In this document: piece after piece, positions 1 to 64,000 of the stretch
Numbering within the stretch: position 1 is the first letter of the stretch
Layout: each line of letters starts with the position of its first letter
NCBI RefSeq assembly: GCF_000971175.1
Contig: NZ_BBLY01000005.1
Coordinates: 248,001-312,000, forward strand
DNA length: 64,000 bases
Reading direction: 5' to 3'
Source: Demequina pelophila
GTDB taxonomy: Bacteria; Actinomycetota; Actinomycetes; Actinomycetales; Demequinaceae
Translations under genes and position numbers: made by a program
The notes under the pieces: model-generated
What the model saw: only the letters and a program-made list of their open reading frames with translations
Database searches by the model: none
Told to the model about the DNA's origin: nothing

Positions 1-599
1 CGCGGGAACGGGATCGCCTCCGGGTCGCCCTCGCGCGCGAGCCGGTCGACGTGCGGGCCGCCGGGGTACGGCAGGCCCAGCAGGCGGCCCACCTTGTCGA
101 AGGCCTCGCCCGCCGCGTCGTCGAGGGTGTGGCCCAGCTCGGTGACGTCGGTCGCGATGTCGTTCACCAGCAGCAGCGAGGTGTGGCCGCCCGAGACCAC
201 CAGCGCCATGGTGCGGTCGGGGAAGCGGCCGTGGACCAGCTGGTCGACGGCGGCGTGCCCGATCACGTGGTTGACGCCGTAGAGCGGGCGGCCGAGCCCG
301 AGCGCGAGCGCCTTCGCGGCCGCGACGCCCACGGTGAGCGAGCCCACCAGGCCCGGGCCCGCGGCGACCGCGACGGCATCCACATCGGACAGAGTGCGGC
401 CGGCGCGCGTCAGCGCCGCGTCGAGCGTGGGCAGGACCGCGTCGAGGTGGGCTCGCGAGGCCACCTCCGGCACGATGCCGCCGAAGCGGGCGTGCTCGTC
501 CATCGACGAGGCGACGACGTCCGCGAGCAGCTCGCCGTCGTCGACGAGCGCCACGCCCGTCTCATCGCAGGTGCTCTCGAGTCCCAATACCAAAGCCAC
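1..599 (-). CDS. tsaD: TsaD, tRNA N6-threonylcarbamoyladenosine transferase (C-terminus off the left edge)
   Basis: Catalytic subunit of the t6A37 tRNA modification complex; it transfers the threonylcarbamoyl group to A37 of ANN-decoding tRNAs together with TsaB and TsaE, both encoded just upstream. About 199 residues are visible from a GTG start at 599, beginning [14 protein letters not shown], the ASKHA-fold phosphate-1 motif. Further on are VASRAHL and [10 protein letters not shown], matching the metal-binding histidine regions of the Kae1/TsaD family, and [11 protein letters not shown]. The gene is truncated only by the window edge. The minus-strand block rimI-tsaB-tsaE lies upstream, but the toxin-antitoxin pair and a plus-strand nitroreductase separate them, so tsaD probably has its own promoter or reads from the TA pair. 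Confidence 0.95.
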
Positions 600-622
600 G
601 CGACCACTGTAGTCGTGCAGCG

Positions 623-694
623 TCCCGTGCTCAGAAGTCCAGGCATGCTCAGCGGTCCAGGCATGCTCAGCGGTCCAGGCATGCTCAAAGGCCC
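623..694. repeat. 18-bp minisatellite, four copies
   Basis: Four head-to-tail 18-bp units: an imperfect one (623-640), two identical ones of the form AGGCATGCTCAGCGGTCC (641-658, 659-676) and a diverged last one (677-694). Each later unit contains the palindrome GCATGC. The array starts just upstream of the tsaD start codon and runs into the last codons and stop of the MazF-like gene, so it lies in the 5' region of tsaD if both are cotranscribed. It may have grown by replication slippage. Confidence 0.85.
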
Positions 695-1041
695 AGGAGT
701 CCTCGCAGGCCCGCGTCCACGCGTTCCATCAGGTGCTCCGGGATCCTGCCGACCTCGTCGTCGAGGGCGCGCCGGTCGACGGCGACCAGTGCCGTGACGT
801 TGACGCACGAGTCCTTGGAGAGCCCCGCGGCGGCCGCGGGAAGGAACACGTTGCCGGGCAGGTCCGCCAGCGCCGTGTTCGTGGTGATGCCCGCCACCGC
901 GACCGTGCCGAGTCGGGAGCGGTTGTAGGCGTCCGCCTGCACCACGACCACCGGCCGGCGGCGCGCGGGCGCGCTTCCGGAGACGGGGCCCAGGTCCGCC
1001 CAATGGACGCCGCCACGGGCGACGCGTGCAGGCGTGCTCAC
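685..1041 (-). CDS. MazF/PemK-family mRNA interferase toxin
   Basis: Predicted sequence-specific endoribonuclease toxin of a type II toxin-antitoxin pair, 118 residues, the usual MazF length. Family landmarks are visible: an R-R-P-V-V-V-V-Q strand near the N-terminus, the following AGITTN segment, P-G-N-V-F-L, and the K-D-S-C-V-N-V-T block that carries the catalytic Ser/Thr. The GTG start overlaps the antitoxin stop by four bases (GTGA), giving translational coupling. The stop codon lies within the 18-bp repeat array, so the last three codons are repeat-derived. The cleavage site cannot be read from sequence. Confidence 0.88.
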
Positions 1042-1283
1042 CAGTCCTCGCGGTCGAACAGCGCGCGCCCGGCGTCGGCGACGAACCTCGTCGACTCGTC
1101 CTGGGCGATCGCCACCCGTTCGAGCACGCTGTCGATGCGCGCGGTCACGCCCGCGTCGTCGAGTTCGCGCAGATACCGCCGGGCGGCCGTCGCGAAGAAC
1201 TCCGAGCGGCTCACCCCGAGCTCGGCGGCGCGTCGCGTGACCTGGTCGAAGATGGGGTCGGGCACGGAGATCGCGGTCTTCAC
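1038..1283 (-). CDS. Ribbon-helix-helix antitoxin (MazE-like/CopG family)
   Basis: Predicted antitoxin of 81 residues. It starts MKTAISVPDPIFDQVTRRA and continues ELGVSRSEFFATAARRYL, the pattern of a ribbon-helix-helix DNA-binding domain: a short beta strand followed by two helices. The remaining 35 residues (DSVLERV...FVADAGRALF) would be the toxin-binding tail. It precedes the MazF-like toxin with a four-base overlap. The promoter at 1290-1318 places transcription initiation at or within a base or two of the ATG, so the message is probably leaderless. A near-palindrome between -35 and -10 is the likely autoregulatory operator. Confidence 0.87.
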   Translation of the reverse strand: MKTAISVPDPIFDQVTRRAAELGVSRSEFFATAARRYLRELDDAGVTARIDSVLERVAIAQDESTRFVADAGRALFDREDW

Positions 1284-1289
1284 CCCTCG

Positions 1290-1318
1290 AGTATCACCCG
1301 GTCATACCGCGGCGGCAA
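1290..1318 (-). promoter_or_regulatory. Promoter and candidate operator of the toxin-antitoxin pair
   Basis: On the minus strand TTGCCG (1313-1318) and GATACT (1290-1295) are separated by exactly 17 bases. The spacer and -10 overlap the imperfect palindrome GTATcACCcGGTcATAC (1291-1307; three mismatches including the central base). Initiation six to seven bases past the -10 falls at the antitoxin ATG. A ribbon-helix-helix antitoxin bound here would block its own promoter; that is inference. Confidence 0.65.
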
Positions 1319-1388
1319 GGCCTGTGGATGGCCTCCCCGGGCCCAACGGCGGACGGTGCGCCGCGGCGCATGCGCCATCCTGGATCCC

Positions 1389-2003
1389 ATGACGCAGACC
1401 AACCCCGCCCCCGCCTTCACCCTCGACGACGCGGCGCGCCGAGCCCTGTTCCTCGACGCCCGCTCCGCGATCGCCTTTGCGGACCGGCCCGTGGACCCGG
1501 AGGTCGTGTCGCGCGTGTGGGACCTGGCGAAGTGGGGCCCGACCAGCCAGAACACGCAGCCGCTGCGGCTGGTGGTGGCCGCATCGCAGGAGGCCCGCTC
1601 CGCCGTCATCGCCGCCGCGATGCCGGGCAACCGGCCCAAGCTCGAGCGGGCGCCGCTGCTCGTGGTCGCCGCGCACGACGATCGCTTCCACGACCACCAC
1701 GAGCTCACCTCGCCGGGCTTCCCGGAGATCCACGGCCGCTTCGAGTCCGACCCGGCCGGACGCGGCGCGATCGCGCACGGCGGCGCGATGCTGCAACTGG
1801 GCTACGTCATCGTGGCCCTGCGCGGCGAGGGCCTCGCCGTGCGCCCCTATGGCGGCATCGACCGGGCCGCGCTGACCGATGCACTGCTCCCCGAGCACTG
1901 GCGTGCCGAGGTGGTGCTGGGCATCGGCCACCCGGCGCCCGACCACGGTGCGGGCGAGCGCAAGGGCCGCATCCCCGCGGACACCGCGGTCGTCACCCGC
2001 TAG
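1389..2003 (+). CDS. Nitroreductase-family protein, malonic semialdehyde reductase (RutE/HadB)-like
   Basis: FMN-dependent nitroreductase-fold oxidoreductase of 204 residues. Features are the N-terminal phosphate/FMN-contact segment ending ARSAIAFADRPVD, the family block AKWGPTSQNTQPLRL, a C-terminal GYVIVALRGEGLAVRPYGG in the position where RutE-like proteins have a GP-M-G-x-D stretch, and VVLGIGHP. The family reduces malonic semialdehyde to 3-hydroxypropionate in the Rut pyrimidine pathway, but no rut genes are nearby, so the substrate is open. It is divergent from the antitoxin (105-nt shared region) and convergent with rimI (15-nt gap). CATCCT seven bases before the ATG could be a -10 for a leaderless message. 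Confidence 0.8.
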   Translation: MTQTNPAPAFTLDDAARRALFLDARSAIAFADRPVDPEVVSRVWDLAKWGPTSQNTQPLRLVVAASQEARSAVIAAAMPGNRPKLERAPLLVVAAHDDRFHDHHELTSPGFPEIHGRFESDPAGRGAIAHGGAMLQLGYVIVALRGEGLAVRPYGGIDRAALTDALLPEHWRAEVVLGIGHPAPDHGAGERKGRIPADTAVVTR

Positions 2004-2018
2004 CGCCACCCGCCGACG

Positions 2019-2498
2019 TCACCCGACGACGGCATCCCCAGCGGCGTCCCCGAGCGGCACCCGCATGACGAGCGCATCGACGCCCTCGGGCTGGTAGTAC
2101 TTCCGGCGCACGCGCACGTCCTCGAAGCCGTGGGCGCGGTACAGCGCGAGCGCCGCCTCGTTGGTCACCGCCACCTCGAGCCACGCATCCGGGGCACCCT
2201 GGGCGCGCGCCTCCGCGAGGAACTCGAGCAGCAGCGTCCTCGCGATCCCGCGCCGCCGCGCGGCGGGCACAACCGCCAGGTTCATGAGGTGGAAGGCGTC
2301 GCCGTCGTAGCCGTACACCGCGTAGGCCACCAGCGCACCCTCGAACTCGGCCCCCCGGTACCGCGTGGAGCCGTAGCGGAAGTCCTCGCGGATGAGCGAC
2401 TCGGACCACGCGGAGGGGCCGAACAGGTCGCGCTCGACCTGGGCCATCCAGGGCAGGTCCGCCCGGGTCAGGTCGCGCAGCACCACCGGCGCAGGCAC
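2019..2498 (-). CDS. rimI: RimI-type ribosomal protein S18 alanine N-acetyltransferase
   Basis: GNAT acetyltransferase of about 159 residues. RimI acetylates the N-terminus of ribosomal protein S18. Seen here: LRDLTRADLPWMAQVERDLF at the N-terminus, GYDGDAFHLMNLAVVPAARRRGIARTLL (the acetyl-CoA-binding Q/RxxGxG/A motif is RRRGIA), and WLEVAVTNEAALALYRAHGFE typical of RimI. The GTG at 2498 was chosen because it lies four bases after the tsaB stop; another GTG is four codons later. Clustering with tsaD, tsaB and tsaE is the common bacterial arrangement. An archaeal-style role acting directly with the t6A complex is not implied. Confidence 0.88.
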   Translation of the reverse strand: MPAPVVLRDLTRADLPWMAQVERDLFGPSAWSESLIREDFRYGSTRYRGAEFEGALVAYAVYGYDGDAFHLMNLAVVPAARRRGIARTLLLEFLAEARAQGAPDAWLEVAVTNEAALALYRAHGFEDVRVRRKYYQPEGVDALVMRVPLGDAAGDAVVG

Positions 2499-2502
2499 CG
2501 GC

Positions 2503-3108
2503 TCACGCCCCGGGGACGCCGTGCACGTCGGGCCGGCGCAGGTACAGCGGCTCGGTGCACAGCGCCTCGCCGGCCTCGCGCAGCCGCGCCGCCACGGCCA
2601 CCAGCAGCGCGGGGTCGGGATCGCCCTCGACCGCACCGGGAAACTCGTCCGCGTACAGCAGCGCGCCGCGACCCACGACCGCACCCATGGCGGGCACGTC
2701 CCCGGGCTTGGCGACCTCGGGGCCCGCCACACGGACGCCGTCGCGATAGGTGGCCCAGTAGACCTCCCGGCGCCGCGCATCGGCCGCCACCGTGGCCTCG
2801 CCGGCCCAGGCCGCGCCGATCGCGTCGAGCGAGCACACGCCGTCGACCGGCACGCCCCACACCCGGCCCAGCGTGCGCGCCGTCACGAGCCCCACCCGCA
2901 GCCCCGTGAACGGCGCGGGCCCGGTGCCCACGACGATGCGCTCGATGTCCCCGCCGGACGCGCCGGCCTGGTCGAGCACCTCGCGCACGAGCCCGGACAG
3001 CAGCTCGGCGTGACCGCGCGGGTGGAACTCCGAGCGGCGCGCGAGCACCTGGCCGCGGTAGACGAGCGCGACCGAGATCGCGGAGGAGGTGTCGAGGGCG
3101 AGAATCAC
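2503..3108 (-). CDS. tsaB: TsaB, t6A complex dimerisation partner
   Basis: Inactive TsaD paralogue (201 residues) that forms the TsaB-TsaD heterodimer needed for t6A synthesis. The start MILALDTSSAISVALV is the characteristic ASKHA N-terminus; SEFHPRGHAELLSGLV, VGTGPAPFTGLRVGL and DARRREVYWATY are TsaB signatures. The TsaD metal ligands are absent, as expected. It lies four bases after tsaE and four bases before rimI, so all three are almost certainly cotranscribed. Confidence 0.93.
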   Translation of the reverse strand: MILALDTSSAISVALVYRGQVLARRSEFHPRGHAELLSGLVREVLDQAGASGGDIERIVVGTGPAPFTGLRVGLVTARTLGRVWGVPVDGVCSLDAIGAAWAGEATVAADARRREVYWATYRDGVRVAGPEVAKPGDVPAMGAVVGRGALLYADEFPGAVEGDPDPALLVAVAARLREAGEALCTEPLYLRRPDVHGVPGA

Positions 3109-3112
3109 GGCC

Positions 3113-3604
3113 CTAGCCTACGAGGGACACGCCGGACCAGCGCTCCCCGAACAGGGTGAAGGCCACCGTGCGGTCCCCCTCGTCGGGGCGCTCCATGTCC
3201 ACCTGGCCGCCCCGGGTGCGCGCGATGACGACGTGCACGCGGTCCTCGGACAGCTGCTCGGCGCGGTCCTCGCCCCACTCGACCACGGTGACCGCGTCGT
3301 CCACGGTCGCGTCGAGGTCGAGGTCGTCGAGCTCGGCGAGCGAGTTCAGCCGATAGGCGTCGACGTGGATGAGAGCCGGCCCGCCCACCTCGGACGGGTG
3401 GGTGCGCGCGATGATGAAGGTGGGGCTCGCGATGGGCCCGCGCACGCCCAGGGCGTCGCCCAGGCCCTGCGTGAACGTGGTCTTGCCGGCGCCCAGGTCG
3501 CCCGTGAGCAGCACGACGTCGCCGGCGCGCAGGTGGGGCGCGAGCACGTCGCGCGCGAGCGCGCGCATCTGGGCGGCGTCGGACGCCGTGAACGTCGCGG
3601 TCAT
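3113..3604 (-). CDS. tsaE: TsaE, ATPase of the t6A biosynthesis complex
   Basis: P-loop ATPase (163 residues from the chosen ATG) that drives cycling of the TsaBD complex. The Walker A LLTGDLGAGKTTFTQGL is near residue 45; SPTFIIARTHP, HVDAYRLN and VVEWGEDRAEQL are the conserved TsaE blocks. The ATG at 3604 overlaps the alr stop by four bases (ATGA). An upstream in-frame ATG at 3640 lies inside alr and is unlikely to be used. Confidence 0.94.
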   Translation of the reverse strand: MTATFTASDAAQMRALARDVLAPHLRAGDVVLLTGDLGAGKTTFTQGLGDALGVRGPIASPTFIIARTHPSEVGGPALIHVDAYRLNSLAELDDLDLDATVDDAVTVVEWGEDRAEQLSEDRVHVVIARTRGGQVDMERPDEGDRTVAFTLFGERWSGVSLVG

Positions 3605-4701
3605 GCGGGGCGCTTCTCCTTCAGTCCGCCGAATCGGCACACGATCTCATAGGCGATGGTGCCCAGCCAGTCCGCCCACTCGCGCGCGCTGGGGCCGTCG
3701 GCGCCCACGAGCACCACCTCGTCCCCGGCGCGCTCGGTCGCGTCGGGGCCCAGGTCGAGCACCACCTGGTCCATGCACACGCGGCCGGCGATGCGGTGAC
3801 GCCGGCCGCCCACGGCCACCTCCGCCGTGTTGCCCGCCGAGCGGAAGATCCCGTCCGCGTAGCCGGCCGAGACGAGCCCCAGCCGGGTGTCCCGCGGCGT
3901 CACGTAGTCGTGCCCGTAGCTCACGCCGGCGCGCGCGGGCGCGTCCTTCACCAGCGCGAGCGCCGCCGTGACCCGCATCGCCGGCTCGAGGCCGAACGCC
4001 GCGCCCGACGGGTCCTCCACCGGCGGCAGGCCGTACACCGCGATGCCGGGCCGGACCAGGTCGAAGTGCAGGTCGGGCCGGGTGAGGGTGGCCGCCGAGT
4101 TCGCGAGGTGGCGCACCTCGAGCGCGATCCCCCGCGCCTCGATACGGGCGAGCCCGGCGCGGAACACCTCCGCCTGGGCGTCGATGGTCGGATGCCCCGG
4201 CGCGTCCGCCCAGGCCAGGTGCGACCACGCGCCTACGACGCGCACCGCATCGTCCGCCGCCGCCGCGGCGTCCAGCAGCGCGTCGAGGCCCTCGGGCCGC
4301 ACGCCCTCGCGCGACAGCCCCGTGTCGAGGCACAGGTGGACGCGCGCGACGCGGCCCGCCTCGCGGGCCCCCTCAGCGATGCGTGCGAGCACCTCGGGGG
4401 ACGATGCGCTGACATCCACGTCCGCGGCCACCAGTTCCCGTGCGGGCACGGCGGGCCCGTACAGCCAGGTGAGCACCCGTCCCGTGTCGCCAGCGGCGCG
4501 CAGCGCGAGCGCCTCGTCGGGCTGGGCGACGCCCAGCCACGCGGCGCCGCCCTCGCGGGCGGCGCGCGCCGCGGGCACGAGCCCGTGGCCGTACGCGTCC
4601 GCCTTGACCACCGCCATGAGCGCGGAGCCGGAGGCGCACGCCCGCAGTCGGTCCACGTTGCGCGTGATGGCCGCGTAGTCGACCGTGACCGTGAGCCGCA
4701 T
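3601..4701 (-). CDS. alr: Alanine racemase
   Basis: PLP-dependent enzyme making D-alanine for peptidoglycan, 366 residues. The PLP lysine is in VVKADAYGHGLVPAA (about residue 35). The catalytic tyrosine of the C-terminal domain lies in the SYGHDYV region, and YADGIFRSAGN and RVCMDQVVLDLG are family blocks. Its ATG at 4701 shares one base with the acpS stop (TGATG), and its own stop overlaps tsaE, so acpS-alr-tsaE-tsaB-rimI reads as one operon. Many relatives have an NAD(P)H-hydrate epimerase gene (nnr) next to alr or acpS; none is present here. Confidence 0.95.
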   Translation of the reverse strand: MRLTVTVDYAAITRNVDRLRACASGSALMAVVKADAYGHGLVPAARAAREGGAAWLGVAQPDEALALRAAGDTGRVLTWLYGPAVPARELVAADVDVSASSPEVLARIAEGAREAGRVARVHLCLDTGLSREGVRPEGLDALLDAAAAADDAVRVVGAWSHLAWADAPGHPTIDAQAEVFRAGLARIEARGIALEVRHLANSAATLTRPDLHFDLVRPGIAVYGLPPVEDPSGAAFGLEPAMRVTAALALVKDAPARAGVSYGHDYVTPRDTRLGLVSAGYADGIFRSAGNTAEVAVGGRRHRIAGRVCMDQVVLDLGPDATERAGDEVVLVGADGPSAREWADWLGTIAYEIVCRFGGLKEKRPA

Positions 4702-5054
4702 CAGTCCTCCCCGATGACCACCGCGGAGGCGATCCCCGCGTCGTGCGACAGGGACACGTGGAAGCGCGTGATCCCCAACTCCTGCGCGCGGGCGGCGATC
4801 GCGCCGCGCACCTCGATGCGCGGCGCTCCCCCGTCGACGCGGTGCACCTCGCAGTCCTGCCAGCTCAGCCCCGCGGGGGCGCCCAGCGCCTTGGCGAGCG
4901 CCTCCTTCGCGGCCCACCGCGCGGCCAGGCTCGCGGGTCCCAGCTCGCGCTCGGCGGGCGTGAAGACCCGGTCGAGGAAACCGGGCGAGCGCTCGAGCGT
5001 CTGCTCGAAGCGCGCGATCTCCACGACGTCGATGCCCAGGCCCAGGATGGCCAC
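4701..5054 (-). CDS. acpS: Holo-[acyl-carrier-protein] synthase
   Basis: AcpS-type 4'-phosphopantetheinyl transferase (117 residues), which activates the fatty-acid carrier protein using Co[17 protein letters not shown] (the Mg-binding aspartate is D in GID) and [14 protein letters not shown] with the catalytic WAAKEA motif are clear; [16 protein letters not shown] ends the protein. The GTG start at 5054 lies two bases after the glmS stop; no other start fits the conserved N-terminus. Confidence 0.94.
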
Positions 5055-5056
5055 GG

Positions 5057-6922
5057 CTACTCCACCGTGACGGACTTCGCGAGGTTGCGCGGCTGGTCGA
5101 CGTCGTAGCCCTTGGCCGCGGCGAGCTCGAGGGCGAAGATCTGCAGCGGCACCACCTGGAGCAGCGGCGTCATGAGCACGGGCGCGTTGGGCACGTAGAA
5201 CACCTGCTCGGCGTGGTTGGCCGCCTCCGTGTCGCCCTCCTCCGCGATGACGAAGGTGCGGGCGCCGCGGGCGCGGACCTCCTGCACGTTGGAGATGACC
5301 TTGGCGTGCAGGGACTCGCGGCCGCGCGGGCTGGGCAGCACGATGAACACCGGCTGGCCGGGCTCGACCAGCGCGATGGGTCCGTGCTTGAGCTCTCCCG
5401 CGGCGAAGCCCTCGGCGTGGATGTAGGCGAGCTCCTTGAGCTTGAGCGCGCCCTCGAGCGCGACCGGGAAGCCCACGTGGCGGCCCAGGAACAGCACCGT
5501 GCGCTCGTCCGCCATCGAGCGGGCGACCTCGCGGATGCCCTCCGAGGTGTCGATGACGCGCTGGATCTTCGCCGGGATCTCGTCGAGCTGGCTCAGCAGC
5601 GCCTCGATCTCGTCGGGGAACTTGTTGCCGCGCAGCTCCGCGAGGTAGATGCCCAGCAGGAACGTCGCGGTGATCTGGGCCAGGAACGCCTTGGTCGAGG
5701 CGACCGCGATCTCCGGGCCGGCGCGCGTGTACAGCACCGCGTCGGCCTCGCGGGCGATGGTCGAGCCCTGCGCGTTGACGATCGCGATCACGGGCGCGCC
5801 CTGCCGCTGCGCGTGGCGCACCGCCATGATCGTGTCCATCGTCTCGCCCGACTGGGAGATGGCGACCACGAGCGTGCGGACGTTGACCACCGGGTCGCGG
5901 TAGCGGAACTCGTGGGCGAGCTCGACCTCGACCGGGATGCGGCACCAGTGCTCGATCGCGTACCGGCCCACCAGGCCCGCGTACGAGGCCGTGCCGCACG
6001 CGACGATGATGATCTTGTCCACCGACGCCAGCAGGGCCTCGTGCACCAGGCCCTCGTCCAGGTGGAGCTTGCCGTGCTCGTCGATGCGGCCGCGCAGCGT
6101 GTCCGCGACCGCCTCGGGCTGGTCGTGGATCTCCTTCTCCATGAAGGTGGCGAAGCCGCCCTTCTGCGCCGCGGACGCGTCCCAGTCCACCGTGTAGGGC
6201 TCGCGCTCGACCACATGGCCCGAGCGATCCGTGATCGTGACGCCCTCGGGCGTGATCTCCACGACCTCGTCCTGCTCGAGCTCGAGCGCGGTGCGGGTGT
6301 GCTCGATGAACGCGACCACATCCGAGCCCAAGAAGTTCTCCCCCTCGCCCAGGCCCACCACCAGGGGGCTGTTGCGGCGCGCGCCCACCACCGTGCGCGG
6401 CTCGCGGGCGTCGACCGCCAGCAGCGTGAACGCGCCCTCCAGTCGGCGCGTGATGGTGCGCATCGCCTCCGCGAGGCTCGCGCCCGTCTCCACCTCCCGC
6501 GCGAGCAGGTGGCCGGTCGCCTCGGTGTCCGTCTCGGAGAGGAACTCGATGCCCTCGGCCTCGAGCTCGGCGCGCAGCGCGGAGAAGTTCTCGATGATCC
6601 CGTTGTGGATGATCGCGATGCGGCCGCCCGCGGCGAGGTGCGGGTGCGCGTTCGCGTCCGTGGGGGCGCCGTGCGTCGCCCACCGGGTGTGGCCGATCGC
6701 GGCGGTGCCGTGGTCGATGGGCCGCTCCGCGAGCTCCTTGGCCAGGTTGACCAGCTTGCCGGCCTTCTTGCGCATGGCGACCGCCGCATCGTCCGCCGTG
6801 ACGACCGCGATGCCCGCCGAGTCGTAGCCGCGGTACTCGAGCCGCGCGAGGCCTCCCATGACGACGCCCTCGGCGCGCGCTCCGGGCGCACCCCCGCCCA
6901 CGTATCCGACGATTCCACACAT
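5057..6922 (-). CDS. glmS: Glutamine--fructose-6-phosphate aminotransferase (isomerizing)
   Basis: Makes glucosamine-6-phosphate, the first committed step to UDP-GlcNAc. 621 residues. The start [10 protein letters not shown] gives the N-terminal nucleophile Cys after Met removal; [11 protein letters not shown] and NGIIENF belong to the glutaminase domain. Two SIS domains follow ([40 protein letters not shown]), ending in [12 protein letters not shown]. An upstream in-frame extension is rejected because the Cys must be residue 2. No glmS ribozyme is seen; only 70 bases separate it from coaA (+). glmM, the next enzyme of the pathway, is about 2.7 kb away. Confidence 0.96.
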
Positions 6923-6992
6923 GGGGGCGAGTCTACGGGCGCGCCCCGGCGCGGAATGCGGGACACGGGGGACGATGCGCCACAATGGTCGC

Positions 6993-7949
6993 GTGAACGA
7001 GGCACGTCGATCCGACGAGGGCACCCCGTACGTCACCCTCACCCGCGACGAGTGGGCCGCGCTGGCGGACGCGACGCCGCTCCCCCTCACCGAGGAGGAC
7101 ATCGCGAAGGTCCGCGGCCTCGGAGACCCGGTGGACCTCGCCGAGGTGGACCGCATCTACCGCCCGCTGTCGCGCCTGCTCGACCTGTACTCGGGCGCGA
7201 CCGGACAGCTCCACCGCGCGACGAGCGAGTTCCTGGGCGAGCGCGCGTCGCGCACGCCGTTCATCATCGGCGTCGCCGGCTCCGTGGCCGTCGGCAAGTC
7301 CACCACCGCGCGCCTGCTGCGCGAGCTCATGGCCCGCTGGCCCAGCTCCCCCCACGTCGAACTGGTGACCACGGACGGGTTCCTCCACCCCAACGCGGTG
7401 CTCGAGGAGCGGGGCCTCATGGCCCGCAAGGGCTTCCCCGAGTCGTACGACCGGCGCGCGCTGCGCGAGTTCGTGCTCCAGGTGAAGTCCGGCGCCGAGG
7501 AGGTCCGGGCGCCCGTGTACTCGCACCAGGTCTACGACATCGTGCCCGACGAGCAGGTGGTCGTGCGCCAGCCGGACATCCTCATCGTCGAGGGTCTCAA
7601 CGTCCTGCAGACCACCGCGGGCCGCGAACCCGGCAGCCAGCAGCTGCACATCTCCGACTTCTTCGACGTCTCCATCTACGTCGACGCCCGGCAGGCGGAC
7701 ATCCGCCGGTGGTACATCGACCGCTTCCTCGCACTGCGGTCCACGGCCTTCGCGCGCGACGACTCGTACTTCCGCTCCTACTCGACCCTGACGGACGATC
7801 AGGCCACGGCGGTCGCCGCCCAGATCTGGGACGCCGTCAACGCGCCCAACCTCGCGACCAACATCGCACCGACGCGCGGGCGCGCCACCATCATCCTCAC
7901 CAAGGGCGCCCGCCACACGATCGAGTCGGTGCGGCTGCGCAAGCTCTGA
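6993..7949 (+). CDS. coaA: Type I pantothenate kinase
   Basis: Phosphorylates pantothenate, the first step of CoA synthesis. With the GTG start at 6993 the protein has 318 residues, close to the family norm. The P-loop [17 protein letters not shown] is at about residues 93-109, TTDGFLHPN and the segment from RKGFPESYD follow, and IVEGLNVL is the Walker B-like strand. GTG is preferred over the in-frame ATG at 6975 because CACAAT (6981-6986) ends six bases before it, giving a leaderless start. The ATG overlaps a copy of the dispersed word GGGGACGATGC. Divergent from glmS. Confidence 0.92.
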
Positions 7950-7958
7950 GCGGGCGGG

Positions 7959-8711
7959 TCACTCCGCCTCGGCGGCGTCCCCGCCCGCGCGCCGCTCGCG
8001 ACGCGTGGGCTTGGGCTGGAGCTCGCCCCGCGCGATGCGCTCCTCGATCTGGTCGGCGAGGTCCGGGAGCTCGGGCTCGCCGAACCCCATGTGCTGGAGG
8101 ATCTTGTCGACGAGCATGCCCAGCAGCACGCCGCCGGTGATGCCCACCGCGATGGACACGAGCAGGTTCTCGAAGATGGACCCGGCCCAGATGCCGAGAG
8201 CGGTCCCGTACGTGGCCCAGATGATGACGGCCACGCCGTCGACGATCATGAACCACTGGCGCGGGTAGCGCAGCGCCCCGGCCGTGAGGTTGACCGCGAC
8301 GCGGCCCATGGGGATGAAGCGGGCCGCGATGATGAACGCCGTGCCGCGCCGCTCGAGCGTCGTCTCCGCCCAGTCGAGGGTCTTGCGCACCCGGGCGCGC
8401 GCGAAGAAGGGGTGCCGCCGCACGTCGAAGCGGGAGCCCACCCAGTAGGCGAGCTGGTCGCCGCACCAGGCGCCGGCGGCGGCGAAGATGAACGTCAGCC
8501 ACACCCACGGGGTCCCGGTCTGGGCCCACGCGGTCGCCGAGGCGATGACCACGGACTCGCTGGGGACCAGCGGGAAGATGCCGTCGATGAGCGACAGCAG
8601 AAAGATCCCGGGGTAGATCCAGAACGACTCGGTGAGGGTGAGGATCCACCCCTCGAGCGCATCGATCCAGTCGAAGAGGAGGTGCCAGAGGTCGTTCAGG
8701 GCGCCGTTCAC
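7959..8711 (-). CDS. DedA-family membrane protein, copy 1
   Basis: DedA/SNARE-associated (VTT domain) integral membrane protein of 250 residues; the family includes undecaprenyl-phosphate and phospholipid flippases. Motifs are FPLVPSESVVIAS, GAWCGDQLAYWVGSRF and FIIAARFIPMGRVAVNLTAGALRYP (the re-entrant loop arginine/proline region), with at least five hydrophobic segments and a basic/acidic cytoplasmic tail. The GTG start gives NGALNDLWHLLF. It is about 60-65% identical by eye to the neighbour at 8802-9569 over the membrane core, so the two are a tandem duplication. A perfect palindrome lies 35 bases upstream. Confidence 0.9.
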   Translation of the reverse strand: MNGALNDLWHLLFDWIDALEGWILTLTESFWIYPGIFLLSLIDGIFPLVPSESVVIASATAWAQTGTPWVWLTFIFAAAGAWCGDQLAYWVGSRFDVRRHPFFARARVRKTLDWAETTLERRGTAFIIAARFIPMGRVAVNLTAGALRYPRQWFMIVDGVAVIIWATYGTALGIWAGSIFENLLVSIAVGITGGVLLGMLVDKILQHMGFGEPELPDLADQIEERIARGELQPKPTRRERRAGGDAAEAE

Positions 8712-8745
8712 ACGCCCCAGTCTCTCAGGCGCGACCGGGGACCGC

Positions 8746-8765
8746 GATGGGGGAGGTCCCCCATC
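8746..8765. promoter_or_regulatory. Perfect palindrome upstream of DedA copy 1
   Basis: Inverted repeat with 9-bp arms GATGGGGGA / TCCCCCATC around GG, 35 bases before the GTG start. The next stretch toward the gene contains CTGAGAGACTGGGG twenty bases past the palindrome; DedA copy 2 has CTGAGACACTGGG at the same spacing. That shared geometry suggests an operator/promoter rather than a terminator, although it also lies just past the stop of copy 2. Confidence 0.6.
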
Positions 8766-8801
8766 CGGCGCCGACGGGCGTCGGCCGCCACGCGCGCGGC
8801 C

Positions 8802-9569
8802 TCAGCGGGACGGACGCGCCGCGCCCTCCAGCACCGCGCTGCCGTCCCCGCCACGACCCCCGGAGGCCACGCCCGCGGGCTCCCGCGCATCGTCCCCCGC
8901 AACGGGCAGGTCACCCGCTGCGTCGAGCGCCGGCTCCCCGAAGCCCAGGCGGTGCAGCACCTTGTCGGTCACCAGCCCCAGCAGCACTCCGCCCAGCGCA
9001 CCGACGCCGATCGACACGACCACGTGGTCGAACAGCGACCCGGCGCCGACGCCGAGGACGGTCCAGTACCCGGCCCAGATCGCCGTGGCCACCGCGTCGA
9101 TGATCATGAATCGGCGCGTCGGGTAGCGCAAGGCCCCGGCCATCGCGCTCACGGCGAGCCGCCCCATGGGGATGAAGCGGGCCGCGATGATGAACGCCGT
9201 GCCACGGCGCTCGAGCTGGGACTCCGCCCACACGAGGCTGCGCGCGACGCGCTCGCGCGCGAAGAACGGGTGACGGCGCACGTCGAGGCGCGCGCCGGCG
9301 AGGTAGATCAGCATGTCGCCGCACCACGCGCCGAACGCCGCGAGCAGGCAGATGAGCCACACCCATGGGGTACCCGTCTGCGCCCACGCCGTCGCGGTCG
9401 CGATCACCACCGACTCGCTGGGGACCACCGGGAAGAAGCCGTCGATCGCCGCGACCGCCCAGACGCCGGGGTAGATCCACCACGACTCGGTGAGCGAGAG
9501 GATCCACGCCTCGAAGGCGTCGATCCCGCCGAAGACGATGTGCCAGAGGTCGTTGAGCGCTTCGGTCAC
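8802..9569 (-). CDS. DedA-family membrane protein, copy 2
   Basis: Second DedA/VTT-domain protein (255 residues), collinear with copy 1: N-terminal ALNDLWHIVFGGIDAFEAWIL, FPVVPSESVVIATATAWAQTG, GAWCGDMLIYLAGARLDVRRHPFFAR, FIIAARFIPMGRLAVSAMAGALRYP. The main difference is the C-terminal tail, which here is an unrelated low-complexity segment and contains a copy of the dispersed word (GCATCGTCCCCC at 8887) within its coding sequence. GTG start. Its own imperfect palindrome lies upstream. Which lipid either copy moves is not known. Confidence 0.9.
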   Translation of the reverse strand: MTEALNDLWHIVFGGIDAFEAWILSLTESWWIYPGVWAVAAIDGFFPVVPSESVVIATATAWAQTGTPWVWLICLLAAFGAWCGDMLIYLAGARLDVRRHPFFARERVARSLVWAESQLERRGTAFIIAARFIPMGRLAVSAMAGALRYPTRRFMIIDAVATAIWAGYWTVLGVGAGSLFDHVVVSIGVGALGGVLLGLVTDKVLHRLGFGEPALDAAGDLPVAGDDAREPAGVASGGRGGDGSAVLEGAARPSR

Positions 9570-9602
9570 GTGCCCAGTGTCTCAGCCGGGCGCGGCCGGC
9601 GA

Positions 9603-9622
9603 CATGGGGAAGGTCCCCCATC
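9603..9622. promoter_or_regulatory. Palindrome upstream of DedA copy 2
   Basis: Imperfect inverted repeat ATGGGGA-AGG-TCCCCCAT, 34 bases before the GTG start, the counterpart of the perfect palindrome before copy 1. In both cases exactly 20 bases separate the palindrome from the CTGAGAnACTGGG stretch. Confidence 0.55.
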
Positions 9623-9664
9623 GGGACCGGACACCACGGATGGGTTCCGGACGGAGGAACCCGC

Positions 9665-11026
9665 TCAGAGGCTCAGGCGCTCCCGGACCACGTCCGCGAG
9701 GACGTCGGCGTGGTGCTGGGCGTCCGCGGCCGTGGCGGCCTCGACCATCACGCGCACGAGCGGCTCCGTGCCGGACGGGCGCAGCAGCACCCGGCCGTCG
9801 TCGCCGAGAGTCTTCCGCGTCGCCGCGACCGCCTCCTGCAGCACCGGGTCGGAGTGGACGCGGGTGCGGTCGGCGTTCTTCACGTTGACCAGCACCTGCG
9901 GCAGGATCTCGATGTCCTTGCACTGCTCACGCAGGGGTCCGGACGTCGCGACCCGCGCGGCCACGAGCAGCGCGGTGAGGATGCCGTCGCCCGTGGTCGC
10001 GTGCTCGGACACGATGACGTGGCCCGACTGCTCGCCGCCCAGGGAGAAGCCGCCCTCGCGCATCGCCTCGAGCACGTAGCGGTCTCCCACGGACGCCTCG
10101 ACGATGTCGATGCCGGCGCGGCGCATGGCCTGGTGCAGGCCCAGGTTGCTCATCACGGTGGCGACCAAGGTGGAACGGTAGAGCGAGCCCGCGTCGTTCA
10201 TGGCGATCGCCAGCAGGCCCATGATCAGGTCGCCGTTCACCACGGCGCCGGTGTGGTCGACGGCCAGGCAGCGGTCGGCGTCGCCGTCGAGGGCGACGCC
10301 CAGGTCCGCGCCGTGCTCGATGACGGCGGTCTGCAGCCCGCTCAGGTGAGTCGAGCCCACCCCGTCGTTGATGTTGAGCCCGTCGGGGGACGCGTTGATC
10401 ACGGTCACGCGGGCGCCGGCGCGCTCGAGCGCGACCGGACCCACCGCGGACGCGGCGCCGTGCGCGGCGTCGACCACCAGGTGGACGCCGTCGAGCGGCG
10501 CCTCGGTGCCGGCGAAGGAGCGCACGGCGTCGACCACGTGGGTCACGTAGCGCTCGGCGAGCTCCGGTGAGGGGACGATGCGCCCCACGGCCGCGCCGGT
10601 GGGACGCTCCCACGGCTCGGCGAGACGGCCCTCGATGGCGGCCTCGACGGCGTCGTCGAGCTTGTGGCCACCGCGGGCGAAGAACTTGATGCCGTTGTCC
10701 GGCATGGGGTTGTGCGACGCCGAGATGACGACGCCCAGGTCCGCCCCGGTCGCTCCCGTGAGGAAGGCGACCGCGGGGGTGGGGACCACGCCCGCGTCGA
10801 GCACGTCGACGCCGGCAGACGCGAGACCGGCCGCGACAGCCGCGCCCAGGAACTCGCCTGAGACGCGGGTGTCGCGGCCGATGACGGCACGGGGCCGGTG
10901 CCCGGTGAACTCGCCCCGCTCCCCCAGGACGTGAGCCGCGGCGACCGCAAGGTCGACCGCCAGCTCCGCCGTGAGGTCGCGGTTGGCGAGGCCCCGGACA
11001 CCGTCCGTGCCGAAGAGTCGCGCCAT
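9665..11026 (-). CDS. glmM: Phosphoglucosamine mutase
   Basis: Converts glucosamine-6-phosphate to glucosamine-1-phosphate on the way to UDP-GlcNAc. 453 residues, starting [15 protein letters not shown]. The active-site phosphoserine is S104 in [16 protein letters not shown]; the metal loop DGDADRC and the phosphate-binding [12 protein letters not shown] near the C-terminus are intact. It follows rpsI by eight bases, so it is probably the last gene of rplM-rpsI-glmM, a common actinobacterial arrangement. Confidence 0.96.
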
Positions 11027-11034
11027 GCGCTGGA

Positions 11035-11511
11035 TCAGCGCTTGGAGTACTGAGGAGCGCGGCGGGCCTTCTTGAGACCGGCCTTCTTGCGCTCGACCGC
11101 ACGCGCGTCGCGGGACAGGAAGCCCGCCTTCTTCAGCGTCGGGCGGTTGTTGTCCTCGTCGATCTCGTTCAGCGCGCGCGAGACGCCCAGGCGCAGCGCA
11201 CCGGCCTGGCCCGAGGGGCCGCCGCCGGCGATGCGGGCGTGCACGTCGAACTTGCCCTCGATGTCCAGGAGCGCGAACGGCGAGTTCACGAGCTGCTGGT
11301 GCACCTTGTTGGGGAAGTAGTCCTCGAGCTCACGGCCGTTGATGGTCCACTTGCCGGAGCCGGGGACCAGGCGCACGCGGGCGACGGCCTCCTTGCGACG
11401 GCCCAGACCCGCGCCCGGCGCGAGGTTGGTGACACCCTTGCCGCGCTCGGCCTGGGTCTCGGAGGTGTACTCGGTGGGGGTCTCGTTGTCGACCTCGGTC
11501 ACATCGGTCAC
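11035..11511 (-). CDS. rpsI: 30S ribosomal protein S9
   Basis: uS9, whose C-terminal tail reaches the P-site tRNA. 158 residues with the invariant ending APQYSKR and the core [24 protein letters not shown]. The first 35 or so residues ([17 protein letters not shown]) are an acidic, low-complexity extension found in actinobacterial S9 proteins. Cotranscribed behind rplM with a 32-base gap. Confidence 0.96.
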
Positions 11512-11543
11512 TTTTTCATCAATCCTTCGAAGTCAGCCGCGGA

Positions 11544-11987
11544 TTACTGCGCGACCTGGGAGATCTCGAACGCCTGCGGCTGCTGCGCGGCGTGGGGGTG
11601 CTCGGCACCCGCGTACACCTTGAGGTGCTTGAGCTGGGCGGCACCGAGCTTCGTCTTGGGCAGCATGCCCTTGACGGCGTTCTCGATCACGCGGCGGGGG
11701 TTCTTCTCAAGAAGCTCGCCGATCGGCACGGCCGACAGACCGCCCGGGTAGCCCGAGTGGCGGTAGACCATCTTGTCGGTGAGCTTGGCGCCCGAGAGGG
11801 CGACCTTCTCAGCGTTGATGACGATGACGAAGTCACCGCAGTCGACGTGGGGCGCGAACGTCGCCTTGTGCTTGCCGCGAAGCAGCGAAGCGGCCTGGGA
11901 GGCCAGACGACCGAGGACCACGTCAGTAGCGTCGATGACGTACCAGTTCTTGGTGACGTCACCCGGCTTGGGAGAATACGTACGCAC
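11544..11987 (-). CDS. rplM: 50S ribosomal protein L13
   Basis: uL13, an early assembly protein of the large subunit. 147 residues, start [20 protein letters not shown], core [20 protein letters not shown] and [11 protein letters not shown]. First gene after the promoter at 12113-12142; the transcript leader is roughly 119 bases and could hold a regulatory fold, but no known motif was recognised. Confidence 0.97.
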
Positions 11988-12112
11988 TGTGAAGCCTTAC
12001 TTCTAACTCGTGTGGGTGGACGATGCACGGGGCATCGCGAAGCGTTTCGGTCGGCGGGTCCTGCGGCGGCGAGTGGGAGGCACCTCCACGAGGGAACGCA
12101 CAACGACGCACC

Positions 12113-12142
12113 ATGATACGCGAGCGCGCGCTGGCTGGTCAA
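12113..12142 (-). promoter_or_regulatory. Promoter of rplM-rpsI-glmM
   Basis: Minus-strand TTGACC (12137-12142) and TATCAT (12113-12118) with an 18-base spacer. Expected start near 12106, about 119 bases before the rplM ATG. The leader has a GC-rich stretch and one loose copy of the dispersed word (GACGATGC at 12019-12026). Confidence 0.75.
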
Positions 12143-12170
12143 TCCGAACCGGAAAGTCCCGGCGGGTCGG

Positions 12171-13031
12171 TCACGGAAGGGTGCGCCGGCCTCGGGTAGC
12201 CTCGGCGCGCTCGGCCAGCAGCGCATCCTCCGGATACGTGACCTCCTCGAGCGTGAGGCCCTGCGGCGGGGCCACCGCGACCGCCTGCGAGCGCTCGGTC
12301 CCGGCGGCGACGTGCGCGAACCAGTCGAGGTCACGCCGCCCCTCCCCCACCGCCACGAGGGCGCCGACGAGCGAGCGCACCATCGAGTGGCAGAACGCGT
12401 CCGCGCGCACGGTGGCCACCACGAGGCCGGTGTCCGGGCCGGACGTCGCGCGCACCCAGGACAGCTCCTTGAGCTCGCGGATGGTCGTGGCGCCCTCGCG
12501 CGGCCGGCAGAAGGGCGCGAAGTCGCGCAGTCCCATCAGGGTGGACGATGCGGCGTTGAGGGCGTCGACGTCGAGCGGGCGGCTGGAGCGGGCGACGTGA
12601 CGACGCCGCAGCACGTCGGGCACGCCATCGTCGAGACGGTAGGCGTAGCGGCGCTCGGTGGCCGAGAACCGCGCGTCGAAGCCGGGCGGGGCGACACGGA
12701 CGGCGCGGATCACCACGTCGTCCGGGAGCAGCCCGTCCAGCCGCGTGTACAGGCCCTGGGCGGGCGTGCGGTCGGAGCGGCCCGGCATGCGCGCCCACGC
12801 GTCGGCGTCGATGTCGACGTGGGCGACCTGGCCGCGCGCGTGGACGCCGGCGTCGGTGCGGCCGGCGACGGTGACGCGGGACGGCCGCTCCTGGCGGAGG
12901 ATCCGGGTGAGGGCGCCCTCGAGCACGCCCTGGACGGTGCGCAGCTCGGGCTGGACGGCCCAGCCGGAGAAGTCGGTGCCGTCGTAGGAAAGGTCGAGGC
13001 GGGCCCTCACGACAGGATGGTGCTCTGTCAT
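12171..13031 (-). CDS. truA: tRNA pseudouridine(38-40) synthase
   Basis: Modifies U38-U40 in the anticodon stem-loop. 286 residues; catalytic aspartate D60 in [19 protein letters not shown]-terminal [16 protein letters not shown], and [19 protein letters not shown] near the C-terminus. It follows rplQ, the usual actinobacterial order. The C-terminal half is slightly longer than in E. coli TruA (270). Confidence 0.94.
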
Positions 13032-13060
13032 GCGGACCCGCCTCGGGATGCCTGGCGGCG

Positions 13061-13594
13061 TTACTTGGACTCGGCCTCGTCGGCGGCCGCGGTCTCGGCG
13101 GCCTCCTCAGCGGCGGCCTCGGGGGCCTCGTCGGCGGCGACCTCGACGGTCTCCTCGACGACGGGCGCCTCCTCGGCCGGGGCGGCCTTGGCGGCGGCCT
13201 TCGCGGCCTCCTTGACGACGGCCTTCTTGGCGGGGGCGCCGGCCTCGACCAGCTCGATCACCGCGAGGGGCGCGTTGTCGCCCTTGCGGTTGCCGACCTT
13301 GGTGATGCGGGTGTAGCCGCCGTCACGCTCGGCGAAGCCGGGCGCGATCTCCGTGAACAGGGTGTGCACGACGCCCTTGTCCGAGAGGATGCCCAGCACC
13401 TTGCGGCGCGAGGCGAGGTCGCCGCGCTTGGCGAAGGTGACAAGGCGCTCGGCGTAGGGACGCAGGCGCTTGGCCTTGGTCACCGTGGTGGTGATGCGGC
13501 CGTGCTCGAACAGGCTCTGCGCGAGGTTGGCGAGCATCTGGCGCTCGTGAGCGGGGCCGCCTCCCAGGCGGGCACCCTTGGTGGGGGTAGGCAT
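13061..13594 (-). CDS. rplQ: 50S ribosomal protein L17 with acidic C-terminal tail
   Basis: bL17. The first ~118 residues are the standard protein (start [25 protein letters not shown], core [40 protein letters not shown]). The remaining ~55 residues are an Ala/Glu/Val-rich tail such as [20 protein letters not shown]. Such tails occur in actinobacterial L17; their role is not known. It follows rpoA after 18 bases. Confidence 0.96.
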
Positions 13595-13612
13595 GAGTGA
13601 AGTTTCTCCTTG

Positions 13613-14605
13613 TTACTGCTCGTCGGTGCCCGAGAAGTACACGCCCGCGGAGCCGCCGTCGTACTCGACGGCGCCGTCCTTGAGCGAGAAGCCCAGCTCG
13701 GCGAGCTTCTCCTTGACCTCGGTGATCGACTTCTGGCCGAAGTTGCGGATGTCCATGAGGTCCGCCTCGGAGCGCGCGGTGAGCTCACCCACGGTGTGGA
13801 TGCCCTCGCGCTTGAGGCAGTTGTAGGACCGCTGGGTGAGGTTCAGCTCCTCGATCGGCTGGTTGTAGTCCTCCTCGAGCGACTCGTCGGTGTCCGACGG
13901 GCCGATCTCGATGCCCTCGGCGTCCTCGTTGAGGCCGCGCGCGAGCGAGAAGAGCTCGACGAGCGTGGAGCCGGCGGACGCGAGCGCGTCGCGCGGCGAG
14001 ATGGACGACTTGGTCTCCACGTCGATGATCAGCTCGTCGAAGTCCGTGCGCTGCGCGACACGGGTGGCCTCGACCTTGTAGGTCACCTTGAGGACCGGCG
14101 AGTAGATCGAGTCGACGGGGATCTGACCGATCTCGGCGTCGTAGCTCTTGTTGAGCGAGGCGGGCACGTAGCCGCGGCCGCGCTCGACGGTGAGCTCCAC
14201 CTCGAACTTCGCCTTCGCGTTGAGCGTGGCGATGTGGAGGTCGGGGTTGTGGATCTCGACGCCCGCGGGCGGGGCGATGTCGGCACCGGTGACGGCGCCG
14301 GCACCCGACTTGCGCAGGTACATCACGACCGGCTCGTCGTGCTCCGACGACACCACCAGGTTCTTGAGGTTGAGGAGGATCTCGGTGACGTCCTCCTTCA
14401 CCCCCTCGATGGTGGTGAACTCGTGCAGCACGCCCTCGAAGCGCACCGAGGTGATGGCCGCGCCCGGGATGGACGACAGCAGGGTGCGACGGAGCGAGTT
14501 GCCGAGCGTGTAGCCGAAGCCGGGCTCGAGCGGCTTGAGCGAGAACTGCGAACGGTTCTCGGCGATGACCTTCTCGGTCAGCGTGGGACGCTGTGCGATC
14601 AGCAC
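13613..14605 (-). CDS. rpoA: DNA-directed RNA polymerase subunit alpha
   Basis: Scaffold for RNA polymerase assembly; the C-terminal domain contacts promoter UP elements and activators. 330 residues from the GTG at 14605, which reads (M)[12 protein letters not shown], the usual actinobacterial N-terminus, and has AGGAAA nine bases upstream; the ATG seven codons earlier would destroy that spacing. The N-terminal domain includes [20 protein letters not shown]; the alpha-CTD is [20 protein letters not shown] through [11 protein letters not shown]. rpsD, often found before rpoA, is absent. Confidence 0.96.
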
Positions 14606-14620
14606 GTTTGTTTCCTTTCC

Positions 14621-14642
14621 GAGCATCCGCTATCTGATGCTC
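14621..14642 (-). promoter_or_regulatory. Hairpin just before the rpoA ribosome-binding site
   Basis: Arms GAGCATC / GATGCTC around eight bases, ending seven to eight bases before the AGGAAA of rpoA. It lies outside the Shine-Dalgarno sequence, so it could set rpoA translation relative to rpsK or protect a processed end. Confidence 0.45.
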
Positions 14643-14700
14643 GCAAAACCCTGCCGGGGTCGGTCCGGAAGGGGCCAGAAGCTGAAGGGGGACGGTGCAC

Positions 14701-14723
14701 GGGCCGATGCTGTGCATCGGCCC
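14701..14723 (-). promoter_or_regulatory. Strong hairpin between rpsK and rpoA
   Basis: Ten-base arms GGGCCGATGC / GCATCGGCCC around TGT. No U-tract follows on the minus strand, so it is more likely a partial attenuator or processing site than a full terminator. It sits in the 150-base rpsK-rpoA gap where some relatives have rpsD. Confidence 0.5.
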
Positions 14724-14755
14724 GCGACCGACGGTTGCGCCTGAGCGCGGGCGTG

Positions 14756-15145
14756 CTAGTTGCGGCGACGCTTGGGCGGGCGGCAGCCGTTGTGCGCCTG
14801 CGGGGTGACGTCCTTGATGGAGGTCACCTCGAGGCCGGCGGCCGTCAGCGAGCGGATCGCGGTGTCGCGGCCCGAGCCCGGGCCCTTGACGAACACGTCC
14901 ACCTTGCTCATGCCGGCGTCCTGGGCACGGCGCGCGGCGGCCTCGGCGGCCATCTGCGCGGCGTAGGGGGTCGACTTGCGCGAACCCTTGAAGCCCACCT
15001 GGCCGGAGGACGACCACGACACCACGGCGCCCGAGGGGTCCGTGATCGAGATGATCGTGTTATTGAAGGTCGACTTGATGTGCGCCTGACCGTGCGCGAC
15101 GGTCTTCTTGATCTTCTTGCGCGGCTTGCGAGTCGGAGCGGCCAT
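14756..15145 (-). CDS. rpsK: 30S ribosomal protein S11
   Basis: uS11 of the platform, next to the 3' end of 16S rRNA. 129 residues; [34 protein letters not shown] and the terminal [12 protein letters not shown] are diagnostic. Three bases after rpsM. Confidence 0.97.
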
Positions 15146-15148
15146 GGC

Positions 15149-15517
15149 TTACTTCTTCTTTCCGGCGACGGTCTTCTTGGGGCCCTTGCGCGTGCGCGCG
15201 TTGGTCTTCGTGCGCTGACCGCGCACGGGCATCCCGCGGCGGTGACGCAGACCCTGGTAGTTGCCGATCTCGACCTTGCGGCGGATGTCGGCGGTCACCT
15301 CGCGGCGCAGGTCGCCCTCGACGGTGAAGTTGGCCTCGATGTAGTCGCGGATCGCGACGAGCTGGTCATCGGTGGCGTCCTTGACGCGCAGGTCCACGCT
15401 GATGCCGGTGGCGGCGAGGATCTCCTGGGCGCGGGTACGGCCGATGCCGTAGATGTAGGTGAGTGCGATCTCCATGCGCTTGTCGCGCGGGATGTCGACT
15501 CCAACGATGCGTGCCAT
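15149..15517 (-). CDS. rpsM: 30S ribosomal protein S13
   Basis: uS13 of the 30S head; it contacts the P-site tRNA and 50S bridges. 122 residues: [34 protein letters not shown], and the basic tail [18 protein letters not shown]. First gene after a 126-base spacer from rpmJ that contains a hairpin at 15582-15601. Confidence 0.97.
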
Positions 15518-15581
15518 TGCTGGTTTTACTCCATCAGTAGTCGGAGGTCTGACGCTCGACCGCCCCGCCTAGTGTCGCGGG

Positions 15582-15601
15582 CCCCGGCCTCCGAGCCGGG
15601 G
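15582..15601. promoter_or_regulatory. Hairpin in the rpmJ-rpsM spacer
   Basis: CCCCGGC / GCCGGGG around CTCCGA. There is no U-tract on the minus strand, so it is not a standard terminator. It may be part of an rpsM leader. Confidence 0.4.
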
Positions 15602-15643
15602 GTTTGATGCATATGGTCGAACGAGGATCGATATGGGGTGTGT

Positions 15644-15757
15644 CTAGCCCTGACGCTGCTTGTGGCGCAGGTTGTCGCAGATGACCATCACGCGGCCATT
15701 GCGTCGGATGACCTTGCACTTGTCGCAGATCGGCTTGACGCTGGGCTTAACCTTCAT
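15644..15757 (-). CDS. rpmJ: 50S ribosomal protein L36 (zinc-binding type)
   Basis: bL36, 37 residues starting [20 protein letters not shown]. Zinc ligands C11, C14, C27 and H32 are all present, so this is the Zn+ form that Zur-controlled paralogues replace during zinc starvation in some actinobacteria. It lies 49 bases after infA. Confidence 0.97.
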
Positions 15758-15806
15758 GGTTCTTTCCTTCGCCGTCGCGCGGCCCAGGGGCCGTCGACGA
15801 CGTTGT

Positions 15807-16028
15807 TCACTTGTAGCGGTAGACGATGCGGCCGCGAGACAGGTCGTAGGGGCTCAACTCCACCACCACACGGTCCTCGGGGAGGATCCTGATGTAGTGC
15901 TGGCGCATCTTCCCTGAGATGTGCGCGAGGACGAGGTGACCGTTGGTCAGCTCGACGCGGAACGACGCGTTGGGCAGCGCCTCCACGACGACGCCCTCGA
16001 CCTCGATGACTCCGTCTTTCTTGGCCAT
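15807..16028 (-). CDS. infA: Translation initiation factor IF-1
   Basis: OB-fold factor occupying the 30S A site, 73 residues: [39 protein letters not shown], ending [13 protein letters not shown]. First gene of the alpha-operon transcript; the promoter at 16088-16116 gives a leader of about 55 bases. Confidence 0.97.
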
Positions 16029-16087
16029 GAACTCCGCTAACGTTGGTGGACGGGGGTACGCGGGCGCGCAAAAACGCCCAACGGAAA

Positions 16088-16116
16088 ACTATACGCCATC
16101 GGCGAAGCGCTCACAA
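16088..16116 (-). promoter_or_regulatory. Promoter of infA-rpmJ-rpsM operon
   Basis: TTGTGA (16111-16116) and TATAGT (16088-16093) on the minus strand with a 17-base spacer. The -10 matches the consensus at five of six positions. Confidence 0.78.
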
Positions 16117-16157
16117 CCGCCAGACCTGGTGCCGCCTGCCTGCCGGTCAGGCCTCCC

Positions 16158-16174
16158 CGCGGCGCTCTGCCGCG
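16158..16174 (-). terminator. Hairpin after the first helical-repeat gene
   Basis: Arms CGCGGC / GCCGCG around GCTCT, 20 bases past the stop of the gene at 16194. It is a plausible terminator separating that gene from the infA promoter, although no U-tract follows. Confidence 0.4.
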
Positions 16175-16193
16175 CCGGCGGTCAGGGCCGCGG

Positions 16194-16790
16194 TCAGCGG
16201 GGCAGGACCGGACGCGCCATGGTGCGCGCCACCGGTCGCGGCGCATACATGCGTGCGACCCGACCCGTAGCCGGAGACGCGTCGGCCTCGACGGGGCGGG
16301 CAGGGCGGGGTCCGTCCTCGAGCTCGGCCGCCGGCGTGCGTGCCGCCTCCTGCGCCGCTCCCCCGGCGAGCGCGCGCCGCGCGATCCGCGCCACATCCTC
16401 GCGCCGGTGCTCGGCGAGGAGGCGCAGCACCTCCGCCGGCGCCGTGGCCGACCTCGCCAGCGCCTTGAGCACGGCAACGTCCCGGTCCCGGGCCAGGTGA
16501 CCGGCGATCGAGCCGGCGAGCATGGGGTTCGCGGCGAGCGAGACCCTCACCCCGGGACGACGATCGTGGAGCAGGGCTCCCTGGACGCCCAGCGGGCAGT
16601 CGTGGCGCGCCGCGATCGCCTCGCGCACGTCCGGTGACCGGTGGGTCGACAGCTCGATGAGCCGCGAACGGCCCAGGCGCGCGGCGCGCGCCTCCATCAC
16701 GATCGCGCGCAGCGCATCGTCCCTCGTCCCACCCGAGACGGGGACTCCGGAAGCGGCCAGCATCGCCCGCGACCAGCCGTCGTCACCCAC
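16194..16790 (-). CDS. Helical-repeat (LRV/HEAT-like) protein, paralogue A
   Basis: About 198 residues from a GTG start preceded by GGAGAGGAGG. The middle is built of ~24-residue repeats of the type L-x-x-D/H-R-R-P-G-V-R-V-S-L-A-A-N-P: RSPDVREAIAARHDCPLG, DRRPGVRVSLAANPMLAG, DRDVAVLKALARSATAPAEV, HREDVARIARRALAG (approximate register). This resembles leucine-rich-repeat-variant or HEAT repeats that serve as protein-binding scaffolds. The last 50 residues are Pro/Ala/Arg-rich and probably disordered. No signal peptide or enzyme motif. It is a diverged paralogue of the gene immediately upstream. Function unknown. Confidence 0.72.
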   Translation of the reverse strand: MGDDGWSRAMLAASGVPVSGGTRDDALRAIVMEARAARLGRSRLIELSTHRSPDVREAIAARHDCPLGVQGALLHDRRPGVRVSLAANPMLAGSIAGHLARDRDVAVLKALARSATAPAEVLRLLAEHRREDVARIARRALAGGAAQEAARTPAAELEDGPRPARPVEADASPATGRVARMYAPRPVARTMARPVLPR

Positions 16791-16909
16791 GCCGGCCTCC
16801 TCTCCTGTGCAGGAGAGCGTAGGACACTGATATGTCGAGAACCTGAGGTGCGGGTAGCGAGAAGGTGAATTCTTGGCCGGTCCGGGCCGAACGAGGCTCC
16901 ACGACGCGT

Positions 16910-17575
16910 CTACGAGGCCTCGGACGGGGGCCGGAACCCCCTCACGGGGGCGGTGCGCGTCGGCCGTGGCCGCGCGGGCGGATCCTGTGCCGCGGCGTGG
17001 CCCGCCGCCCCGGCCCCTGCTGGGGCTTCGGCTCTGACTCCGACGGATGCCAGCGCCTCGGACTCCCCCGGCGAAGCGGGATGCTCCCGCTCCGGCGCGC
17101 GGTCCGCCTGCCCCTCCGGCGTTCCCGCCACCCGGTCCCGCAGTTCCGGCGCCACGGCGGCACGGCCGGCCTTCCCCGCCGGAACCGCCTGCCGCGCCTC
17201 GAGCGCCTCCACTGCGGCGGCCTTGACCGGCCGCTTGCGGTGCATGGCCAGCCCGTCGATCACCGCCAGGGGCGCGGCCGGATTGCCGCACAGCGCCACC
17301 AGCACATCCTGGCTCCGGTCGCGGGCGAGGTGCTCGCAGACGGACCCGAGCAGCCGGGTGTTCCCCGCCAGCGCGGCGCGCACCTCGGGGTGGTGGTCGT
17401 TGACCAGGCGCACCATGAGCCCGAACGGGCAGTCCTCGCGGCGCGCGATGGCGGCGCGCACCAGGTGGTTGCGCGAGTCGCCCAGCTCCGTGAGGCGCTC
17501 CTTCGTCACGCCGGCCCGCCCGGCCTCCTCGATCTCGGGGCTCGCCCCGGGTGCGTAGCTGAATCCTCGCGCCAT
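16910..17575 (-). CDS. Helical-repeat (LRV/HEAT-like) protein, paralogue B
   Basis: 221 residues from an ATG at 17575 with GAGGGAGGG upstream. Repeats in the same register as paralogue A: LGDSRNHLVRAAIARREDCPFGL, NDHHPEVRAALAGNTRLLGS, DRSQDVLVALCGNPAAPLAV, KRPVKAAAVEALEAR. The motif ARREDCPFG here and ARHDCPLG in A mark the shared ancestry. A 100-residue Ala/Pro/Glu-rich tail follows. Sits between infA and map; a weak promoter (TTGCAC-N17-TTACCC, 17689-17717) may precede it. Whether B and A are one transcript (119-base gap) is unclear. Confidence 0.72.
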   Translation of the reverse strand: MARGFSYAPGASPEIEEAGRAGVTKERLTELGDSRNHLVRAAIARREDCPFGLMVRLVNDHHPEVRAALAGNTRLLGSVCEHLARDRSQDVLVALCGNPAAPLAVIDGLAMHRKRPVKAAAVEALEARQAVPAGKAGRAAVAPELRDRVAGTPEGQADRAPEREHPASPGESEALASVGVRAEAPAGAGAAGHAAAQDPPARPRPTRTAPVRGFRPPSEAS

Positions 17576-17824
17576 CGTCGCCCTCCCTCGGGGGGCGGCA
17601 CGCGGGGTTCGGGCGCCGCACCTGACGGGCGCCGCCGTGGCGCCCGCTTGGCAGGCTACGGGCCGGTGCTTGCGTCCACGTGGCGCTGGGGTAACGGACT
17701 CGTGAACCGCTGTGCAATGCATCACACCAGGTAGGAGCCTGACTCGAGCGAGGTCACGGGGTGCCGAGCCGATTGCGCACGGTGCCTGGCAGGCTGAGGG
17801 CAGCGCGCCTGGTCGGGTCGCGGC

Positions 17825-18634
17825 TCAGGGAGCGACGGGCGTGACCCCATGGCGGGCAAGTCCCGCCGCGCCGCCGTCGGTCGCGGTGAGCACCCAGATG
17901 CCGTCCTCGTGCACCGCGATGGAGTGCTCCCAATGTGCCGCGCGGGAGCCGTCGAGGGACACGACCGTCCACTCGTCGTCCAGCACCGCGGACTCGGACG
18001 TGCCGCGGACGAACATGGGCTCGATCGCGACGCACAGGCCCGGGCGCACCTTGGCGCCCCGGCCGCGCACGCGGTAGTTGGGGACGTCGGGCTCCTGGTG
18101 CATCGCGGTGCCGATGCCGTGTCCCACGTAGCCCTCGATCGGGTGCAGGCGGTGACGGTCGGCGACCGACTCGATGGCTGCGGACACCTCGGCGATGCGG
18201 GAGGCCTTGGCCAGGGCCGCGATGCCGGCCCACAGACCCTGTCGCGTCGCGTCGACGAGCGCGACGTCCGCGGCCTCGCGCGGCTCGCCCACGATGAAGG
18301 AGATCGCGGAGTCGCCGTGCCAGCCGTCCACGATCGCGCCGCAGTCGACGGAGACCACGTCCCCCTCGGCGAGGACGCGGTCGCCCGGGATGCCGTGGAC
18401 CACTTCCTCGTTGACCGAGATGCAGGTGGTGGCCGGGAAGCCGTGGTACCCGAGGAAGTTGGAGGTCGCCCCCGCCTCGGCGATGACCGCGGCGGCGGCC
18501 GCGTCCATCTGAGCGGTGGTCGCGCCGGCCACGCCCGCCGCCTTGGCGGCGGCGAGCGCGCGCTCGACGATCACCCCGGCGCTCGCCATCACGCGCATCT
18601 GCGCGCGGGTCTTGAGCTCGATCGAGCGGCGCAT
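17825..18634 (-). CDS. map: Methionine aminopeptidase, type I
   Basis: Removes N-terminal methionine from nascent proteins. 269 residues. All five metal ligands are in place: D97 (VDCGAI), D108 (GDSAISF), H172 (GHGIGTAMHQEP), E205 (AIEPM) and E236 (WEHSIAV). It begins immediately after the adk stop, so it is translationally coupled to adk. No N-terminal SH3/zinc-finger extension. The 249-base gap downstream shows nothing beyond weak inverted repeats and a possible promoter for the next gene. Confidence 0.96.
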   Translation of the reverse strand: MRRSIELKTRAQMRVMASAGVIVERALAAAKAAGVAGATTAQMDAAAAAVIAEAGATSNFLGYHGFPATTCISVNEEVVHGIPGDRVLAEGDVVSVDCGAIVDGWHGDSAISFIVGEPREAADVALVDATRQGLWAGIAALAKASRIAEVSAAIESVADRHRLHPIEGYVGHGIGTAMHQEPDVPNYRVRGRGAKVRPGLCVAIEPMFVRGTSESAVLDDEWTVVSLDGSRAAHWEHSIAVHEDGIWVLTATDGGAAGLARHGVTPVAP

Positions 18635-19198
18635 CTAGCGGTCGATGGCGGCCACGAGGCGCGCGGTGACCTCGTCGATCTCGCCCAGGCCGTCGACCTG
18701 CGCGAGCAGGCCCTTGTCCGCGTAGTACGCGGCCACGGGCGCGGTCTGCTCGGCGTAGACCTCGAGGCGCTTGCGGATCACCGGCTCGGTGTCGTCGGCG
18801 CGGCCCTCGATCTCGGCCCGCTTGAGCAGGCGCTCGGTCACCACGTCGACGTCCGCCGTCAGCTCGACCGCGACGTCCAGGGCCACGCCAAGCTCGGCGA
18901 GCATCGTGTCGAGGACGGCCGCCTGCTCGGGGTTGCGCGGGTAGCCGTCGAGCAGGAAGCCGGCCCGCACATCGTCCTGGGCGAGGCGGTCGCGCACCAT
19001 GGCGTTGGTGACCTCGTCGGGCACCAGCTGGCCCGCGTCCATGAACTCCTTGGCACGGCGGCCCAGCTCGGTGCCGCCGCCCACGTTCGCGCGGAAGATG
19101 TCGCCGGTGGAGATGGCGGGGACGCCGTAGCGCTCGACCAGGCGAGCGGCCTGGGTGCCCTTGCCGGCACCGGGAGGACCAAGGAGGACTGCACGCAT
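18635..19198 (-). CDS. adk: Adenylate kinase
   Basis: Interconverts ATP+AMP and 2 ADP. 187 residues, the short-lid form lacking the zinc-binding LID cysteines. P-loop GPPGAGKGT at residues 7-15, AMP site STGDIFRANV, FLLDGYPRNPEQA. Its ATG shares one base with the secY stop (TAATG). Confidence 0.97.
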   Translation of the reverse strand: MRAVLLGPPGAGKGTQAARLVERYGVPAISTGDIFRANVGGGTELGRRAKEFMDAGQLVPDEVTNAMVRDRLAQDDVRAGFLLDGYPRNPEQAAVLDTMLAELGVALDVAVELTADVDVVTERLLKRAEIEGRADDTEPVIRKRLEVYAEQTAPVAAYYADKGLLAQVDGLGEIDEVTARLVAAIDR

Positions 19199-20496
19199 TA
19201 CTTGAGGAACCCTTCGTAGTGACGCTGCTCGAGCTGGGACTGGATCCGCTTGACGGTGTCGAGACCGACGCCCACGAGGATCAGGATCGAGGTGCCGCCG
19301 AACGGGATCGACGCGGACAGGCCGAGGGCGACGAACAGGAGCGTCGGCGCCAGCGCCACGATCGCGAGGTACAGCGAGCCGGCCGCGGTGATGCGGGACA
19401 GCACGTAGTCGAGGAACTCGGCGGTCGGGGTGCCCGGGCGGATGCCGGGGATGAAGCCGCCGTACTTCTTCATGTTGTCCGCGACCTCGGTCGGGTTGAA
19501 GGTGATCGCCGTGTAGAAGTACGCGAAGAACACGATCAGCAGGATGTAGAGCGCGATGTGCAGCGGGGCGCTGGGGCTCACCAGATTGTTGTTGAGCCAG
19601 ATCACCCAGTCGGACTGGTTGGTGCCCTGGAACTGCGAGATCACCTGCGGGATGGTGAGCAGCGAGGAGGCGAAGATCACCGGGATGATGCCGGCCATGT
19701 TGATCTTCAACGGGATGTAGGTGGACGAGCCACCCAGCATCTTGCGGCCCACCATGCGCTTGGCGTACTGGACGGGGATGCGGCGCTGCGACTGCTCGAC
19801 GAACACGACCGCGACGATGACGACGAGCAGCATGAGCGCGACGAGGATCGTGTTGCGGATGCCGTCGGACGACGACCAGATCGTGGACACCGCGCCCGGG
19901 AACGATGCGGCCACGGAGGTGAAGATCAGCAGCGACATGCCGTTGCCGACGCCCCGCTCCGTGATGCGCTCACCGAGCCACATGATGAGGACGGTGCCCG
20001 CGGTCATGGTGAGCACCATGCCGGCGATGACCATCCACGAGTCGTTCGGGATCACGGGCACGGAGCAGCCCGGGAAGAAGATGCCGTTGCGCGCCATGGT
20101 GATGTACGACGCGGACTGGATGGCCGCGAAGCCCACCGTGATGTAGCGCGTGTACTGCGTGAGCTTGGCCTGCCCCTCGGCGCCCTCCTTGTGGAGCGTC
20201 TCGAAGCGCGGGATGAGGACCCTGAGCAGCTGCACCATGATCGACGCCGTGATGTACGGCATGATGCCCAGCGCGAAGACCGACAGCTGCAGCAGTGCGC
20301 CGCCGGAGAACAGGTTCAGGATCTGGAACGCCGAGTTGGTGCTCGTCTGGTTGAGACACTGCTGGACGTTCGAAAAGTCGACACCCGGAGTGGGGATCGA
20401 GACCCCGAGTCGGTAGATGGCGATGATGCCGATAGTGAAGAGGAGCTTCCTCCGCAGATCGGGCGTGCGGAACGCGTTGACGAAGCCACTCAGCAT
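19198..20496 (-). CDS. secY: Preprotein translocase subunit SecY
   Basis: Channel of the Sec translocon with ten membrane segments; 432 residues. Seen: RRKLLFTIGIIAIYRLGVSIP at TM1, GGALLQLSVFALGIMPYITASI at TM2, GERITERGVGNGMSLLIF at TM4-5, and NPTEVADNMKKYGGFIPGIRPG, the C5 loop that binds SecA and the ribosome. SecE is encoded near 48.7 kb. secY follows rplO after a 75-base gap containing a strong hairpin. Confidence 0.97.
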   Translation of the reverse strand: MLSGFVNAFRTPDLRRKLLFTIGIIAIYRLGVSIPTPGVDFSNVQQCLNQTSTNSAFQILNLFSGGALLQLSVFALGIMPYITASIMVQLLRVLIPRFETLHKEGAEGQAKLTQYTRYITVGFAAIQSASYITMARNGIFFPGCSVPVIPNDSWMVIAGMVLTMTAGTVLIMWLGERITERGVGNGMSLLIFTSVAASFPGAVSTIWSSSDGIRNTILVALMLLVVIVAVVFVEQSQRRIPVQYAKRMVGRKMLGGSSTYIPLKINMAGIIPVIFASSLLTIPQVISQFQGTNQSDWVIWLNNNLVSPSAPLHIALYILLIVFFAYFYTAITFNPTEVADNMKKYGGFIPGIRPGTPTAEFLDYVLSRITAAGSLYLAIVALAPTLLFVALGLSASIPFGGTSILILVGVGLDTVKRIQSQLEQRHYEGFLK

Positions 20497-20535
20497 GGAT
20501 CCTCCATAGCGGGTGTGATGGAACGAGAGACGCCA

Positions 20536-20564
20536 CCGGGCCCGTCCATTGCGGACGGGCCCGG
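20536..20564 (-). promoter_or_regulatory. Strong hairpin between rplO and secY
   Basis: Twelve-base arms CCGGGCCCGTCC / GGACGGGCCCGG around ATTGC. No U-run follows on the minus strand (next bases TGGCGTCTC), so it could act as an attenuator, pause or RNase boundary reducing secY, adk and map relative to the ribosomal genes. Confidence 0.6.
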
Positions 20565-20571
20565 CGGAATC

Positions 20572-21159
20572 TTAACCCTCGTTGACCGAGCCGCCCGCGG
20601 CCTCGATCTTGGTCTTGGCCGACTGGGACACCTTGTCGGCGTCCACGACGGTGACCTTGACGGCGATGTCGCCGTCGCCGAGCACCTTGACCGGCTGGTT
20701 CTTGCGCACAGCGCCCTTGGCGACAAGGTCGGCCTTGGTCACGTCGCCGCCTTCGGGGAACAGGTCCCCGATCTGGCCGACGTTGACGACCTGGTACTGG
20801 ACCTTGAAGGGGCTCTTGAAGCCGCGCAGCTTCGGAAGGCGCATGTGGAGCGGCGTCTGGCCGCCCTCGAAGCGCTCGGGCACCTGGTAGCGGGCGCCCG
20901 TACCCTTGGTACCGCGACCGGCCGTCTTGCCCTTCGACGCCTCACCACGACCCACACGGGTCTTGCGGGTGTGCGCGCCGGGGGCCGGACGGAGGTGGTG
21001 CACCTTGAGGGTCGCGGCCTTGTCGGCCTGCTCCTCGACGGGCGCCTTCTCCTCAGCAGCCTTCTTGGCGGCCGGCTTCTTGGCCGGAGCCTTCTTGGCG
21101 GCCGGCTTCTTGGCGGGGGTCTCCTCGACGGTCTCCGCCGTCTTGTTGTCCTCGGCCAT
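20572..21159 (-). CDS. rplO: 50S ribosomal protein L15 with Lys/Ala-rich N-terminal extension
   Basis: uL15, 195 residues versus about 145 typically. Residues ~48 onward are normal L15 ([52 protein letters not shown]). The first ~47 residues are a histone-H1-like segment with [21 protein letters not shown]. The extension is in frame with no internal ribosome-binding site, so it appears to be translated. Start overlaps the rpmD stop by one base. Confidence 0.94.
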
Positions 21160-21341
21160 CAGTCAACCTCCTCCACGGCGACCAGGTGGTCGACCGCCTT
21201 GACCATCCCGCGAATCTCGGGACGGTCCTCCTTGACGACGATGTCGCCGATGCGCTTGAGGCCGAGCGACCGCATGGTCTCGCGGTGCGCCGGCTTCACG
21301 CCGATCGTCGACTTCTTCTGAACGACCTTGAGTCGTGCCAT
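21159..21341 (-). CDS. rpmD: 50S ribosomal protein L30
   Basis: uL30, 60 residues: [21 protein letters not shown] and [15 protein letters not shown]. One-base overlaps with rpsE (TAATG) before and rplO after. Confidence 0.96.
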
Positions 21342-21913
21342 TACGAGTTCACCCCCGCAGCCTGCGCGCGGAGCATCGCGGCCGGGGCCACGTCCTCCAC
21401 GGCCTTGCCACGACGGGCGGCCACGGCCTCGGGGCGCTCGAGGCGCTTGAGGGCGTCGACCGTCGCGTGGACGATGTTGATCGCGTTGGACGAGCCGAGC
21501 GACTTGCTCAGCACGTCGTGGATGCCGGCGCACTCGAGCACCGCGCGCACCGGACCACCGGCGATCACACCGGTACCCGGGGACGCGGGGCGCAGGAACA
21601 CGACACCCGCGGCGGCCTCACCCTGCACGGCGTGCGGGATGGTGCCCTGGATGCGCGGCACGCGGAAGAAGGAGCGCTTGGCCTCCTCGACTCCCTTGGA
21701 GATGGCGGCCGGCACCTCCTTCGCCTTGCCGTAGCCGATGCCGACGTTGCCCTCGCCGTCGCCCACGACCACCAGGGCGGTGAAGCTGAAGCGGCGACCG
21801 CCCTTCACGACCTTGGCGACGCGGTTGATGGTGACGACGCGCTCGACGAACTTGTTCTCCGGCTCGTTGTCGCGACGGTTGCCCCCGCGACGGCCGCTGT
21901 TGTTGTCAGCCAT
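21341..21913 (-). CDS. rpsE: 30S ribosomal protein S5
   Basis: uS5, important for decoding fidelity and mRNA entry. 190 residues: [61 protein letters not shown]. The N-terminal 15 residues are a short Asn/Arg/Gly-rich extension. Confidence 0.97.
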
Positions 21914-21936
21914 AATTCCTCGTTCCTGGCCCGCCC

Positions 21937-22308
21937 TTAGAGGGCGAGGCCCGCCTCTCGGGCGCCGTCGGCCACGGCGGCGACGCGGCCGTGGTACTTG
22001 TTGCCGCCGCGGTCGAACACGACCGCGTCGATGCCGGCAGCCTTGGCACGCTCGGCGACGAGCTCGCCGACCTTGGTGGCCTTGGCGGTCTTGTCGCCGT
22101 CGAGCGCACGCACGTCGGCCTCGAGGGTCGACGCCGACGCGAGCGTCTTGCCCACGGTGTCGTCGACGATCTGCGCGACCATGTGGCGGCTCGAGCGGGT
22201 CACGACGAGGCGGGGACGGGCGGTGGTGCCGGAGATCTTCTTGCGCAGGCGGAAGTGGCGGCGCTTGCGCGCGATGGCCTTGCCCTTGCCCTTGATTGCG
22301 ATACCCAT
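21937..22308 (-). CDS. rplR: 50S ribosomal protein L18
   Basis: uL18, which binds 5S rRNA with L5. 123 residues, [33 protein letters not shown], ending [10 protein letters not shown]. Three bases after rplF. Confidence 0.97.
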
Positions 22309-22311
22309 GTC

Positions 22312-22848
22312 TTACTTACCCGTCTTTCCTGCCTTGCGGCGGACCTGCTCGCCGGCGTAGCGGACACCCTTGCCCTTGTACGGCTCGGGCTTGCGAATCT
22401 TGCGGATGTTCGCCGCAACCTCGCCCACCTGCTGCTTGCTGATGCCGGCAACGGTGAACCTGGTGGGGCTCTCGACCGTGAAGGTGATGCCCTCGGGCGG
22501 GGTCACGACCACCGGGTGCGAGAAGCCGAGCGCGAACTCGAGGTCCTTGCCCTTCAGCGCGACGCGGTAACCGGTACCGACGATCTCGAGCTTCTTCTCG
22601 TAGCCCTGGGTCACGCCCTGGACCATGTTCGCGATCAGGGTGCGGGTGAGGCCGTGCAGCGACTTCGAGAGGCGCTCGTCGTTCGGACGCGCGACCTCGA
22701 GGCCCTCGTCGCCCTGGGCGACGGTGATCGGCGAGGCGACGGTGTGGGTCAGCGAGCCCTTGGGGCCCTTGACCGTGACGTCGGCGCCGTCGATAGAGAT
22801 GTCCACTCCGGAGGGAACCGGAACGGGGAGCTTGCCAATGCGAGACAT
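22312..22848 (-). CDS. rplF: 50S ribosomal protein L6
   Basis: uL6, two repeated domains next to the factor-binding site. 178 residues: [20 protein letters not shown] at the start; [20 protein letters not shown] at the end. Confidence 0.97.
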
Positions 22849-22869
22849 TGCTTCAGTCTTCCTTTCCGG

Positions 22870-23268
22870 TTACCAGACGAACGCGACGACCTCGCCGCCG
22901 ACGCCCTTCTTCTCGGCCTCGCGGTCGGTCAGCAGACCGGAGGAGGTGGACAGGATGGCCACGCCGAGGCCGCCCAGGACCTTGGGGAGGTTGGTGGACT
23001 TCGCGTAGACGCGGAGACCGGGCTTCGACACACGGCGCACACCGGCGAGCGAGCGCTCGCGGTTCGGGCCGTACTTCAGCGTGAGGGTGAGGGTCTTGCC
23101 CACCTCGGCGTCCTCGACGGACGAGCCGGAGATGTAGCCCTCGGACTCCAGGATCGTGGCGATGTTCGCCTTGAGCTTGGAGTGCGGCATCGACACGGAC
23201 TCGTGGTAGGCCGCGTTCGCGTTACGCAGACGCGTCAGCATGTCTGCGATGGGGTCAGTCATCGTCAT
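22870..23268 (-). CDS. rpsH: 30S ribosomal protein S8
   Basis: uS8, a primary 16S-binding protein and in E. coli the spc-operon translational repressor. 132 residues: [40 protein letters not shown]. Whether it represses the operon here cannot be seen. Confidence 0.97.
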
Positions 23269-23325
23269 GAGTGTTGAACTCTTCCTCGCCGTGGTTTCCC
23301 GAGAGGGGACCTGTGGCGTAGTGGT

Positions 23326-23511
23326 TTACCAGCTGCTCTTGGTGATCCCGGGCAGCTCACCGCGGTGAGCCATCTCGCGGAAGCACACGCGGCAGAGGCC
23401 GAACTTGCGGTACACCGAGTGCGGACGACCGCACTTCTGGCACCGGGTGTAGGCGCGGACGGCGAACTTCTGCTTGCCGGCGGCCTTGTTCTTCAGCGCA
23501 GTCTTGGCCAT
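23326..23511 (-). CDS. rpsZ: 30S ribosomal protein S14, zinc-binding type Z
   Basis: uS14 of the short (61-residue) zinc form with C24-x2-C27 and C40-x2-C43. In many actinobacteria a zinc-free paralogue is induced by zinc shortage; none is seen here. The 57-base gap to rpsH is the widest in this stretch and holds no obvious structure. Confidence 0.97.
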
Positions 23512-23514
23512 GTC

Positions 23515-24075
23515 CTACTTCTCCTTGAAGGGGAAGCCCAGCTGCTTGAGCAGCGAGCGGCCCTCGTCGTCGGTCGTGGCGGTGGTCACTACGGTGATGT
23601 CCATGCCACGGACGCGGTCGATCTTGTCCTGGTTGATCTCGTGGAACATCGACTGCTCGGTGAGACCGAAGGTGTAGTTGCCGTTGCCGTCGAACTGCTT
23701 GGGGCTGAGGCCGCGGAAGTCGCGGATGCGGGGCAGCGCGATGGAGAGCAGGCGGTCCAGGAACTCCCACATGCGGTCGCCGCGCAGCGTGACGTGCGCG
23801 CCGATCGGCTGACCCTCGCGCAGCTTGAACTGCGCGATGGACTTGCGGGCCTTGGTGACCTGCGGCTTCTGGCCGGTGATCGCGGTGAGGTCCGCGATCG
23901 CGCCCTCGATGAGCTTCGAGTCCTTCGCGGCGTCGCCCACACCCATGTTGACGACGACCTTGGTGAGGCCGGCGACCTGGTTGATGTTCTCGTGGCCGAA
24001 CTCCTCGCGGAGCTTCGCGATGATCTCGTTGCGGTACTTGTCCTTGAGACGCGGCGTGGTGGTCGCGGCAGTCAT
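23515..24075 (-). CDS. rplE: 50S ribosomal protein L5
   Basis: uL5, binds 5S rRNA and contacts P-site tRNA. 186 residues: [53 protein letters not shown]-like block. The start shares one base with the rplX stop (TGATG). Confidence 0.97.
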
Positions 24076-24413
24076 CAGACGTCCTTACCCGAGCGCTTGG
24101 CGACACGCACGCGCACCTGGCGCTTGCGTCCGTCACGCTCGACCTCGTCCGTGCGGTAGCCCACACGGGTGCCCTTCTTGGTCTCCGGGTCCACGAGCAT
24201 CACGTTCGAGATGTGAAGCGGGGCCTCGACGGTGACGAGGCCGCCCTCCGCGTTGTCGCGGCGGGTGCCCGGCTTGATGTGCTTGGTCACGCGCTGGATG
24301 CCCTCGACCACGACGCGCTCGCGCTCCGGGTCGACGGACAGCACGCGGCCCTGCTGACCGCGGTCACGGCCGGCGATGACGACCACGAGGTCGCCCTTCT
24401 TGATCTTCGCCAT
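24075..24413 (-). CDS. rplX: 50S ribosomal protein L24
   Basis: uL24, assembly initiator with a KOW motif: [20 protein letters not shown]. 112 residues, with [20 protein letters not shown] in the middle. One-base overlap with rplN upstream. Confidence 0.97.
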
Positions 24414-24784
24414 CAGATGACCTCCGGTGCCAGCGAGATGATCTTCATGAACTTCTTGTCGCGCAGCTCGCGGCCCACGGGGCCGAAGATGCGGGTGCCG
24501 CGCGGGTCACCGTCGAGGTTCTTGAGGATCACCGCGGCGTTCTCGTCGAAACGGATGTACGAGCCGTCGGGACGGCGGCGCTCCTTGGTGGTGCGCACGA
24601 CGACCGCCTTGACGACGTCGCCCTTCTTGACGTTGCCGCCGGGGATCGCGTCCTTGACGGAGGCGACGATGACGTCGCCGATGCCGGCGTAGCGACGCTG
24701 CGAGCCACCGAGCACGCGGATGCAGAGGACTTCCTTCGCACCCGTGTTGTCGGCGACGCGCAGTCGCGACTCCTGCTGAATCAT
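24413..24784 (-). CDS. rplN: 50S ribosomal protein L14
   Basis: uL14, at the intersubunit bridge. 123 residues: [60 protein letters not shown]. Confidence 0.97.
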
Positions 24785-24839
24785 GTGTGTCTCCTGTCGT
24801 CTGGTTCTCGCTCCGCGGAGCGAGCCTGGTCGAACCTAG

Positions 24840-25127
24840 TTACTTGGCCTTCTCGACGATCTCGACCAGGCGCCACCGCTTGGAAGCGGACAGCGGCCGG
24901 GTCTCCATGACCACGACGAGGTCGCCGATGCCGGCGGTGTTGGCCTCGTCGTGGGCCTTGATCTTGCTGGTACGGCGCATGACCTTGCCGTAGAGCGGGT
25001 GCTTGACGCGGTCCTCGATCTCCACGGTGATGGTCTTGTCCATCTTGTCCGACGTCACGTAGCCGCGGCGCGTCTTGCGGTAGGCGCGGTGCTCCTCGGT
25101 CGCCGTCGTGTGCTTCTTGGTCGACAT
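24840..25127 (-). CDS. rpsQ: 30S ribosomal protein S17
   Basis: uS17, primary 16S-binding protein with an OB fold. 95 residues: [63 protein letters not shown] 55-base gap separates it from rplN. Confidence 0.97.
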
Positions 25128-25138
25128 TGTCCTGTTCC

Positions 25139-25378
25139 TTATGCCTTCGCGGAGGGAGCGGTGCGGATGCCGAGCTCGCGCTCACGCAGGATCGTGTAGA
25201 TCCGCGCGATGTCGCGCTTGACGGCCTTGAGACGCCCGTGGTTCTCGAGCTGACCGGTGGCCGACTGGAAGCGCAGGTTGAACAGCTCCTCCTTGGCCTT
25301 CTTCAGCTCCTCGAGGAGGCGCTCGTTCTCCATGCCGTCCAGCTCGGAGGGCATGAGGTCCTTGGTACCGATGGCCAT
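25139..25378 (-). CDS. rpmC: 50S ribosomal protein L29
   Basis: uL29 at the peptide exit, a docking site for trigger factor and SRP. 79 residues: [40 protein letters not shown]. Shares one base with the rplP stop. Confidence 0.97.
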
Positions 25379-25797
25379 CAGATGTCACCACCCTCACGGG
25401 AAACGAAACGGGTCTTCATGGGGAGCTTGTGCTGCGCGCGGCGCATGGCCTCGCGGGCGAGCTCCTCGGGAACGCCGGCCAGCTCGAACATGACGCGGCC
25501 GGGCTTGATGTTGGCGACCCACCACTCGGGCGAGCCCTTACCGGAGCCCATGCGGACCTCGGCGGGCTTCTTGGTGAGCGGACGGTCGGGGTAGATGTTG
25601 ATCCACACCTTTCCGCCACGCTTGATGTGACGGGTCATCGCGATACGCGCCGCCTCGATCTGGCGGTTGGTGACGTAGGCGGGCTCGAGAGCCTGGATGC
25701 CGAAGTCGCCGAACGAGACGGTGGTGCCGCCCTTGGCAGCGCCCGAACGCTTCGGGTGGTGCTGCTTGCGGTGCTTCACTCGACGGGGGATGAGCAT
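25378..25797 (-). CDS. rplP: 50S ribosomal protein L16
   Basis: uL16, positions A-site tRNA near the peptidyl transferase centre. 139 residues: [56 protein letters not shown]. Three bases after rpsC. Confidence 0.97.
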
Positions 25798-25800
25798 GTC

Positions 25801-26610
25801 TTAGCCTTCCTTCCCAGCGTCGGCCTTGGCCTCGGCGGCGGGAGCCTCGGCCGCAGGGGCCTCGGTCTGGCGGGGGGCGGAGTCACGGCGGGGACCGCGG
25901 TCGCCGCGGTCGCCACGACCACGGCCACGCTGCGGACGGGGGGCCTTCGCCTGCTCGGCGGCCCACTCCTTCTCCGTCATGTCGCCCTTGTAGATCCACA
26001 CCTTCACGCCGATCTGGCCGAAGGTGGTGCGGGCCTCGAAGAAGCCGTAGTCGATGTTCGCGCGGAGGGTGTGCAGCGGCACGCGGCCCTCACGGTAGAA
26101 CTCCGAACGCGACATCTCGGCGCCGCCGAGACGGCCCGCGCACTGCACACGGATGCCCTTGGCACCGGCGCGGAGCGCGGACTGCATGCCCTTGCGCATG
26201 GCACGGCGGAACGAGACTCGCGAGGCGAGCTGCTCGGCGATGCCCTGGGCGACGAGCTGGGCGTCGACCTCGGCGTTCTTGACCTCGAGGATGTTGAGCT
26301 GGACCTGCTTGCCGGTCAGCTTCTCGAGGTTGGCGCGAAGCTTGTCCGCCTCGGCGCCGCGGCGGCCGATGACGATGCCCGGGCGCGCGGTGTGGAGGTC
26401 GACGCGCACACGCTCACGGGTGCGCTCGATCTCCACCTTCGACACGCCGGCACGCTCGAGGCCCTGCGACATGAGCTTGCGGATCTTGACGTCCTCGTCC
26501 ACGTAGTCGCGGTAGCGCTCGCCCTTCTTGGTCGAGTCGGCGAACCAGCGCGAACGGTGGTCGGTCGTGATGCCCAGGCGGTAGCCGTGGGGGTTGACCT
26601 TCTGTCCCAT
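25801..26610 (-). CDS. rpsC: 30S ribosomal protein S3
   Basis: uS3, mRNA entry channel and helicase activity, with a KH domain ([20 protein letters not shown]). 269 residues. The last ~55 ([20 protein letters not shown] and an Ala/Glu tail) are a low-complexity extension common in actinobacterial S3. Confidence 0.97.
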
Positions 26611-26622
26611 TTTTTGGCTCCC

Positions 26623-26982
26623 TTACTTGGCAGCGACCGGGGTCGCGACGATGACGGTGATGTGGCAGGAGCGCTTGAGGATGCGGTTGGCACGACCCTG
26701 AGCGCGCGGCTGAATGCGCTTCATGGTCGGACCCTCATCCACAAAGATCTCCTTGATGACGAGCTCGCGCTCGTCGAAACGCTCGCCGGCCTGCTCGGCC
26801 TTGACACGCGCGTTCGCGACGGCGGACTCGATGAGCTTGCGCACGTCGGTGGCGACGGCCTGCGGCTGGAACTTGAGCGAGGCCGCAGCCTCCTGGGCGT
26901 TCTGACCACGGACCAGGTTCACGACGCGGCGAGCCTTCTGGGCGGTCACGCGGATGTACCGCGTCTGCGCCTTGGCTTCCAT
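26623..26982 (-). CDS. rplV: 50S ribosomal protein L22
   Basis: uL22, whose beta hairpin lines the exit tunnel and is a macrolide-resistance site. 119 residues: [40 protein letters not shown]. The hairpin looks wild type. Confidence 0.97.
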
Positions 26983-27015
26983 ACTTCTGACTCCTCTTAC
27001 CTACGCTCGGGCGCC

Positions 27016-27294
27016 TTAGCGGCGGCCCTTGCGGTCGTCCTTGACGTGGCCCTTGAACGTGCGCGTCGGGGCGAACTCGCCCAGCTTGTGCCCAACCATC
27101 GACTCGGTGACGAACACCGGGACGTGCTTGCGGCCGTCGTGCACGGCAAAGGTGTGACCCAGGAAGTCGGGCGTGATGACCGACCGACGCGACCAGGTCT
27201 TGATGACGTTCTTGGTACCGGCTTCGTTCTGGGCGTCCACCTTCTTGAGGAGGTGGCCGTCGATGAAGGGGCCCTTCTTGAGGCTACGCGGCAT
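27016..27294 (-). CDS. rpsS: 30S ribosomal protein S19
   Basis: uS19 of the 30S head. 92 residues: [55 protein letters not shown]. Confidence 0.97.
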
Positions 27295-27306
27295 TTCTCA
27301 GGCTCC

Positions 27307-28146
27307 CTATCGCTTGTTCTTGCCGGTCTTGCGGCGACGCACGATGAGCTTGTCGCTTTCCTTGTTGGGCTGGCGGGTGCGGCCCTCGGGCTTGCCCCAC
27401 GGCGACACCGGGTGGCGACCACCGGAGGTCTTGCCCTCACCACCACCGTGCGGGTGGTCCACCGGGTTCATGACGACACCACGGACGGTCGGGCGCTTGC
27501 CCTTCCAGCGCATGCGGCCGGCCTTGCCCCAGTTGATGTTGGACTGCTCGGCGTTGCCCACCTCGCCGACGGTCGCGCGGCAGCGCGCGTCGACGTTGCG
27601 GATCTCGCCCGAGGGCATGCGCAGCTGCGCATACGGGCCGTCCTTCGCCACGAGCTGCACCGAGGCGCCCGCGGAGCGGGCGATCTTGGCGCCGCCGCCC
27701 GGCTTGAGCTCGATCGCGTGAACGACCGTACCCACCGGGATGTTGCGCAGCGGGAGGTTGTTGCCGGGCTTGATGTCGGCACCGGCGCCGGCCTCCACCG
27801 CGTCGCCCTGACCGAGCTTCTCGGGGGCGATGATGTAGCGCTTCTCGCCGTCCGCGTAGTGCAGGAGGGCGATGCGCGCCGTGCGGTTGGGGTCGTACTC
27901 GATGTGTGCGACGGTCGCGGGGACGCCGTCCTTGTCGTGACGACGGAAGTCGATCACGCGGTAGGCGCGCTTGTGACCGCCACCCTGGTGACGGGTGGTG
28001 ATACGACCGGTGTTGTTGCGGCCGCCCTTCTTGTGCAGCGGGCGGACGAGCGACTTCTCGGGCTCCGAGCGGGTCACCTCGACGAAGTCGGCGACGGACG
28101 AGCCGCGGCGGCCCGGCGTCGTCGGCTTGTGCTTGCGAATAGCCAT
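27307..28146 (-). CDS. rplB: 50S ribosomal protein L2
   Basis: uL2, needed for subunit association and peptidyl transfer. 279 residues: [52 protein letters not shown] with the conserved histidine near the catalytic centre. Confidence 0.97.
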
Positions 28147-28161
28147 TGCTTACCTGTCCTT

Positions 28162-28467
28162 CTAGCCGACCCGGCCGGAGAAGATGTCGATCGCCTCGTC
28201 ACCCACGAGGGTGACGATGGCGCGCTTGACGTCCTTGCGCTTGCCCAGGCCGAAGCGCGTGCGACGCGCCTTGCCCTTGCGGTTGATCGTGTTGACCGAG
28301 GCGACCTTCACGTCGAAGATCTGCTCGACGGCGATCTTGATCTCGGTCTTGTTCGAGCGCGGGTCCACCTCGAAGGTGTACTTGCCCTCGTCCATCAGAC
28401 CGTAGGTCTTCTCCGACACGATGGGTCGGATGATGATGTCGCGGGGGTCCTTGTTCAGAGCGGTCAC
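28162..28467 (-). CDS. rplW: 50S ribosomal protein L23
   Basis: uL23, chaperone docking site at the exit tunnel. 101 residues: [51 protein letters not shown]. One base after rplD. Confidence 0.97.
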
Positions 28468-28468
28468 G

Positions 28469-29122
28469 TCAGTTCTCCTCCGCCTCGGACTCGGTCGCGA
28501 CGGCCTTCGCGGACTTGCCGGTGGCCGGGCCCGCGACGAACGCGTCGAAGGCGCCCTGGGTGAAGATCGTGTCGTCGTTCACGAGCACGTCGTAGGTGTT
28601 GAGCTGGTCGACCGCGAGGAGGTGGACCGTCGCGGCGTTGCGCAGCGACATCCAGGTCGCGTCGTCACCGCGCTCGACGACCACGAGGGCCGTGCGGCCC
28701 GCGGTCAGCGCGGCGACCGACTCGAGGGCGGCCTTGGTCGACGGCACGTCGCCCGAGACCAGCGAGTCGACCACGTGCACGCGGCCGGCGCGGGCACGGT
28801 CGGACAGGGCGCCACGCAGCGCGGCGGCCTTCATCTTCTTGTTGGTGCGCTGGGCGTAGTCGCGCGGCTGCGGGCCGTGGACGGTGCCACCGCCGGCGAA
28901 CTGCGGCGCGCGGGTCGAACCCTGGCGGGCGCGACCGGTGCCCTTCTGCTTGTAGGGCTTGCGGCCACCGCCGCGGACCTCGCCGCGGGTCTTGGTGGCG
29001 TGCGTGCCCTGGCGTGCCGCGGCGAGCTGCGCGACGACGACCTGGTGGATCAGCGGGACGTTCGTGTCGACGTCGAAGATCTCGGCGGGAAGCTCGGTCT
29101 TGGTGTGAGCCATGGTGATCAC
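28469..29122 (-). CDS. rplD: 50S ribosomal protein L4
   Basis: uL4; in E. coli it also represses the S10 operon. 217 residues with the start at GTG 29122, which overlaps the rplC stop by four bases (GTGA) and has GAAGG upstream; the ATG three codons in (29113) is an alternative. Seen: [60 protein letters not shown]. Confidence 0.95.
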
Positions 29123-29781
29123 GCGCCCTTCACAGCGGAGCGGATGAGGACGACGCCACCCTTGTTGCCGGGGACCGCGCCCTTGACGAGCACGAGGCCC
29201 TTCTCGGCATCCACCGAGTGGACGAGGAGGTTCTGGACGGTCTTGCGGGCGTTGCCCATGCGGCCGGCCATCTTGATGCCGCGGAAGACGCGGGCGGGGT
29301 AGGACGCGCCGCCGATGGAGCCCGGCTTGCGGTGGTTGCGGTGCGCACCGTGCGAGGCGCCCACACCGGCGAAGCCGTGGCGCTTCATGACACCGGCGGT
29401 GCCCTTGCCCTTGGTGGTACCGGTCACGTCGACGAGCTGGCCGGCCTCGAACACCTCGGCGGTGATCTCCTGGCCGAGCGAGAACTCGGACGCGTTCGCG
29501 GTGCGAACCTCGGCGACGTGGCGGCGCGGCGTGACGCCGGCGGCCTCGAAGTGGCCCTTCAGCGGGTCGGTGACGCGGCGGGGGTCGACGGTGCCGAACG
29601 CGAGCTGGACAGCCTCGTAGCCGTCGGTCTCAGCGTTGCGCACCTGGGTCACGACGTTGGTGTCGACCTGGAGCACCGTGACGGGCACGATGCGCCCCTC
29701 GGCGTCCCACACCTGCGTCATGCCCAGCTTCGTACCGAGCAGCGCGGTGACCGCGCGCTGGGCATTGGAAGTCGTAGTCAT
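29119..29781 (-). CDS. rplC: 50S ribosomal protein L3
   Basis: uL3, an early assembly protein reaching the peptidyl transferase centre. 220 residues: [73 protein letters not shown]. Confidence 0.97.
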
Positions 29782-29809
29782 GGTGGTGGAAATCCTTACT
29801 TAGGGAAGT

Positions 29810-30118
29810 TCAGAGCTTGATCTCGATGTTGACGTCCGCGGGCAGGTCGAGACGCATGAGCGAGTCGACGGCCTTGGGCGTCGGGTCCACGATGTCGATG
29901 AGGCGCTTGTGGGTGCGCATCTCGAAGTGCTCGCGGGAGTCCTTGTACTTGTGGGGCGAACGGATCACACAGAACACGTTCTTCTCGGTCGGCAGCGGGA
30001 CGGGGCCCACCACAGACGCGCCAGCACGCGTGACCGTCTCGACGATCTTGCGGGCCGAGGAGTCGATGACCTCGTGGTCATAGCTCTTCAGCCGAATGCG
30101 GATCTTCTGTCCCGCCAT
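29810..30118 (-). CDS. rpsJ: 30S ribosomal protein S10
   Basis: uS10, also NusE of the transcription antitermination complex. 102 residues: [60 protein letters not shown]. First gene of the S10 operon; the leader upstream carries two hairpins and the element shared with the str leader. Confidence 0.98.
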
Positions 30119-30290
30119 GGCGTGGGTCTGCCTCTCTCGTAAAACATTCGGTCATCACCCCCGACCCCCGCGCTCGGGCGTGTCGCGTATTCGCGACACA
30201 CGAGTGCGGCAGGCATTTCTGCCGACGTCGTGGGTGAAGGTGTGGTCGCCCGCAATGGGCAACCTGAATATTGTGCCAGACAGTGGGCGA
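30119..30290 (-). promoter_or_regulatory. Leader and likely promoter region of the S10 operon
   Basis: Reading leftwards: a possible -10 (CACAAT or CAATAT near 30270-30280, with TTGCCA upstream at a long 18-20-base spacing); a hairpin with arms CGGCAG / CTGCCG (30207-30224); a hairpin GTGTCGCG / CGCGACAC with loop TATT (30180-30199); and, running out of the second stem, a 25-nt block at 30161-30185 that recurs at 34947-34971. The rest of the 456-base gap (30300-30519) holds no gene, only two facing copies of the dispersed word. Confidence 0.65.
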
Positions 30291-30519
30291 TGGTGGCAAG
30301 TCGAAGGCCATGCCTCGCGACCGGACCGCCGGCAACGTCCCCAGGATAGCCCCCCGGGCCTCCCTTCCCGCGCACCGGACGATGCACGGCGCGCCTCACG
30401 ACGCGCCCCAGGGGGCCGCCTCTCCCCCGCCGCCCACGTCGACCCGCGCGCTCGCCCCGGCGACCATGCGACGAGGCGACCGGGGCGGCCTCCCGGCCGT
30501 CGCATCGTCCCCCGGCACG

Positions 30520-30557
30520 CACGAAGGCCCCCCGCCTGGCGGCGAGGGGCCTTCGTG
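30520..30557 (-). terminator. Terminator after tuf
   Basis: Twelve-base arms CACGAAGGCCCC / GGGGCCTTCGTG, with inner CCGCC / GGCGG pairing, 17 bases past the tuf stop. There is no U-run, a frequent situation in high-GC actinobacteria. Confidence 0.75.
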
Positions 30558-30574
30558 AAGCGAGTCGAGAAGAC

Positions 30575-31765
30575 TTACTTGATGATCTTGGTGACGGTGC
30601 CCGAACCGACGGTGCGGCCACCCTCGCGGATCGCGAAGCCCTGACCCTCCTCGAGGGCGATCGGCTGGATGAGCTCGACCGACATCTCGGTGGTGTCACC
30701 CGGCATGACCATCTCGGTGCCCTCGGGCAGCGTGATGACGCCGGTCACATCCGTGGTGCGGATGTAGAACTGCGGACGGTAGTTCGTGTAGAAGGGGTTG
30801 TGGCGGCCACCCTCATCCTTGTTGAGGATGTAGACCTTGCCCTCGAAGTTGGTGTGCGGCGTGGTGGTGCCGGGGGCGACCACGACCTGGCCGCGCTCGA
30901 CGTCCTCACGCTTGGTGCCACGGAGCAGCAGGCCGCAGTTCTCGCCGGCCCACGCCTCGTCCATCTGCTTGTGGAACATCTCGATACCGGTGACGGTGGT
31001 CTTCTGCGGCTCGCGGATGCCGAGGATCTCGACCTCCGAGTTGATCTTGAGCTTGCCGCGCTCGACCTTGCCGGTGACGACGGTGCCACGACCGGTGATG
31101 GTGAAGACGTCCTCGACGGGCATGAGGAACGGCTTGTCCATGTCGCGCTCCGGCTCCGGAACGTTCTCGTCGACGGCGGCCATCAGGTCCTGGACCGACT
31201 TGACCCACTTCTCGTCGCCCTCGAGCGCCTTGAGCGCCGAGACCTGGATGACGGGGGCGTTGTCGCCGTCGAAGCCCTGCGAGGACAGGAGCTCGCGGAC
31301 CTCGAACTCGACGAGCTCGAGGATCTCCTCGTCGTCGACCATGTCGGACTTGTTCAGCGCGACGAGCAGGTAGGGCACACCCACCTGGCGGGCGAGCAGC
31401 ACGTGCTCACGCGTCTGGGCCATCGGGCCGTCGGTCGCCGCGACCACGAGGATCGCGCCGTCCATCTGGGCCGCACCGGTGATCATGTTCTTGATGTAGT
31501 CGGCGTGACCAGGGGCGTCGACGTGCGCGTAGTGGCGGGTCGCGGTCTCGTACTCGATGTGCGCGATGTTGATCGTGATACCGCGCTCGCGCTCCTCGGG
31601 AGCCTTGTCGATGTCCTCGAACGGCGTGAACGGGTTGAGGTCGGGGTACTGGTCGTGCAGCACCTTCGAGATCGCAGCGGTCAGCGTCGTCTTACCGTGG
31701 TCGACGTGACCGATGGTGCCGATGTTCACGTGCGGCTTGTTCCGCTCGAACTTGGCCTTAGCCAT
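30575..31765 (-). CDS. tuf: Elongation factor Tu
   Basis: GTPase delivering aminoacyl-tRNA to the ribosome. 396 residues; G1 GHVDHGKT (19-26), [28 protein letters not shown], domains 2 and 3 complete, ending [17 protein letters not shown]. Ribosome-binding site AGGAGGAGAGCC. The 119-base gap from fusA has a hairpin GATGGCT/AGCCATC and may hold a secondary promoter. Confidence 0.98.
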
Positions 31766-31884
31766 GATGGCTCTCCTCCTGAATGGGTTGTGAGACTCGG
31801 GTAGAGGATCCGACTGCCGATGGCTCAGCCATCGCGGGGCGTATCCCTACTGGTCGTATTATTTCCTACTGCAACCGGTGGGAC

Positions 31885-33999
31885 TTACTCGCCCCGGGTC
31901 TTAGCAATGATCTCCTCGGCCACGTTGCGAGGAACCTCGGCGTAGCTGTCGAAGGTCATCGAGTACACGGCACGGCCCTGCGTCTTGGAACGCAGGTCGC
32001 CCACGTAGCCGAACATCTCCGACAGCGGGACCAGGGAGTCGATGACCTTGACGCCGGCGGCGTCGGACATCTGACGGATCTGGCCACGGCGGGAGTTGAG
32101 GTCGCCGATGACGTCGCCCATGTAGTCCTCGGGCGTACGCACCTCGACGGCCATCATCGGCTCGAGAATGACCGGGTTGGCCTTCTTCGCGGCCTCCTTG
32201 AAGGCCATCGAGCCGGCGATCTTGAACGCCATCTCCGACGAGTCGACGTCGTGGTACTGACCGTCGACCAGGGTCGCCTTGACGCCCACGACCGGGTAGC
32301 CGGCGAGGATGCCGATGTTCATGGCGTCCTGGATACCGGCGTCCACCGACGGGATGTACTCGCGCGGCACGCGGCCACCGGTGACGGCGTTGTCGAACTC
32401 GTACATGACGTCGCCCTCGGCCTCGAGCGGCTCGATGGTGATCTGCACCTTCGCGAACTGGCCGGAGCCACCGGTCTGCTTCTTGTGCGTGTAGTCGTAC
32501 TTCTCGACCTTGCCGCGGATGGTCTCGCGGTAGGCGACCTGCGGCTTGCCGACGTTGGCGTCGACCTTGAACTCGCGCTTCATGCGGTCGACGATGATGT
32601 CGAGGTGCAGCTCGCCCATGCCGGAGATGACGGTCTGGCCGGTGTCCTCGTCCAGCTTGACGCGGAAGGTCGGGTCCTCCTCGGCCAGCTTCTGGATCGC
32701 GACCGACATCTTCTCCTGGTCGCCCTTGGTCTTGGGCTCGACCGCGACGTGGATGACGGGCTCGGGGAAGGTCATCGACTCGAGGACCACGGGCGACGAG
32801 GGGTCGCACAGCGTGTCACCGGTGGTGGTGTCCTTGAGGCCGATCACGGCGTAGATGTGGCCCGCGGCGACGCCGTCGACCGGGTTCTCCTTGTTGGCGT
32901 GCATCTGGAAGACCTTGCCGATGCGCTCCTTCTTGCCCTTGGTCGCGTTGATGACCTGGGCGCCGGAGTCCACCTTGCCGGAGTACACGCGGATGTAGGT
33001 GAGGCGGCCGAAGAAGGGGTGCGTCATGATCTTGAACGCGAGCGCGGAGAAGGGCTCGTCGGCGTCGGCGTGACGCTCGATGACGACCTCCTCGTCACCG
33101 GGCTCGTGGCCCTCGATCGCCGGCATGTCCAGCGGCGACGGGAGGTAGTCCACGACCGCGTCGAGCATGGGCTGCACGCCGCGGTTCTTGAACGCGGAGC
33201 CGCACAGCACCGGGTAGCACTCGGAGCCGAGCACCATCTTGCGGATGCCGGACTTGATCTCCTCGATCGAGAGGTCGCCCTCCTCGAGGTACTTCTCCAT
33301 GAGCTCCTCGGAGGACTCGGCGACGGTCTCGAGCAGCTCGGCCCGGTACTCCTCCGCCTTGTCCGCGAGGTCCGCGGGGATCTCCTGGGTCTCGTACTGC
33401 GCGCCCATGGTCACGTCGCCCTTGGCGTCGCCGGGCCACACGAGGGCCTTCATCTGAACCAGGTCGACCACACCGAGGAAGTCGGACTCGGCGCCGATGG
33501 GGAGCTGGATGACCAGCGGGCGAGCGCCCAGGCGCGACTTGATGGTGTCGACGGTGAAGTAGAAGTCCGCACCGAGCTTGTCCATCTTGTTGACGAAGCA
33601 GATGCGCGGGACGTTGTACTTGTCCGCCTGACGCCACACGGTCTCCGACTGGGGCTCCACGCCCTCCTTGCCGTCGAACACCGCGACCGCACCGTCGAGG
33701 ACGCGCAGGTTGCGCTCGACCTCGACGGTGAAGTCCACGTGGCCGGGGGTGTCGATGATGTTGAGCTGGGTGTCGCCCCAGAAGCACGTCGTCGCGGCGG
33801 ACGTGATCGTGATGCCGCGCTCCTGCTCCTGAGCCATCCAGTCCATCGTCGCGGCGCCGTCGTGCACCTCGCCGATCTTGTAGGTGATACCCGTGTAGAA
33901 CAGGATCCGCTCGGTCGTCGTCGTCTTGCCGGCATCGATGTGAGCCATGATGCCGAAGTTGCGGACCTTGTTGAGGTCCGTCAGCACGTCCTGTGCCAC
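31885..33999 (-). CDS. fusA: Elongation factor G
   Basis: Translocase GTPase of 704 residues. GTG start giving (M)[21 protein letters not shown]1 [50 protein letters not shown]-terminal [20 protein letters not shown]. The only EF-G-type gene in the window. Confidence 0.98.
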
Positions 34000-34044
34000 G
34001 AGGTATCTCCTAGTTGTCGATCGTTGGGGTCGAGAGGCCTGCGA

Positions 34045-34515
34045 CTACCAGCGGTAGTGCGCGAACGCCTTGTTCGACTCGGCCATCTTGTGCATGTCCT
34101 CGCGACGCTTCACAGCGGCGCCGAGACCGTTCGAGGCGTCGAGGATCTCGTTCATGAGACGCTCGGTCATGGTCTTCTCGCGACGCTGGCGCGAGAAGTC
34201 GACGAGCCAGCGCAGCGCGAGCGTGGTCGCACGCACGGGGCGGACGTCGACGGGGACCTGGTAGGTCGCGCCACCGACGCGGCGGCTGCGGACCTCGAGG
34301 GCCGGGCGGATGTTCTCGAGCGCGCGCTTGAGCACGACGACCGGGTCCTGGCCCGACTTCTCGCGGACGCCCTCGAGGGCGCCGTACACGATGGCCTCGG
34401 CGGTCGACTTCTTGCCGTCCAGCAGCACCTTGTTGATGAGCTGGGTGACGACCGGCGCGCCGTAGACGGGGTCGTTGATGATCGGGCGGCGGGGGGCGGG
34501 TCCCTTGCGAGGCAT
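34045..34515 (-). CDS. rpsG: 30S ribosomal protein S7
   Basis: uS7, nucleates 30S head assembly. 156 residues: [60 protein letters not shown], ending FAHYRW. One-base overlap with the rpsL stop. Confidence 0.97.
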
Positions 34516-34892
34516 TACTTCTTCTTCTCCATCTTCGCGCCGTAACGGCTGCGAGCCTGCTGGCGGCCCTTGACACCCTGGGTGTCGAGCGAGCCGCGAA
34601 CGATCTTGTAACGGACACCCGGAAGGTCCTTCACACGGCCACCGCGCACGAGCACGATCGAGTGCTCCTGCAGGTTGTGGCCCTCACCCGGGATGTACGC
34701 GGTGACCTCGATACCGGTCGACAGACGGACACGGGCGACCTTGCGAAGCGCCGAGTTCGGCTTCTTCGGGGTGGTCGTGTAGACGCGCGTGCAGACGCCG
34801 CGGCGCTGGGGGCTCGACTGAAGAGCCGGGGTCTTGGTCTTCGAGGCCTTGGGGTGGCGGCCCTTCCTGACCAGCTGCTGAATCGTAGGCAC
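34515..34892 (-). CDS. rpsL: 30S ribosomal protein S12
   Basis: uS12 at the decoding centre. 125 residues, GTG start, [20 protein letters not shown]. The streptomycin-related lysines are wild type: the lysine pair in [12 protein letters not shown] (K43 region) and [11 protein letters not shown] (K88 region). First gene of the str operon. Confidence 0.97.
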
Positions 34893-35026
34893 TACTTCTC
34901 CGTGTCTGTATCGGTACTGCTGTCAAAAGTTCTTTTGTCGTGTCGGCCGACCCCCGCGCCCGGGCGTGTCGTTCGAGCGGGATGTCGCGCCGAGGCGCGA
35001 CTCGGGGGCCCGGTGACGCGGGCACA
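34893..35026 (-). promoter_or_regulatory. Leader of the rpsL (str) operon
   Basis: Runs from the predicted start near 35027 to the rpsL GTG. It contains a hairpin GTCGCGCC / GGCGCGAC (34984-35001), a 25-nt block at 34947-34971 matching the S10-operon leader in 24 of 25 positions, and a small hairpin CAAAAG-TT-CTTTTG (34924-34937) about 30 bases before the start codon. No known riboswitch or S7-binding mimic was recognised. Confidence 0.6.
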
Positions 35027-35033
35027 AGCATCA

Positions 35034-35062
35034 AAGATACCCGTGCTCCGCGTCACCGTCAA
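35034..35062 (-). promoter_or_regulatory. Promoter of the str operon
   Basis: TTGACG (35057-35062) and TATCTT (35034-35039) separated by 17 bases on the minus strand. The -35 overlaps the arm of the rpoC terminator, packing the end of one unit against the start of the next. Confidence 0.82.
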
Positions 35063-35083
35063 AAGCGGAAGGTCCCGCCTTTT
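35061..35083 (-). terminator. Terminator after rpoC
   Basis: AAAAGCGG / CCGCCTTTT with one bulged base, giving A-runs before and T-runs after the stem in both orientations; 15 bases past the rpoC stop. Confidence 0.7.
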
Positions 35084-35097
35084 CGGACCCCGTCGTG

Positions 35098-38970
<3,873 letters not shown>

Positions 38971-39045
38971 GGTTCTACTTCCTTACTGCCGGCGGGACGC
39001 CGGCACCGAAAACTTCTTCTGTATGGAGTGAGCGCGTACGGCTCG

Positions 39046-42519
<3,474 letters not shown>

Positions 42520-42658
42520 GGGTGGTTCCTTCCCTCTGTTATCGTGAGTCACCACGATGCCTAGCCGCGGCTCCACCGGATCCCAGGGCTGAACCCGCTA
42601 CAAGCGGGGCACACAGGGTAGGCATATGAGGGCAGGGCAATAGACAGCGCAAGTGGCT

Positions 42659-42687
42659 AGCGTACACGGCGCGGCGCGGATTGTCCA
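42659..42687 (-). promoter_or_regulatory. Promoter of rpoB-rpoC
   Basis: TGGACA (42682-42687) and TACGCT (42659-42664) with a 17-base spacer. The start would be near 42652, giving a leader of about 130 bases before the TTG. A second, weaker set (TTGCGC ... CATATG) lies 30 bases downstream. Confidence 0.72.
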
Positions 42688-42741
42688 CCACCGCGCGATG
42701 CGCGCCAGCCGACACGCCGGACACGCCCGAACGACCAGGCC

Positions 42742-44934
42742 TCAGCCGGCCGCCGCCGCGATCCGGTCCCCCAGCACCGGCGCGAAGGTGCGCGCGTAAC
42801 TCGCCGTCACGTGGTGGCCGTCGGGCCGGTAGACCACGACTCCCCCGATCACCGCGGGGCAGGCGGTCGCGTCGCAGAAGAGGTCGGACAGGTCGACCAG
42901 GCGCGCGGCGGGCACGCGAGAGGCGGCCTGCGCCTGCGGATCCGCCGGCAGCGCCTGCCCGCGCTCGACCGCGCACGCCGCCGCGCCGTCGGGCCCCTCG
43001 AAGGCGAGGCAGTCGGCGACGTCGCTTCCCAGGCGCGGATTGTCCTCGATCACCACGACCGGCACGCCCGCGGGCACGGATGCCCACGCCTCCACGAGCC
43101 CGTCGACCTCGGCGCCCACCAGATCCCCGGTGACGTTCGGGGGCAGGCGGCGGGTGACGATCACCGCGTCGTAGCCGTCCGCGCCGGCGGCGGCGTCGAG
43201 CGCCGCGGCACGCCAGGCGTCGCAGCCCTCGCGCCGGTCGGAACCCTCGGGCTCGAGCGCCCTGGTGGTCAGATAGCACCCGGCGTGACCCGCGACGTCG
43301 AACCGCCAGCCGCGCTCCTGAGCGAGCCGGTCGTACGCGGCCAGCAGGACGTTGGAGTGGGAGTCGCCCAGGACCAGGTAGCGCACGGGCGCGTCGACGC
43401 GGCCCACCGTGCACAGGTTGAATTCCGGCGAGGCGAGTCCGGACCAGCACTCCGCGCGGTTGGCGTCGTCGGAGGCCAGGTCCGCGAGCGCGGGCACGAA
43501 GTGCGTCGCGGGCGCATCCGCGCACTCGTCGGGGTGCAGGAGCGTCCCCGCGCCCAGACAGTCCACCGGCTCGGGAGACCCGGCCACGTCCCCGGCCACG
43601 TCATCGCCGGAGGGCCCCGCCGCATCGGCGATCTCCTCGGCACGCTCGACGATCTGCTCGGCGGCCTCGCGCTCGGCCTCCGCCCTCAGGTGGGCGCCGA
43701 CCAGCCCTACCCCGACGGCCGCGGCCACGGCCGCCATGCCCGCGAGCGACCACGCGGCGACCATGGCCGGCGACCGGCCCGCGAGGAGCCGGGGCGAGAA
43801 GCGCATGGGGTCCTCGACGAACCGCGTGGTGAGCGCGGCGAGCACCACGGTCGCGACGACGATCGCGACCCGGTCCCCATGCCCCAGCTCGCGGCCCGTC
43901 GCGAACGGCACGAGCACCACCAACGGCCAGTGCCACAGGTAGATCGCGTAGGAGGTGCGCCCCAGGTGCGCGACCGGGGCCCACGAGCCGGCACGCGACA
44001 GGACCGAGTCGGCCCCGCCGGCGAGGAGCAGCGCCGCGCCCAGCACGGGCAGCGCGGCCGCGTGGCCGGGGAACGGCGTCGACGCGTCGAAGGCGAAGGC
44101 GGCGACGAGGATCGCGGCGAGCCCCACGGGGACCGCGAGACGAACGCGGCGCACCCGGGTCAGCGCGACGGCGACGATCCCGCCGAGCACGAACTCCCAC
44201 AGCCGGGTGAACGTCGAGAAGTACGCCGCCGAGGTATCGGGCGTCTGCACCACGCTGAGCAGGAACGATGCGACGCCCAGGGCGGCGAAGAGGCCCAGCA
44301 CGGCCGCGCGCCGGGGCAGGCGCGCCCGGGCCGAGGCCGCGAGCACCGCGACGAGGGCGAGCGGGAGGAGGACGTAGAACTGCTCCTCGACCGAGAGCGA
44401 CCAGTAGTGGACCACCGGCGACTCGGCCGAGCCCGCGCCCAGGTAGTCGACGGACAGCGCGGCGAGGAACCAGTTCTCGCCATAGAGGGCCGCCGCGAGG
44501 TGCTCGTGCAGGAAGGAGACCACGGAGGCGGCCGGCGCGAGGATCGCGGTCGCGATCGCGGACACGAACAGCACCAGCAGCGCCGACGGCAGCAGGCGCC
44601 GCGCGCGCCGGGCCCAGAAGCGGCCGAGCCGGATGCGGCCGGTCATGGCCGCCTCGCGCCACAGGTGCGAGGTGATGAGGAAGCCGGAGATCACGAAGAA
44701 GACGTCGACGCCGACGTACCCGCCGGTGACCGCGCCGGGCCAGAGGTGGAAGGCGACCACGAGCACCACGGCGAGCGCGCGCAGCGCCTGGATGTCGGGC
44801 CGGAATCCGGGCTCCGACGCGGGCGTCCGCGGCGCCGCGTGGCGACGAGACGCGCGCGGCGGCGCCGGCGACGGGTGGCGACGAGACGCGCGCGGCGGCG
44901 CCGGCGACGGGTGGGACGGGGACAGTTCCAGCAT
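42742..44934 (-). CDS. Acyltransferase-3 / SGNH-hydrolase fusion (OafA/YrhL family)
   Basis: Membrane O-acyltransferase of about 730 residues. The acyltransferase-3 domain (~45-380) opens GFRPDIQALRALAVVLVVAF with catalytic-type H63, then VGVDVFFVISGFLITSHLWR and SLSVEEQFYVLLPLALV; about ten membrane segments follow. A periplasmic SGNH domain (~430-730) has VLGDSHSNVLLAAY near 525 and RPDGHHVTASYA at the end (Ser and Asp/His of the hydrolase). Such fusions acetylate cell-surface glycans or peptidoglycan. The N-terminal 40 residues include a perfectly duplicated 12-residue segment. ATG 44934 preceded by GGGAG. It lies between rplL and rpoB, an unusual place. Confidence 0.86.
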   Translation of the reverse strand: MLELSPSHPSPAPPRASRRHPSPAPPRASRRHAAPRTPASEPGFRPDIQALRALAVVLVVAFHLWPGAVTGGYVGVDVFFVISGFLITSHLWREAAMTGRIRLGRFWARRARRLLPSALLVLFVSAIATAILAPAASVVSFLHEHLAAALYGENWFLAALSVDYLGAGSAESPVVHYWSLSVEEQFYVLLPLALVAVLAASARARLPRRAAVLGLFAALGVASFLLSVVQTPDTSAAYFSTFTRLWEFVLGGIVAVALTRVRRVRLAVPVGLAAILVAAFAFDASTPFPGHAAALPVLGAALLLAGGADSVLSRAGSWAPVAHLGRTSYAIYLWHWPLVVLVPFATGRELGHGDRVAIVVATVVLAALTTRFVEDPMRFSPRLLAGRSPAMVAAWSLAGMAAVAAAVGVGLVGAHLRAEAEREAAEQIVERAEEIADAAGPSGDDVAGDVAGSPEPVDCLGAGTLLHPDECADAPATHFVPALADLASDDANRAECWSGLASPEFNLCTVGRVDAPVRYLVLGDSHSNVLLAAYDRLAQERGWRFDVAGHAGCYLTTRALEPEGSDRREGCDAWRAAALDAAAGADGYDAVIVTRRLPPNVTGDLVGAEVDGLVEAWASVPAGVPVVVIEDNPRLGSDVADCLAFEGPDGAAACAVERGQALPADPQAQAASRVPAARLVDLSDLFCDATACPAVIGGVVVYRPDGHHVTASYARTFAPVLGDRIAAAAG
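44839..44910. repeat. 36-bp perfect tandem duplication inside the acyltransferase gene
   Basis: Units 44839-44874 and 44875-44910 are identical and in frame, encoding the 12-residue HPSPAPPRASRR-type block twice in the cytoplasmic N-terminal tail. No divergence, so the duplication is recent or under slippage. Confidence 0.9.
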
Positions 44935-45019
44935 CGGTCGCGATACTCCCACAGGTTCGTGCGAAGGCGAGGCATGCCGCCCGGGCCGGCCGGGCATCGT
45001 CCCCCGCCGGGGAAGGCGA

Positions 45020-45051
45020 ACGGGGCCGGGTCCCGAAGGACCCGGCCCCGT
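45020..45051 (-). terminator. Terminator after rplJ-rplL
   Basis: Fourteen-base arms ACGGGGCCGGGTCC / GGACCCGGCCCCGT around a CGAA loop, 28 bases past the rplL stop. Very stable; no U-run. Confidence 0.85.
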
Positions 45052-45078
45052 CACCAGGTGCGGCTGAGCCGCGGGGAG

Positions 45079-45465
45079 TTACTTGAGCTCGACGGTCGCG
45101 CCGGCGCCCTCGAGCTGAGCCTTGGCCTTCTCGGCGTCCTCCTTCTTGGCACCCTCGAGGACGGGCTTCGGAGCACCGTCGACCAGGGCCTTGGCCTCGC
45201 CGAGGCCGAGACCGGTGAGGGCACGCACCTCCTTGATGACCGCGATCTTCTTGTCGCCGAACGAGGCGAGGATGACGTCGAACTCGTCCTTCTCCTCGAC
45301 CTCGGCGGCGGCCTCGCCGCCGGCGGGGGCGGCAACGGCCACGGCGGCCGGGGCGGCGGCGGTGACCTCGAAGGTCTCCTCGAACGCCTTGACGAACTCC
45401 GAGAGCTCGATGAGCGAGAGCTCCTTGAACTGCTCGATGAGCTCCTCGGTGGTGAGCTTAGCCAT
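45079..45465 (-). CDS. rplL: 50S ribosomal protein L7/L12
   Basis: bL12 stalk protein recruiting translation factors, 128 residues. N-terminal dimerisation domain [20 protein letters not shown], Ala/Gly/Pro hinge, C-terminal domain [20 protein letters not shown] ... [18 protein letters not shown]. It follows rplJ and ends at a strong terminator. Confidence 0.98.
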
Positions 45466-45522
45466 GATGACTTCCTTCTCTTTAGCCTGCGTGAAGCAGA
45501 TGAATGGGGTGGGGTGCGGCCG

Positions 45523-46044
45523 TTAGGCCGCGTCTTCCTGCTTCGCGCGCAGGGCGTCGACGGCGCGCGCTGCCTGAGCGAGCGGCGCCTGGAACAGGTA
45601 CGCAGCACCAAAGAGCGACGCCTTCATGGCGCCCGCTGCCTTGGCGAGCAGAACATCGCGGGACTCGAGGTCCGCCAGCTTCTTGACCTCGTCCTCCGAG
45701 ATCACCTTGCCTTCGAGAACGCCGCCCTTGATGACGAGCTTGTCGTTCTCCTTGGCAAAAGCCTTGAGACCCTTTGCAGCCTCCACCGGGTCGCCGGTGA
45801 CGAATGCAATGGCCGTGGGGCCGGACAGCATGGGGTCGAGACCCTCCACGCCGGCTTCCTTGGCCGCGAGCGCCGTCAGAGTGTTCTTCGCGACGTGGTA
45901 CGTCGCGGCGCCGCGGAGATTGCCGCGCAGCTCGGCGAGCTGCGGGACAGTCAGGCCGCGGTACTCGGTGATCAGCACGGCGCTGGACCCACGGAACTTG
46001 TCCGTGAGCTCGGCTACCGCGGCCACCTTGTCTGGCGTCGCCAT
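45523..46044 (-). CDS. rplJ: 50S ribosomal protein L10
   Basis: uL10, base of the L12 stalk and, with L12, autoregulator of its own operon in bacteria studied. 173 residues from the ATG at 46044 with GGAAGGA upstream: [60 protein letters not shown]. An upstream in-frame extension belongs to the leader and is not coding. Confidence 0.97.
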
Positions 46045-46265
46045 AGTTGTCCTTCCGTTGAAGTGACCACCGCGCCCGTCCCGACACAGAGAAGGCCCCG
46101 CGCAGGCGGGGCCGAATGCGCTCCGCGCACGAAAAAGGGCGGCTGCGTGAGCCGCCCAAGTGCGCGCGTGTGCGCTCCAGTTCACCTGCGCTGGACCCCG
46201 CTGATGCGGGACTTCGGCCGTGTCCGGCGAACCGGACCCGACGACCGGCGGTCTTGGGCTCTACG
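46045..46265 (-). ncRNA. L10 operon leader RNA (rplJ leader)
   Basis: About 215 bases between promoter and rplJ, the position of the L10 leader known in many bacteria, where L10(L12)4 binds a kink-turn-containing hairpin. A stacked set of arms precedes the intrinsic terminator at 46132-46157. A further hairpin GGCCCCGC / GCGGGGCC (46094-46113) lies closer to the start codon. The kink-turn was not assigned base by base. Confidence 0.65.
46132..46157 (-). terminator. Attenuator (intrinsic terminator) in the rplJ leader
   Basis: On the minus strand GGGCGGCT / AGCCGCCC around CACGC, followed directly by five T: a classical U-run terminator, rare in this window. It lies about 110 bases after the predicted start and 90 before the rplJ ATG, so it must be read through or blocked for rplJ-rplL expression. 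Confidence 0.82.
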
Positions 46266-46294
46266 ACTATACGCGATGTCCCGCGGATTGCCAA
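46266..46294 (-). promoter_or_regulatory. Promoter of rplJ-rplL
   Basis: TTGGCA (46289-46294) and TATAGT (46266-46271), spacer 17, minus strand. Start expected near 46259. Confidence 0.85.
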
Positions 46295-46324
46295 CCCGTG
46301 GCCTCGCTCGCCGTCGTGCCCGGG

Positions 46325-46372
46325 GACGATGCGCGGGGGACGGGGCCGTGGGAGGCCCGCCCGCGCATCGTC
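46325..46372. repeat. Facing pair of the dispersed word between rplA terminator and rplJ promoter
   Basis: GACGATGC at 46325 and GCATCGTC at 46365, each extended by four C/G bases outward (CCGGGGACGATGCGCG ... CGCGCATCGTCCCCGG), so about 16 bases pair across a 22-24-base GC-rich middle. Confidence 0.8.
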
Positions 46373-46386
46373 CCCGGGAACGGCGA

Positions 46387-46418
46387 AGGCCCCGACCCCC
46401 TTGCGGGGGCCGGGGCCT
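46387..46418 (-). terminator. Terminator after rplK-rplA
   Basis: AGGCCCCG-A-CCCCC / GGGGG-C-CGGGGCCT around TTGC, 56 bases past the rplA stop. Confidence 0.8.
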
Positions 46419-46473
46419 CGATGCAGTGGTACCTGCGGGGCAGGCCTGCTCTACTGCCGGGCGGTGCGGAGGC

Positions 46474-47172
46474 TTACGCCTCGACCTTGGCGGCGGCGTC
46501 GACCGGGATGCCGGGGCCCTGGGTCGCCGAGATGGCGGCCTTGATGATGTACTTGCCCTTCGCGGCGGAGGGCTTCACACGCAGGACCTCGTCGAGGACG
46601 GCGCGGAAGTTCTCGAGGAGCTTCTCGTCGCCGAAGGACGCCTTGCCCAGCACGGTGTGCAGGTTGGCGTGCTTGTCGACGCGGAACTCGATCTTTCCGC
46701 CCTTGATCTCGGACACGGCCTTGGTGACGTCCATGGTCACGGTGCCGGTCTTGGGGTTCGGCATGAGGCCGCGGGGGCCGAGCACGCGGCCCAGGCGACC
46801 CACCTTGCCCATGAGGTCGGGGGTGGCGACGACGGCGTCGAAGTCCGCGCGGCCCTCCTGAACCTCGGCGATGAGCTCGTCGCCACCGACGATGTCGGCG
46901 CCCGCCTCGCGGGCCGCCTCTGCCTTGTCACCGTTGGCGAAGACCAGGACCCTGGCGGTCTTGCCGGTGCCGTGCGGCAGGATGACGGTGGAACGGACCA
47001 TCTGGTCCGCGTGACGCGGGTCGACGCCGAGCTTGAAGACGACGTCGATGGTCGAGTCGGCCTTCTTGGAGGACGTCTTCTGAGCGAGGCGCACGGCCTC
47101 GATCGGGGTGTAGAGCTGGCTGCGGTCGACGAGCTGGGCTGCGTCGCGGTAAGCCTTGGAGCGCTTGGTCAT
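46474..47172 (-). CDS. rplA: 50S ribosomal protein L1
   Basis: uL1 of the L1 stalk, involved in E-site tRNA release and, in E. coli, repressor of rplK-rplA. 232 residues from the ATG at 47172 (AAGGAAG upstream): [60 protein letters not shown]. Confidence 0.97.
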
Positions 47173-47234
47173 CTGCTTCTTCCTTTGCAGTCGTGGTGCG
47201 GGCCAGCGCGGCCCAGCCACTGGGTGGGGCGGTC

Positions 47235-47669
47235 TTAGTCGACCGTGATGCCCATGGAGCGGGCGGTGCCGGCGATGATCTTCTTCGCGGCGTCGATGTC
47301 GTTCGCGTTGAGGTCCGCCATCTTGGCCTCGGCGATCTCCTGCACCTGAGCGTCGGTGATCGAGCCGACCTTCGCGGTGTGGGGGGTGCCGGAGCCCTTG
47401 GGGACGCCCGCGGCCTTCTTGATCATCTCGGCGGCCGGAGGGGTCTTGAGCACGAACGTGAACGAGCGGTCCTCGTACACCGTGATCTCGACGGGCACGA
47501 CGTTGCCACGCTGCGACTCGGTCGCCGCGTTGTACGCCTTGCAGAACTCCATGATGTTGACGCCGTGCTGACCCAGCGCCGGACCGACCGGCGGAGCAGG
47601 GTTGGCGGCGCCGGCCTGGATCTGAAGCTTGATCAGACCGGAGACCTTCTTCTTCTTCGGGGGTGCCAT
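47235..47669 (-). CDS. rplK: 50S ribosomal protein L11
   Basis: uL11 at the GTPase-associated centre; site of thiostrepton action and needed for RelA activation. 144 residues: [40 protein letters not shown] with the conserved proline-rich N-terminal domain, ending [12 protein letters not shown]. Confidence 0.97.
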
Positions 47670-47795
47670 GTTGTGGGTCCTTATCTATCTTGCCTGTGCG
47701 GCATGGCTGCCGCGGTGTGCGGCCCGGAGGCCGCGGGTGCGGCACCGGGGCCGCGGGACGCGACCCTGGGGGCCGCGCAGTTCGCCGTCCGTCGC

Positions 47796-48587
47796 CTAGA
47801 GCTTGGTGACCTGGGTGAAGGACAGCTCGACCGGGGTCTCCCGGCCGAAGATCGACACGAGCACGTGGAGCTTGCGGCTCTCAACGCTGATCTCGGAGAT
47901 GGTGCCGGGCAGCGTCGCGAACGGGCCGTCGATGACGGTGATCGACTCGCCCACCTCGAAGTCCACGGAGACCTCGGGCTCCGGGGCCGCGGCGTGCTCG
48001 GCCTCGGCGGCCGCGGCGGCGACCTCCGCGGGGGCGAGCATCGAGTACACCTCGTCGATGGTCAGCGGCACCGGGTTGGTGGCGTTGCCCACGAAGCCGG
48101 TGACGCCCGGCGTGTTGCGCACGGCGCCCCAGGACTCGTCGGTCAGGTACATGCGCACCAGGACGTATCCGGGCATGCGCACGCGGGTGACCAGCTTGCG
48201 CTGACCGTTCTTGACCTCCGCGACCTCCTCGGTCGGAACCTCGACCTGGAAGATGTAGTCCTCCATGTGGAGGCTCTCGGTGCGGTGCTCGATGGCCTGC
48301 TTGACGCGCTTCTCGTGGCCCGAGTAGCTGTGGACCACGTACCAGTCGCCCTCCTGCATGCGCAGGTCGGCCTTGAAGGCCGCGACGGGGTCGACGGCGG
48401 GGGCGTCGGCGGGGGCGTCGGCGACGGCGGGCGCGTCGTCCAGGTCGCCCTCGGGGGCCACGTCCTCGGCCGCCGCGTCGGCGTCCTCCTCGACCGGCGC
48501 ATCGGCCCCGGTCTCGAGGTCCGCGGCGGCGTCGAGCTCGGGCGCCTCGTCCACGGGCGCGGTCTCGTCGAAGTTCTGCTCGCTCAC
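47796..48587 (-). CDS. nusG: Transcription termination/antitermination protein NusG
   Basis: RNA polymerase-associated factor linking transcription, Rho and S10/ribosome. 263 residues. The first ~80 are an acidic Ala/Glu/Asp/Pro-rich extension typical of actinobacterial NusG. The NGN domain follows ([40 protein letters not shown]), then the KOW domain [20 protein letters not shown]. The 126-base gap before rplK holds a hairpin GCGGCC-CGGA-GGCCGC (47719-47734). Confidence 0.97.
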
Positions 48588-48614
48588 TCGGTTCTCACTC
48601 CCCTAGGGGCGGCC

Positions 48615-48872
48615 TCAGCCGCCGAACACCTTGGTTGCGGCCCAGCCGAACGCGATGTCCAGCACGAACACGAGGGTCATCATCACCGCGACGAAGCCGA
48701 GCACGATCCACACGTAGCGGATGAGCTCCTCGCGGGTGGGCGTGACGACGCGGCGCAGCTCGGAGATGACCTGGCGCACGAACAGTGCGATGCGCGCGAA
48801 GAAGTTCAGGCCCTCGCGCGACTCGTGCCGCGGGTCCTTCTCCCCGGAATCCGTGACGGCAGATTCGCTCAC
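48615..48872 (-). CDS. secE: Preprotein translocase subunit SecE
   Basis: Small essential SecYEG subunit with a single membrane span. 85 residues: FFARIALFVRQVISELRRVV, TPTREELIRYVWIVLGFVAV, then the hydrophobic span to FGWAATKVFGG. Cotranscribed with nusG in the usual order. Confidence 0.96.
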   Translation of the reverse strand: MSESAVTDSGEKDPRHESREGLNFFARIALFVRQVISELRRVVTPTREELIRYVWIVLGFVAVMMTLVFVLDIAFGWAATKVFGG

Positions 48873-48925
48873 CGAAAAGTCCTAACCTCGTGGATGTCTC
48901 CCGTGCGGGAGATACCCGCCGAACG

Positions 48926-48998
48926 CAGGGCAGGAGGGACTCGAACCCACAACCGCCGGTTTTGGAGACCGGTGCGCTACCAATTGCGCCACTGCCCT
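48926..48998 (-). tRNA. tRNA-Trp (anticodon CCA)
   Basis: Cloverleaf read on the minus strand: acceptor AGGGCAG/CTGCCCT, D-arm GCGC-AATTGGTA-GCGC, anticodon arm CCGGT-CTCCAAA-ACCGG with CCA at 48963-48965, T-arm GTGGG-TTCGAGT-CCC and a discriminator G. 73 bases; CCA end not encoded. tRNA-Trp just before secE is a conserved actinobacterial arrangement. Confidence 0.95.
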
Positions 48999-49146
48999 TC
49001 GGAGGCGGAAGCCCCCGAGGCTCTCTCCGCTCGCGATTCCCGCTCAGGCGCGGGCCATCATCACGAACGTCGATCGCCGAAGTGACATAGTACGCGATCC
49101 CGGGGGACGATGCGAATCCCGGGTCGGGAGGACGCCTCGCGGCCCT

Positions 49147-49239
49147 CCGGCTGTCGGCCCCGCCCCCCTCCGGCTGTCGCACCGCCCCGCCCGGCTGTCC
49201 GTCCCGCCCCGCCCGGCTGTCCGTCCCGCCCCGCCCGGC
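49147..49239. repeat. 22-23-bp minisatellite, about four copies
   Basis: Units of the form CCGGCTGTCnnnnCCGCCCC(GCC). The last two are identical (CGGCTGTCCGTCCCGCCCC...). It is in opposite orientation to the array at 49329-49436, with which it shares CGGACAG/CTGTCCG and CCGCCCCGCC words. Confidence 0.8.
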
Positions 49240-49257
49240 GGATCGATCTCGATTCGG

Positions 49258-49293
49258 TCCGACATACGTGCTGAACCCAACCCGCATGTCGGA
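49258..49293. repeat. Palindrome between two inverted minisatellites
   Basis: Arms TCCGACAT (49258-49265) and ATGTCGGA (49286-49293). The left arm extended to TCCGACATACGTGC recurs exactly at 50466-50479, on the other side of the DUF559 gene. Confidence 0.75.
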
Positions 49294-49328
49294 AGGACTG
49301 CGAAGCCGTCCGACGGACAGGCGGGGCG

Positions 49329-49436
49329 GTGCGGACTGGCGGGGCTGTGCGGACAGGAAGGCTGTGCGGACAGGCAGGGCAGTGCGGACAGGCAGGGCAG
49401 TGCGGACAGGCGGGGCTGTGCGCACAGGCAGGGCTG
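49329..49436. repeat. 18-bp minisatellite, about six copies
   Basis: Units close to GTGCGGACAGGCAGGGCA; two adjacent ones are identical, others change AGGCAGG to TGGCGGG, AGGAAGG or AGGCGGG. It runs up to the 3' end of the DUF559 gene. The whole 49081-49456 stretch carries no gene other than these repeats and one dispersed word (49106). Confidence 0.82.
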
Positions 49437-49456
49437 CGGCGGCACCGCCAGGGGGT

Positions 49457-50305
49457 CTACCGACGGGCGATCGGCGCTCGAGGATTCGCTCGGAGGATAG
49501 CCGCGATCTCCGCCGCGATCTCGCCCGGTCGAGCGGACTGGATCTCCGCCGCCGTGAAGCGGGCGGTCAGATAGCTGCCCCGCAGACTCGTGCGGTCGCG
49601 TCGACGGTCCCGGCTAAACGCGTCATCGCCGTCGTGATAGGCGCGCCCGTCGGTCTCGACGACGAGCCTGCCTTCCACCAGAAGATCGACGCGCCCCACA
49701 CCGTCCAGGTACACCTGAGGCACCGCCCTGATGCCGGCCTCGACAAGGTCCAGCCGAGCAAGGGTCTCCTGCGCGGATTCGGCACGCGGATCCGCGTGGG
49801 CAAGCAGCCATGCGCGTCGATCGCGCCGGGTCGCCGACCACTGCACGAGGTCGCCACCCTTCAGCCGGCCGGCCCTCAGTGCGGCGTCGACCATGACCAG
49901 GTGCGCGCGGGCGTCGACGCAGAGGCCCGCGTGGTCGAGTGCGATCGGCACGGGCATTGGTGCGAGCGACCGCCCGCACTGGCTCGAGTAGTGGGTCCTC
50001 ACTCCCCCGTCAGTCTGGGGAGCGCGGCTCCGCGATCCGACCGCCAGGTGGAGTTGACGCGGGCGGGAGAGCACGGGCAGGCCGGCTTCGGCGATTCGGG
50101 AGACGCAGGTGAGGCGGGCCCGCAGCCGCGCGGCCTCCGCACGCGGTGCGGAGAGAGACGGCAGCGCGAGCACGCCCCGCGCGGGCACGACGAGCAGCCC
50201 AGTGCGGAGCGCGGCCTCGACCGCGTGCCGCGTCGCTCCGCGGGAGAGCACCTCCACTCGGCGCGCTACGCCGCCGCGCGACGCCACCAGCTTCACCGGG
50301 TCCAC
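49457..50305 (-). CDS. DUF559-type (Vsr/PD-(D/E)xK-fold) protein with AbiEi-like N-terminus
   Basis: 282 residues, GTG start without a clear ribosome-binding site. The N-terminal ~60 (GGVARRVEVLSRGATRHAVE, GLLVVPARGVLALP) resembles the winged-helix found in AbiEi-type antitoxins and DUF559 proteins. The C-terminal domain has YLDGVGRVDLLVEGRLVVET followed by DGRAYH, the D-x(n)-E-x-D core of PD-(D/E)xK nucleases, then FTAAEIQSARPGEIAAEIAAILR. Actinobacteria carry many such genes singly near repeats and tRNA genes; their role is unproven. No partner gene is seen. Confidence 0.72.
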   Translation of the reverse strand: MDPVKLVASRGGVARRVEVLSRGATRHAVEAALRTGLLVVPARGVLALPSLSAPRAEAARLRARLTCVSRIAEAGLPVLSRPRQLHLAVGSRSRAPQTDGGVRTHYSSQCGRSLAPMPVPIALDHAGLCVDARAHLVMVDAALRAGRLKGGDLVQWSATRRDRRAWLLAHADPRAESAQETLARLDLVEAGIRAVPQVYLDGVGRVDLLVEGRLVVETDGRAYHDGDDAFSRDRRRDRTSLRGSYLTARFTAAEIQSARPGEIAAEIAAILRANPRAPIARR

Positions 50306-50465
50306 GGAGCCAGCGTGTGGCTCACAGAACCCTCCGTGCGCTTCCCCACCCGTCGACGGTGGACGGCGATGGCGCGCCGCGGACTGTTGACATCGGCGGC
50401 TCGACCCATCCGCGCGTGCTCGATGGTCGGCGCACGCGCAAGGCGTCGGATCAACGTTTCACCGA

Positions 50466-50479
50466 TCCGACATACGTGC
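50466..50479. repeat. Second copy of the 14-bp word flanking the DUF559 module
   Basis: TCCGACATACGTGC, identical to 49258-49271; the two direct copies bracket about 1.2 kb containing the 18-bp array and the nuclease-like gene. Confidence 0.7.
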
Positions 50480-50496
50480 CGACGTCAGCCCCGCAG

Positions 50497-50834
50497 ACGG
50501 ACGGATGCGGCAGTAGTCCGACTGTGGGGCGGGCGGCGGGCGGGCGGAGCGGAGAACGGAAGGCGGACGGGGGGGAAGGCGGATGGATGCGGCAGTAGTC
50601 CGACTGTGGGGCGGGCGGCGGGCGGGCGGAGCGGAGAACGGAAGGCGGACGGGGGGGAAGGCGGACGGATGCGGCAGTAGTCCGACTGTGGGGCGGGCGG
50701 CGGGCGGGCGGAGCGGAGAACGGAAGGCGGACGGGGGGGAAGGCGGACGGATGCGGCAGTAGTCCGACTGCGGGGCGGCAGGCGGACGGGGGGAAGGCGG
50801 ACGGATGCGGCAGTAGTCCGGCTGTGGAGCGGAA
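50497..50834. repeat. 82-bp tandem repeat array with strong G bias
   Basis: The landmark GGATGCGGCAGTAGTCCG starts at 50503, 50585, 50667, 50749 and 50803, so three units of 82 bp and one of 54 bp. The full units are nearly identical. Each holds runs such as GGGGCGGGCGGCGGGCGG and CGGGGGGGAAGG on the plus strand that could form G-quadruplexes. The array ends 95 bases before the aminotransferase ATG; the rest of the 50306-50929 gap shows no gene. Confidence 0.92.
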
Positions 50835-50929
50835 TAAGGAAAGCGCAGGCGGGCGGAAGACGGGCAACGAGCGCGCGGCATGCGCCCGGTGCGGAGGAAG
50901 CCCGCGCGCACCGGTGGAACAATGGCCGC

Positions 50930-52132
50930 ATGAAGCCTGCACGCCGCGTTTCCGCACGTCTGGGGGCCATCGCCCCGTCCGCCACCCTCGCCGTCGACTC
51001 CAAGGCGAAGGCGCTCAAGGCCGCCGGCCGTCCCGTCATCGGGTTCGGCGCGGGCGAGCCCGACTTCCCCACACCGGAGTTCATCGTCGAGGCCGCCGCC
51101 GCCGCGGTCCACGACCCCCGCAACCACCGCTACACGCCCGCGACCGGCCTGCCGGACCTCAAGAAGGCGATCGCGGCCAAGACCCTGCGCGACAGCGGCT
51201 ACGAGATCGACCCCGCCCAGGTGGTGGTCACCAACGGCGGCAAGCAGGCCGTCTTCCAGGCCTTCGCGTCCATCGTCGACCCGGGCGACGAGGTCCTGCT
51301 GCCCGCCCCGTACTGGACCACCTACCCCGAGGCGATCTCCCTCGCGGGCGGCACCACCGTCGAGGTGTTCGCCGGCGCGGACCAGGGCTACCTCGTCACC
51401 GTCGAGCAGCTCGAGGCCGCCCGCACGGACAAGACCAAGGCCCTCCTGTTCTGCAGCCCCTCGAACCCCACCGGCGCCGTCTACTCCCCCGAGCAGACCA
51501 AGGCGATCGGCGAGTGGGCCCTCGAGCACGGCATCTGGGTCATCACGGACGAGATCTACGAGCACCTGGTCTACGACGACGCGGCCTTCTCCCCCATCGT
51601 CAAGGCCGTGCCCGAGCTCGCCGACCAGTGCATCGTGGTCAACGGCGTCGCCAAGACCTACGCCATGACCGGCTGGCGCGTGGGCTGGATGGTCTCCCCC
51701 ATGGACGTGACCAAGGCGGCCTCCAACTTCCAGAGCCACCTCACCTCCAACGTGGCGAACGTGTCCCAGCGCGCCGCGATCGCCGCGCTCGAGGGCGGCC
51801 TCGAGGAGGTCCACGCGATGCGCGCGGCCTTCGACCGCCGCCGCCGCACCATGGTGGAGATGCTGCGCGCGATCGACGGCGTCGTCTGCCCCACCCCCAA
51901 GGGCGCGTTCTACGCGTACCCGAGCGTCGAGGGCCTCATGGGCCTCACCATCCGCGGCACCGAGATCACCAGCTCCGCGGACCTCGCGGGCGTCATCCTC
52001 GACGAGGTCGAGGTGGCCGTGGTGCCCGGCGAGGCGTTCGGCCCGTCCGGCTTCCTGCGCCTGTCCTACGCGCTGGGCGACGAGGACCTGGTCGAGGGCG
52101 TCACCCGCATCCAGAACCTGCTCGCCGAATAG
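50930..52132 (+). CDS. Pyridoxal-phosphate aminotransferase, aspartate aminotransferase (type Ib)-like
   Basis: Fold-type I class I/II aminotransferase of 400 residues. Substrate and cofactor motifs: [15 protein letters not shown] at 38-52, [12 protein letters not shown] at 101-112, [12 protein letters not shown] at 174-185 with the Asn contacting [13 protein letters not shown] at 206-215, PLP lysine K242 in [17 protein letters not shown]-terminal [13 protein letters not shown] with the arginine binding the substrate carboxylate. Probably transfers amino groups between aspartate and 2-oxoglutarate. The spacing from the upstream repeat leaves about 95 bases for a promoter; AACAAT (50918-50923) six bases before the ATG hints at a leaderless start. 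Confidence 0.9.
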
Positions 52133-52152
52133 CCGCAGCCCATACGAGAAGC

Positions 52153-52190
52153 GAGGCCGTGCATCGTCCCCAGGGACGATGCACGGCCTC
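52153..52190 (+). terminator. Terminator built from two facing copies of the dispersed word
   Basis: Eighteen-base arms (GAGGCCGTGCATCGTCCC and its complement) around CA, 20 bases past the aminotransferase stop, followed by CTT. Each arm contains the word GGGACGATGC. It is the most perfect inverted repeat in the window. Confidence 0.9.
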
Positions 52191-52239
52191 CTTCGTCCGG
52201 CCGACGCCCCCGGGGCGGTCGGCTGGCTAGTCTCGAACC

Positions 52240-53142
52240 ATGAGCGATGCCGCCATCACGATCGCAGGACTGCACAAGCACTACGGCGACCTCCACGCCG
52301 TCGACGGTCTCGACCTCGAGATCGGCACGGGCGAGGTCTTCGCCCTCCTGGGCCCCAACGGCGCGGGCAAGTCCACCACGGTGGAGATCCTCGAGGGCTT
52401 CCGCCGGCGCACGTCCGGCGAGGTGAGCGTGCTGGGCACGGACCCCCAGCACGCCCCCAAGGAGTGGCGCACCCGCGTGGGCGTCATGCTCCAGTCGACC
52501 AGCGAGCACGGGGCGCTCACCGCGCGCGAGGCCCTCAAGTACACCGCCGGCCTGTACCCGAACGCGCGCGACGTGGACGAGACGCTCGCCGCCGTGGGCC
52601 TCACGGAGAAGGCGAACGCGAAGCCCGCGACCCTGTCGGGCGGCCAGCGCCGGAGGCTCGACGTGGGGCTCGCGGTGATCGGCCGGCCCGAGCTGGTGTT
52701 CCTCGACGAGCCGACCACGGGCTTCGACCCCGAGGCGCGCCGCCAGTTCTGGGACCTCATCGAGTCGCTGCGCGGGGACGGCTCGACCATCGTGCTCACC
52801 ACCCACTACCTGGACGAGGCGGACCACCTGGCCGACCGCATCGGTATCATCGCGGCCGGCCGCCTGGTCGCCCTCGACACCCCCGCCGGCCTGCGCCGGA
52901 GGGCGGCCGATGCGCGGGTCGCCTGGGTCGAGGACGGCACCCCGCGCGAGGTGGAGACCGACGCACCCACCGCGCTCCTGCGCGACCTGCTCGCGCGCCA
53001 CGACGGGGAGGTCGAGGCCCTCGAGGTGGTCCATCCCTCGCTCGAGGACGTGTACCTGAGGCTGATCGGCGACGCGACGCGCGCCGGCGAGTCCGCCGCG
53101 CCCGCCGATCCCACCCAGCCCTCGAAGGAGGCGACGGCATGA
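52240..53142 (+). CDS. ABC-2 type exporter, ATP-binding subunit
   Basis: 300 residues. Walker A GPNGAGKST (38-46), signature LSGGQ (132-136), Walker B LVFLDEP (152-158), switch TTHYLDEADHLADR. The lineage is that of DrrA/CcmA-type drug or lipid exporters, with a C-terminal ~75-residue tail. TAGTCT (52228-52233) ends six bases before the ATG, pointing to a leaderless message. Its last codon overlaps the permease ATG (ATGA). Confidence 0.92.
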   Translation: MSDAAITIAGLHKHYGDLHAVDGLDLEIGTGEVFALLGPNGAGKSTTVEILEGFRRRTSGEVSVLGTDPQHAPKEWRTRVGVMLQSTSEHGALTAREALKYTAGLYPNARDVDETLAAVGLTEKANAKPATLSGGQRRRLDVGLAVIGRPELVFLDEPTTGFDPEARRQFWDLIESLRGDGSTIVLTTHYLDEADHLADRIGIIAAGRLVALDTPAGLRRRAADARVAWVEDGTPREVETDAPTALLRDLLARHDGEVEALEVVHPSLEDVYLRLIGDATRAGESAAPADPTQPSKEATA

Positions 53143-53969
53143 CCACCACCGCACCCCGTGCATCGTCCACCGCCCCCACGTGGGCGTCGATGACCCGCGC
53201 GCGGATCGTCGTGGAGCTCAAGGAGTTCCTGCGCAGCCGCGAGCAGATGGTCTTCATCTTCTTCTTCCCGGTCATGCTGCTCACCCTGTTCGGCGCGGTG
53301 TTCGGCGATGCCAACATCGCCCCGGACGTGACGTTCGCGCAGTACTTCCTGCCCGGCATGGTCGCGTCCGGCATCCTCAACACCGGCTTCCAGTCGCTCG
53401 CGATGTCGCTCGCCGTGGACCGTGACGAGGACGTGCTCAAGCGCATCCACGGCACCCCGCTGCCGCAGACCGCGTTCTTCACCGCGAAGATCGTCCAGGT
53501 GCTCATCGTCTCGGTGATCCAGATCGCGCTGCTCATCGCGATCGGCGTCGCGCTCTACGATGCGGCGATGCCGTCCGACGCCGAGCACTGGTGGACGTTC
53601 ACGTGGGTGTTCCTGCTGGGCACGGCCGCGTCGACCACGCTGGGCATCGCGACGTCCTCGCTGCTGCGCAACGCCAAGGCGGGCTCCGCGATCATCACGC
53701 CGGTGGTGCTGGTGCTGCAGTTCACGTCCGGCGTGTTCCTGGTCTACACCGAGGTGCCCACGTTCCTGCAGCGCTTCGCGGAGATCTTCCCGCTCAAGTG
53801 GCTCGCGCAGGGCATGCGCTCGGTGTTCCTGCCCGAGGACTTCGCGATGGCGGAGGCGCGCGGCAGCTGGGAGCACCCCGCCACCGCGATCGTGCTCGCG
53901 CTGTGGGTGGTCGTGGGCCTGTTCCTCGCGGTGCGCACGTTCCGCTGGACCCGGCACGACGACAACTGA
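53139..53969 (+). CDS. ABC-2 type exporter, permease subunit
   Basis: 276 residues with about six membrane segments. Seen: ARIVVELKEFLRSREQMVFI leading into FFFPVMLLTLFGAVFG, FLPGMVASGILNTGFQSLAM, the ABC-2 signature region KRIHGTPLPQTAFFTAKIVQ, and PLKWLAQGMRSVFLPEDF near the end. Pairs with the preceding ATPase. Substrate unknown. The N-terminal coding sequence includes one loose copy of the dispersed word (53160). Its stop shares bases with the next ATG (TGATG). Confidence 0.91.
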   Translation: MTTTAPRASSTAPTWASMTRARIVVELKEFLRSREQMVFIFFFPVMLLTLFGAVFGDANIAPDVTFAQYFLPGMVASGILNTGFQSLAMSLAVDRDEDVLKRIHGTPLPQTAFFTAKIVQVLIVSVIQIALLIAIGVALYDAAMPSDAEHWWTFTWVFLLGTAASTTLGIATSSLLRNAKAGSAIITPVVLVLQFTSGVFLVYTEVPTFLQRFAEIFPLKWLAQGMRSVFLPEDFAMAEARGSWEHPATAIVLALWVVVGLFLAVRTFRWTRHDDN

Positions 53970-55300
53970 TGCACCTGAGCCGTCAGCGCCTGGGCGACGT
54001 CGCGATCGCGGCGGCGCTGCTGGTGCTCGCGCTCATGAGCGCCTTCAACGCGGGCGCGCTGGGCCTGCCCGTGGGGCGCGCGCACGACGCGTTCGGCTAC
54101 GCGCTGCTCGTGGCCCAGGTGGTGCCGCTGGTGTGGCGGCAGTCGGCGCCGCGCACCGTGCTGTGGTCCGTGTTCGCGCCGTGGGTCGCGTACGTGGGCC
54201 TGGGCTACTCGGACAACCCGGCGAGCTTCGCGCTCTACGTCGCGCTCTACGGCATCGCGGCGTACCTGCCGCGGCGGTCCGCGGTCACGCACGGCGTGGT
54301 GGTCGCGGGGCTCACGCTCGCGTGGACCGCGGTGGGCGTGCTCATCACGGACTACGTGCCGTGGACCTCGCTCATCGCGGCCGCGCTGGCGGTGGTGGTG
54401 CCCATGATGATCGGCTTCGTGGACCACCGCCGGCGCGAGCGGATCACGGAGCTCGAGCTCGCGGAGGAGCGCCGGGAGCAGGCGGAGCGGGTCATCGCGG
54501 CCGATGCGGTGCGGGCCGAGCGCGCGCGCATCGCCCGCGAGCTCCACGACGTGGTGGCGCACGAGATCACGGTGATGACCCTCCAGGCCGAGGGCGCGCG
54601 GCGCCTCGCCAGGGACGCAGACCCGCGCGTGACCGAGGCGCTGGCCACGATCGCCGCCTCGGGGCGCACGGGGCTGTCCGAGATGCAGCGGATGATCGGC
54701 CTGCTGCGCGCGTCCGAGGAGGACGCCGAGCGCGCCGAGGAGCGCGACCGGGAGGCCGCCAGGGCTGCGGGTGCCGCAGGTACCGGCGGTCCTGACGGTC
54801 CCGGACGGGGCGGTTCGCGGGGTGTCGGCGGTCCTGACGGTCCCGAACCTGACGGACGAGCCCCCATGCCGTCGCTCGCGGGCCTGCCCGCCCTGGCCCA
54901 GCAGGTCGAGGACGCCGGGCTCCCGGTCGAGCTGTCGCTGTCCGGGACCGCGGAGGTCCCGGCGGGCGTCGAGCTCAGCGCCTATCGCATCGTCCAGGAG
55001 GCGCTCACCAACGCGATGAAGCACGCCGGGCCGGGCGCCCGCGCGCGCGTGCGGATCGAGCGGCGGCCCGACGCGGTCGAGGTCGCCGTCGAGGACGACG
55101 GCCGCGGCGCCATCTCCGAGGCCGCGCGCCAGTCCGGCGGCCACGGGCTGCGCGGCATGGCCGAGCGGGTGCAGGCGCTGGGCGGCACGCTCGACTACGG
55201 TCCTCGTCGTGGGGGCGGCTTCCGCGTCGCCGCGGTCCTGCCCACGGGCAGGGACGATGCGGTGGTGCGGGGCGCCCGACGGGTGAGAGGAGCGCGATGA
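53969..55300 (+). CDS. Sensor histidine kinase (HPK7 / NarL-partner family)
   Basis: 443 residues. Five or so N-terminal membrane spans (to ~150), then the dimerisation/phosphoacceptor region ERARIARELHDVVAHEITVM with H193, followed by LARDADPRVTEALATIAASG. A Gly/Pro/Asp-rich insert (~265-300) is encoded by a GC-rich repeat. The ATPase domain has QEALTNAMKHAGPGARARV (N box) and DDGRGAISEAARQSGGHGLRG (G boxes). The final residues contain the word GGGACGATGC. Translationally coupled to the permease before it and the regulator after it. Confidence 0.92.
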   Translation: MHLSRQRLGDVAIAAALLVLALMSAFNAGALGLPVGRAHDAFGYALLVAQVVPLVWRQSAPRTVLWSVFAPWVAYVGLGYSDNPASFALYVALYGIAAYLPRRSAVTHGVVVAGLTLAWTAVGVLITDYVPWTSLIAAALAVVVPMMIGFVDHRRRERITELELAEERREQAERVIAADAVRAERARIARELHDVVAHEITVMTLQAEGARRLARDADPRVTEALATIAASGRTGLSEMQRMIGLLRASEEDAERAEERDREAARAAGAAGTGGPDGPGRGGSRGVGGPDGPEPDGRAPMPSLAGLPALAQQVEDAGLPVELSLSGTAEVPAGVELSAYRIVQEALTNAMKHAGPGARARVRIERRPDAVEVAVEDDGRGAISEAARQSGGHGLRGMAERVQALGGTLDYGPRRGGGFRVAAVLPTGRDDAVVRGARRVRGAR

Positions 55301-55974
55301 TCCGGGTGGTGCTGGTCGACGATCAGGCGATGGTGCGCATGGGCCTGCGCATGATCCTCGAGGCCGAGGACGACATCCGGATCGTGGGCGAGGCCACCAC
55401 CGGGGACGATGCGCTCGCCCTGGTGACGGAGCACGCGCCCGACGTGGTGCTCATGGACGTGCGCATGCCCGGCATGGACGGGATCGAGGCGACCCGCGCG
55501 GTGCTCGCCGCCCACCCCGACGCGCGCATCGTCATCCTCACCACGTTCGACGAGGACGAGTACGTCTACGAGGCGCTGCGCGCCGGCGCGTCGGGGTTCT
55601 TGCTCAAGTCCGTCGAGGGCGACGCGCTCGTCGACGCCGTGCGGGTGGTCGCGGGCGGCGAGGCGCTGCTGGCGCCCGAGGTGACGCGGCGCGTCATCGA
55701 GCGCTTCGCGGCGCAGGATCCGGCGCGCGGCGCCACGTCCGAGGACGAGGCCGCGAGCGCCGCGGCGATCGGGGACCTGTCCGACCGCGAGGTGGAGGTG
55801 CTGCGGCTCATGGCGCGCGGCCTGTCCAACCAGGAGATCGCGAAGGAGCTGTTCGTCTCCGGGACCACGGTGAAGACGCACGTGAGCCACATCCTCACCA
55901 AGCTGGGGGTGCGGGACCGGGTGCAGGCCGTGGTCGAGGCGTACGACTCGGGCATCGTGGTGCCGCGGCCGTAG
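55297..55974 (+). CDS. NarL/FixJ-family response regulator
   Basis: 225 residues. Receiver domain with acidic pair DD (8-9), phosphoacceptor D54 in VVLMDVRMPGMDG, T/K switch residues in ILTTFDEDEYVYEALRAGAS and FLLKS. C-terminal LuxR helix-turn-helix: LSDREVEVLRLMARGLSNQE, then the recognition helix TVKTHVSHILTKL. It starts inside the kinase stop (ATGA overlap). Likely controls the linked exporter, which is inference. Confidence 0.94.
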   Translation: MIRVVLVDDQAMVRMGLRMILEAEDDIRIVGEATTGDDALALVTEHAPDVVLMDVRMPGMDGIEATRAVLAAHPDARIVILTTFDEDEYVYEALRAGASGFLLKSVEGDALVDAVRVVAGGEALLAPEVTRRVIERFAAQDPARGATSEDEAASAAAIGDLSDREVEVLRLMARGLSNQEIAKELFVSGTTVKTHVSHILTKLGVRDRVQAVVEAYDSGIVVPRP

Positions 55975-56105
55975 TCCCCTCAGGGATCCTCCCCGGGGAC
56001 GATGCGCGGAAACCGTCCCCGCGGCCGATGTCGCCGGGCGGCGCGACGGACCAGACTGACGCCGTGCGCATCCGCGCGTGGACATCCGATCAGGAAGGCC
56101 CGACC

Positions 56106-56845
<740 letters not shown>

Positions 56846-56846
<1 letters not shown>

Positions 56847-59389
56847 TGTTCCGCCTCGCAGTCAAGTCCGTCCGGCACAACCCCAAGCGGCTGATCCTGA
56901 CCGCGGTCGCGGTCGCGCTCGGCGTCATGCTGGTCGCCGCGACGCTCACGCTCACCAACGCCCTCTCCAGCGGCTTCTCGAAGCTGTTCGAGGAGATCTA
57001 CGCGGGCACCGACATCATCGTCGAAACGGACCCCGACGCGGTCGACGCGGACGAGGAGGAGGGGTCGCCCTTCGCGGCCGCGGACGCGGTCCTCATCCCG
57101 GACGACCTCGAGGCCATCCGCGCGGTCGACGGCGTCGAGCGCGCCGAGGGCGGCGTCCAGGTCATGGGCTCGGTCCTCGCCAAGGACTTCGAGCCCACGG
57201 GCGACCTCACCGGCGCAGGCGGCCCGCCCAGCCAGCTGTTCAACTGGGCGGGCGACCCGCGCATCGACCAGTCCACCCTGGTCGAGGGCTCCGGCCCCGC
57301 GGCGGACGACGAGATGGTCCTCGACCTCGACTCCGCGCCCTCCCTGGGCTACGAGATCGGCGACACGGTGTCCGTCGCGACGGAGACCGGCGTGTCCGAG
57401 TTCGAGCTCGTCGGGCTCGTGCGCTTCGGAGAGTCGAACTCGCTCCAGGGCGCGACGCTCGGCTACATGACGGAGGCCGCGGCGCTCGAGCTCACCGGCG
57501 ACGACGGCTACCAGAACGCCGCCGTCATCGTCGAGGAGGGCGCGAACCAGGACTCCGTCGCGGCCGCGATCGGAGAGGTCATCCCCGACGGCACGCGCGC
57601 CATCACCGGCGAGGCGAAAGCCGCCGAGCAGACCGAGGCGCTCGACGAGGTGTTCCAGTACATCGACATCTTCGCGATCGCGTTCGCGCTCATCGCGCTG
57701 TTCGTCGGCTCGTACATCATCGTCAACACCTTCCGGATCATCGTCACCCAGCGCACCCGCGAGTTCGGCCTCATGCGCGCGATCGGCGTCACCGGCAAGC
57801 AGCTGCGCCGCATGATCCTGCTCGAGGCGGTCGTCATCGCCCTCGTGGCGTCGACCGTGGGCCTGGTGGTCGGCTACCTGGGCGCCGTGGGCCTGTCGAT
57901 GATCGTCGAGAGCTTCACCGGCGACCTGTTCGGCACGGTCACCCTGCCGCTCGACGCGGTGCTCGCCAGCTACGTGCTCGGCATGATCGTGACCGTCGCA
58001 TCGGCCCTCATCCCCGCCATCCACGCCTCGACCATCTCCCCCATGGAGGCGCTCCGCGAGGCCGGCACCGAGTCCAAGAAGCCGCTCCACCTGCGCAACA
58101 TCGTGGGCGGCGCGATGGCGCTGCTGGGCGTGCTCGCGATCGCCGTGGGCCTCTACATGGACCTGGACCGCCCGTACATCTACGTGGGCGTGGGTGCCGT
58201 CCTGCTGGTGCTGGGCGTGACGCTCCTCGCCGCGCAGGTGCTGGTCCCGCTCGCGTACGCGCTCAAGGCGTTCCTCACCCGCCTGTTCGGCATCGACGGC
58301 AAGCTCGCGGCCAACAACATCCACCGCGAGCCGCGCCGCAGCGCCAACACGGCCGCCGCGCTCATGATCGGCGTGATGCTGCTCGCGCTGGTCGCGACGT
58401 TCACGGAGTCGCTCAAGACCGTGGTCTCCGACCAGTTCGCGGGCAACAACGCGGACTTCTTCGTGCTCGACCCGTCCGGCCCCATCCCCGAGGGCGCGCT
58501 CGAGATCATCGAGGGCGAGGACGGCGTCGCGTTCGTGACCAGCACCGGCCTGGCCCAGGCCACGGTCGACGGCGTCAACCGGTCCGTGGCGACCGTCGAC
58601 CCGGAGACCGCGGAGCAGGCGTTCGACTACAACAACGAGCCCGGCTTCGACCAGATGGACGGCGGCGTCTTCATCGACCCCACCCTCAAGGAGGCCGGGG
58701 TCGCGGTGGGCGACGAGCTCACCATCGAGGGCCCCGAGGGCACCGCCACCCTGACGGTCACCGGCGAGTACCTCAACGCCGGCGACGCCCAGGTGTGGAT
58801 TCCCGAGGACATCGCCGCGGAGATCCTGGGCGAGGTGGCCATCTTCCAGTCCATGGTGGTGCTCGAGGACGACGCGGACGTGGAGGCCCTGCGCGAGCAG
58901 ATCGTCGACGCGCTCGCGGAGGACTACCCGCTGGTCATCCTGCAGTCGCCGGACGCGTTCCAGCAGCTCGCGAACCAGTTCATCGACCTGCTGCTCGGCG
59001 TCATCTCCGCCCTGCTCGCGGCGGCGCTGATCGTCGCGCTGCTGGGCGTGGCGAACACGCTGCTGCTGTCGGTGACGGAGCGCACCCGGGAGATCGGCCT
59101 GCTCCGCGCGGTGGGCGTCAAGCGCGGCTCCGTGTGGCGGATGATCACCATCGAGTCCATGGTGATGTCCGTGTTCGGCACCATCCTGGGCATGCTGCTG
59201 GGCGTGGGCCTGGGCGCCGCCCTGGTGCTCGCGCTGCAGGAGTTCGGCTTCGACACCGTCACCGTGCCGTGGATGTGGATGGCGATCTACACGATCGCCG
59301 CCGCCGTCGCGGGCATCCTCGCGGCCATCTGGCCCGCGTGGCGCGCGTCCCGCCTCGACATCCTCAAGGCGATCGCCACGGACGGCTGA
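56846..59389 (+). CDS. Large FtsX-family ABC permease (two FtsX domains)
   Basis: 847 residues. N-terminal span NPKRLILTAVAVALGVMLVA, a ~200-residue extracytoplasmic MacB-like domain, then a first FtsX core (DIFAIAFALIALFVGSYIIV, REFGLMRAIGVTGKQLRRMI), middle spans, a second extracytoplasmic domain, and a second FtsX core (LLLSVTERTREIGLLRAVGV, then EFGFDTVTVPWMW). Such mechanotransmission permeases serve in antimicrobial-peptide resistance or lipoprotein handling rather than classical import. No lipoprotein partner is nearby. Confidence 0.92.
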
Positions 59390-59418
59390 GCCGCCGCGCT
59401 CACGACGCCGTCTCCCTC

Positions 59419-59456
59419 ACGACAGCCGTCGGGCCCTCGGGTCCGGCGGCTGTCGT
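59419..59456 (+). terminator. Terminator after the FtsX-family permease
   Basis: Arms ACGACAGCCG / CGGCTGTCGT around 18 bases, 30 bases past the stop. Confidence 0.7.
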
Positions 59457-59594
59457 CGTCCCGAGGGCACCCCGCGCGGTCCCGGGCCCCGACTCCGCTG
59501 CTCCCCGCCCCCGCCCTGCTGCTCCCCGCCCGCGCCCCGTCCCCCTTCCTCCCCGCGTCCGGGACACTGAGGACCGCCGATCGCGCCCCGCTGT

Positions 59595-59657
59595 GCGCTG
59601 CGGGACAGTGCGGACCGGCGGCCGCAGGAGTCAGCGGTCCGGAGCGTCCCGCAGCGC
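59595..59657. repeat. Nested inverted repeat in the permease-murB gap
   Basis: Outer arms GCGCTGCGGGAC (59595-59606) and GTCCCGCAGCGC (59646-59657), inner arms CGGACCG (59611-59617) and CGGTCCG (59635-59641). It lies between two convergent genes and could serve as a terminator for either. Confidence 0.75.
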
Positions 59658-59690
59658 GCAGAGACGCGCTCCTGGCGGTCCAGGCTGTCC

Positions 59691-59796
59691 CGGACCGGCG
59701 CGGCGCGGCGCGGCCGGACCGGCACGGCGCGGCGCGGCCGGACCGGCGCGGCGTGGACGGCCGCTCGGCGTGGACGGCCGCTCGGCGTGGCCGGCC
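59691..59796. repeat. Two adjoining minisatellites (24 bp and 17 bp)
   Basis: 24-bp unit CGGACCGGCGCGGCGCGGCG-CGGC about 2.6 times (59691-59753), then a 17-bp unit GCGTGGACGGCCGCTCG about 2.5 times (59751-59796). Up to 20 bases before the murB stop. The 59390-59816 gap holds no gene beyond these repeats, the inverted repeat and the terminator. Confidence 0.8.
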
Positions 59797-59816
59797 AGCC
59801 GTCGACAGCCGTCGCC

Positions 59817-60881
59817 TCAGATCTCGACGCCCACCGTCACCGGCTCGGGGACGAGCGTGATGCCGAACGCGTCGCGCACCCCGTCGCGCACCGCCCGGGC
59901 GAGGGCGGCGACGTCCTCCGCCGTGGCCCCGCCCCGGTTCGTCAGCGCCAGGGTGTGCTTGGTGCTGAGGGAGGCCGGCGCCTCGGCCCCGGGCTCGGCG
60001 CCCGCGAGCGCAAACCCCTTGCCGAAACCGGCGTGCTCGATGAGCCAGGCCGCGGAGGTCTTGACGAGTCCGTCCCCGGCGGCCGGGTAGCGCGGGGCGC
60101 CCTCCGGCACGTCCTGCTCGGGAACGATCGGGTTGGTGAAGAAGGAGCCGGCGCTCCACGTGTCGTGGTCGGCGGGGTCGAGCACCATGCCCTTCGAGGC
60201 GCGCAGGGCGAGCACCGCCTCGCGCACCCGGGCGATGGGGACGCGCGCGCCCAGCTCGACGTCCAGTGCGGTCGCGAGCTGCGCGTAGCGCACGGGCGCG
60301 GACAGGCTCGCCATCCGGGTGTGGAAGGTGACGTCGAGCACCACGTAGCGCGGGGTGGGTCCCCACGGCCCCTCCGTCATCGACCGCTTGAGCATCGAGT
60401 CGCGGTAGCCGAAGCCGAGCGCCACGAGCGGGAAGGTCCGATGCGCGCCCTCCTCGCGATCCCACGTGCGCACGGACGCGACCAGGTCGGCGACCTCCGC
60501 GCCGTACGCGCCCACGTTCTGCACGGGGGTCGCGCCCACCGAGCCGGGGATGCCGGACAGCGCCTCGAAGCCGCTCCATTCGGACTCGACGGCCTGGGCG
60601 ACCAGCGCGTCCCACCAAGTGCCGGCGGTCGCGGTGATGGACACTCCCCCGCATGCGCCGTCGTTGACGAGCGACACGTCCTGGCGCGCGTCGCGCACGA
60701 CCACCCCGTCGAAGCCGGCGTCGCCCACGAGCAGGTTGGACCCGCCGCCCACGACGAGCAGCGGCACGCCGTCCGAGTCGGCCGCGCGGACCGCGTCGAC
60801 CAGCTGGTCCTCGCTCTGCGCCTCCACGTAGGTGCCGACGGGACCGCCCACCCGGAAGGTGGTGAGGGAGGCGAGATTCAT
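59817..60881 (-). CDS. murB: UDP-N-acetylenolpyruvoylglucosamine reductase
   Basis: FAD-dependent second step of UDP-MurNAc synthesis. 354 residues: LASLTTFRVGGPVGTYVEA, GGGSNLLVGDAGFDGVVV, SGFEALSGIPGSVGATPVQN, YGAEVADLVASVR, and SAGSFFTNPIV with the catalytic serine, then AAWLIEHAGFGKG. It follows the MFS gene by four bases, so both are probably cotranscribed. Not located with mur/fts genes. Confidence 0.95.
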   Translation of the reverse strand: MNLASLTTFRVGGPVGTYVEAQSEDQLVDAVRAADSDGVPLLVVGGGSNLLVGDAGFDGVVVRDARQDVSLVNDGACGGVSITATAGTWWDALVAQAVESEWSGFEALSGIPGSVGATPVQNVGAYGAEVADLVASVRTWDREEGAHRTFPLVALGFGYRDSMLKRSMTEGPWGPTPRYVVLDVTFHTRMASLSAPVRYAQLATALDVELGARVPIARVREAVLALRASKGMVLDPADHDTWSAGSFFTNPIVPEQDVPEGAPRYPAAGDGLVKTSAAWLIEHAGFGKGFALAGAEPGAEAPASLSTKHTLALTNRGGATAEDVAALARAVRDGVRDAFGITLVPEPVTVGVEI

Positions 60882-60885
60882 GCGC

Positions 60886-62139
60886 TCAGGCTACCGGCGC
60901 ATCGTCCTCGCTCACCGGGACGGGGGCGGCCGCGGGCGGCCGCGCGGCGGGCGCCAGCGCGAACATGCCCGCCGCGACCACCACCAGCACGAGGAGCGCG
61001 CGGCGCAGCTCGACGACCTCCCCGAGCAGCCCGACCACCTGGGGCATGGTGAGTCCGGCGACGGTGCCGAAGGCGGCGACGGCCCCGACCCGGGCGGTGG
61101 CGTTGTCGCGCGCATCGGCGGCGCCGGAGATCGCGAGCGGGTAGCCGAGCGAGGCGCCCAGCCCCCACAGGACCAGAGCGACGGGCACGCCCCAGTACCC
61201 GGGCGTGAAGGCGAAGACCAGCACGCCGGCGGCGGCCGACGCGGCGCAGCAGCGCAGCACGATCACCCTGCCGACGCGGTCGACCAGGCGGCCTCCCACG
61301 AGCCGGACGGCGCTCTGCGCGATCACGAACACCACGAAGAGCGTGGCCGCGACCGCCTCGGTGCGGCCGAAGTCGTCCACCACGGACAGGGGCACCCAGT
61401 TGTTCGCGGACATCTCGATGGTGAAGGCGCAGAAGACGATGAGGCCGAGCGCCAGCGTGCGCCGCTCGCGCGCCGCCAGCCGCAGGGTGATGAAGAGGCC
61501 GCCGCCGGCCTCGGCGCTGCCTGCGGCCGCCGGCGCGCCGTCGAGGATCGCGGTCCGGGAGAGCGCCAGGTACACGACGCCCACGACGGCGACGTTCGCG
61601 GTGAAGTGCCAGACGACGGCGACGCCCGCGCTCGAGTACAGCGCGCCGAGTCCCACCCCGGCGAGCACCGCGAGCGAGAAGGCGGCGTGGAACTGCGCGA
61701 GGATCGACCGGCCCACGAGCCGCTCGACCGTCGCGGCCTCCGCGTTCGACAGGGCGTTGATGGTCTCGAAGGCGCCCAGCGTCACGAAGTTCGCGGCGGC
61801 GAACAGCGGCGGCAGGCCCAGGTGGGTCGCCAGGCCCATGGTGGCGAAGCCGGCCATCACGGCGACCGTTGCGAGGCGGAACAGGCGGAGGGCTCCCAGG
61901 CGCGCGACGAGTCCACCCAGGAGCGAGAAGCCCAGGAGCGCGCCCAGGGAGCCCGCGATGAAGAGCAGCGCGAGCTGCGCGGGCGAGACGCCGAGCCCGT
62001 CGCGCACGCTGGGGATGCGCGACACGTGCGTGCCCAGCATGGTGCCCATCCCCACGAAGAACACGATGAGGGCGAGGCGCGCCCGCCGCACCCGGCGCGG
62101 CGACGGCGCGAGCGCGCCGACTGCCTCCCCTGACTCCAT
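60886..62139 (-). CDS. MFS transporter (YbjJ-like, 12 TM)
   Basis: 417 residues with twelve predicted spans. N-terminal RLALIVFFVGMGTMLGTHVS then RIPSVRDGLGVSPAQLALLF is typical of the YbjJ/FucP-like MFS group; [20 protein letters not shown] in the TM2-3 loop. Long hydrophilic tail SEDDAPVA overlaps a near copy of the dispersed word (60899). Substrate unknown. Confidence 0.86.
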   Translation of the reverse strand: MESGEAVGALAPSPRRVRRARLALIVFFVGMGTMLGTHVSRIPSVRDGLGVSPAQLALLFIAGSLGALLGFSLLGGLVARLGALRLFRLATVAVMAGFATMGLATHLGLPPLFAAANFVTLGAFETINALSNAEAATVERLVGRSILAQFHAAFSLAVLAGVGLGALYSSAGVAVVWHFTANVAVVGVVYLALSRTAILDGAPAAAGSAEAGGGLFITLRLAARERRTLALGLIVFCAFTIEMSANNWVPLSVVDDFGRTEAVAATLFVVFVIAQSAVRLVGGRLVDRVGRVIVLRCCAASAAAGVLVFAFTPGYWGVPVALVLWGLGASLGYPLAISGAADARDNATARVGAVAAFGTVAGLTMPQVVGLLGEVVELRRALLVLVVVAAGMFALAPAARPPAAAPVPVSEDDAPVA

Positions 62140-62160
62140 GCCGCCCCCCTGGACGCGGAA

Positions 62161-62199
62161 ACACCCCCCGGCGCAGCTTCAGGCTACGCCGAGGGGTGT
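62161..62199 (-). terminator. Terminator after the NCS2 permease
   Basis: ACACCCC-C-CGGCG / CGCCG-A-GGGGTGT around AGCTTCAGGCTA-like loop, in the 79-base gap between the permease stop and the MFS start. Confidence 0.75.
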
Positions 62200-62218
62200 C
62201 CCCGGGGAAGGTCTCGCG

Positions 62219-63676
62219 TCAGGCGATCACGTTGAGGATGGGGCCGAGCGCGAAGTAGACCGCGAACGCGGCGGCGGCGCCCCACATGAGCGGGTGGACC
62301 TTCTTCGCGGCGCCCGTGACCACCTGGAGGAGGACGAACGAGATGAAGCCGGCGCCGATGCCCACCGAGATCGAGTAGCCGAACGGCATGAGGATGAACG
62401 TGAGGAAAGCCGGGATCGCGATCCGGTAGTCCTTCCAGTCGATGCCCGCGACCTGCGACACCATGAGGAAGCCCACCACCACAAGGACGGGGGTGGCGGC
62501 CTCGAACGGCACGAGCTCGTACAGCGGGGTGAGGAAGGTCGACAGCAGGAACGCGAGGCCGGTCACCACGGAGGCGAGGCCGGTGCGCGCGCCGTCGCCC
62601 ACACCCGCGGCGGACTCGATGTAGGAGGTGTTCGAGGACACCGAGCCCAGGCCACCGCCCACGGCGCCGAGCGAGTCGACGATGAGGATCTCCTGCGAGC
62701 GCGGCGGGTTGCCCTCGGCGTCGTTGAGCCCGGCCTCCGCGCCCACCGCGGTCATGGTGCCCATGGTGTCGAAGAAGTCGGCCATGAGCAGCGAGAACAC
62801 GAGCAGCAGGGCGGTGAGGACGGGCAGCGAGGTGAAGCCGCCGAAGAGGTCCACCTGGCCGATGAGGGACAGGTCCGGGAGCGAGAACGCGTGCGTGGGC
62901 ACCGCGGGCACCACCAGCGCCCAGCCGTCGGGGTTGTCGACGGACGAGCCGAGCTTCAGCACCGACTCGATGACGACCGCGAGCACGGTCGCCGCGAGGA
63001 TCGAGATGAGCAGCGCGCCGCGCACCTTCTTCACCATGAGGATGATCGCGGTGAACAGGCCCACGACGAACACGACCATGGGCCACGTGGAGATGTAGCC
63101 GCCCACGCCGAACTCGGTGGGGGTGCCGGCGCCGGTGCGCACGATGCCCGCGTCGTAGAGGCCGATGAAGGCGAGGAACAGGCCGATGCCGACGGCGATC
63201 GCCTGCTTGAGGAAGGCGGGGACGGCCGCGAAGACGGCCTTGCGGAAGCCGGTGAGGACCAGCACGGTGATGACGATGCCCTCGATCACCACGAAGCCCA
63301 TGGCCTCGGGCCAGGACATGCCCTCACGCGAGGCGATGCCGTACGCGACGAACGCGTTGAGGCCCAGGCCCGCGGCGAGCGCGAGCGGGAAGCGCGCCCA
63401 CACGCCCATGAGGATCGACAGGATGCCGGCCACGAGCGCGGTGGCCGCGGCGACCATCGCCAGGTTGGGGGCGTCGCCGCCGCCCAGGAACGTGCCGGTG
63501 CCGTCCGCGACCGTGCCGATGATGAGCGGGTTGAGCACCACGATGTACGCCATCGTGAAGAAGGTGGTCAGTCCGCCGCGGATCTCCTGGCCGATGCTCG
63601 AGCCGCGCTTGGTGATCTCGAAGTAGCGGTCGAGGCTCCCCGCGAGGCCTGTGCGGTCGGTGGTCGTCGTACTCAT
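62219..63676 (-). CDS. NCS2-family permease, AzgA/PbuG-like (hypoxanthine/guanine/adenine)
   Basis: 485 residues from ATG 63676 with AGGAGG upstream. AzgA-like motifs: RGSSIGQEIRGGLTTFFTMA, YIVVLNPLII, AAGLGLNAFVAYG, VSSNTSYIESAAGVGDGART, MADFFDTMGTMTAVGAEAGL. About 13-14 spans. Imports a purine base with protons. No purine riboswitch is apparent in the 243-base upstream gap, only a repeat at its far end. Confidence 0.9.
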   Translation of the reverse strand: MSTTTTDRTGLAGSLDRYFEITKRGSSIGQEIRGGLTTFFTMAYIVVLNPLIIGTVADGTGTFLGGGDAPNLAMVAAATALVAGILSILMGVWARFPLALAAGLGLNAFVAYGIASREGMSWPEAMGFVVIEGIVITVLVLTGFRKAVFAAVPAFLKQAIAVGIGLFLAFIGLYDAGIVRTGAGTPTEFGVGGYISTWPMVVFVVGLFTAIILMVKKVRGALLISILAATVLAVVIESVLKLGSSVDNPDGWALVVPAVPTHAFSLPDLSLIGQVDLFGGFTSLPVLTALLLVFSLLMADFFDTMGTMTAVGAEAGLNDAEGNPPRSQEILIVDSLGAVGGGLGSVSSNTSYIESAAGVGDGARTGLASVVTGLAFLLSTFLTPLYELVPFEAATPVLVVVGFLMVSQVAGIDWKDYRIAIPAFLTFILMPFGYSISVGIGAGFISFVLLQVVTGAAKKVHPLMWGAAAAFAVYFALGPILNVIA

Positions 63677-63901
63677 GTGTCCTCCTGACAGGGGAGGACG
63701 CACACGTCCGCGAACGCTCTCCCAGGGTGTAGTGCGGTCCCCGGAATAGCGACGCTAACGCCTGTGCACGCGGCACACGACGGGATCTCGCGGGGTCACT
63801 TTACCCCCGTCCGCCGGGCGCGCCGACACCGTCGCACACAACCGGCCGCGTCCGCCGCACGACCTGCGCACCGGGCGCACCGCGGCCTGCGGCCCCGCCC
63901 G

Positions 63902-63926
63902 CTACGCCCACTACGCCCGCTACGCG
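63902..63926. repeat. 9-10-bp repeat at the end of a partial gene
   Basis: CTACGCCC-type units, about three, partly overlapping the stop codon of the partial dehydratase. Confidence 0.7.
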
Positions 63927-64000
63927 CAGGAGACCAGCGCCTGCGCCTTGGTCAGCACCTTCTGCCCGTCGAGCTCGGCCGCGATGTCGATGCGCGCGGT
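63920..64000 (-). CDS. C-terminus of a probable MaoC-fold dehydratase (most of gene off the right edge)
   Basis: Only 26 residues are visible: TARIDIAAELDGQKVLTKAQ then ALVSCA and a TAG stop. The pattern A-x-I-x-I-x-A-x-x-D-G-x-K-V-L-x-K-A-x-A resembles the ending of actinobacterial MaoC/HadB-type hydratases, which are often near murB. The call rests on that short tail and gene context. Confidence 0.45.
   Translation of the reverse strand, partial: TARIDIAAELDGQKVLTKAQALVSCA

Follow-up and report, generated by a model that had tools for sequence, protein, structure and literature searches.

A palindrome shared by dedA and pspC/two-component promoters points to predicted envelope-stress control of DedA-family proteins in Demequina

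Among the described systems closest to the one presented here, EsrISR of Corynebacterium glutamicum (CgtSR7, Cg0707/Cg0709) is, according to the covered part of PMC9960051, active in cell-wall stress such as that imposed by bacitracin, and its kinase Cg0707 is described in an excerpt of PMC3353115 as carrying PspC, transmembrane and ATPase parts in that order. For the lactococcal regulator CesR, the accessible section of PMC4447274 gives the binding site TCAGHCTnnAGDCTGA, and for Streptomyces coelicolor the covered text of PMC9739842 assigns membrane-protein targets to MacR of the MacRS system and presents AbrB1/B2 as the VraRS/LiaRS homologue. DedA-type proteins have been linked to the return of undecaprenyl phosphate only recently, as stated in the available portion of PMC9876793, with a link between DedA and carrier return also appearing in the title of PMC12893004; how cells adjust these proteins is little described in the literature that we covered.

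Here we analysed a window of 64,000 nucleotides from Demequina pelophila (contig NZ_BBLY01000005.1, positions 248,001 to 312,000; the genome, G000, comprises 2.68 Mb in 11 contigs), in which two dedA genes stand in tandem on the minus strand, flanked by glmM and by a convergent gene that we take to encode pantothenate kinase (Table 1). The preliminary description of this locus as a pair of adjacent, GTG-started DedA paralogues was borne out, as the products of dedA1 and dedA2 match the DedA family PF09335 (VTT domain) with 58.7 and 58.4 bits, respectively, above the gathering cut-off of 33.9, and are identical at 147 of 220 aligned residues (67%). The best NCBIfam match for both proteins was the UptA model NF052604, at 36.4 and 40.3 bits; these scores lie far under the equivalog cut-off of 250, so that we infer the substrate here, and we regard the dedA product as a probable undecaprenyl-phosphate flippase.

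Table 1. Features of the tandem dedA locus, in window coordinates
Feature	Position	Strand	Description
dedA1	8802..9569	-	DedA-family protein, 255 aa, GTG start; diverged extra copy
dedA2	7959..8711	-	DedA-family protein, 250 aa, GTG start; counterpart of the relatives' single dedA
glmM	9665..11026	-	Upstream of dedA1; TIGR01455 at 532.4 bits (cut-off 447.55)
dedA2 box, ATGGGGGACCTCCCCCAT	8747..8764	-	Predicted response-regulator site; perfect dyad, 7-bp arms, 4-bp spacer
dedA1 box, ATGGGGGACCTTCCCCAT	9604..9621	-	Predicted response-regulator site; one pair imperfect
dedA2 extended -10, CTGA-GAGACT	8719..8728	-	Hexamer 22 bp past the 18-mer box; 7 bp ahead of GTG
dedA1 extended -10, CTGA-GACACT	9576..9585	-	Hexamer 22 bp past the 18-mer box; 6 bp ahead of GTG

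Adjacent close dedA copies were found in D. pelophila only, among 37 Demequina genomes. Tandem dedA pairs also occur outside the genus, with two dedA matches separated by no more than about 1 kb in G041, G066, G123, G175, G189, G202 and G215 (f6) and in G077 (f3), and L042, one of the dedA upstream regions from such tandem-pair genomes, contained no forward match to the box described below. The dedA2 protein is 70-80% identical to its counterparts at 11 Demequina loci, and in a phylogenetic tree dedA1 forms a long branch placed just outside dedA2 and these 11 relatives, with support of 89/89. The alternative topology, in which dedA1 and dedA2 are sisters, yielded a p-AU of 0.418, such that a recent duplication followed by fast change and an older duplication followed by losses both stand. 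Both D. pelophila boxes have ATGGGGGACCT in common, while most relatives carry ATCAGG arms, which suggests that the promoter was either duplicated together with the gene or has been kept alike since.

The intervals given in the preliminary description were recovered on measurement: the boxes end 35 (dedA2) and 34 (dedA1) bases ahead of the GTG, and in both copies 20 bases separate the 14-bp GGGGGA core of the palindrome from CTGAGA. The second motif of that description, CTGAGAnACTGGG, does not belong to the operator; it coincides with an extended -10 element that is also found at genes devoid of the palindrome. Across Demequina, the dedA promoter has a common layout in which an ATCAGGG...CCCCAT-type dyad is followed after about 22 bp by CTG-nn-AGACT and, 6-7 bases further on, by GTG, with the CTG, the following A and the ACT invariant in all 27 aligned promoters. 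Of 29 promoters, 26 have a gap of 22 bp between box and hexamer, two have 23 bp and one has 21 bp, and the extended -10 (TGn + nAnnnT) is followed by the start codon after 6 bases in 21 of the 29 and after 7 bases in another 7. The one remaining promoter, counted as 5, belongs to dedA2, in which the in-frame GTG lies at 7 but is preceded by an out-of-frame GTG. No sigma-70 -35/-10 pair was called at the dedA promoters. We read the extended -10 as placed for transcription from the GTG itself, i.e. as a putative leaderless-type promoter, and with the start site presumed on this basis the centre of the box would lie about 43 bases upstream, over the -35 region.

The same CTGnnAGACT-N6/7-GTG arrangement was observed, in the absence of the box, at several other, apparently leaderless genes (L120-L125), indicating that the -10 part is a general promoter element and that the palindrome is the specific one. 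These genes had come up as partial matches, confined to the end of the model, to R1, a model of the dedA promoters that uses sequence only and was run on 41 genomes of the genus; having the extended -10 without the box, they were set aside as targets and classed as leaderless-type genes.

Palindromes of this general kind are not rare in the window, where a loose search allowing up to two mismatches returned 7 matches against 7.7 expected by chance, whereas with no more than one mismatch only the two dedA boxes were found; searched exactly, the 14-bp core has a single location in the whole 2.68-Mb genome. Although the loose matches are at the chance level, conservation speaks against a chance palindrome: the pair stands above chance because the box precedes dedA at a matching position in 29 of the 37 Demequina genomes, D. 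pelophila included. In most relatives it takes a mispaired ATCAGGG...CCCCAT form. In all of the 8 genomes that have no box at dedA (L014, L016, L031, L032, L034-L037), the end of glmM reaches or overlaps the dedA start. Judging from this pattern of conservation, we hold that the box at dedA is under selection.

Two features of the surrounding sequence deserve mention. Many species (for example L003-L008, L017, L018 and L020) have an additional conserved segment, TCATCC..GCGGCG or GCATCGGCC..GGATGAGC, ahead of the dedA box, a feature unexplained by our model. At four of the box-less loci (L016, L031, L032 and L034), CAGACTG is still present in the last codons of glmM, ahead of the dedA start, with AGA as an arginine codon, perhaps reflecting a -10 element retained within the coding sequence.

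In addition to the dedA promoters, R1 gave repeated weak matches 42-51 kb away, in D. pelophila at G000:C7:214458-214493 with an E value of 0.54. This second box locus lies between a histidine kinase/response regulator gene pair and a divergent gene for a PspC-domain protein, outside the window; the regulator gene is about 42 kb from dedA (G000:C7). Domain matches of 68.7 bits to Response_reg and 63.7 bits to GerE identify the candidate regulator as LuxR/NarL-type, with 35.0 bits to HATPase_c for the adjacent kinase and 42.6 bits for the divergent PspC protein. The solved structures related to the regulator by sequence are headed by NarL, DevR and VraR, and also include 4wsz/4wt0, which we take to be LiaR; the NCBIfam model of the MadR family, NF047785, scored 154.7 bits, under its equivalog cut-off of 300. 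By Pfam, the PspC protein has no LiaF-like domain, and no PspC domain was detected in the D. pelophila kinase or in that of the sister genus; one was present in the single kinase tested from another family (L227).

The pspC gene occurs in 43 of 44 Demequina genomes and is preceded in all 43 by a (A)TCAGGG...CC(T/C)(C/G/A)AT box, although the invariance of the TCAGGG letters is partly a matter of choice, as these sites were selected by an expression demanding a TCAGGG-like start. The arms differ between the two kinds of promoter, with ATGGGGG at dedA in D. pelophila and ATCAGGG...CCTCAT at pspC. A second, direct TCAGGG half site is found just ahead of the pspC dyad in nearly all 43 genomes and is absent at dedA. 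The one genome of the 44 that has no pspC (G013, a single case, and a draft of 94% completeness) is also devoid of the kinase (no match, compared to matches in 11 of 11 other genomes tested), of any match to the degenerate pattern or the pspC-based model R2 described below, and of the dedA box.

To what extent the two kinds of box share one specificity can be judged from a matrix built only from pspC sites (28 distinct 22-mers, of which the first 18 positions were used). In 30 of 30 dedA upstream regions of the box class, including the two of the window, the best forward match of this matrix was the dedA palindrome, while in the 8 box-less dedA regions no comparable match was found, the best scoring -3.5. 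With the threshold set to 1 in 10,000 positions, the matrix recovered 30 of 30 regions, as compared to a mean of 0.56 and a maximum of 4 for 200 column-shuffled matrices. The dedA2 box scored 10.2 forward and 11.7 reverse and the dedA1 box 6.1 and 6.4, with position-wise forward p values of 1.6e-5 and 3.9e-5, respectively, against a background of 127,458 window positions. The dedA boxes are not distinguished by matrix score alone, as other sites in the window rank above them: two score 9.2 and 8.6, exceeding the dedA1 box, and one, ATCAGGGCGGTGCCTCAG at 49715-49732 on the minus strand, reaches 15.7, exceeding both. The latter falls within a 282-aa coding frame (49457-50305, minus strand) and was rejected as a promoter site.

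A strict model derived from the pspC sites alone (R2) returned the pspC site as its sole match in the whole D. pelophila genome, missing the dedA boxes of the window, and recovered dedA boxes in 3 of the 41 genomes only (G007, G036 and G061). A degenerate pattern, ATSRGGGNNNNNCCYSAT, composed after both kinds of site had been seen, matched three places only in the D. pelophila genome, namely the promoters of pspC, dedA2 and dedA1, with no match for the reversed control. Over the 41 genomes the pattern gave 164 strand-wise matches compared to 5 for its reverse, a number that overstates the count of places since both strands of a dyad contribute to it.

We extended the analysis to 18 genomes outside Demequina, one from a second genus of the family and 17 from three other families, which were those behind the best dedA loci, plus G048. 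The kinase was present in all 18, and in all 18 the best box of the kinase locus lay upstream of the kinase, scoring at least 10 bits in 17 and 2.7 bits in L226; a PspC-like translation was found behind this box in 14. Using a matrix built from 16 of these kinase-locus boxes, we detected forward matches with p of 1e-4 or better (relative to the Demequina window as background, with about 300 positions scanned per strand) in 8 of 16 other-family dedA regions (L210, L213-L217, L219 and L222), and a match on the reverse strand only in a ninth (L209). In 7 of these 9 regions (not L213 or L219) a TAnnnT follows 21-23 bp past the box, and at L040 of G048 the box is present with TAGCGT 23 bp later. 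No box was found in the other 7 of the 16 dedA regions, nor in that of the sister genus (L206). The DNA-binding region of the regulator is nearly identical across the 22 loci that were read, 5 from Demequina and 17 from elsewhere. Within it, the 5 Demequina loci (including L126, 3714-4364) read GKVLHKL and the 17 others SAVLRKL or SSVLRKL, with much the same box in both groups.

Within Demequina, boxes also precede several other kinds of gene, each in single species or small groups (L177-L192 and L194). They were found before genes for TM2 proteins (L117-L119, L183), PadR (L177, L191), ABC ATPases (L180, L184, L186, L187, L189 and L190; divergent in L194), a DUF4870 protein (L178) and a DUF6518 protein (L188), with the assignments confirmed by Pfam for one protein of each kind and two for ABC. 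A transporter-like protein (L185) and a membrane protein (L182) that are likewise preceded by a box had no Pfam match. The distribution suggests a candidate regulon whose membership changes around a fixed core.

A conserved box, in near-fixed spacing to the -10 element at dedA, is shared by the dedA promoters and the kinase/pspC promoter. Together with the three-place pattern in the genome, this argues for the palindrome being an operator, as the preliminary description had supposed. The response regulator encoded next to the box, by its domains, its solved relatives and the presence of the box in the divergent promoter of its own locus, would be the natural candidate binder. We propose that the palindrome is the site of this NarL/LuxR-family regulator, which would belong to an EsrISR/LiaFSR-type system of a kinase and a divergent pspC gene. 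In this model, disturbance of the membrane or of the lipid II cycle would free the kinase from PspC-type control, and a phosphorylated regulator dimer, bound to the box near -43, would recruit RNA polymerase to the extended -10 in a class II-like manner. The resulting rise in DedA would return more undecaprenyl phosphate to the inner face of the membrane, and since dedA was presumably copied along with its promoter in this lineage, the two genes would respond to one common signal. We put the probability that an envelope-stress response regulator binds both palindromes and activates dedA at about three in four, with regulator binding, its activating effect, the inducing signal, the transcription starts and the transported substrate all being predictions from sequence. 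For a wider version, we incline only slightly towards acceptance: that an EsrISR-like system directly controls DedA across several families within the order through a TCAGGG...CCCC(A/G)AT-type box 21-23 bp before the -10, as feedback on the carrier cycle, the target having been duplicated together with its operator in D. pelophila to yield two co-regulated, diverging flippases.

The same box and regulator could instead mediate repression, with the protein bound near -43 keeping dedA low until stress alters its state. An extended -10 promoter may work without an activator, and a protein sitting over the -35 region could block polymerase. Moreover, the covered part of PMC9960051 reports that EsrR represses nlpC. 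The near-fixed spacing of box and -10, seen also at 21-23 bp in several other-family dedA regions, fits an activator that contacts polymerase and would be needless for a repressor, and no -35 match was called, such that we judge repression unlikely. Somewhat less probable still, in our estimate, is that another factor reads the box and controls both dedA and the pspC/kinase locus; many DNA-binding proteins use dyads, and the regulator was picked by its neighbourhood, but the divergent promoter between kinase and pspC has the box in all 43 Demequina genomes with pspC and in 18 of 18 others, a situation that resembles autoregulated two-component systems, and box and kinase are jointly missing in G013.

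That the palindromes are instead RNA hairpins acting as terminators or attenuators of glmM and dedA1 we consider very improbable and have set aside: they lie 43 and 37 bases past the upstream stop codons and the dedA2 copy folds well (-22.5 kcal/mol, z -3.1; dedA1 less so, -14.6, z -1.5), but the only terminator-like site (GC stem and T-run) in 7900-9800 is at 8605-8625, at neither palindrome, Rfam gave no match for them at gathering cut-offs, most relatives have the mispaired form, the same box precedes unrelated genes, and its placement is fixed relative to the start that follows. This speaks against the outcome that the preliminary description had named as contrary to an operator, namely that the palindrome serves only as a terminator at the 3' end of the preceding gene.

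If activation by the PspC-linked regulator is correct, recycling of the undecaprenyl-phosphate carrier would be tied to an envelope-stress alarm, and a block in the cycle would raise the very protein that refills it. The box, common to the PspC/kinase/regulator locus and to dedA in several actinobacterial families, supplies a candidate regulator together with its predicted site and an expected induction by bacitracin- or amphomycin-type drugs, and also points to further candidate regulon members among TM2, DUF4870 and DUF6518 proteins of unknown function. In the titles and abstract beginnings that our literature search covered, which did not include the primary EsrISR paper (Kleine et al. 2017), we found neither a dedA gene under a PspC/LiaR-type regulator in actinobacteria nor a description of the box itself. 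With the EsrR site and target list of that paper outside the comparison, novelty is provisional: the type of regulator system is already known, and the box and the membership of dedA appear, for now, to be new.

Compared with the UptA/DedA translocases, both proteins share the VTT/DedA domain and have the UptA models as their best NCBIfam match, but at scores far from equivalog level, and here they form a tandem pair in which each copy has its own box. The Firmicutes systems LiaFSR, VraSR and CesSR resemble the present one in their NarL/LuxR-type regulators, with VraR and LiaR chains among the solved relatives, and differ in that the PspC protein here is not LiaF-like by Pfam. As far as the covered description of the CesR site goes, it is like our box a dyad with TCAG outer arms, and differs in its inner arms and spacer, the box here being ATCAGGG/CCCCAT with a 4-bp spacer. 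MacRS and AbrB1/B2, in what was covered of them, are LuxR/NarL-type systems, as is our candidate regulator; the MacR site is reportedly TGAGTACnnGTACTCA. The closest likeness in composition is to EsrISR, with a PspC-domain protein, a kinase and a LuxR-type regulator and, in another family, a kinase (L227) whose parts are ordered as in the partial account of Cg0707. The kinases of Demequina and of the sister genus differ in having no PspC domain of their own, and we therefore describe the system as EsrISR-like rather than file it as EsrISR.
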